A stretch of 64,000 bases of DNA from Neelides folsomi (taxonomy: Eukaryota; Arthropoda; Collembola; Neelipleona; Neelidae). Both the position numbers and the translations under genes were made by a program. The notes beneath the pieces are model-generated. The model was not told the DNA's origin, searched no databases, and was given only the letters and a program-made list of their open reading frames with translations. The stretch lies in assembly GCA_034687125.1 (NCBI GenBank), contig JAQGBZ010000041.1, positions 1 through 64,000 of the forward strand, given 5' to 3'. This document shows, one piece after another, positions 1-64,000 of the stretch; within the stretch, counting starts at the first letter, position 1, and each line of letters opens with the position of its first letter.

Positions 1-972
1 ATTCCAATTTGCCTAACTTACTCATCGTTCTGAGCAAATCCTAATTTAGGCAAATGCTAAGCAAATGTTATTGAATAAGGCCGAAAAAGAACAAATAAAA
101 AAATTGTAAATGAACATATATGTTAGTTAAGTCTTAACCAATTATTTGGCTAGGGTTTTAAATCTAAATTTTATTTTATAAATGTGAACACATACCTACC
201 CAAATATTGTTACTGGAAAATATTTATTAAATATATTACTAAATGTAAGACATGAAATAAGAAGTTAAACAAAATATTTGCATTCCTAAAGAAAAATCTC
301 CCAGTGCCGAGAAAAGAAAGAAAGATTTTAATTAATATTTCTTTTGATTTGATTTCATATAAAATTTGGAGGTAATGTAAATAATTTAGGTGCAAATATA
401 AATATTACTTATTATAATTCAATTTATTCATACACTACTATACATAGTACAACTACATGTAAGGTACATATTTATGATGTTAAATGATTCAATTCAACTG
501 TAATTAATTCAGAAGAAAAGCATTGTAGGTTAACAATTTTAGTTACATTACCCTAAATAAACTAAACACCTTTCAAATAACCGAAAACAAAGCATATTTA
601 TATGAATGAGTGTTTTATGAGCTTCCACCATCTACGATGTGAAACCTCCTAATAACTAAATAAGTATCTGCAAAAAGTTCTACATTAACTGGATTTATAT
701 TTTCATGTCTTTGAAAAGATAACGCATGAAAGTACGAGGTGTTTAAACCTTCTTATTATGCAAATAATTTGACATTGTTAGTATAAAGGTAACGTTCTTC
801 AACCGATTGACCATTACCTACTGACTGACTGACTGATTGCTAGCGACTAATCTTATGCTTAACACTCAACAGTTCCTAGTTTTTAGTTAAGAATTCGACC
901 TTAACTACTGTTACAGTAATTCAGTTTCTTAATATTTATAATTGCCATTTTGAACTGGGACAAAGCTACTGC
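1..972. other. AT-rich non-coding stretch
   Basis: I see no supportable coding exon here. The stretch is strongly AT-rich and carries a short run of ACTG units near 818-838. It ends at the TATA box of the protease-homolog gene, so its last part is probably that gene's promoter. Confidence 0.5.
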
Positions 973-980
973 TATAAATA
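973..980 (+). promoter_or_regulatory. TATA box of the serine-protease homolog
   Basis: TATAAATA lies 47 bases upstream of the ATG at 1027. That spacing allows transcription to begin near 1003 with a 5' leader of about 25 bases. The following exon encodes a signal peptide, which supports its use as a core promoter. No experimental start site is known. Confidence 0.55.
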
Positions 981-1026
981 AAGGTGAAAAAATGTAAATG
1001 AGTTTAGTCTTTCTTATGAAGTAATT

Positions 1027-4000
1027 ATGAAGTTCTATCTCATATTTTACACTTTTCTTTTATTCACTTCTATTAAAAGGTATAACTAACGATAAATTAA
1101 AATTTTATTTTTCAAAATATATTCAAATTATATTAATTCAACTTAGTCGAATACCTTAAGATTCTCATTTCTAAACTCAATTCATAGTTATGGAGCTGAA
1201 GAAAAATCGAGAGCAAGAGGATTCTTAGAATGGATATTGGGATTAGAGCCATTAACGCCAGGGAATTCAAAATCAAATAGCACAAGCTATAACGAGAGCT
1301 CTTTTAATACAATGGACAAATATCATGGTAATTTGGTATTTCATGTGAGGAACACGACTAACCCCGATTCCGACTCCCACAACCACCATCATAAAAACCA
1401 GACATCAATTGAGGAAGAGGCGAGAAATGAAACTCGGAAAACACCTGTGAAAATGACACGAGTTGTTTCTCATTCATTATCACAGGATTCAGAATCCCTC
1501 AAGGGGAGTTCTAAAAGCATGGTAAAGAGAAACGTCGACCAAATGGCTCCGAGATATCCCAAGCAGCTTCTTCCTCATCATCACCAACAAATTATGTACG
1601 AGCAGGCTTTGTTAGCCCAAATGCAAATGCAGCAGCAACAAGCACAACAAACATTCAGAAGACCTTACCTTGAAGACTACGATAACTTTTACGATTCAAG
1701 TAGCGAGGAGGATTATCCGGGATTTCCTAGCGGCAGCGGATTACCTTACCGAGGCGGAGCATTCAGATTAAGGACAAATCTCAACGACTCTGACCATCAT
1801 GATGATCCAAATGAGGATGTGGAACATGTCGAAGAACCCATTGGGGCTGGTGGGGAACATAGTCATGAACATGATGAAGGAGATCCGGAACACTTCCACA
1901 ATGAACCAGTTGAAATTGAGAAGGAAACAAATGAAGAGGGGAAGAATCCGGCTTGGGATGAAGAAGATGAAGAGGAGAGTGACGCGGAAGACGTTGAAAT
2001 GGGTTAGTTTTACCTTTTATATATATCATTTTAACATACTTAAAATATTTAATTATGACAATAGTTATTTTTTAATTATGTAGTCGATTAAAAATATTTT
2101 TGATCATAGAGTATCGAGTTAAAAGAGCTTTGCGTGAAGAGAATAGACAGGCAAGGCAGATTGCTACGACTACTGGTCCTGCTACTACAACAACAATGGC
2201 GAGCACGACAAGTACAATGGCGAGCACGACAAGTAAGCAACCAACAATATATTTGAATATTAGAACGCAAAAATAAGTTGATTTTAAAACACTGTTAATT
2301 ACTATTCTCATTCATTGTTATTCAATTAGCTTACTGTTGCACTAATTTAAATGTAAATGATGTGTTTAAAACTTTACAGCTACTCCCTATTACCCAACAA
2401 AATACTATAAAACAACAAAAAAGGGATATTACAAGAAGACAACGAAAAAGGGTGGATATTACAAGACTACAACGAAGCCTTATGGGAAAAAGACCACGAC
2501 ATCGAGTTATTATCCTTCTCCGTATAAAACTACAAAGAAAGGTGGGTATAAGAAAACTACAACCAAAGCGCCTTATTACCCGACACCGAAGAAAACAACC
2601 AAAAAACCATATTACCCGACAACGAAAAAAACCACTAAAAAGCCATACTATCCAACTGAAGCTCCAGCTCCAACATGCCGTAAAATCCATTTGCTTTTAA
2701 TATTTTAAACATTTAAATTAAACTTTCTAAATAATTTTGATAGTTTAGGTTTATTGGATGCATACAATAAATGTTACTACTATTGAATTGCTATCTTTAT
2801 TATTTTAATTGATCAAACGATATTTTACTAAATAGGTTGTGGACTTCAAAGTATTCGCGGAGAAAATGTCAATTCTTATACAGCGATTCGGGTGAGAGTT
2901 AATCCTTGGTTAGTAGCTATTTCCTCTGGTGGATCTCATCTTTGTTCGGGTTTTATCATAAACAATAAATATATCCTCACTGCAGCAAGCTGTGTTAAAG
3001 GGTATTATTGACAATTCTATATAAATAAGTACATTAATACATAACAATGAGCTTAATATTTGATTTATTTTGCATACCTTTAATGATATGATATTTTCTA
3101 ATTATGTTATAGAATTATAGTACATTTAACACACCATTTCATAGTTTTTAGAATAATTTATTTATTTGCCAGAGTAAGCAAAAGCGCCCTTACAGTGACA
3201 AGTGGATGGCAGTCAAATTCTCCAACAAATCACAGTGTACAAAACGTTAAACCTCATCCTAAATATGATGCGGCTACAATGGCGAATAATATTGCACTGC
3301 TTAAAATATCAGGATTAACGATGAATCAAAAAATGAGACCAATTTGTTTGCCTACTGAAAATCCGACTACAACTGTTGGTATATTCCTTTGAAATTCCAT
3401 TTTATCTTAATGAATATTGTAAAAGTAAGAAAAAATAATTAATTTTGCTAAAAGTAATTCTCTTTGAAAATATTTAGCAAATCTCCTAACATGGATCAAC
3501 ACGGATAATAAGCTGCAAATGTTGAGTACCGAAGTTCCAGTGATTTCTGATGCACAATGTCAGAAGTTATTAACTAAAGCTGGATCTTCAATCACAATTC
3601 CAGCGAACACTCTTTGCACCGGTCCGCCTGGACAAAAAACTTGCATTGTAAGTTAAATATAATGTATGAAATAAATATTTCATTTCAATGATTTTATCCT
3701 TTCATCTCCAAAAATTAATTTATTTTAATTTATAGGGTGACATTGGGGGACCATTGCAAAATTTCCGTGGTGGCTACAGTTATCAAGCTATTGCACTTGT
3801 AAGCCAAACAATTGGGTGCAGAGCAACTTCAACTCCGGGAGTTTATACCGGTACATAATAAATTGAATTCAAAATTAAAGATTAAAATTAAATTTTCTTT
3901 ATATGCCTTCTTGATTTGATATTAATTATTGATTTTTTAGAATTGTTCCCTTATTTAAAATGGATCAAAAATCAATCAAAAGGTGCTACATGGTGCAGCG

Positions 4001-4122
4001 TTCCATCATCTTCATCAGACGGATACTCACCTCCATCTTATCCTTCTCCTTCATCACCTCCGTCTTATCCTTCTCCTCCATCACCTCCATCATATCCCTC
4101 TCCTCCATCACCTTATGGATAA
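1027..4122 (+). CDS. Secreted serine-protease homolog, catalytically dead, with low-complexity arms
   Basis: Nine exons join in frame: 1027-1079, 1188-2002, 2110-2232, 2380-2679, 2836-3001, 3173-3378, 3478-3647, 3736-3850 and 3941-4122, giving 709 residues. Residues 1-18 form a signal peptide (MKFYLIFYTFLLFTS start). Residues 19-290 are rich in His, Gln, Asp and Glu. Residues about 331-430 are Lys/Thr repeats with PYYPT blocks. An S1 trypsin-like fold starts at Cys432. Its His-site motif reads TAASC (Ser482), the Asp site reads NNIALL (Asn525) and the Ser site reads GDIGGP (Ile614), so the whole catalytic triad is lost. The usual RIVGG activation site is also missing. The tail repeats SPPSYPSP. 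Arthropod serine-protease homologs act as cofactors or binding proteins in the extracellular space; the role here is unknown. Exon 1 is inferred from its ATG, signal peptide, donor and matching phase. Confidence 0.85.
2190..2232 (+). repeat. 21-bp tandem repeat at an exon end
   Basis: A 21-base unit coding MASTTST occurs twice in a row at the end of exon 3 of the protease homolog. Only the second copy runs into a strong GTAAGC donor; the first copy continues as GTACAA. Confidence 0.7.
4020..4119 (+). repeat. Proline/serine/tyrosine-rich coding repeat
   Basis: Imperfect 27-base units encode PPSYPSP-type blocks at the C-terminus of the protease homolog. Pro/Tyr-rich repeats of this kind occur in extracellular matrix and adhesive proteins. 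Whether this one has that role is not known. Confidence 0.75.
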
Positions 4123-4435
4123 ATTATAAAACCAATATGAATCATCATATCAGCATGAATCAATAATCCCAAATATCTCCTTTAATTTATTCGAATTCTT
4201 ACTGATGATGTAATATCATCTTTATTTTACCTGCTAATTTTACTTCCAAAACACATAAAATAAGCTTATACATATGCGAATATTTGTGAAAATTGTGAGT
4301 GAATGTATTAATTTATTGATTGTAAGTTAAATTATTCAATCGTTAAAGATTTCAAATGTTAAGGCTTCAACGTAAGTATTATAATTATGTTAAAAATGTT
4401 ATTTAATTTATTTATAAACATATGTTGTATTAATT

Positions 4436-4441
4436 AATAAA
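4436..4441 (+). terminator. Candidate poly(A) signal of the protease homolog
   Basis: An AATAAA hexamer lies about 315 bases after the stop codon, with no coding sequence between. The region is AT-rich, so chance hexamers are common. Confidence 0.35.
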
Positions 4442-4888
4442 ATGATAATAACACATGATTAGATTTATCCAAAATAAATAATCCAAATGTTAAGATTAAT
4501 GATATATCGGTAGGTGTACTTTTCACGACTTGAATTTGATAATTCAATAATTCAACCATAAATGTAATACGTACTTGCAAAAATTTAGTATTATAAATAT
4601 GATTCGATATAATAAGAAAATAAAACCATAAAGCACAATTTTGTTTTTAATACACAAATAACAATCAATTAAAAGTGCTTCGGTTGAAAGTTTTAAATTA
4701 AGCTCGGAAGTGGGAATTATTGGTATTTGGGATCGATCACTCCCTAAAGAAAGTTCATTAGAGATGCAGTTAAATAACATGACTCGCAGATATTTCCTCA
4801 TCCCAAGTACATTGAGGTAGGTTGATATTCCATCATTGAGGATCCAAACCAAAATAAATGTTTTCCTCACTTCCTGTTCCCCCATCAG

Positions 4889-5103
4889 TTCTAACTCCCA
4901 GTCATGATATCTTTAATAGTTAGTAGGATTGATAACCGAAGAGCAATTACATCACTTTACCAAGCATATATGCAGAATGATACCGAAGATTTGGGCATAA
5001 TATATGGATTTGAAGATCGAAGGATGAGTGAAAAGTTTATCATCAGTAGTGGTCGGGAAGGTGCTTGCCTCTTGCCTCAAGGGCTAATTGTCTCAGAATG
5101 CAA
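4889..5103 (+). other. Exon-like segment of unknown identity
   Basis: The segment is open on the + strand, preceded by a pyrimidine-rich run ending in CAG and followed by AAG|GTGTGT. Its 67 or so codons match no family I know. It could be an upstream non-coding exon of UBR3, a separate gene fragment, or chance. Confidence 0.2.
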
Positions 5104-6722
5104 GGTGTGTATGGTATATCCACCGTTGTCTCTATCTCTCTGTATATTCCTCCGTGGATCTCTCGAACGATTCTCGGTTGGATGGTGAGGGAGTACCTGT
5201 CGGTGGAGAGATAGGGAGGTTTGAGGTAAAGCTTCACCTACCTGTGCATGGATGCTGTGGATCATAAGGGGGGATCTCATCATTCTCCCCGAGTGTTCTG
5301 TGTGATTCTGGAAGGGTAGTTGAACTTGGTTTAGGAATTTCTCTCGTTCGTCTTTCTCCTCCATGGACGGGAGATTGGAAGAGGAAATCCAAAGGCAGAA
5401 GGGAGCAGGGGGAAGTAGGGGGATTTGCCTCAACCATTGGTAGCACATGGTGGGTGGGTGAAAAGAAGTAGTGTAATATGAATGAGTGAGAACTTTGCCC
5501 AAGATTAAATACCTCCAAAGGAGATCCGCAGCATCTCTTCAACATCTGCTTCTCCCGAAGAGGAATTCCAACCTTCCAACTGATCCATTACCACTGGAGG
5601 GTCATCTGGGTCATATATGAATGCCTGACCCTGGTCAAAGTCCCGCCCAAGCCCGCCTTCTTGCCCATCCAAGTCTATTCGTCCTCAAAGTCCCTCAGGC
5701 CCATCATCCACCACGACCACGAGTGTCAATACCCTCCATCGAAATCATCGAATACGTTCGACAATAATTTGGTCAAAGTGTCCAGAGAACCGTAAGGATT
5801 CATTATTTACAATTTAAATAATAGGTTTTATGACTAATGGAGGGAAATGTACTTGGGTAAATTCAGGGCTTGGGAATTCCAATAATACGTTTTCAGCTGT
5901 TTAGCTGGGGAAGGATAGAGTTTTAAATTGTTTAGGTTTAATTGGTGGTTAAATATAAGATTTTTATAGGGTTATTTCGCTTGTTTGAGGACGATGAGAG
6001 GATTCGATTGACGATCCTTTTAGATTTTTTTTAATTTTTAGTAAATAAATAAAATTGGGTTTGATGACCTTCGATTCGAACTTTCTAGATTCCTTAAAAT
6101 AATTCACGATTGAGCATTATTATCGTTTTAGGAGTTAATTATTGTTCGAATGAGTCATAAAAATGGTTTGCTGGAGATAAATGATTTTACAATAGAATTG
6201 AAAGGAAATTATTATTAATTTTATAAAAGGCTAGTATTTTAATTAAAAGCGATATATATTTTGATATTTCTGCCCCCTGAAACGATCCAAAATATGAAAA
6301 TACTTTTATATTAAAGGTCAAATACAGGAAAATAATAATATGAGGTAAAATTATAAATTACAATTTAATAATAAAATATTACTTAAAATGTTAAATGCAA
6401 TGCACACTTTAAAATCAGCAGAAAAAATTGTTTTTATGCAATTCCAAATTTGAAAAGGCCCGATTGAGCGATACATTTTGTAAGGAAATTATATAAGGAT
6501 ATTGTTATGTAGTGATTTTTTATAAAGCGACTCGAATTAAAAATTTAAGCTAATTATTTTTGTTAGCGGACAAAAGTTATATAATGAACAGTATTTTTTA
6601 TATTCAACAAGTCTTAAAAAATCAAATGATGCTCTTGTTAATATAACACAAATGATATGTGTTTATAATTAATTGTAAATGATTTAATTTGAATAAAATT
6701 AAATAATTAATTCATATTTCAG
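5104..6722 (+). promoter_or_regulatory. GC-richer block and probable 5' leader of UBR3
   Basis: Base composition from about 5040 to 5790 is clearly richer in G and C than the surroundings, as expected of a promoter or leader exon. A donor-like C|GTAAGG falls after 5791, and an acceptor (TTTCAG) sits at 6722 just before the UBR3 start codon. The simplest reading is a non-coding first exon ending at 5791 and an AT-rich 5' UTR intron from 5792 to 6722. No gene is visible in 5792-6722. Confidence 0.35.
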
Positions 6723-6725
6723 AAA

Positions 6726-9700
6726 ATGGACATCGAGGTGTTAATGAAGAAGGGGAAAAGAGGAGCGGCGACATATCTTCAATCGGAATGTGCAAGATCT
6801 TCTCGACCCGAGAGTTTACACAGCCTCCTCGACAACCTCCTAGATCCCTTAAAATCCATCGACGATTGGGAAGCAATCGAATGGTGTCGATGGGTAATGG
6901 CTGGGGGCTGCACTCCAGATGAATTTACTGCCACAGGTAAATCCTATGCAAAATTCAACGATTTTTAACTATTAAAGTTTTATTTATTATTTTTGTCAAT
7001 CGATCTTTGACATGTTTAACACGATTTATATTTTCTATCTGTAGTGAGAAGATATGACAATGCAACCACGTGCGGTCTTGTTTGGACAGCCAATTTCGTT
7101 GCGTATCGATGTCGAACTTGCGGGATTTCTCCTTGCATGTCCCTTTGCGCTGAGTGCTTCAAAAGAGGAAACCACAAAGGTCACGATTTCAACATGTTCA
7201 AGAGCCAAGCAGGCGGAGCTTGCGATTGTGGGGACACAAATGTCATGAAAGAATCCGGATTTTGCCATCTTCACGGTCCTCATGCCCAATCTCCCCAAGA
7301 CAGCCAAGGAGCTCCGTCTGACCTTTTGTGTGTGGCCAATGCAATGATGCCTCGGTTGATCCTTCGCCTTATTCAATTCATGAGACAGAATTCCAGCGCT
7401 ACGCTGGATATATTTCTTGGGACCATTCAGGCCGCTGACAAATTTATACAAATGCTGCACGAAATGAGCAGTATGGGAGCGGCCATGAGACAAGTGATGA
7501 CTAACACTCTCACAAATCCTCAGGTAATGTTTCATTTCTTTTTAAACGATTTAAATCTTTTTCAGAAAGTAATTAGAATATTTATCTAATAACTTATTTT
7601 AAAATTATCTCGATGATTCACGTTTCTTTTAACATTTGTCGTTCATTCATATTGAATAAAACCTTGAACATTAACGAGAGATTATGTATACATTGGGCGG
7701 AATCTCTAATTTTTCTTATGTCTCTCTTAAATAAATGTCATAATCAGACACGCGAACTTTATTTATTAAGGGGTGTTTTCTATGAATATTTGACTCTATT
7801 AATGAAAATTCAAGAAGTCTATGCCACGTTAATCTTAAATAAAGAAAGTCGACGATTTATTAACAAATGCAAATATATATTTCATATATTTTATTACATT
7901 TAGGTTATAAAACTTCCGATGTTAATTTCTGTTTTATAATTATTTACAGATTTACAAAATGATGACAGAAGTAAGTCCTGAAAATGTTAGTCCCGCATAT
8001 TACGAATTCATGCAGAGCACAAGAAAAGTGTACTTAAAAGCATTAGATTCCCTTCCAAATCCCGAATGTCCCGAAGAATATAAAGGTAATTAATTTAATT
8101 TTAATTTATTCCATTGTTTTTTTTAATAATCAAAGGTTAAAAATGTGTATTAAATATTTTTATTGATAAATGTGAACATTTTATTTTCAGACATCCCTTC
8201 GCTTCAAAGAACCTTAGTTCATAAGACATTTCTCGAGGAATTTGTATTTTGGACAGCAAAATTCGAATTTCCTCAACAAGTCGTGTGCCTTCTTCTCAAC
8301 TTGCTTCCTGATGCTGATTATAAAGTAATTGACATTTGTCACGCATCTTTATTTTTTAGTCTTTGTATTAGTAATTTACATACTAGTTTGAATACTTTAT
8401 GGAAGGAATATTTTTATTCATTTTATTCAACTATAGTATAGAGTAAGAGTTTTTTAAATTAATTTATTAATTTCTCAAAATCTTGAATATTTAATTAACC
8501 AATTTTTTGAAATTTTAGGAGGCTTTCACTCGAGCTTTCGTATTACATTATAGTAGAATTTCTCAGTTACTCGTTCGGTCTTCCGACTCCGACACATTGT
8601 CGAATAGAGTGGTTCATGTGTCGGTGCAGCTGTTCTCCAATGAGAAGCTCGCAGTTAGAATGACGGAACAAATGGGTCTCCTTCACGTAATGGTCATCAG
8701 TCTAAAATACATGATGAGTCAAATTACCAAGCGATCCGAGGAAAATAATGCAAAAACCACCCATCTTGTCGTTGATTGCGCCAATCCAGTTATGAAGGAT
8801 CATTGTTATTGGCCACTCGTCTCTGATTTGAATAATCTCTTGTCTCATCGACCCGTAGCGATGAAATTTTTAGAAGATAATGGTCTATTAAAAATGTGGT
8901 TTAACTTTCTATCAATGTTTCAAGGTAAATAATCCTGTATTTTACTATAAAAATATAATGATGGGTATATGATGTTAATGATTTATAAAAGTTAATGTTG
9001 ATTTTTATTATTTTCAGGAATGAATATGAACCAACGAGAAATGAATCAGCATGTAGAATTTGAGCCAAATACGTACTATGCAGCATTTTCAGCTGAATTG
9101 GAAGCCAGTGCATCTCCAATGTGGGCCCTTGTTTCACATTTAAAAGATTCTTCCACAGCTAACCTAACAAAGAATCTCTTGCTTCACTGTCGAGCTCAAT
9201 TGAGAGAATGGCTCGATTCTGTTGGGACTGAATCTGTAAAGGTAATTGAATATTTACAAAAACGAATAATAATTATGAAGGTTATTTCAATGGTATTAAT
9301 ACTTAATAAATATTAATTATTTTAATTTAGAATGACACTCTTCAAGTTTCGTTTCATCTCCCATTGCATCGATATTTTGCCGTCTTTCTGTATCAAGCAG
9401 TGAAGAATCAAGGCTTGTGTCTTGCAGACCTTCTTCCGCCATCCAATGAGCTCATTTCTTTAGTCTATCATCCACTAAGGGTCCAGACGGCATTTTATGA
9501 AATCATTAGTGGGATGTGGGTTCGGAATGGATTGCAAATCAAAGGGCAAGCCATGACTTACATTCAGTGCCATTTCTGTAATTCAATGGTTGATGCTGAT
9601 TTATTTCTTCTACAAGTCGCCATGATGAATCTTCCCAAAGGAAATTTTTTCATGACCGTTTTTGACAAGTAAGTTAAATAGTACTTAAATCAACTTAAGC

Positions 9701-12700
9701 TTTAATGGAAAAGATTAACAAGAGATTATATTTTAATGTATTTTGCAAATATTTACTTTAGATTTCATCTTCTTGAGTCTCTAAGCTTATCGACTTCGGT
9801 CACGAATTCCTATTTGGAACCGGATCAAGAGTTGCTGATGATGGAAAACTGCTTAATATTTTTAGCAACACTTGCTTCAGTCAGGACAGCCATTGGAATG
9901 ACCGAATCGGATTTAGTATCTCTTGAGATGATCACTCTCCTTTGCATGAGTGATAAACCACATAGTCAACTTATGGAGCTAATGCCAGAACGTTGTGGGA
10001 ACAGCTCACAGTCTCGAGACTTTGAAGCCGTCCTGTCGAGGGTAAGGACTTTTATATTTGTACACCAGTCTCACTGTCTCGCCTTCTTCTCCTTTGTTCA
10101 ATGTGATTAATGATGAGAATTTGTACTGAATGGTGTAGGTTGCCGATTACCGAGCTCCTAATTTTGAATCAAGTGGAAATATGTTGCAAGGAATGTATGC
10201 ACCCAAATCCTTTGTTTGGGAGTCCCTCTACGACCCAATTTACATTCTTCTTCGTGCGGTTCACAGGAGAGAATTTCAAACATCTTTGGATCGATTCACT
10301 GAATTGTAAGAAGAAATTTAATTTATTTCAAATTATTCAAACTTTTCCAACTCAATTATTTACACTAATGCTTTTCTACAGTGCGAAGCAGACTGGAAGA
10401 CATAAAGGGTCGAGTTCTCCATGGCCGCCATTTAGAATCCCAGCAAATGTCAAAGAGCCTTATACCGACCCGAGAGAACTCCTTTTATCTAAAGTATTCC
10501 AGGGGATACTTTTTGTAATCTTTCATAAAGCTGTTCATACAAGTCAATTATCTGATCAACTCGTTTCACTCGCTGTTTACTTACTCGAATTAGCGCTAAG
10601 TGTCTGTACAGCAAAAGAACCGATGGTAAGGAACTTTTATTCCTTTAAATACAAACATCTTATCCTATAAAACTTAAATTCAATACGATTAAAATTTGTT
10701 TTTTAAATAGGGCATATCAACCCTTGAAACGAATTATGGTCGTTATGATATGGATTTTCCAACTTGGTACAGCACGGATTGCTTATTGGAAAATTTGAGA
10801 ACTGCTGTAGACTCTGTTCTTATCAAAGGAATTGGAACTTCTAATGGTACAAACTCCAATTATAATAATTAAACGCTTTATTTTATTACTCATTATTTAA
10901 ACTAAATGCTTTATAAAAATTGTCTAAATTATAGACGTCAGTGTTGACGAAATGGAAGTAGAATACTACGAAGGAGACATGGACATGAATGATTATGATG
11001 GAAACGGTCTTGCATCAATTACATCAGCTGATTATCCGATGGCTGAACCTGGATATGGACAATTAGATTTAGCCATTATTAATCGTGAGAAAAATGCTTT
11101 TTATAAAGTGCTTTAACCTTTTACATTACTATATAATTAATATACCTACAATAATTATTTAGGAATGCTAGAAGGTGATACCGAAGAAAGAACCCCAACA
11201 CTCAGGCAACGAGGACTTCAAGTTGTTTTAGTTCCCCCAAAGCCCCTTACTATCATGGATAAAAGGGAAATGGTCGAAGGAAATTTAGCCGTAAGTGAAA
11301 ATTTTTAGGATACAATACAACAAATAACAATTTTTTGTTTATTTTTTATCTTAACCTTAAGTACTTTTTAATTAAAGTATAATTTACCATTTTAGATTGG
11401 TGATAGTCAACCAGTTGAACTGATAGTGAATGAAAGCATCATATCACTCCTTTTGAAGCTCCATTCAAAGTTCAGCTCAAACCCAGATAGTTATGTACCA
11501 TTCTGGGAATCTCCCGAAGCAGCTCAAATCATCCAAGAATCCCTCACGGGAGTAGTAGACAATGGTCTAGCTGTCGAGAAAGAGGATATCATAGATCCAA
11601 TTACTGGTTTACCCGATGTTAAAGTTTCTTATTCAAATGCTCAACTCTACTCAATCCTTCAAGCTCAAAAACCAGACTCACGGATAGGAGACGGAGAATT
11701 TTTCATTAAAAAAATCCTCGACAACATTGGTTCGAAAGACGATAGTTGTAGGGAACACATTATGGAAGTGAGGGAAACCCTTTGGCCAAAGAAATGTGAG
11801 AACGAGGAGGAAACTCGAAAGAGGGAAGAAAGGGAAAAGGAAGAAAAACGAAGGAAAGCACGAGAGAGGAGAGAAAAGCTCATGGCTGACTTTGCCAAAC
11901 AACAGCAAAAATTCATGGAAAAGGCTATGACTGAAGAAGAATTTCGAGTCACGAATGACCCTCCAGGAGTTGACGATTCCTTCATTGATGACAATAGTTT
12001 CGACTCAGACCATATGTCGATTAGACCAATTGAATACGATTGTGTCATATGCAATCAAACGAGTCCGTCAACTCAAGAGAATCCTGTCGGTCTGGTCATT
12101 TTACTCCAAGCTTCCTCTACTCTTGGCCATAGGAGAAAAGCAGGAGCGGAATCTCCCAATCTGCCAACTTCGGATGATGAAAGTACTGAGATGGCGTCTG
12201 CCACTACAATGACTTCATTGAATAAGAAGAGATTGGAGATGTTCAAAGTTCATTTTGAAGCTTCTCAATGGCTCCTTTCAATTTCTGCTGGATGGGAAGG
12301 AGGAGTCCATGTTCAAACCTGTGGTCATCATCTTCATCATGATTGTCTCAAAGGGTATTTGGCAGCTTTGAAGTCACAACAGCGCCAACAGAATATTTCA
12401 ATTGAGAGGTAATTTAAATAGTCAATTAAATTAATAAGTATTTTTAAATTAAGCTAAGCCATCTAAAACATAGTAATTCACATTTTAAATTGTGACAATT
12501 TTACTTAATTTTCCTTTGTTTATTAGGGGTGAATACTTTTGTCCATTTTGTCGTCAATTGGCCAACTCGTTCTTACCGCTTTCTCCCGAATATGGAATTC
12601 GCAAAGGTGCCCTAGTAAAGGATAGGAAGGTTGGGGAAGTTCCCACCACTCCTGAAGCTACAGTTCCTGAAATCCCACCCTCACATGAATCAATAGTTGC

Positions 12701-14650
12701 TCTCGAGGTTGTTAAACTCTTAAGGGAATACCCTTGTCCCACCGTACCAAGCAAGATGATGGATGCGATGGCAAAAACTATGGAGGAAATGACAAATGCC
12801 ACTCAATTGAAGTATCGACAGGTAATTTTTTGATTTTTTAGAGCAATGCCCAAAGAAAAAATATATTCTATTTATATGATTTCATGTGTTAATACAATAT
12901 AATGATTTTTAAAAAAGGTTGGGAGTACAACACACACAAAAAGTATTTTACTCTTTCTCAATTCTATTGCGAGGACGAATTTGGAATTAGAAATTGTACT
13001 TCGGAACGGTAGTTTGGTTCATGAATTGGAACCACAGCCTTCTACTTCAATGGGCTCATCGCCTTCGGCCTTCTCGAGGCGTTCATGCATTGGTATACAT
13101 TTAAGGCTATTACAATTTATATAAATTATAAAAAAATATATATTTTGCTATTCAAGGAAAATGAAAGGAGAATTAAATTAACTTTTATTTTTAGTGCCAT
13201 TACTCCATGTCATTGGATTTCACTACAAGATTCTTTCAACGGACCCTTGCACTCCGAAGATATGGGAAAGAGTCCTGGGGATTCGATTTTTACCTGACAC
13301 CGAACTCACAATTAATGAGCCAGAAGTTCCGATGCTCCTCCGAGATCCTTCTTCAATTCTTCTACTCCTTCTCTTGCAACTTCCTATGCATGTTGACTTA
13401 GGTGAGTTTTTCATTTATGGATTTTATATTTACAGTTTAACAATATTTACATAATTTATGGAAGCTTTAAGATTATAAAAGAATCTGTATTGATTAAATT
13501 AATATTTTTGCAGCTTATTTCACGAGTATGGTACAGGGTATTTATAATTTGGTTTACGTCCAAATATTGGCTGCTATCAGTCTTCAACTTCGAGAGAAGG
13601 AACGAGAAGATTGGAAATCGAAGACATCGCTCAATAACACAGGAGACATTTATCAATTTTACACCTTATTTGGGACCGTAATTCGATATCTTGAAAAATC
13701 TCCAGTCTACATTCCAGACGCTGATCTGGGCGACATGGACAATAATATCTTTTCACGAAAACTTGATTTAAATGAGGAAACAGAGGATTTCGAGAGTCAC
13801 GTCCAAGGGCTTCTTCTCCCCTTTCTTCGCATCGCCTCTCTCTTGCACCACCACATTTACGAACAAGAGCTTCCAAAAGGAATCGACACACCTGAGAAGG
13901 AATTCGGACACTTGGCCCATTTCCTAGGGTTAGGAATTAAAGACAAAGTGATTGATATTCTCTCAGAGTCGCCAGATCAAATCCGGGCTCATAATTTCCT
14001 TCAGTGGATTTCCCCAACTCCGTTGACCACGATCTGGACTTGGTGTCAAGACTTGACCATTTTCATTGGGAGAGCTCAAATGTCCGCTAGGTATCTCATT
14101 GAGACCCATCATGTTCTTTGGGCTCAACCCAAATTAATGGAATTGCCAAGTGGATACGAAGGCATATTTCAATATTATCACCGGAAGCCGTGTCAGAATT
14201 GCAAAAGTGTGCCGAAGGAACCAAATATTTGTCTTGTTTGTGGCCAAATTGTCTGTATGAGGGATTCCTGTTGCAAGACGGTGAATACGGGGATTTGCGA
14301 GGCAATTCAACACTCAATAGACTGTGGAGCTGGAACTGCCATGTTCTTATCAATCAACTCATCTACTATTGTCGTTGTGCGGGGAAGAAGAGCTTGTCTA
14401 TGGGGCTCGGTCTATCTTGACAGCTTTGGCGAAGAAGATCGGGATCTTAAGTAATTTTTAATATACTCGAGTAGATAATATTAATTGTAATATTATTTAT
14501 GAGATTGAAACTAATTTTTTTTTTGATTTTAGACGGGGAAAGCCATTATTTCTATCCAAAGATCGATATGCTCTTCTTCAACAACAATGGGTGACCCATC
14601 GATTCGACCATACTAATAGAAAATGGGTTTGGCACAGAGACAATTTGTAA
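6726..14650 (+). CDS. Ubr3: E3 ubiquitin-protein ligase UBR3
   Basis: Nineteen coding exons: 6726-6936, 7045-7523, 7950-8085, 8191-8324, 8519-8924, 9018-9241, 9331-9668, 9762-10041, 10139-10305, 10382-10625, 10711-10846, 10935-11084, 11163-11290, 11396-12408, 12527-12821, 12918-13092, 13195-13401, 13514-14450 and 14533-14650. They give 1925 residues, close to human UBR3 (about 1890). The UBR zinc box spans about Cys80-His147 and carries the UBR3-like FVAYRCRTCGISPCMSLC block. A RING-H2 is split by a long insert: CVIC at about 1227, CGHHLHHDC at about 1320 and CPFC at 1354-1357. The C-terminal cysteine-rich domain contains NICLVCGQ and ends in the family's RYALLQQQW region. UBR3 transfers ubiquitin with RAD6-type E2 enzymes and, unlike UBR1/2, is reported not to bind classical N-degrons. 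The ATG follows an acceptor at 6722, so the first exon is non-coding. Confidence 0.95.
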
Positions 14651-16820
14651 AGAAAGAGGCATATATTGAAGAATTAATATGGTTAACTTTAATATTACCT
14701 TAGTTAATTGATTTTATAATACACTATTTATTTACCTCATTTATCGAGCTACGTAAAATCATTATTTAAATTGATTATATATTATATAGTATTTTTTTCT
14801 CAAATAGTTTAAACATCGCAGTCACTCGCACATTTTTTTATAATACATTTTATGGGTTGATTTTAGTTTGCAACTTTTATGAATTTTAACTTGATTATCA
14901 TTTATGTAATTGATGTACTTTGCAATATTGTTGCAAGACAATTATGTTACACAATGCTTAAGAGTTAGTTAAATTGATTTGTGAAGTTTAATCATTATTA
15001 GTATGATTATTTACTCATTAATTATTTATACTTTGTTTTGATTTTTTATTAATTTAAAATACCATATCTCGTTTTTCGGACTGAAAAGTTAAATTTAATG
15101 GTTAATGATATGCTTACATATTAATTTGCATATTAATTACAATTATACCCAGCCCATATAATTTTTTGTAAATATTTTACGTAAAATTTAATAATTTGGA
15201 CATAGATTCATGTATTTTGGATGTCCACACTTATGTATGTTAATAAAATAGTAAAGTATATATTATACTGCCTTATTAATAGTTAAAATGTATGTATTTA
15301 AATAGATTCTCTTTAGCTTGAAGTTTAGTGTTTGCAGGTGTTTATATCCTCGCAATATTAAAAGTCTTTATGTTGCGTTTTAAAAAATTTCATTGCTCTT
15401 TAAGTGAGAAATTAAATTATTTATATTATTAACACGCTATTATTAATTATAATTATATTATAAAATGATGCAATACTTTATTAATACAATAATCAATTAG
15501 ATGCTTCCTTAATATACGATTAAAATAATGATGATTAGTATAAAGTGCCTTCGCGAGGAAAAGTTCATCAATTGAAATGACAATTATTGAGATTTTCACT
15601 TTAGATTTTATTTTCTAAAAATCATAATATGAAACATCTCAATAATAGGTAATTGGTAAATAAATAATTTTTATTTTGTGCCCATTAGATTAAAGTAATT
15701 TCATTAAGTCTAGCTCTACTACAATATTTTATGGACATCGGGAGTTGATTTCTCAATTCCTAATCAATGTTGTTTTAACAAACAATTTATGTTTATTATT
15801 TGGTACAATGCAAATCGACGTTCTACATAACTACTTTCAAGCGAATTTCCCAAATAGCCTTGTGCTTATTTACCTTCTTTAAGGTATTTAAGTGTTTAAA
15901 GTCAATTTATGTACCTATAGTTCGAACAATTATAAATATAATTGAAATTCAAAAATGGTCGTGTAAATGTATAGTAGACTACTATTAGTAGTATGTGAAT
16001 CTGTGATAATTAAATGAATTGTAATTTAAAAATGATTTAACGACTAATAAGTAATAAACACTTGTTGAAAGTTTGCCTTCATTTATTAAACCGTTCGAAA
16101 ATTTCTTAATAAACCCATTACGGAATCGGGTAAGTACATAGTAAATATTTAACAAAGTAAACTTTCAACCTTTTAAAATAAAATTACTGGATAGATATTC
16201 CATATTGTATAAACGTTGTCAACTCTATTACAATTACAATTAATGTTAATGGCGTTGGTTGTTTAATAATAGCTATTAGGAAAATTAGAATTAAATTAAG
16301 CATCGAAATTATTTAACATTTTTTGGATAATATAAGCAGGTTGTGGTTTAATAAGATTTACTACTGTATATTTAATTATAGGTGTTTAGAGAATATTGTA
16401 ACATGACATAAGATTAGATTTATCCTAAATATTATGCATAAACTTACGCTAAGTTATTTATTACATCACTGTTAGGTCTTTTAGTAACATTTTCCAGAAA
16501 CTGTGTATCAAGCTTTATGAATAACTGTTTAAGCTAAAAGTATAAACATTAAGTTGAAAGACTTCAAACAGATAATTTGTCTAACTTGTAATAACTTACT
16601 GAATTGGGAATATGAGCTCTATCATTTAAAAATTAAAAAGATTCAAATATATCAGTTTCTAAAAAATCGTTTATTTCAAAGTAAATCAATTGAAAGGGGG
16701 TATCTCAACAAAATGGAAAACTGGAGTGTGTCGAATTAATTAAGACAAAGTTAAATTGAAAAGTATAATAATGAGAAAATGAAACATATAAGAAAGTCGA
16801 CGTCTTGACGTGGATATAAA
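14651..16820. other. Convergent intergenic region between UBR3 and SUMO
   Basis: This is AT-rich sequence holding the 3' ends of two convergent genes. An AATAAA at 15242-15247 could end UBR3. TTTATT at 16670-16675 (AATAAA on the - strand), about 146 bases past the SUMO stop, could end SUMO. I see no further gene. Confidence 0.45.
16670..16675 (-). terminator. Candidate poly(A) signal of SUMO
   Basis: AATAAA on the - strand, about 146 bases after the SUMO stop codon. This distance is ordinary for a 3' UTR. Confidence 0.45.
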
Positions 16821-17719
16821 TTAAGAGCGGCTAGAATCGGTTCCACCAGTCTGTTCCTGATACACCTCGATGACATCGTCGTTTTCCATTTCCAACTAAA
16901 AATGAAATCAAAGTTTAATTAGTAAGGTAATTAATTTGTAAATGATAATTTGTGAGAATTGTATAAGCTTATACCTGTTTTGGAGTCTCTTCATCGTTAA
17001 TCCTCCGACCATCGAAAAGAAAACGCAATGAATTCATAGGTACGCCCTGTTTAAATATATCACATTTAATTTTGTTGGCAGTCAATAGTACTGTTCATAC
17101 ATGTTCATATTTTTATGAATGATATAATAATAATAATCAAGTATTATTCAAGTAAAACACTTACCACTCTCTCGGAGTAGCTCTTCTTCAACTTCCCCAT
17201 TTGGGTACTCATTTTGACACGAAAATGAATTTCGTTACTGTCCTGTCCGACGACCTTCAACTTGATGTATTCCGAAGAACCATCACCATCCTGAGTAAAT
17301 AAACAGTCTTGATTAGTTTGATTAAACTATTAAAGCATTTAATGATAACATATCAATAATGAGTTTTCATTCCATTAAAATATCTCTCATATTTTATAGT
17401 ATAGCATGTAATTTAAATATCGACCATTTCAAAAATAAATAAATTGGATTTTTCAAAATATGAAAAGTTATAAAGTTATAACTGCTAATGTAGTTTTTTT
17501 AATTAACACTACAATAAAAAATGGCAAATGGCCATGGATGAAAGCCCTATTGGAAGCCTAAGCACAAGTTTCTCACACGGCGTCAACTTTACAAAGACAA
17601 TGAAACCCGGCATGTCATGAACCAAAGGGTTAACCACTTACTCATTTAATTAGGATTAGTGATCTAGGATAATCTATGATATTAAGGGGTATCAATCTCC
17701 TCACCTGTGCCTCCGACAT
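16821..17719 (-). CDS. smt3: SUMO, small ubiquitin-like modifier
   Basis: Four exons read on the - strand: 17719-17705, 17290-17165, 17046-16975 and 16895-16821, giving 95 residues. Exon 1 holds only five codons (MSEAQ) before a GTGAGG donor. The body has the SUMO landmarks [31 protein letters not shown] and [16 protein letters not shown]-type proteases would cut after Gly88-Gly89 to remove the TDSSRS tail and expose the diglycine that is joined to lysines of target proteins. Cys52, common in SUMO2/3, is not evident. All four exon joins are at codon boundaries. The length and tail resemble insect single-copy SUMO. The gene lies tail-to-tail with UBR3. Confidence 0.96.
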
Positions 17720-18619
17720 GTCTAATTGGAGTCGAGAATCCGATTGATGACAAGGAGACGGTTGCCCTGCTCGTTCTTGACTGGGAGACTTCAACGCCGA
17801 GACGAGTGAACGCAGTGCAAAAGGAAGAAATCTATTCCCTATCTCAACTTCAAGAAAAAAAGGTGAAAAGATGGATCACCAGGAAAGAGTGGAACCGTTG
17901 GCGGGAAAAACTCTCAACTTCCAATTAATCAATTTTTCTTTGTTTTAACCTTCTATTATAACTATTTAACATTTAAAAAATATTATTAATTAACAATATT
18001 TTAAACGGAAGTTAAAATTTCATGGCTGGAATTGTAAGAAGCTTGGTGAGGTGTTTCCACTCTGTCTGGGTAGTTCAGGTTTTCTTTTCAAGCGGTTCGG
18101 CCTTTCTCCTTAGGGCACGCTGTTCATTCCTCGCATCTCACTCACATGGTTCATACACAGAGGAAATGGACATAAAAGCAAAGCAAAGGCAAGGCAAAGG
18201 CATAGCTGCAAAGCAAAGGAAAAGGTGTAATTGTAATATATTATAGAAAAATCGACTCGGGAGTACTCTCTTGATTCAACATCAAATTAAAGGCTCATTA
18301 CCCCAAAACGTTTTTAAAATAAACTTATTTATATAAGAAAACTAATTAGCATTAAATTAAAATATTTATACATGAATATGATTATGGGATAATAATTAAG
18401 TCTTGTATGATTCATACAGAAGATAACAACTCGGAGGGATTTCGAAGGATCAAGGTGCTATGCGGCTGAATACTGGAATGACTGGAATGGTTAATAATTT
18501 TATTAATATTAAAATTACTATAAATATTATTATAATTATGTATAATTAGGGATTATATTGTAATAGTGTTCCGGTCATAGTTAGTCATTGATTGATCAAC
18601 AGCTTCCTATTGTGTCCAC

Positions 18620-18800
18620 AGAGAGGAAGGCTCGTCTGCCCCCTCTGATGCAGCCGAGAAGGACGATCATCTCGCTCAGAACGGGAACTCAAGAGAGAGG
18701 CCCAGTCTGTGAAGGAAGTATCATGGAGACCGAGTTCGGAATATCAGCTGGCCGCCTCCTTCGCCCTTCAACCCCCACCTGACCCCAATTACGACCCAGG
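18620..18800 (+). other. Exon-like GC-richer segment, unidentified
   Basis: The segment is flanked by an acceptor-like CCACAG on the left and CCAG|GTGAGG on the right. One frame reads through a Ser/Arg/Glu-rich stretch and then EYQLAASFALQPPPDPNYDP. It could be an upstream exon of the Tousled-like kinase or of an unknown gene, or chance. The family match needed for a call is missing. Confidence 0.2.
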
Positions 18801-20351
18801 TGAGGTCAACGAGGACCAGGGCCCACTCCGACATCAAACACTTCCCCTTAAACCCCCTTCATCCAGTTTGTTTAATCATATTGGTGCAGTGTGGACATTT
18901 GTACGAGCTAATGAATTAAATCCTTCGTGTGAATAACATCAAACTGGTAGGTTATATATTTTTTTTATTTAAAATAAATACTTTTGTATATGGGCCTGGA
19001 ATGAACTGCCACTACCCAACCGATCACTTTTTTTATTACTTCGTACTACTTTTGTACTAAATTTAGAAGTTAATTAAACTTTATTATAACTTTATTACTT
19101 TCGATTTAGTTTAAATTAAGATGTGAATATTGAACACTGCAAATAGAAACTAGAGTTCAGTTAATATTTTAACAGGGATGGATGAAGCACTTTAATTAAT
19201 ATAAATTTTACGTATTTGTTTAAGATTGTCAAAATGTCAAGATTTAAGATTGAAAGTAATAATTAATAAGGGTTAATTCAATCAAATTAGTAAAAGTAGT
19301 CCGATGTAACAAAAAGTAATCTTGGGTATTGGCACCACATTTCAGCCCCCTAACGATCAAGCTTAAATTCTATATGTGATAAAACTTAATTATTACAAAA
19401 TCAACCACATATTTCACACTCATTTAATATACATTTGTGATCTCATTGTTTTCTATTTAGGACTCGACTCAATCATCTGCTCCAAATGAAGAAACTCAAA
19501 TAAGTGAATTTCCAAGATTTCAGAACCTTGAATTTAATTTTGTGTGACAACGATAATTACGGATCTCAGCTTCAACTCCATATTAGTTTTTCTTTCATCA
19601 TGTCGGTTCAGTCATGTGGGAATGAATGAACTCCATTGGTCCGGAGGAGAAGGTCAGAACATATTTATTTATTCTCCTTTTAATTGTTATTACACCCATG
19701 TATTATTTTGTCTTTATTATTTATTATCATTTAAAATTGAACACGTACTATTTAATGGTATTATTATCACCACTTTTGTTTTAACAAAGTTGCTTTAACT
19801 AGTGAAATATTTTGTTGACATTGACTTATTTTTGCATCACATGATTTTGATTATCCTCATTATTTTCTATAATGTTTAATTAAATAGATAATAAACTACT
19901 TTTATTTTTTACATAAATCGTAGTTTAAATTCTAGGCCGGTATGTATTAGGTTTGCAGAAAAAACATAAATATTTATTTTGGCAGATCTGTTTAATAAAA
20001 TTGTTATCTTTATTAGGTATATAGGTAATTAGTTAGGTATTGTACATGATCAAATCAAATGATGAGACAATTAAATATTTAAGGTTTAATAAAACATAAA
20101 AAAATTATCAATTGTTATTGTTATAATTAATCCATTTTATTAATCTTTAGTTTAAATATTTTTATACAATAATAATTACAAAGGTATCATTATTAACGAG
20201 ATAAATGGCATTAATGACATTAATGACATTCATTATATTTTATTAATATAATTTTTTCTATGATCAAAATGTTTGAAACATTAAAATTCTACAAAATAAT
20301 GAAAAAAATTGTTCGAATGGATTTGTTTCAGAAATTGATATACCCATAAGC

Positions 20352-20470
20352 ACTGAGATAGCCCCCACTTAGAAAACCGCCGATTAAAGTTAAGTTATTA
20401 AGGAGTATTTTGGGGACTTTAATCCATTTCCACCAAACCTGGCGGCTTTCTAAGTGGGGGCACTCTCACT
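20352..20470. repeat. Long imperfect inverted repeat (hairpin)
   Basis: The arms at 20354-20381 and 20441-20468 pair over 28 positions with about three mismatches, sharing GCCCCCACTTAGAAAACCGCC and its near-complement. Inside them, GATTAAAGT at 20382-20390 pairs with ACTTTAATC at 20416-20424. It could be a small MITE-like element or a structured transcript. It is much more GC-rich than its surroundings. Confidence 0.7.
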
Positions 20471-22454
20471 ATTCTTTAATTATTCTAATTATCAATATTT
20501 TAATTACAGATATAATATTTACTTATTTGATAATTATTTTCATTATTAAATAAGCATATTTAAATGTAATTGAAAGTCACATCAAATTATGATTATTTTG
20601 ATTAGGTGAATTTTATTATTTTCTCTACACAGTTGTATTTTCCTAGACATGGATTGATACATTTATGATCTGATGTGAGAGTAAAGTGAGTAGTATACAT
20701 GACATGAATTGATCTGTTACATTATTATCGAATTGTGGGAAGAACGGAAGAATGAAAGGAAATTAGTTGGGTGGGCAGGTTAAAATTCTCTCATGACCGG
20801 TGGATTTAGACGGGTCATGAGATTGTTTCATTGGGCAGAGCCGTGAGTTTTGAATGAAGTATGTTTCTAATGGAGTTCCATGGACTTGAAAATGAGGTCC
20901 GGGACAACAAAGGGAGATATAAAGGGAAAGGGGGTTAGGTGAGAGGGACGATTCCTCTCCGGATTGTGCATCATGGGAAGAAGAGTTAAATGAGCAGAGA
21001 CTGTGGGTCAGTGATCGAACGGAGGAATCTTGAGGGGAAAAGTGGCGGGGCGAGTAATAATAAGCAAAGTAGAAGGAAATAAGGAGACTCTCTTAACCGA
21101 GTATGCGTCACTCGTCCCAAACTACATGATGATGGTGAAGGGAAATGTAATGGAATGGAGCAGGGCTTATCTATCTATTCTCTCTCTCCTCCCGAGAGTT
21201 TGGGAGTAAAAGGGAATAAGTATGGCATGCGATGTCAGGAGAATGAATCTCCCCACACCCAACCAAAGATTCCTACTTGACTAATACTTGATTCGATACT
21301 CCGTGTGGGTTGGTGACTGGGAAACTGCTCCTTCTCTCTCTCCTGCACTGTCCTCTAGCCCGAACACCGGCTACGCCATTTCCCTCTTCCACCACAGGGA
21401 TTTCCGACAAAAAGGACCCACCGACCGCACCAAGGAAAGATCCGAGGGTGGCAGGAAGGATTAGAGGAAAAGTGCAATGCAGGAACCATTTGTCCAATCC
21501 CATACGGACTCACTCCTCCGAGAAACGCCGATCGGAGATTCTCAACACACCCGGGTCCTCATTCACTCCTTCAATTGCCCTAACTTCCATGACTTCTACT
21601 ATGAGAGAGGTTCGAGATTCTCCGGGAGACGAACCCTTCCACGCCCTCCTACTCATCTGCAGAAAGAATAACATCTATATAACATCTATCTTGCGCTAAT
21701 CATCACTTCCACATTTCCATAATCTCATTGCAAATCAAATATGAGGGATAAAGGATTCATATATGGAAAGCTTTTGAAGTGTCTTTCAATGGATGAAGCC
21801 ATATGGTTAGATTGGTAATTAAGAATGGAGCTTAAATGGTATTAATTAACATAATTTGATTAAATTATTAGCTAAAACTTTTCTTAACTTTCTCGTCATC
21901 AAGTCATCATTGGTTAGTTGGTTATTTATAAATACAACGTGAGTCGGAAGATAAACTCAAATGTTTGTCTTGGACTGAAAGAGCTGACAGAAAACAGGAA
22001 AACTGATATGAAATGAAAGGATGATTCGTTTATTATTCGTGGAATATGAAGATGTTACAAATGGCAAACCCCAAACTCGAAGCATAGCTTCACAAAGAAA
22101 ATACAAATGAAACAATTAAATAACTAAAAAATAATTTTACGATTACATTCTTTTCCACAATTAATCTACGTACTTTATGTTTACTTTATTTATGTATATG
22201 ATAAGTAGGATAAACATTAGATTCTAAATTGAGAAAAAGATCATTTTTATATATTAATGTTAGTGAGTAATATCTTAATTTAACTCAAAATGAACCATGA
22301 ATCCATTAATTGCCATGTGTAGTAAACTAGGGCTTTGTTGAAGTTATCTGCATTGTAGTATGTTTAATAAATAATGTTTTTCAATGTCAATAAATAATAC
22401 CTTACTTTTTAATTATTTACAGGCGCTGTTGCGCATCTTCACTTTGGATCAAGA

Positions 22455-35459
<13,005 letters not shown>

Positions 35460-37107
35460 CAGACTCCCGTTTCCGCCCAAGCTTGTCCTCTCATCATAAC
35501 TCTTCTTGGCCAAGAACATTCACCGATAAGTATTATCACCCTCTCATCCTCATCATCCTCCAACTAACGAAAGCCACACTGGGAAGAATCTTTTTTGATG
35601 GAAAAAATGGTGAAGGCTCTTCCGGGATGAATCACAAGAGTCCTCGATTTTTTTATATTTATTTATTGAGAAAGAGGGAGTTTGACGGGACGGAGCTTCG
35701 TTCGCTAAAGTGTTCGTGTTTCTAAAAAAATGGGTAACTAAAATGTTAGTCTATGACAATGATGAATGTTTAGGTTTTGAATTATTAGAGCTACAATTAT
35801 TGTACAATTGTATTTACGATATCAGAGCTCAAATTCATTTTCAGTTTTTAACCTTGATAATATACAGGAGTAAAAAAATAGGATGGGCGAAGAGGTCGGC
35901 AGGTGATTTCTCAGAATCAAAACTAGTTCCTTTTTTAAAGAATGTACACAATACGACAATTTCAAAATTTGAAAGAATTAAAACGAGTATTTGTATCTTA
36001 TTTTAACCACAGTAATTTGACGTAAATTCCAATCGCTCGGTAAAGAGAAAAAATGAAGGCGTCCTCAAGACATTTCCCCTTCTCCCAGCTTATAATTCTT
36101 CAACCAGAACTCACTTGTGTTCGTATTTCAACTTCGCTCGCTCTTCTTTTTATTATTTGTAATCATTAATTTATCATTTATAAAGTGGGTCGACCACCGA
36201 AAGTGGACATTTTTAACTGAGAATTGAGACGTTGAGACTATGAATATTTATAAAGCGTCGATGTGATTTAATTGATTATTATTATTATTAATTATTATTA
36301 TTATTGTTATTAGTATATTATTATTAAAAGCTAGTTCTCCACTATTAAGAATAAGAATTTACTTAAATTATATTGCTATTATTATTGTTTGTTTTTACTT
36401 ATATTTATCAAGCATAGTTTACCAAAAATGTACACTTATAACTAACTAGCAGATTATATCCATTACCCATTGTTGTAATATTTAAAAATATTAATAATGT
36501 AAATATGAATTTAATATAAAAGAAACACAATATCTGATACTACATTACTTTAAAGATACATCAAAATACATTAAAAAATATTAGCGAGGTATATTAATAT
36601 ATAGGATCTATTCATTTCCTATTTTTGAAGGAGGGACAACTGATGACAAATTTATTCTGGTCCTCATCGTAAGAATATAGTACGAATAATGTTTACAATA
36701 TCTTTCGGTTGTGACGAGCAAATCAAGAAACCATTGTAATATTTCAAACTCTCTTTTACAGACACTTAATTATGTTATATATGGAATTTGTAATCAACAT
36801 CCGTTCTCTTTTTAATAACTCAAACGAATTTCGAAAAAATATTAGAATTTATTCTAGTTTTCTCGTAATGAAGTAAATAGTTGATAAATAATTAAATAAG
36901 ATTATTTACATGATATTTTGCAAACGTTTCCTTCTCGCATTTTACAATGAATACACTGATGTTAAGATTTTATATTTAGGATTTACAATAAATGAAGGCA
37001 ATAGTCCGATTCTGACAACTTAAAATATAATTGAAAGATTCAAATAAAATATATTTAAAATAAAGTCCATTACTTTTATTCAATCAAAGATTCGCATATT
37101 ATAATAT
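35460..37107. other. Convergent 3' region of Tlk and the METTL2-like gene
   Basis: This probably contains the Tlk 3' UTR. AATAAA hexamers occur at 36987-36992 and 37042-37047 on the + strand. TTTATT at 37075-37080 would end the METTL2-like gene on the - strand. The open frames at 35483-36006 lie in the expected UTR and match no family. Confidence 0.45.
37075..37080 (-). terminator. Poly(A) signal of the METTL2-like gene
   Basis: AATAAA on the - strand, only 28 bases past the stop codon, giving a very short 3' UTR. Confidence 0.5.
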
Positions 37108-38688
37108 TCATTTGATCTTTTGAAATGTGCCCATAATCCAAACTCGGTACATTTTTAACTTCTTATGACGATTAACAACAAGGCGTCTATCTATCAATAT
37201 TCTTTGATTCACGAATTTATGCTTTTCGAATAATTCTATTACTTCATCTGAAAAAAAGGATCGGTTAGACAATTTACTTTTTATTATGAAATCTTGAATA
37301 ATGAATATTAAAAAGCATTATGTAGTTAATTACCTTTTGTGAAAAAATATACTCTGGTTCCGTCTCCCCTTACGTAAAAATTTTCAGAAATGCACCGTCC
37401 TTCTTTAAATCTTAATTGAGCAAGATCATAACGACCATAATCTCGAAATAAAATAAGGCCGCCAGGTTTTAATAAAGCATGCAATCTCTGGATAGCTCTA
37501 TCGAATCTATGTATATTTAAACAAAAAAATATTTCTTTAATTTGTTTTCTCAAAAATAGTTAAGTGACTTTTTATTGATATTTGGATATTTCGCTTACTT
37601 GTCCGGGCTAATAGCAGAAACAACGAAAATGAGAATTATTATGTCAATTGATTCTGGAGGAAACGGTGTTTCAAAAGTTTCTGAAGTGATGTCCAACACA
37701 AATGCAGCACACCTTAAAAGTGGTAAAAGTGTAAGATGTAAAACAGGACTGTAATGTAAAACAAATTGAAGATTGAAATGTTTATAAAAGTCTTGAATTT
37801 TTATACCTTGAACTTTCATATTTCGGATTGCTTTTAACAACGTCTATTGCTTTTGATGAAAAATCGCAACAATAAAGGAATGTGTGAGAATTCAAATTTG
37901 TTGAAAGAATTGGGAAAACAGAATTCCCGGCTCCGCACCCAACTTCTAATATTTTAAATTTCGACTTTTCTCCAGTATAATTTTCATTATTTCTTAATTC
38001 AGCAATGACTTCTTCACGATCAAGATTAACAATTCCACTTTCTGAAACAGGAACTTCATATCCTAGTTCAGGAAATTCGGTAAAAAGCCAGTTCCTATCT
38101 TTAAAGAACCTAAAAGAACAATTGATTGTAAAAAATTTACTTATAATTAATGCGATATAATTGAGATATGTATAAATAAACTATTGATTAGTAATCACTA
38201 TAAAGAAAAAGAACCATACTTATGCTGATGAATTCCATAAAATTGGTCCCAGAAATCGTTAGCTTTGCTTTCGTACATTTCCCGTTTTTCATCATCGACC
38301 AAGGAAGTTGAATTTTTTTCTACGGCGCTAATTGCATTTGCTTCCAATTCTTCATTCCATTCATAATTATCCCTTTGATAAATTAAATAAGAAATTAGAT
38401 AAATTAAAAAAAAAATTGTATAATAAAGAACTTTTTTTAATAAATATAGGTAAAGAAGTAAAATTGAGTGTACCATGCATTTGCTGTGTATACTTTTGTC
38501 TCATCTTCAAGAAGTCGATTACGAACTTTTGGTTTCAGGTCATTTAGATTATAGCTTTTAAAACTTTCTTTTGAAGTTTGGCCAACTTTTTCATCAGTTG
38601 TACTTCTCTCTTCGTTGAAATCAAAATCCAAACTCTCTTCATTATCGTCATCTTGCTTGTACATTTGATTTTCTCCCCTTTCAGTCAT
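37108..38688 (-). CDS. Mettl2: METTL2-type tRNA N3-methylcytidine methyltransferase
   Basis: Six exons on the - strand: 38688-38474, 38372-38220, 38109-37807, 37712-37599, 37506-37334 and 37247-37108, giving 365 residues (human METTL2A is about 378). The N-terminus is acidic. The family's [13 protein letters not shown] and [20 protein letters not shown] segments precede the S-adenosylmethionine motif [11 protein letters not shown] at about 176-186. [16 protein letters not shown] and the C-terminal [18 protein letters not shown] follow, both typical of METTL2/METTL8/Trm140. These enzymes methylate C32 in the anticodon loop of certain Thr and Arg tRNAs. METTL8 is a close alternative, but no clear mitochondrial leader is seen. 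The gene stands head-to-head with ribosomal protein L22. Confidence 0.93.
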
Positions 38689-39027
38689 TATTAAAAATTA
38701 ATGCGTATCGATATAAAAAATGTTGATTAAAATATAATAGATGTTTAATTTTATTTAAAACTTTTTTTAAATCAATTTGATAATTTATATCGTCGATAAA
38801 ATATCATCTTTTCAGATTCGCAAACTCGCTAATAAAAATTTGCAAAGAAAAAAGAAAAATTGTATTGTTCCCCCAATGGTTTTAAAAAGTTTCAGGAAAT
38901 AGTCTAGTTTGAGTTGACCACGGCATGGTTCATATCAGCTCCACCATATTGCATTGCACACTCACACACCGGTTGAGTTCATCGTTGGGATCTTCTCGTC
39001 ACCCTAATTAATTAAATTAACTTCATA
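38689..39027. promoter_or_regulatory. Bidirectional promoter between the METTL2-like gene and RpL22
   Basis: Only 339 bases separate the two divergent start codons. On the RpL22 side a pyrimidine run, CTTCTC near 38992-38997, about 30 bases before the ATG, could be a 5' TOP start as in most ribosomal protein mRNAs. Confidence 0.55.
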
Positions 39028-40316
39028 ATGGCACCTGTAAGTCATTAATTTCGATTCCTTTATACAGATTTGTTAACTGTCTTTCATAATTTTAAGGATT
39101 AGATCTCAAATTTGAGCAAACTAGCATTTATTTACGATTCTTTTAATGATGGCCATTGTGGCCTGGAATTTTCATGCCACAAAGCAAAAATATTCAGATT
39201 AGACATTTTAGACTTTTACCATTACTTCAATTTTCATTAAAGATTCAATTACTATTATTTCATGATAATTAATATTATTCCAGCCTGCCGATAAAAAGAA
39301 GCCAGCGGCAAAGGCCCCCGCGGCCGCCGCAGGAGCCAAGAAGGAGAACAAAGCTCCAGCAGCAGCAGCGGCCCCAAAAGCGACCAAGGCCCAAGCTCCT
39401 GCTCCTCCTGCAGCGAAGAAGGCTGCAGATGCTCCAAAGGCCAAGGCCCCAGCACCTCCCAAGAAAGAGGTCAAAGTAGAGAAGGTCGAGAAGCCAAAAG
39501 CTGAAGCCACCAAGCGACCTGCAGAGCCCAAGAAAGCCGCCGCCCCAGCTGCAGGAGGAGACGCCCAGCCAGCGAAGAAAGCCGCTCCTGCCGATGCTCC
39601 AGCGAAGCCAAAGGCTGCTGTTGCTGCAAAGAAACCAGCAGCGAAGAAAGCAACTCCCAAGAAGGCTGCTGCTGCTCAGCAGAAACAGCAATTGAAGGGA
39701 AAGAGCACAGCGTCGAAGAAGAAGAAGGCTGCGACCAAGTTCGTCATTGACTGCACTCTCCCAGCCGAAGATCAACTTTTCAACTGCGCTGACTTCGTAA
39801 TTAAAAATTCTAAATTTATGGAAATTGGCCCGATTGGCCTGCACATGAGAGTCATGTAAGCATTAGGGCTATCTTCCCTAATCAATGCCTCTTTTGTGGT
39901 TTTAGGAGAAATTTCTTCGTGAAAGGATAAAGATTAACAACAAGACCGGAAACTTTACAAATCAACTCACCATCGAGCGAGGGGACAAAAATTCCAAAAT
40001 CGTTGTTAATGCTAATTGCGCCTTTTCCAAGAGGTAATTTGAAACAATAAAATTGTGCCTATAAGTTTCATATCACATGTATGCAAACAGTTTTACTGAC
40101 ATTGATTATTGATAAATGTTCCTTTTAATGATTTCAAGATTTTAATTATGTGATTTTTTATCTTGCAGATATTTGAAATATCTGACTAAGAAATATCTCA
40201 AGAAGAACATGTTGAGAGATACCCTTCGTGTTATTTCCACAAACAGAGATGGATATGAGCTCCGCTACTTCCAGATCGGAAATGAAGCCGATGATGACGA
40301 GGAAGACAACGAGTAA
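39028..40316 (+). CDS. RpL22: Large ribosomal subunit protein eL22 with long N-terminal extension
   Basis: Four exons: 39028-39036, 39284-39796, 39906-40033 and 40169-40316, giving 265 residues, against about 128 in vertebrates and about 300 in Drosophila. Exon 1 encodes only Met-Ala-Pro. Residues 4-150 are an Ala/Lys/Pro-rich, histone-H1-like extension as in insect L22. The conserved domain follows: [20 protein letters not shown] joins across the second intron to [16 protein letters not shown], then [17 protein letters not shown], and an acidic tail DDDEEDNE. The intron donor after Phe174 matters, because reading through gives a stop soon afterwards. The protein is a 60S subunit component. 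Confidence 0.97.
39156..39182 (+). other. Small hairpin in RpL22 intron 1
   Basis: TTGTGGC at 39156-39162 pairs perfectly with GCCACAA at 39176-39182 around a 13-base loop. In yeast, Rpl22 binds a hairpin in its own intron to reduce splicing. Whether this hairpin does the same is a guess. Confidence 0.3.
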
Positions 40317-40372
40317 ATACACAATCATGACGAATTGAAGAGAAGATCTACATCAATTCTCGACATTACTCG

Positions 40373-40378
40373 AATAAA
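40373..40378 (+). terminator. Poly(A) signal of RpL22
   Basis: AATAAA 57 bases after the stop codon, which suits the short 3' UTR usual for ribosomal protein genes. Confidence 0.65.
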
Positions 40379-40878
40379 ACATTTGTTTTACTTGAACGGT
40401 TTTTTATTTTAATTTACTCATTTTAAAATTTCAATACATATTAACTTTTCAATTTTATATCTATATTAGAAGTTTTGCATTCAACATTCAAAGAAAGGGT
40501 ATAGATTATTTACATTGGTAGTTGACATGCTTTTTCTATAACTATTATTAACTTAAATATCTATTTAACGCATTAAATTAACAAAAGACTGATCATGTAA
40601 ACTCGCTCTACAAAATCTTTTATCGCTAACAATTTTATCTCGGAACAGAGTACTCCCTTATGATTCAACAATTATTGGTATTTTATATTTTCTATATCTT
40701 TTCATTAACTTAATATCCAATGAATGTTTTATTTGATTATTTGAAAAATTTTTACTTTACAGATGGGTCTTTATTCTCATTGCTCAATTTGATATTACCT
40801 GAATTCCTTATGATAGAAGATTTCAAAATTTTATCTCATTCCCAATTTCAACCGGTGCCGTGTCAAACAAGAAAAGAG

Positions 40879-41046
40879 GTGAGGAATAAATTCTTTCATT
40901 AAAAACATTATAATTTTAATGATGATACAAGCAGCCTATATGACGATGATAGTGCTTTGTTTCAAGACGGGACTGATTTAGCTATATATACAATTAAGCA
41001 AAATATTTTAATTAGTATAGTATTAACGTTTAGTTTTGTTTCACAG
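40879..41046 (+). other. Putative intron of a non-coding snoRNA host transcript
   Basis: A GAG|GTGAGG donor follows 40878 and a TTTCACAG acceptor ends at 41046. The segment holds a C/D snoRNA at the spacing seen in known host introns. Neither flanking exon codes for a recognisable protein. The host could be a non-coding RNA, an extended RpL22 transcript, or a leader exon of synaptobrevin. Confidence 0.4.
40914..40982 (+). ncRNA. Box C/D snoRNA, second copy of the Tlk-intron snoRNA
   Basis: Box C ATGATGA lies at 40919-40925 and box D CTGA at 40973-40976. The last 21 bases before and including box D, plus TTTA after it, match the Tlk-intron copy, including the 28S guide TTTCAAGACGGG. The internal part is similar but diverged, for example GCCTATATG for GCCTAAAATG. 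Box D lies 70 bases before an acceptor-like CACAG. Preservation of boxes and guide while the rest drifts argues for a functional paralog. Confidence 0.7.
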
Positions 41047-41359
41047 CTTTTTGAACCACTGGATCCTTGAACCCTGAAAGAGAAGATGAAGAAGAGTACA
41101 GGAGTAAATACACCCACGTTCTTAGCCCCTATATTGAACCAAATAAATTAAATTCGCAATTTGAAACGGTTTACTTCATTCCTTTCATCTATTGATTCAT
41201 ATAAGACTCGTGCTCATCTTCAGCCTCTAGCTCATCCTGTTGCTTTCCCCGAATTGGAACCCTCACGTAGGGAACAAACTATTTTTCCCATCCTCTTGAC
41301 TATGAGACAACAGTAGAGAGTTTCCTATTCTATTTCCTTTTAATTAAAAATTCATTCCG

Positions 41360-41662
41360 GGTTGATCATTAAATTTGACACGCAAGTGGGTGAAAGTGAT
41401 TATCTCCCGCATCTCCCCTCCGAAAGATCCTCTCCAGCATCCCTTCGAAAGATCCTCTCTCTCCTGTGGGCATCAATTAAGGGGAAAAGGTGGGCGGAAG
41501 AAAGGAGGAGACCGCGCCGTCGCACCCCACCCCATTTCCCAACCATCCGTCTGTTCCAAACGCCATACTTTAGGTGTTGCTTGTCCCTGCTTCTCATCGC
41601 AGCTCTCCTCCAAATCTCTTTCATTCTTAACATCGAAGGGACACCTGAGCCTTCGCCACCAT
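41360..41662 (+). promoter_or_regulatory. GC-richer leader region and 5' UTR of synaptobrevin
   Basis: This block is much richer in C and G than the DNA around it. It ends in GCCACCAT at 41655-41662, a strong start-codon context interrupted by a GTAAGA donor. ORFs in both strands overlap here and match no family, so I read it as untranslated leader. Confidence 0.5.
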
Positions 41663-44600
41663 GTAAGACTTGAATTTAATTAGACTAATTAGTGTTGTAT
41701 TTGGTGGATTAATTTTAAAAATGATTAGAAGTGGATTAAGGGTCGATTTTAATTTTCGTAATTTTGTAATTAAGGGCGTCTACTGATAAGGGTCTTAATG
41801 AACCGAACGGCGGTGGTGATGGGGCAATCGTCGGAGGTCCAAGAACTCCTCAACAAATCGCAGCCCAACGAAGACTTCAGCAGACGCAAGCTCAAGTTGA
41901 TGAGGTCACTCTTTTATGATTCATTCTCTCCCCACTTACCTTTTTAGTTACGTATTTACAATCATCTCATGTCATCATGTTGGAATACTTTTATACACTT
42001 TATTGTGAGTGAGGCTCACATGATCTTTAGGACAATGTTAACTGTTTAATATGAGAAGGGTTTTCTGTTTATTAAATATTGATCAATTAATAAAATAAAG
42101 AGGTCGTTTTATTATTAAATAAGAAGAGGCTTAGTTAACACACTACAGGTTAATTATTTGCCCAGTTTTGGGCATTTGTTTATTCAGGTCTATGACTTCC
42201 TTTCGTATATATTTATCTTTAAACATTCGCTATCTTTTCTTTTGTTATATTAGAGGAAATATTTTCATTTTAGATTTCATAAGGGATTCTATGAAATATT
42301 CTATTAGGTTTCTATTTAACTGAGGAGAAGGGTTATTTGGGTTTGGGTATTATACTTTAAAATAGCTAATTAGCTCAAAAGTTTTGTGGCTTTTGTAAGT
42401 TTTGTGACATGAAATAATATTTTATATATTATGGTTATTACTTTAATAAGATTAATTTTATCTACCATTCATTATTATTATAGAATAAAACATTGGGTTC
42501 ATGTCAAAATCTGGCTACTTTTAAGTTTAAACGGATTTTATTTTTAATGAAATTATCAAAGTTATGAAAAATAAATTTCATAGATCCTCCAAGAAATTTT
42601 GTTTCAACTTTTTAGGTTGTTGGAATTATGCGGATGAATGTGGAAAAGGTTTTAGAAAGGGATCAAAAGCTTTGTGAACTAGATGATAGAGCAGGTAAAA
42701 TATCTTCATGTTCATGAATATTCACAGTCGGTATCGGTAGAGCAAAATTGCAAATTGAAGCTTAAATATTTAATTCAAAAAGTATTATAGTTCAAGCCAT
42801 AATATTTATTGTTAAATATTTTATCTTTATTCGTATTTGTTGAAACTTAGATCACATACAAAACATAATCGTACACTTTCTAACTTACTAACTCAAAGGG
42901 AATATTTTCGTTCCGTTCTGTGACGGATTTCCGATATCTATATTCCTAATTACAACTTTTTTGTGCGTAATTAAAACAATAAGCCTTTTGTAAATAACTG
43001 ACAAACTGGCAATGCTTGAGCATATAATTAGTCATGTAAGTAGAATATGCTGTATTTGATTAGTAATTCATATTATTTGTTCAGAATATTTAAGCAAAGG
43101 AAACTCTTTTTAGTAATATACATAATTTGGAATTTAGTACGTTTTATTTATTATTATCAGTTTATCAGTCATTCAGTTTCAGTCATTTATGAGTGGGAAC
43201 TGGAAAGTACGAAATTATATGTTCACTACCTTTAGATTGTGCTTTTTTATCCATTGTTATCAACAGTTGGATCTAAATTAATATTTTACCAACTATCGGG
43301 CTCCAATGAGAATCCACACATGGAGTGTTTATTTGTTTGACACTGCGTTAAACTTTAAACTTGGTAAAGTGAGAAAATCCTCTTGTATAATTAACGCTTT
43401 GGCTTTTCTATTAAATGGGCTAATAAATAATAAAGATTAGTTGATCTCTTTTTATTTAAGCTTTACTGGTGCCTAATGCTCTGGTCTTTAAATGAATGAA
43501 TTTGAGATGTGAAGTAATTTAAAAGATACATGCAAAAGTATATGAGGATAGTATAAAATAAAAATTATAAAAATTTTTAGTAATCATTACCTTTAAAAAG
43601 GGCATAAAACATTGAGGGACCATTTCTTGTGGGTATCAGTATTCTGTAGCCACATAACGAGGAAATATCAATTTCGCACATTGAAATTAAGTCTTACATT
43701 TAATGACAATAACTTATATTATACATTTTGGTAGTTAGTGATGTAATGATGTTTATGCATTCCATATTCATCAAATAAAACAGTACCATTGGGTAGTTTG
43801 TGGTATGATTAAAGAGAAATTAATGTATTAAGCAAGCCGTAACAAAATGTATGTTATTTTGAAATACTTTTTCTTACTAGAGCATTTCAGTTTGATAATA
43901 AGAGCTTCAGGTTAAAATTATTTTAAATACTCTTATAGGCATCGACTAAATGTTTAAATGCTATTTAACAGCACGATACGCCATTTAAATAATGACCATC
44001 GTTTATTGATATTCTATTATATCTTTAAATTTATATTTTAGATTCGGAAATAACCACCTAACTTTAATATTAGGAATTTATATAATTATTTAAGTTTTCA
44101 TTTATTTTATTATTTTAAAGTAGATTGAAGATTTATGTACCTGTTTCTGACTTTTTATAAATTGAATACAAATAGGCCAGAAAGCATTTTATCGACTTGT
44201 CTGTTTTTTCTCAAGAATAATGCAATTAAATTTTGACCTCGAGTTTAAAGGATAACTTCCAGCCTCGACAGTTCAGAACGGAGTTAACTATTAAGCCATC
44301 AGCTTAATTTGTTTGTGAGAATCTTATAATAGAAAATGTCATCATTTAAAAGAGAAATATTAAAATATATGCTCGCTTTTGAATCAGCATCATTTGTTCT
44401 TGTTAATGTTACATTTTGAATTTATTTTTATTGCATTTCATTTAAAGGAATTGCAACTTGCAACTCTATTTGCAATACTTCTCCTGATTCGCCGTTTGAA
44501 TGAAGTTTAAATTAAAGGTCACTTGACTCGACTCTCAATACTACTAACGTAATACACACCAAACATACCATTGACTTTGAAACTAACAAAGAGTTGCCAA

Positions 44601-47600
44601 TATTTTAATGCTTCCTAGTTTAATTTCTACCATTGTATTCTATAACATTAACATTTTCATTCTTTTTAACAGTAGGAGAAAGTTTTAGTCATAACAATGA
44701 GATATGTGACTGAAAAATATTCTAACCACTATAATAATAATACTTTACTATAATTGCATTTAAATATTTAGAAGATAGTTTTGAACAGTTTCAAACATTT
44801 CGCATATTATTAGTTATTAATTAGAATACTAGTGATAAGTTGAAGCCTATAACTATGAATAAATCATAAATAATCGATGCATGTCATGTGTTCATAATTA
44901 CGATTTCTCCTTATGTTGAATCTAAAGCGAGAAATCGAACATTTGCCGTTATCCATAGTGTAGGCTCGTATATATGATTATATGAAATAAATGAGTTAAT
45001 TATGACTTGAAAACTTCGTAGGTGGTGGACATAATGCGGACGAATGTCGAGAAGGTGCTTGAGAGAGATCAGAAGCTCTCAGAATTGGATGACAGAGCGG
45101 GTTAAAATCCATTCTCAATTTATGCTTTTTGCTCGCACTCTTCAATTTTTCATATTTTATGTTATTATAAATATTATTTTTTCCAAGATGCGCCACTCAC
45201 AGTAATAGATTATTTACTTTTGGGGATTTCTTTTTGCATTTTTCCAATATAATTTTTTAAATGGAGTTTGGGACCCTAGTGAATTTCCACTGGTTTTATA
45301 TAAACTCATTTTGTCCTCGACCTATTTATCACATCTCTCCTTCTCCAACCATTTATTTACAACTATACGTGCTCTTACATTTTTATAAAATTTATAAGCT
45401 TTTTGACGAGACAAGATAAGTCATGCTTGTTTATTTATTTATCCTAACCGCTTCTTTTCTTTATTAAATTTAAAGGTTTCCTTCCTTGCACTTTGATAGC
45501 ACTACATACTATTCTCCTGATACCTTTGATTATTCTCCCATTTTAAACCAATATAAAATATGTATACTAATAGTTTCAACCCAACATCATTAATTATACT
45601 TAGATATATTATTTATTTATACAAATAAGGCACTTTGAAGAAACCTTATCTTCAAAACACGGAGTGGTTTTTCACGTTCTTATACTTTGCAATTTTGCTT
45701 CATCGATTTTAATTTCATGGCCTATTTATGAATATTTATATGCTTTTTTGCACATTTTGATGTTTATTTTATTTGGACTAATATGATTTTGATTTATAGA
45801 TGCACTTCAACAAGGAGCGTCCCAATTCGAACAACAAGCAGGGAAGTTAAAGCGGAAGTTCTGGCTGAAAAATTTGAAGGTGAGAAGTTTGATTCTCCAA
45901 TGAGCCAACTTTGGCTAAATCCTCCATATTACTCATTCTGATTGATCCTGGGAATGAAAGGGATTTTAATGAATTTTCCTCTTTATGGCAGATGATGATC
46001 ATCATGGGGATAATTGGTCTGATAATCATCATCATCATCGGGGGTAAGTTCTTCTGAAGACTCATTCACTTCAAGAATCGTGTCGTAAAATTCTACTCAC
46101 TCACTAATGAACCTCTTCTCTCTATCACCCAACCAAGCCTAGAGAAATCAAAATGGCAATCCTCGAGTCTTTTCCTGGCAAAATGTTACATTTATTTGTA
46201 ATATTTTCCTTTGTGTGACTTTCAACTCCTCTCTTCTTTCCTTCACTTCTCATCTCTTCTTCTTCTCTTCTCTTCTGTCTCAATATTTCACCTCTTTTAA
46301 TCCCAACTCATAGCATGGCTTGGATTTGAAGGTAGGAATGATTGAAGCTCTTTTGAGTCCAACGACTCATCTGAGACCTCAAACAGCTCTCTGTTTATTT
46401 CATCTCTCTATACTCTTTTCTCTTTTATGGGTTTTAACATGTCTCTTTGATGTAAAAACTAATAAGTTTGTTTCTCTCTCTCTCTCTCCTTGTAACACAA
46501 CAACTGCCTGTGAAATGGACTCAATGGAAAATGTTCATTAGTAATTGGTGTGGTAATATTAACAGCATTTCTCTCTTGGTAGAACATTATGTGTATTGAA
46601 TGTTAAATTATATATAAATATTATACTTAAATTGTATTGGTAGTAAAAAAAAGAGAGTTTGGTGTTTAAGGTCAACCTGCTAAATATGACACTTCCGAGA
46701 AAGTAATGTGTTAATTAAAAGAGGTGATTATTTTATCAATGATGCTCTTCCGACTCTCCCCATTGCGAATTAAATGTGGTGAAACCGGCAAGGCAATCTT
46801 ACATTTTATAAACCTTCATATCTCGTCAGTCAATCACGGTCACAGAAAATGATCAGCCATGTTTGTACAAATGGAACTAATCATGAGCGGAGAAGATAAA
46901 TGAATTGTCAAAATCCCGTGCCAACTCATTTTGAATACTTCAATATATCATAAAATGTCTTTTACGATAAACTTTAACATTATCAATATGAAAATAAATT
47001 GAACTGCCTACGCAAAACAATCAGGTCCTCCCTTTCAGAGTTTTAAAACTTGCCCTCCCCCTCTTTTTATTTTGTTTATGGGAAGGGTCGAGAGTCGACA
47101 GGAAGTGATGTGTTCAATCATAGGATGGTGGTCGATCGAGTCGAATGAGCTATCGAAAATAGTCTATAAGAAGACAATCTTATTAGACAAAGAGAATTAG
47201 GTCTCATAAATATATGATATTTTGGAAATTCGCTTTTGAAATGAACTTATAAATATAGGCTCTTTATAATATCCACATGAAACTTAAAATATAAATTATT
47301 CTCAACCCTATTAACAAACGATGCTGATAAAGTCTATACATATGAAAACCACTGCTTAATAACTCTAAACTAATATATAAAGATATTTCAATAAACCTAA
47401 AATCAAATTGAAAAAAATATTAATTTTACTCACAGTAGGAATCCTCAAAGCTTTCATCAATCAATTTCAATATACTTCTCTATCTATAATTAATTAAAAA
47501 CAATATATCGTAATTTCTATATCAGTATTAGCCATTTAATTGTATACTTGAGAGTGTTGAGAGCATTATAAATAGGAACCTTGTATAATGTCTCATGACT

Positions 47601-47738
47601 TTAACACCCATGCAATTAAATGCTGCTCTCATAATTATTGTAATTCCTTCTGTGCTAAAATTGAAACGAAAAGAATGGTAGTTAACAGGTGTGTCTGAAA
47701 GTGAAGTATATACGAATATCAATTAGTCAAATACATAT

Positions 47739-47795
<57 letters not shown>

Positions 47796-49038
47796 AATGG
47801 AAACTACCTATACTTATAATATATTTTGAAAACATGAAACTGAAACACGATTTATCATAAATACAAAATCATAAAAATCTAATGAGTATTATAACATGTT
47901 CAAAAACTTGTATAAAAAATATATCGATCTATTTGTAATAATTTATCACTGATTATGTGATTACATAAATACTGTGTGAGAATGGGAATAATAATTATGA
48001 TTTTTGAGTCGGGAGAACATCATTGATAAATCACTTTGCTTATCATGCTATATAAAATAAAATATGCATTTCTGAATGTTGTTTAAAAATTTTAAAGAAA
48101 TTAAATAATATTGTGAATTAGTAGTTGAGATAAATATTCTAATCATTATTAATAATGCCATCATTATTATTAATAATATAAAATATTGGAATTTGTAAGC
48201 CTAACAATATTGTAAATCGTATCAATATAATATCGTTTATCAATATATCTAATGAATATGTGTATGTTACACTAATAGACTAACACAAATATTTATAATA
48301 TATTTATTCGTTATTCCAAAATATTAATGATGTTTAGTTTAAGCTTAGATCTCACTAATAATTGTATAATTTCATTTGTGAATGTGCGCGCATTATGTAA
48401 AATGCCATATTAATTTGGATATGTATTTTGTCTTGAAATTACTTTCCGATTTAAAACAGTTAATTTGTACTAACAATAATAATGTATTCGAATATATATA
48501 ATATTAAATATAACTAACTTTAAAATACTTATAAAATGTTATTTAAATGAACTGCGTAAGGTAAGGGATTAATAATCTCCTTATTAATCAAAAATCAGCT
48601 TTCGGGTTTGATCTCAAAATGAAATGTAAGATACGAAAGATTCGTCTGGTTCAATCAAAATGGATCGGCGTCTCTTTAATTACGATCTTATATATGTCTA
48701 TGTAGACGAATAATAGAGGTATATTTAGAGTTAGTGATAACTAATAAGTTAACGAGTAACGTTTATGTAACGATTTAACAATCACCAATTTGTTTTGTAG
48801 AAAGCCTTTTACTGGTGAATGAGTGTTTTTAATGCTTTTTAACCTCTTGCATGAATTCGTTTATTTTTTTGTTATTTTCAGTTTCCTTTTATTTTATTTT
48901 TATTTAGTTTCAATTTGGGGTCCTTCGTCTGGTTCCTCAACTGATCCTGTAACTACACCTCAACCACAAGCAGCAGCGCTTGTTGACAATAAGATCAGCG
49001 AACAAGGCGCTCTTGATGTACCGAACTCCGAGTCTTAA
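41661..49038 (+). CDS. nSyb: Neuronal synaptobrevin (v-SNARE) with alternative SNARE exons
   Basis: Exons are 41661-41662 (the letters AT of the start codon), 41775-41904, one of 42616-42694 or 45022-45100, then 45800-45879, 45992-46043 and 48908-49038. Each choice yields 157 residues. The protein starts [15 protein letters not shown]. The SNARE motif begins at [12 protein letters not shown] and continues through LERDQKL (with the zero-layer Arg) to [21 protein letters not shown] membrane-proximal WLKNLK and an isoleucine-rich membrane span [17 protein letters not shown] follow. A short Pro/Ala-rich luminal tail ends the chain. Synaptobrevin sits on synaptic vesicles and pairs with syntaxin and SNAP-25 to drive fusion. 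Introns 2 to 5 are 0.1-3.1 kb. Confidence 0.93.
42616..42694 (+). CDS. nSyb: nSyb alternative exon 3a
   Basis: This 79-base exon encodes [19 protein letters not shown], then CELDDRA. It has acceptor TTTTTAG and donor GTAAAA, with the same length and phases (0 in, 1 out) as exon 3b. It differs from 3b at three residues: Gly for Asp, Met for Thr and Cys for Ser. It keeps the zero-layer Arg. Confidence 0.88.
42695..45021 (+). other. AT-rich intron between the two alternative nSyb exons
   Basis: This stretch lies between the two copies of the SNARE exon. I see no third copy of the exon and no other gene. Confidence 0.6.
45022..45100 (+). CDS. nSyb: nSyb alternative exon 3b
   Basis: This 79-base exon encodes [19 protein letters not shown], then SELDDRA, the form usual in insects and very like vertebrate VAMP2. 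Acceptor is CGTAG. The donor GTTAAA is weaker than that of 3a. The Ser equals the VAMP2 residue reported as a CaMKII site. Confidence 0.88.
46044..48907 (+). other. Last nSyb intron, with a TA microsatellite
   Basis: The intron is AT-rich and includes a long TA dinucleotide run at 47743-47797. If the donor at 46044 is not used, translation ends after GKFF, giving a shorter tail. Confidence 0.55.
47743..47797. repeat. TA dinucleotide microsatellite
   Basis: About 27 TA units, interrupted once by an extra T, in the last synaptobrevin intron. Confidence 0.9.
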
Positions 49039-49197
49039 ATTTTTCTTTTTCCTTTTGGCTGTGATTTTTGACCTACTCCCTTTCACTCCTCGATTGACAA
49101 GCACGAAGACAGATCACTTGCGTATACACAATAATATATATTATATAAATTATAATATATATATATATATATCAAATGTTTAATTGATATCATGTGA

Positions 49198-49203
49198 AAT
49201 AAA
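49198..49203 (+). terminator. Candidate poly(A) signal of nSyb
   Basis: AATAAA 160 bases past the synaptobrevin stop codon. Confidence 0.45.
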
Positions 49204-51134
49204 TTATAAAGTATTTACCTAAGCAGTAGATTTTTAATTAAAATAATCACTAAATTTTTGATTTTGAACTCATTCGATTCGGATTAGGATTAAATATATA
49301 TTCCTTTTATTGGTTGAGACTTTTAAGTTATTCTAAACTATATTAATATATATTTTAAGTTACAATTAAAGGATAATATTAAATATATACATATAATTTT
49401 ACGTTGTATCATAATTTCAACTTTTGAATTTGTTTATTTATTAAGTATATTGTAATGCGTAGTTTAAAAGTTGCAGTTTATATTCTACAATTAATAAATA
49501 TTTATTTAACTGATACTTCAATTTATAAGGTTTTTCAAATTTTCATGAAATTAAATTCATAAATAACCCTCCTATATTTATATTTATAAAATTTAACAAG
49601 CCTAAAATGTCACTTACAGCCTTTTTTAATTTGCACTATTAATTTAATTTCTTATAATTTTGCACTTTCAAAAAATAAAGTTGTTGAAAAGTTAAGTTAA
49701 TTAAGATTTACAGGTAGGAATAAAATCTAAATAAATCACTTTAAGATAAGGCGAATCCTCGTAATATAAAATATGTAAAAAAATATATTTTGCTGAATTT
49801 TGACCTGTAGTAAATTATAGGATAAAACAGTGTAATACATAGTTTAAGTATTAATATATCGTTAAATAATTATATTTATAATGGGCATATAAGCTCTAAA
49901 TTTGAATTTGTTTTTATTTATTGGGAATTTAAACAATTTTTTTTTCTAAATCGTATAATTTAAAAGTAATCTAATAACCAATAAATTATTGTTATTGTTG
50001 ACTAAATAATCTAAAAATGCTAGTATTAATATTTTATCATAGCTGCTTATTATTAAAACCATTAAATTTCATACACTCGTATTTATTATTTAATTTGCAT
50101 ATATAACATGTTATATTGCCTTTAATTTAAATATATAAGTATAAGTAATTATACATACTCTATGAGACGTTTTCAGTTTTTCAGGTAAGTTTTATGAGAT
50201 CAATATCAAATCCAATCGTGGACTTACTTAATAAAATTAGAATTGTGTATTTATTATTGATATTATATTATCATGAAACACTTATAAGACATTTTGATAT
50301 TATTTAACCTTTATCAAATATGCATTAAATAATAACCAAAACATTAAAACATTTATGCTATAAAAAATATAAAAAGTTGTTTAAATATTATCCAACCTTA
50401 TTTGTTTTATTTATTAATAAATGTATAATTTATGAAGAGCTTTATTTTGGTGAGAAAGCTGAGAAACATCAATCAAAAGGTTAATAACTCTGTATTAAAA
50501 CAATATAATTTCAACTCAACAAAACCATTTCCATTGTGCCCATTTACTATATAAATTCATTCATAATTAAGTTATTCATAATTGGCCATAGATGCATTGT
50601 GGATGAAAAGATGAATAGAACCCACGTATATTAATTTTAGCTAATTTTGTGCCTTCATTTCATAATACTTATGAAGGGACGAAAGATGATCTCTATTTAA
50701 TCCCCAAAAGATGTATGCCAGAATTCATTTAAAATTATTTAATATGGAAAAAATCATTTAAAAAACAAGGACGCCTTTATTTCATTTAAACGAGGCACTA
50801 CAAATCACCACAATTAACTACATAAAAAGTTAAATTATTTATATTTTTCGCAATGACGCATTTCTTGATTATAATTCTTAATGTTAGAAAGAAAAAACGA
50901 ATCGTTTTTAATTGTATCCTTCTAAACATTGGTTAATATTTGTAACTTAACATAATAATAATATTTAATAATATGCGTTATTTAGCGTAACAGGTTAAAT
51001 ATATTATTTTTAATTTACATATTTAAGACGGTATGCTCTCAACTTCATAATATATCAATAAAGTAATATATAGGTTTGTAAGAAATCACATGTGATAATA
51101 ATAAATACACAGAAGGGAATTTATATAAAAGAAC
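49204..51134. other. AT-rich intergenic stretch between nSyb and RAD6
   Basis: No coding exon or RNA gene that I can support. The two genes meet tail-to-tail here. Confidence 0.5.
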
Positions 51135-51140
51135 TTTATT
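51135..51140 (-). terminator. Poly(A) signal of the RAD6-type E2 gene
   Basis: AATAAA on the - strand, 107 bases past the stop codon. Confidence 0.5.
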
Positions 51141-51246
51141 GTAATTAATTGATAATTATATATATATAAGCTATTTAGGATTTGCAGTATTTACAAACGA
51201 GACATTAAACGATGAGACGGTCTCAATAAAAGGGTCTAAAAAGAGT

Positions 51247-51702
51247 CTAGTCCATCCATGACTGCTCAACGCACGCTTTGACTCTCTTCTCGTACTCCCT
51301 TCGATTCTCTTTGTACAGTTGCGCGGCCATGGAGTTCGCAGGTGAGTTTGGGTTCGGGTCGCTGAGCAATGACTGGATAGAGGTGAGGATGGCGGAGACA
51401 TCGTACGTTGGGCTCCACCGATTTTGCAGGATGTCGAGACAAATGGCTCCGTCGGCGTACACATTCGGATGAAACATCTTTGACATAAAGCGAACAGTCG
51501 GGGGCTTGTTGGGATATTCTTCGGTAAACTCGATGGACAACTTGAACGTCCCGTCTTCGAACGGAGTGTCATGTGGACCAAATATGATTGCGTTCCATAG
51601 CATAATATTGTTGTCAGTGGGAGCTCCGCTGACTCCGGCTGGAGGATCTTCTTGGAGCTTTTTGAAATCTCTCATCAATCGTCGTCTCGCTGGGGTGGAC
51701 AT
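51247..51702 (-). CDS. Ubc6: Ubiquitin-conjugating enzyme E2, RAD6/UBE2A type
   Basis: A single uninterrupted frame of 151 residues, the usual family length (152 in human UBE2A). The start [20 protein letters not shown] is diagnostic. The HPN motif lies at 78-80 and the catalytic Cys88 in [20 protein letters not shown]6 enzymes carry ubiquitin for E3 partners, including RAD18 and BRE1 (nuclear) and the UBR family (N-degron and related substrates). The coding part has no intron, but TTTCAG at 51781-51786 (- strand) suggests a spliced 5' leader. Its first exon may end at 52618 before GTGAGG, in a GC-richer block. Confidence 0.96.
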
Positions 51703-53289
51703 TTTACTGCTTTTTGATTATTCGGGTGTCCTGGTTGTGAGTATCGCAGCCAAATCAATCACGGTCAATGATTAAAGTCTGAAATAAAACAAACAAATCA
51801 TTTATTAATTTTAAGGCTACTTGGTTATGAAAGAAAATCCGAAATTACATCAAGATTGAGCATCTGCTAATGTTTAAAAATACTCCCAACCCTGACCCAA
51901 ATAATTATAGGTTCGATATTGTAATTTTGTAAACATATTGAATTCTTTCTTTTGAGTTTTATCTCCATTATGATAGCATTTAGATTAATGAACCAATATA
52001 GGTTTGAATAATATGTTAATGAATTCATAATATTATAAAACTGCTAAACGAATAAATTGAAAAATGTCATATATTTACCTTTCTTAAATAAAAATATTAA
52101 ACAAATTGATATTAAATAATATTTGGACTTGGATCCGTTGTTATTTGTCAATCATAAATAAAACGAGTTATTTTCTGATCATTATTCACAAAACGATTTC
52201 CCAAACGAACAAATCGTTAACATTGTAAAGTTAACTGTGAAATTCCCAACGCCCAAAAATCCGTAAACTTTATATTAAAAATTCAACCATCAGACAGAAC
52301 ATTGTTTAACCATGAACGCATTAATAAATTCATAGAATGAGTTTATTCAAATATCGATAAATAACTGATATATATTTGCATCACTTTAATACGTACAATG
52401 AATCACTGAATTAACAAAGAGATCAATCGAACAAGAGACGAAAGGAGTGGCTTTGGAAAACCAGGAAATTTATAATTACGCCCAACTTCGAAATTCGCAA
52501 TGTGGGTCCGAAATATTTATATTTTTGATCAAAACAACTATTTAAAATTCTGAAATCCCCATTTAAACAAAGGCAAGTGGTAACTGAGGTTTGTCCGTAA
52601 CTTAACTGTTTCCTCACCTTTTCACCTTGATGTGTTTGGGGAAGGAGGCCGTATCGATCCTGGTCGTAGTGGGTTCGATGGAGCCTTGGGAAGGACTTGC
52701 CACTCTCCTGTCTCTCTCTCCGAGGTCAAAGGCACCCTAGGTCAGGTCGAGGTGCAAGGAGTCCAATCCAACCACTAGTTATCCTCCGAGTGACGGCGAG
52801 AGAGACGGAGCAATGTGATGATTCATATAACTTTACAATTAGATGCATAAATAGCACGAATAACGTAACAAGGTTCTGACGTCACTCTCGTCCTCCAGAC
52901 GCAAAAGGAGTCTTCAGGTGGCGCAGAGGTCTTTGTTGCTTCCAATGCCCCAACACCCAGCAACCTTATGGAAGTTGATGCGGACAATCTGAAACTTTTA
53001 AGAGTTAAATACCAAGGACATTAAACCCACGCAGGAGATCTCAGCATGTAAATATTATTAGATTTTGATGGGTTTATAACCATCTTGGTTAAATCATCCA
53101 ATACGCGTTTAAAGAAAATGGACATATGCCTGCAAGAAGGTCTATTTTTATGTGTCGGTGTCGTTGAGAGAATTTGAAGGTTTGGACTTGGTTTAAACTA
53201 ACTAGACAATTATTGAACATTTAAAGTTAAAGTAATGAAGGAATTTGGGGAATGTTAAGAGCAAGTTGATTGATGCAGCACAGTTTAAT
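51703..53289. other. RAD6 leader region and upstream intergenic DNA
   Basis: A leader exon (51703-51780), a 5' UTR intron (51781-52617) and a GC-richer first exon and promoter block (about 52618-52960) can be proposed from splice signals on the - strand. To the right I see only AT-rich DNA up to the 3' end of the MTRFR-like gene. Confidence 0.35.
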
Positions 53290-53295
53290 TTTATT
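53290..53295 (-). terminator. Candidate poly(A) signal of the MTRFR-like gene
   Basis: AATAAA on the - strand, 184 bases past the stop codon. It could serve both small mitochondrial genes if they share a transcript. Confidence 0.4.
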
Positions 53296-53478
53296 GTGAC
53301 TGAATGTCTCTATTTTTTACAATTTTTGTATTTTTAGAATCATTACATTTTTTTGTATTTTTATGATGATTACATTTAAGTTGATTTAACATCCTTAGAG
53401 AAATACAACGTTCAATATTTTTTACATAAACATCCTGATTTATAAGTTTAGAATTATCTTTAATGAAGTTCAGTTCAG

Positions 53479-54113
53479 CTACTCAGGGGTTGTTTCAGTC
53501 GGTGGGGATGAAATCAGCTTCTTGTAATTTTCTTTCATTTCTGATAACTTCTTATTTTTAAGTTCTCTGCTTTGGCTGAGTTTTTGAAGTATTCTCTCTT
53601 CTTGGGCTTTGACGCTCATATCGCCATTGTATTTCTCGTCGAGCCTTTGAATTAAAATTGTCCGAGCCAGTTTACGGTTTTCGGATAGGAGCCGGGATAA
53701 ATGACATTTCACCACAATGCCTAAAATAATAAAAAATAACATTGAATTAGCAAAGCTGTGGAAGATTTTATAATTTCAATTCAATTTTAAACGATTAGCT
53801 TATTTTAATAAATGGTACCAGAAGGAATATGCTTGATGACGATGCAATTAGAATTTGTATTAACATTTGACCCTCCAGGGCCATTTCCTCTAATTGACTT
53901 TTCTTCAATATCTTTCTCATTGATGACCGGGACTCTTGATCTGTCAATTGTGTGTTTCTCTCGAATAAACATGAGAAACGGTTGCTCGATTGTCGCAGAA
54001 AGCAGAGCAATTTTATTCAGGAGATGTGGATTTGTTGATTGTGTATTTAAAGTTGAAAGGGGTGGAGCGATTGCAAAGGGTCTTTTAAAAACGTAGAGGT
54101 TGTTGAGGATCAT
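53479..54113 (-). CDS. Mitochondrial ribosome-rescue release factor, MTRFR/C12orf65 type, with GGS motif
   Basis: Two exons on the - strand, 54113-53819 and 53720-53479, give 178 residues, near the human length of 166. The basic start [20 protein letters not shown] suits a mitochondrial leader. The core reads [20 protein letters not shown], then [10 protein letters not shown] joined across the intron to [20 protein letters not shown], then a Lys-rich helical tail. All of this is typical of MTRFR. In release factors of this fold the loop is GGQ, and its Gln positions water for peptide release. Here residues 80-82 are Gly-Gly-Ser (codon TCA). MTRFR acts on stalled, split mitochondrial large subunits. 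The start lies 55 bases past the stop of the upstream LYR gene on the same strand. Confidence 0.85.
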
Positions 54114-54168
54114 TATAAATAATTGAAATATATCTAAATTGAGTTTCTTTTAACAAATATTGATCAAT

Positions 54169-54509
54169 TTAGATAAGTCTTCGTTGATTCAGGATTTGAA
54201 GTCCTTTCTGAAATTATAAAATATTTAGTAAACAAATGCTTTTGGAATTTAAAAAATGTACGTTTATAAGTTATAAGATGGAAATGACGACATTGACACT
54301 CATTGTCACCATAATATGGAAATTACCTGGTATTGGAAAGAGATATCATTGTAGTCCTTTAATTCACGATGCTTTGAAAATTCCTTTCGAACTCGATTCA
54401 AATAGTATTCTTTATCTGTGTATTTTAAACTGTTGGAATATCTGAGGAGCTTCTTATACAATGAAAGAATGAGTGTCTGATCTGGCTTCAAAATATTAAC
54501 AGCATTCAT
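54169..54509 (-). CDS. MIEF1-MP-like LYR-motif microprotein
   Basis: Two exons on the - strand, 54509-54327 and 54207-54169, give 73 residues (the human MIEF1 upstream-ORF protein has 70). The sequence has LILSLYKKLLRYSNSLKYTD, then YLNRVRKEFSKHRELKD, and after the intron KGLQILNQRRLI. These align with the human microprotein throughout. The LYR motif reads LYK at 17-19. The human protein binds mitochondrial acyl carrier protein and MALSU1 on the mitochondrial large ribosomal subunit. In vertebrates it is encoded in the leader of MIEF1 mRNA. Here no MIEF1 follows; the next gene is the MTRFR-like factor. An in-frame upstream extension to 54533 would need a TTG start, so the ATG at 54509 is chosen. 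TTATTAG just upstream suggests a spliced leader. Confidence 0.82.
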
Positions 54510-54533
54510 AGTTCCTTGGCTTGTAGACACCAA

Positions 54534-57500
54534 CTAATAAAAGAATTAAAGTAATTAACTTTCAAACTTATAGAATTAATTCATCATGATAAAGTCGTGC
54601 TAATTTTAATAGATTTTTTTCAATAATTACTAAAATAATTAAATTAATATTTTTCTTGATAAGATAGGCAATTAATTGAAAATAATTGAATAAGTTCATC
54701 AAATCAAATTATCCTAATCAATATCAAATCCCATCTTACTTTCTTGTAGACAAATCGAAGCCTTAATTGTTGGATTAACTTTCCGATTTAAAAGAGCAGA
54801 CTTAAGTCTCTTTAATAAAGGAATGACAATTAAGGGAAACTCCAATCAGCATAGCTGTGATATCCACATTCCACCTTATGCACAATGGAGTGTTGGGCTA
54901 AAATCTCAAGAATTTAGACCCGCTATGCTTTCTCATTCACACCGGTGTGGAAGATAGTGACAAGGATTAGACATGTTACACGTAGTCAGTGCAAATTGTA
55001 ATGTATAGTAAAAAGCACAGATGAAATAGAGATGAAGTATAGAAGAGTTGAAGATCCTGAGACGTGGAAAAGAATTGTTTTGGTGATGGTTGGAGTTGTT
55101 GGGAGCAGCAGCTGAGGGGATTCCTATATTGATTCTCCCTCTCATCCAACAGGCGGAAGATACAGGCAGGTTGGGCTGGCGAAGACCTCCACGAGCTTTG
55201 TACTCTTCTTGGGTCATCCGGCGGTGAAGGAACTGGCTCTCATCACCAGGTCAATCGGCTCACACCCTCCTTTGTCATTGGACTGACACACTCAATTGAT
55301 ACAATCCGGACGTCCGCTGGGAGAAAACAGAAAAAACAAAGCTCTGGCTCAAAAATTGACATTCTAGTTTTAGTTTATTGGAAAGAATATCGGATACTTT
55401 TGTTTTGGACTTGTTCAAATTGTAAACTTTTGAAGATTCTTTAGAAACATTCAAATAATACTCTTCACAAGAAATTACAAATTGAAACGGAAAGGGTCAA
55501 CTACAAACTACAAAGCATCAACAAGTAAATTACTGGTGAGTAACTTTTACATTATTATTATGGTTTATGGTTAAGATAACTGAAAGATAAACGTCAAGTT
55601 TTTATTTATCTTGCAATCAAGAAACGGGGAAGATCCTGAAGATCATAATTTTGCATATAACGATTCGTATAATAAACATTTGGGAGATTAATGATTTAAG
55701 AACGAATACTAAAATTTTCTCATTTAATAATATGTGGATGACTAAATGTATTAATGGTGGTTCATTATTTAATTGATAATGTAAAATACCATAAAAAAGC
55801 CCAACTTTGTTTTTATAATGTTTTCATTATATTAGCCAAAAAATAAGTTTTATAGAGCGACACTAAAATAACCGAATTGGATAGAGGGATTCGTAAACAA
55901 CACTCAAATACAAATTATTCCTTCACGCACATCCAATTGCAGATCATTTAATATGAAAGTACTCTTATTGAATGAGTCATTAACTTTACTTGTTAAAGTT
56001 TCATGATCACGTTAAATGTTATGTTTAACTGTGATTCATTCATCACAATTTATCACAAACAGACTGATATTTAGATAGTCAAATCTAAATGGTCAAACAT
56101 TTTATTTCAATTAAGAACCACAAGTCCTTGTTTCATGAATCAATGGACATGGTTTGTTTCAATTTATTAAACAAAATTAAATATGGAAAGAGATGATGTC
56201 TGTTATTTAGTGTTAGTGCCCTATAATTCATTTAGCCACCAGAATCAATTTGGACCAATTTAAATTGATGGCAATTGTAAACAATTTTTTCTCCTTATTT
56301 GTGGAGCATAGAGCATAGTTCACCATATTATTTACAATCAGTAGTCTAATGTATACATGCATACAGTACAATTGTAGTTAAATTGTACAGATATATCTAT
56401 ACTATTTATCTTTTAGTCCAAGCACCTAAAACATCATTTATTTACACCTATGCATGTAATTTACTCTCTATGCATTCTATTTTTACAAACTCGCGTCCCA
56501 TTTAATTAATGAATGCATTCACATGAGGTGTAGACTCGAAATAAACATAGTAGTGATTTCCCTGTTTTCAACAAAAGATTATTGAACTGGGAGAGTTTTG
56601 CGTGAGCTGCGAGCCACAATACAGATTGGATCTTGGTCGTCGACATTTGACTTCGATTCGGTTTTCCTAGCATCGGCGTGGTGGGGGGATTTCTCCTTTG
56701 CCCTCCTGTCGCATCCTCCTGTGAAAGACTTTTGCTTCCTCAACCATCTGTTTTTAACGGCAGGGCGTTGTACCTCCTTCTCACTCAGGAAATGGGTCAT
56801 TTGGTTGGGAGTGAACTCCATACATATCATATCCGACTCCGGTAGACACCCAAACACATTTGCATTTTGCATCACTATCCATATAAATAAATATCCTCTC
56901 TGTTTATGTATGGATTGGGAGTTTGAATCTGTTTGAAGAAAAATATTGTAGAATTTAATGAACCCATGCTGGGGGCTAACGTTCATTCCCGGCTGTTTCG
57001 CATGTGGAGAAATAATTTGTTCATAGCTCTTTGCAAACCATTCAACTCTTCAGATTCTAAATATCATATGTGGAATATTTATCTCCGTGAAAGGTTGCTA
57101 TAAATAAATTTGCATTTACAACTGGGCGTTTACTTTTATGTAAAATAGATTATTTTCATTCAATCATTTACAAATCCTGACTTACTGCGCTCAGGATTCA
57201 TAAACATGGAAGGGGCAAAAGTTTCTCTTAAAATGTCAGTTGTATCTTTATGTTATTATAAGAAGATAAACAAATGAAAGTTCTTCGCTCTTAAAGCCTC
57301 ATTTGGCATTTTAGGAAATAGACCTTACAACTTTTTTAACTTACCACCTACTTACTTTTAGAACAATTTATTCAAAATTACTGTTTGTTGAACTCAAGTT
57401 TTTTGTATAAGAAAATCACAGACGATTTTCATAGTTGCAAAATAAGTAAAGATAAGCATTCCCAGACTCAATCATCAGGAATGTAGAAAACTTAAATGTT

Positions 57501-60500
57501 GAACCCAGTTTTCCCATTTCTAAATAAGTTTTCTAACAATAAGTTTTTAAGTCTCATAGATCTATGCGATGTGGAAATTATGCATACAATACACTTAGAC
57601 TCATTGTTATTGTTACATTCACCCTGCAAATCCTCAAAATTGTCACACCCAAACATCCTTTTTTATTAAACTTGTTTTACAACGCCCGCTTCTTAATCTT
57701 GACCATTTTAGTTTTCTGGCTTCTGCTAAAATTTGGCTTTTTTGCATATTTAAATATAAGGATTAGGATTCTTTACTGGTTCTTACGATTAGTTAGCCTC
57801 AGTATAAAAAATTGAGTGAAGCGGAAAGCGGATATAACGATATACATGTAAGGAATAATAAATATATAATGGAAATAAACTTGAAAATAATGTAAAATGA
57901 ACAAAGACCAATTAATCTTATAATTTACTAAATAATTTTTCCTTTTGTGAATTTAAGCTTTTAAATTATTAATAGATTCATTATTCATTAAATTAAGATA
58001 TTAAGTTTTTCATTCATAAAACCTGACAGATACAATTTACTTATAAAATGAATATTAAACAAGTTCATTGTTCAATGTGTTAATTGCCTTGCAAAAACTG
58101 AAGGGATTTCGAGACTCATCGCGTATTTTCCAGCCAGTGGGAGCTTTTGCGAATCATGTCAGTGCGATCTAAATTATTCAGATCTTTTAGGCTTGGCTCA
58201 CTATCCAAATCTCATCTATACAAATCCTCATTTTCTCCAAATGGAGAAACGAGTGGCTTGACACTTTAAAAATTATTCAGCCAGATGTTTCCCGTGACAG
58301 TTGAAGTGAGGATGGATGGAAAGTAAAATGAGTGTGATGTAAGGAGGATTTTCTGAATTTCGTATCGAGGATGAATAATCAGGCAAGCATGGACGAGGTC
58401 CTTCTTCTTCTTTATGCATATCGCACACCTGTGTATCCTCAATTCTCATCATCGTCCTACGTGGCTCGATGCCCGTGTAAGGACCATCTCTTCGCCTACG
58501 ACCACTCGAGCCGTGCAAGGGGCTTTGAAGCAATTCCTCTTCCTCCCAAAGCCAAGACTAAGGCCATTGCTTCTCCCCTCCATCGTTGGCCAACCACCCG
58601 CCTGGCTTAGTCCGCGATGTTCACAATGCCAATCTCCATTAATAGACTCCTCAAATTACCCACTTCCTCCATTCGTAATAGGAGAATCATTACGGCCGAC
58701 GTGTGGGAGGATCTGGAGGAAATGCGAGACGGATTTCGATTCCTCCGCACACATCAAAAGACTCTTCGTGTGATCTTCGCTGATTAACTGCTAATTTCCT
58801 CCACCTTTGCATCCCAACCACGGCCTATAATAATTTATTAAATCATCCATGGTCAATATTAGATTAAGGTTGTTTGGTCTATTAATCTCACCGCGACGTC
58901 CAATCTCCCAATTCAGACACACCTGTTTCCTCATCAATACTTTCCTAAAGACATGTTGCACATTTATTTGGTGGAGCGTTTCGGGGCCACGGTTTAAATT
59001 CTTTCCTGACTTCCCCCGGATGAGTATTTATAAATAATGGGTCCAGGTTTAGAGCCAAGAAAAATATATAATAATATGTATATATTTATCCTACATTTCC
59101 TTCTTTAATATTAATGAGAATATTTTGAACTACTCACTTGTCTAACTTGTCTGTCTACCATGTAACAATTGCCATTAGGTTAATAAACATTTCATATTTT
59201 CACCCTTTTTGTGGCAAGGGTTCCTTATAAAGAAACGCTTTAAATTAATACCTAATTTATAAATAATAATAACCATCATGAAGCTATCCCTTAGAACAAT
59301 TCGCAGTTTACTTTAAATAAAAGATTTATGAAAGCTTACAAGTTCATTAAATTCCAAGTTTTCTATGACCCAGAATGCAATTAAGGATTCGTGGGATTGC
59401 AACGACTATTGTTTATCAAACTCTCAATGCAAACTCTGCTATTTGGTTCGATATGATTTAATTTCATTCATCGTTCAATAAAATAACAAACCCATATGTG
59501 AGCATTGTTATTGTGTACACAAAGTACAGATGAGGAAAATGATTTACCTTTCTCTCGTTAGCACATTCTGACACATTTACCCGAAAATTGAGAACTTGAC
59601 CAGGAGCATTAAATACAATGCATTGAATTGAGCAAATACAAATACTATACATAACAAGTACATGAGATTTGACTCGTACTCAATAAAACGTCCATGTTGG
59701 TTTGGAAGGCATTAAACGAGACTTCGCGTGTAACTGTTGTTTTTGTTCCATATTCCTTGTATTGAGAGTGTAGAGGCAAAGTGTTCAAACAAAAGGTGCT
59801 ATTGAATTTCCATATCTCCATATTTTGGTACAAGGATCGGCAGTGGCATACTTGGCCTAAATAAGATTTCCTTTCATGAAGTGGTGATTCCCGTCTTTCT
59901 GTCTCACCAACTCTGCCTCACTTTATTTGAAAAGTTAACTGATGAAAAGAGAGGTCACGAGAGGAGAACTTGACTCCTTTGTTGTATTATCTTACAGGAC
60001 ATTTTAGTCGACGCTTTCGCTATTAGGAAGCCTCTTTATTTTTTGACACATTGAGTAATTGGTTGGTTAAATAAGGAAATAAATGCTCAGAGCTGGGTAA
60101 ATATCAGGGTCTCTTTTCCCATTCCGCCATTCCTCCTCACACGTGGTAAACTCTTAAAAAGAAGCCATGAAGAGGGCTTAGGAAAATAAAGGAGAATTAC
60201 TATTAAAGTACAGAAACTATTAAACACCAACTATAGTGAACAAGTTTGGTGGTAATTGTGGTCAGCAAAGGAATGGCCATTTCATTAATTATAATCTAAT
60301 AGTGAAATGTAATCCTACTTGGTAAACAACCATTTGTTAATTGAGGGACTGAGAATGTTTACATGTGGATATCATTTATACGAAACCTCTAATAATCAAT
60401 TAACGATTTTTTGATTATTGTTGACATATATTGATCATGTTATTATTTGCACATATTACTTGTTAATTGTGTATGATTATTTTGAATTTTGAATTGATAA

Positions 60501-62702
60501 GAGTAGGCGTAGGGAAGTATTTATTTATTGTTGAAAACATTCTAATCATGCGGTGATTTCAAGTTTAACATTTTTGACTCTCTTGGTTGGTGGTTGGTGG
60601 TTGGAGGAGATTAATGATTTCTTGATGTTTCCTCACATCCTTTGGATATAAGTTGAATTCTAAAATTCTGTTTAAAGTTCAGACCTTCCGACGAACCGAC
60701 AGAAGTTCAATGAAGGGTTGAATACAATTTGAGCTATTAGAAGGAGGAAGTTTTGGTTAGATTCGAGTAAAAACATAAGGCCGCTGATAATCCATTATGC
60801 ATTTATAATTCCAATTCACTGCATTTTAAAGCTGGCTGTTCGTTAGAAAAAACGAAGAAATCCACCATTTATGTAAGCACTACTTTTGTTCTGCATTATC
60901 TTTGAACGTGATATTGCACTTGCTACTACTTTTCCATATGAGTCGACTTGATCTTGAATTGTTGAATAATTTAAAGAATTTTTGCATATCAATTAAGATA
61001 AAACTAGTTAAATTTAAATTAAAATACATTACAATTAGTAAGATAGTTTAATTAACAAAGTGGATTTTTTTTGGTAAATACTTTAATTTAAATGTTATGT
61101 AAGGAAAAGACATTGGATAATGATATGAAGAATAATACATACAATATTATGTATTTAACTTTAGTAAATAGAGTTTACTCTTTACTATAATAATCATTAT
61201 GATAGTAAAGTTATTTGCTAGATATCAAAGCTATTTACAAACTAATTTGCTCTTGAAATTTATTTTTGAGATATTGAAGGGTCTCAAGAAATAGAAAGGA
61301 CGAACGGAGATAAGTGTTAAGAGAATTCTCATGTTATTCTGAAAGGGAAACAAAGAATAAAGGTTGATGAAAGTTTGATATGAGCATAACAAGTGCAACA
61401 ATAAGATGTTCAATTTAGCACGACCATTCTTAATTGTCTATCCTTACAAAATCTATGGGTTATTTGACGAAAAGGTCATTGCGTGGGATTTGTAATTGTA
61501 ATGCCATTATTAAATACCCACATCTTATTGGGGATTAAGTTGGATGCATAATACTTATCATGTTCTTTGAACGATTATAAATTGCCATTTAAAATGTAGG
61601 CAATCCATCAATTACGCTTTTAATAATAGGAAATTGATCAAAGATTCGCTTCCTGTTATTGAGAATGTAAATATTCTTCTAATTTAGGACTGGCTTCAAC
61701 TGAAGGGACTGTAATTTGTTGTGTATTGGAATGTTATTTAATAAGGTATAATCTATTTTTTAATTTGTGAAAACTAAATTTTTAATTCATTACCTATAAT
61801 TATTCTAATTATTATTGAATTTTATAAAAGCAAGGTTTTAGCATGCGGGATTTTCATTGATTACAGATTAAGGGTAAATCATACATAAATTCCATTTGTT
61901 AATGGTGTCAAATCCTTTATTTCGATTTCAACGCTCTTAATAATCCCTAGCTGACCGCAATGTGCTCAGAAATCGATTTCCCTAATATTAGGTTTCATAA
62001 TTATTTATTCACAGCGAGTGCATTTAAATATGTAGATCTTGTCCTTTAATTCATTTTAATGGTTATTATATTTTATACTTTTCATATACGGACAACTTTA
62101 TTTATATTATGTGCTGTATTTACATAATAATTTCCTATATTTGTAATTATAATTTATTTATAAAACAAATGGATATTATAGAAAATGCTTATTTATTATT
62201 CCCATTCTTTTTTATATTTAATAAGTAAAATGCCCAATTTAAAGGTTCGTTAATTCGAATTCAAATTATTTTCTTAATTTAGCAACATGTCAGACTGTTC
62301 TTAATTACTTTTACAACGAAATAAAGAGAAATAAAATGGAAACGAGCCGCTCCTCTTTTCATGTTAATGTTTATTAAATGAGAGTCAATTGTATTTCCCC
62401 TTTTGTCCCTCTTCTTTGCCGAGACGGATGGGAAAAGAGTCGCCAATTTAAATTTACTGTCGTTTTTTTCTTTCTCCATGCCGAGTCTTTTTCCTAATGA
62501 AGGAGTTTTTAGCGGTAAGTAAATTGCATGCGTTGAAGTGGACATAAAGATGTTGAATTGATTCACGATCGCTCCAAATTTGGCCAAGTCGCGTCTGAAA
62601 GAGCTGAGGACTCACAGCGACCACTTCGTTCTTCCTTCTTATATGCATCTCACAAACTGACGATTGTTCATGTAAATAGGCGAATTTCATTATGTATTAT
62701 TC
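54534..62702. other. Long non-coding stretch with scattered GC-richer islands
   Basis: I find no exon that matches a known family. Islands of richer composition occur at about 54880-55330 (possibly the promoter of the LYR gene), 56580-56820 and 58090-58790. The open frame at 56579-56986 on the - strand is unsupported. A GGTTGGT run lies near 60590-60606. Confidence 0.4.
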
Positions 62703-63083
62703 GTGAGGATTTCTTTGCCAAGGCCTCCACTGACGCGATGGTTGAATGAACAAAAACTATTCGAGCATATAGCAAACGATAATATTGAAGAGATTCCTTC
62801 AGCTCTGGTTGAAGAATTGGAGAGTTATTTGGTCGTAGAGAACCAGAGGCCTTTGTCTCTTTGGCGTCATTGTGAACCTTTTTCTACTTTGAGTGTTTTG
62901 TCCCTTCCTGGTGCTTTTGTTTTTCCCTCCTCACCGCTGAGCGTGGCAGAGAAGGCGGTGGACCAAACATTCCCAAACCCACCAAGATCTCTCTCCAGGC
63001 TCAACGTGAAGCTTGAAGCTAATTTTATCTCTTTCACAAGGATCTTCACGAACATATGTAACTCTTCCCTCCACGCCAAATAG
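62703..63083 (+). pseudogene. Possible relic of an hAT transposase dimerisation domain
   Basis: The frame encodes 126 residues. Residues 38-111 (62814-63036) show the order of landmarks of the hAT C-terminal dimerisation domain: ELESYL, then PLSLW, then LSVLSLPGAFVFPSS (compare the usual P-A-T-S), AEK near the usual SER, and RLNVKLEANFISF near the usual RLSPE..LLFL. The rest of a transposase, terminal repeats and target-site duplications were not found. The match is weak and could be chance. Confidence 0.33.
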
Positions 63084-64000
63084 AGTCAGAGAATGGTTTC
63101 CCCGTAGGACTGCCTCTATATGCTGCAAAAATCCTCAATGCAAATTTCTGCTCATTACGCAATTGAACCTTTTAGTTTTGTTATCAAGGAATGAAGGCAG
63201 TGAACTTCAATTAAATGGAACAATCAAATAATAAAATATTCACAAAAGGGCGAGCACCCCGTGATTGTCCAAACCTTTTAAATTAACTCGTAAATAGTCC
63301 CAGTCCAGTTAACTCTGTTACTATTACACACATAGACATTAATCAATGAACTCTGGTTCCACTAATGATGTTTTTAAATTGCCTTTAACTTCAAAGGCCC
63401 GTTACACCTTTTCAGCCCATCAACTCATCATATTAAAGTTGAGTTTGATTCAAATGATTCAAATCTTTTGTTTATTTATGGATGGCAATTTTAAAATGTT
63501 TTTCCTCCATGTCCAAATGGGTCTGTGAGACATTCAAGAGATGAGTGCGTCAAATTGTGGAGTGTTTCATACATGGAATATATGGCTATATGGCACATTG
63601 GATAGTCCTGTAAGGATCAATGTTTTTGCACTTTTGGACTTGACTATCTCTCGAGAATCTCTAATAGAATATGTGAGGGTATGCGTATTTGGATAGCGTG
63701 TATGAGAGGCGGAACTTCAAATGATGATCGTGACTTGCTTATTTTTAGCAATGTACGTAGGTATTAATGACTACGCTTCCTCTTTCAATCACGTCAATGG
63801 GACACTGTGTTTTAATCCTAATACCGTAATTTAACCATTTACAAATCCTTTTTTACTCTGTTGGTTTTCATTGTACATCAAACTATTCAAATGAGAGTCG
63901 AGCCAGTGGGGAGAGATTTGATTAAAAAATGGAAAATAAATACAATTGGGAAGCCGCTGACAATGAGAAGTAGGCTGTGGAAAAACCTAAATTCATACAA
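63084..64000. other. AT-rich non-coding end of the window
   Basis: I see no supportable gene or RNA in this stretch. Confidence 0.45.

Follow-up and report, generated by a model that had tools for sequence, protein, structure and literature searches.

Arrangements described in vertebrates and flies

The closest described relatives of the locus presented here come from vertebrates and from flies. In vertebrates, the mRNA of MIEF1 carries the microprotein MIEF1-MP, known also as AltMIEF1 or the MIEF1 uORF protein, as its upstream cistron (PMC5703645); the initial annotation of the present locus likewise noted that the two share an mRNA in vertebrates. During assembly of the large subunit, human L0R8F8 occupies the intersubunit face together with MALSU1 and mtACP (PMC8208988).

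For flies, the Drosophila survey of Hayden and Bosco (2008; PMC2276209) lists 44 conserved peptide uORFs. Among them is one on CG30100, which is annotated there as a translation release factor. This uORF encodes 70 amino acids and has a Ka/Ks of 0.08, the main ORF one of 0.09 (p < 0.0001 for both), and the most distant pair given for it involves an EST from the tick Ixodes scapularis (DN974785). According to a 2026 gene-model note (PMC13401236), CG42372 and CG30100 flank JhI-26 downstream in D. melanogaster, while in the D. dunni model of the same note CG30100 and CG7747 are matched downstream of JhI-26 and CG42372 is unlisted; in that model, CG42372 may have been merged or missed. A 2022 study (PMC9585818), the available text of which leaves MIEF1 unmentioned, includes CG42372 itself in its fly Complex I LYR-motif entries. 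Literature searches on uORFs with C12orf65 and MIEF1, on CG30100 and on CG42372 returned no paper that names MIEF1-MP and MTRFR together on one message.

Organization of the Neelides folsomi locus

The locus lies in a window of 64,000 bases, the whole stretch of DNA analysed, which is part of contig C41 in a Neelides folsomi genome of 75.1 Mb and 840 contigs. Two genes of two exons each occupy the minus strand (Table 1): a microprotein gene encoding 73 amino acids (span 54509-54169), followed by an MTRFR/C12orf65-like gene encoding 178. The two same-strand frames reported initially are both present where they had been placed, and the distance from the microprotein stop to the MTRFR start is exactly 55 bases. 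A DNA search of the genome found the locus in single copy, with no second copy. The genome gives 38 matches to the cuticle family Chitin_bind_4 at E 1e-4 or better, where 14 prokaryote control genomes give none, which points to an arthropod; the intradiol dioxygenase family PF00775 has no match in it, which tells against a spider mite. An ML-domain search gave four matches.

Other frames in the window deserve brief mention. Approximately 1.8 kb downstream of MTRFR, a single frame of 151 amino acids (51247-51702, minus strand) encodes what we take to be a UBE2A/Rad6-like ubiquitin-conjugating enzyme. On the plus strand, open frames at 7020-14454 resemble, by eye, exons from the gene of a large E3 ubiquitin ligase of the UBR type, and an open frame at 39269-39859 carries a Lys/Ala/Pro-rich stretch like that of a histone H1-like protein or a ribosomal-protein extension.

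Table 1. Features of the microprotein–MTRFR locus, in window coordinates
Feature	Position	Strand	Remark
Microprotein (MIEF1-MP/AltMIEF1-like) exon 1	54327..54509	-	start codon at 54509
Microprotein intron, GT-AG, 119 bases	54208..54326	-	
Microprotein exon 2, stop TAA	54169..54207	-	codes the KGLxxLN end common to human AltMIEF1
LYR-motif position, Leu-Tyr-Lys (LYK)	54453..54461	-	from sequence
Intercistronic gap, 55 bases, no ATG	54114..54168	-	
Candidate acceptor-like site CAATTTAG in gap, pyrimidine-poor	54134..54141	-	
Candidate acceptor-like site CTTTTATTAG 5' of microprotein ATG, possible 5'-leader intron	54534..54543	-	
MTRFR (C12orf65-like) exon 1	53819..54113	-	start codon at 54113
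GGQ position of MTRFR, Gly-Gly-Ser	53868..53876	-	from alignment with human C12orf65
AATAAA within MTRFR exon 1	54012..54017	-	may be chance
MTRFR intron, GT-AG, 98 bases	53721..53818	-	
MTRFR exon 2, stop TAG, then ATTAAA at 53464	53479..53720	-	

Identity of the two encoded proteins

The microprotein scores 39.5 bits against the Pfam family Complex1_LYR (PF05347; cut-off 24.8), and its best PDB match is human AltMIEF1 (E 8.8e-11), to which it is identical at 24 of 59 aligned residues. Within the PDB, a search confined to solved structures, the first LYR protein of another name is LYRM4, whose E-value of 0.016 is larger by about eight orders of magnitude. The tripeptide that names the family reads LYK here, not LYR; PMC9585818 gives the motif as LYR/K. 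A Complex1_LYR search of the genome produced eight matches, seven of them above cut-off, so the microprotein gene is one of several LYR genes. With AltMIEF1 first in the PDB and far ahead of other LYR proteins, sequence comparison supports the original labelling of the 73-residue protein as MIEF1-MP/AltMIEF1-like. Elsewhere in the genome, contig C56 has two adjacent LYR-domain matches on the same strand (125539-125839). They cover profile positions 2-28 and 22-58 and could belong to one gene with an intron; the match at 2-28 has one internal stop.

The 178-residue protein scores 65.7 bits against Pfam RF-1 (cut-off 35) and finds its best PDB match in human C12orf65 (E 5.7e-27, along residues 31-169), the first match of another kind being bacterial RF1 at E 5.3e-9. 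It consists of an RF-1 catalytic domain without codon-recognition domains. Its designation as MTRFR-like is borne out by the Pfam score and by the rank of C12orf65. A feature overlooked in the earlier description is that the protein reads GGS where aligned human C12orf65 reads GGQ. The description as a ribosome-rescue factor therefore calls for caution, since the catalytic glutamine is a serine here. Because of this substitution, the gene is named an MTRFR orthologue by sequence, and its product is a putative rather than a proven peptidyl-tRNA hydrolase.

A probable bicistronic unit of arthropods

We consider it probable that the locus represents, in Neelides folsomi, an ancient bicistronic unit of arthropods, in which an MIEF1-MP cistron precedes an MTRFR cistron on one mRNA. 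In order and length the locus matches the pair published for fly and tick, as compared by description rather than by alignment. Since length, order, family and neighbour all agree, we infer that the fly 70-residue uORF is most likely CG42372 and the counterpart of the microprotein described here. On that identification the pairing would span chelicerates and insects, and it is very likely an inherited, old arthropod arrangement. The linkage, not seen described at the time of the initial annotation, was already published in 2008, where it figures as a conserved uORF without a name (PMC2276209). As for the bicistronic unit proposed at the outset, the adjacency finds its parallel in fly and tick, and the placement of both frames on one mRNA in Neelides folsomi is likely. 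Pattern searches in two collections not meant for animals gave 225 matches to the microprotein among prokaryote genome contigs and 20 to MTRFR among viral contigs, none of which was confirmed.

How might two proteins be made from such a message? One promoter upstream of 54509 would give rise to one spliced mRNA with both frames, on which ribosomes would meet the microprotein AUG first. Ribosomes that bypass it, or that resume after a short out-of-frame ORF, could then reach the MTRFR AUG, 55 bases past the stop. Between the two start codons the spliced message would have two more AUGs, neither of them in the gap; each opens a short out-of-frame ORF, one of 5 codons and the other of 13. Depletion of AUGs within the microprotein frame, as a sign of leaky scanning, was not found (3 observed, 2.6 expected from resampled synonymous codons), and leaky scanning is therefore not favoured from the sequence.

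Signals for the end of the message were sought with ten poly(A) hexamers. Only AAGAAA (54149) begins in the gap, where neither AATAAA nor ATTAAA occurs, and the ATTAAA after the MTRFR stop counts toward one message. A message for the microprotein alone could end at the AATAAA within MTRFR exon 1. This signal could also serve the microprotein if the locus held two independent genes, adjacent only through the compactness of a small genome (75 Mb), with the MTRFR promoter inside the microprotein gene. Against such independence stands the conserved upstream peptide on the release-factor messages of Drosophila and tick (PMC2276209), on account of which chance adjacency was rejected; we regard two independent genes as very improbable.

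The same publication bears on the role of the upstream frame. Its authors left open a regulatory role for such uORFs, and one might picture the upstream frame as a uORF that represses MTRFR and makes no working protein. A Ka/Ks of 0.08 in flies (PMC2276209) speaks against that picture, as does the identity of 24 of 59 aligned residues with a human protein whose structure on the mitoribosome has been solved, and we hold it to be highly improbable. A regulatory side role may nonetheless exist beside the protein function.

The main rival to a single bicistronic mRNA is alternative splicing within one transcription unit, whereby an upstream leader exon would be joined either to CTTTTATTAG or to CAATTTAG and MTRFR would thus obtain a message of its own. 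A stretch resembling an acceptor does exist in the gap, as first reported, and proves to be a weak one: CAATTTAG has 46% pyrimidine in the 13 bases before AG, set against 69-85% in four of the five homology-supported acceptors of the genome (38% in the fifth). With TTTAG expected at approximately 0.09 per 55 bases in the window, its presence is only mildly notable. The stretch CTTTTATTAG, at 77% pyrimidine and 24 bases from the microprotein ATG, is the better candidate, and makes a leader intron possible. The splicing scheme can thus draw on a pyrimidine-rich site before the microprotein and on a second site in the gap; no leader exon was identified, and we give the scheme only a slim chance of being correct.

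Possible loss of the catalytic glutamine in rescue factors

The serine at the GGQ position of MTRFR invites comparison with the other RF-1-domain genes of the genome, of which an exon-by-exon search, from which others can escape, found three in all (four matches). An mtRF1a-type gene on contig C250, with mitochondrial release factor 1-like as its best match (E 3.2e-69), keeps GGQ. The only ICT1/mL62 gene found in the genome (C362, 34787-37867; E 6.5e-25) reads GGM, in SSGPGGMNVNKN, on a reverse-strand exon near locus position 1540. The glutamine is thus kept in one of the three RF-1-domain genes found and missing from both rescue factors.

In bacterial release factors, replacement of the glutamine side chain alone lowers release or its specificity, and does not always abolish it. 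The PDB alignment of MTRFR includes an RF1 chain that itself reads GGS (9mtr). Published work, in the passages available, treats the glutamine as a mark of activity. For instance, Dom34 and MRPS35 are termed inactive for want of it (PMC6514570), the activity of ArfB is abolished by mutation of the GGQ motif (PMC8012679), and loss of the glutamine from the GGSQ motif of Vms1 entails loss of function (PMC5989216). In yeast, VAQ variants of Pth3 and Pth4, in which the glycines are changed and the glutamine is kept, fail to complement (PMC7940416). A literature search on loss of GGQ from arthropod ICT1 found no match, the available portions of PMC3950681 and PMC9674279 contain no statement on the fly residue at the GGQ position, and those of PMC6283296 make no mention of Drosophila or an ortholog.

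Both motifs were read from one assembly, and errors in it could be invoked for GGS in MTRFR as well as for GGM in ICT1, each concealing a GGQ; for MTRFR, a pair of length errors that compensate each other in short runs of one base could mimic GGS. Each motif codon is, however, at least two positions away from any glutamine codon, so that a single substitution error explains neither motif, and both frames are intact and well conserved elsewhere. Errors in both genes are accordingly unlikely in our estimation.

A more far-reaching reading, which we put forward tentatively and as somewhat less than an even prospect, is that MTRFR (GGS) and ICT1/mL62 (GGM) both truly lost the catalytic glutamine in this lineage while mtRF1a kept GGQ, that rescue is altered as a result, and that the microprotein has switched its mRNA partner in the course of animal evolution, being paired with MTRFR in arthropods and with MIEF1 in vertebrates. 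Rescue altered in this manner might depend solely on the backbone and the two glycines. Alternatively it might no longer involve hydrolysis: MTRFR would hold or clear the split large subunit next to the MIEF1-MP module that the shared message encodes. If real, loss of the glutamine from both rescue factors of one animal would offer a direct test of the dependence of mitochondrial rescue on this residue.

Two proteins found in one human large-subunit particle

The PDB searches list entry 7a5h for both the human MIEF1 uORF protein and human C12orf65; one solved entry therefore contains both human proteins. Split large subunits are the site of MTRFR action. The functions of both proteins in the Neelides folsomi mitochondrion can be sketched as follows. 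The microprotein would assemble with mtACP and a MALSU1-type protein at the intersubunit face of the large subunit, MTRFR would work on the split large subunit, and both would thereby act on one kind of particle. One message would then provide for both tasks, keeping the small subunit at a distance and working on the large subunit once it is free.

Of the partners so envisaged, an mtACP-like gene is present in the genome, as a match on contig C14 above the Pfam cut-off; a DSLD site and a C-terminal end, which we take to be features of mtACP, were read in it by eye. The RsfS/MALSU1 profiles PF02410 and TIGR00090, both of which match in 10 of 14 control genomes (prokaryotes), found no match in the genome. 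Absence of MALSU1 is not claimed, since genes split by introns can be missed by such a search. As a separate observation, the genome encodes counterparts of two human partners of MALSU1, in the microprotein and the mtACP-like gene, though the RsfS/MALSU1 profiles match nothing in it.

Comparison with known systems

What the present analysis adds to the published record is a likely identity for the microprotein on the MTRFR message, its different message partner in vertebrates, and a possible loss of glutamine. The first would give a likely name to a conserved uORF that has been anonymous since 2008. Two proteins of one human large-subunit particle appear, moreover, to have shared a message since early arthropods. 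With the same microprotein on a different message in vertebrates, the exchange of partners between bicistronic genes becomes a question that can be tested.

Of known systems, the Drosophila CG30100 transcript is among the closest: the order is the same, a release factor forms the main ORF, and the uORF encodes 70 amino acids compared with 73 here. Its neighbour CG42372 is, by published description, a LYR-family protein, as is the microprotein. The human MIEF1 dual-coding mRNA (AltMIEF1/MIEF1-MP plus MiD51) carries the same kind of microprotein as its upstream cistron, but its downstream cistron is the fission adaptor MiD51 and not MTRFR (PMC5703645). Human MTRFR (C12orf65) resembles the Neelides folsomi protein in having an RF-1 domain without other domains and differs from it in reading GGQ where GGS is found here. 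The MOCS2/CG10238 mRNA, which featured in the same 2008 study and is conserved across distant eukaryotes (PMC2276209), is another animal mRNA with two cistrons whose products belong to one pathway; the proteins that it encodes are the subunits of molybdopterin synthase.
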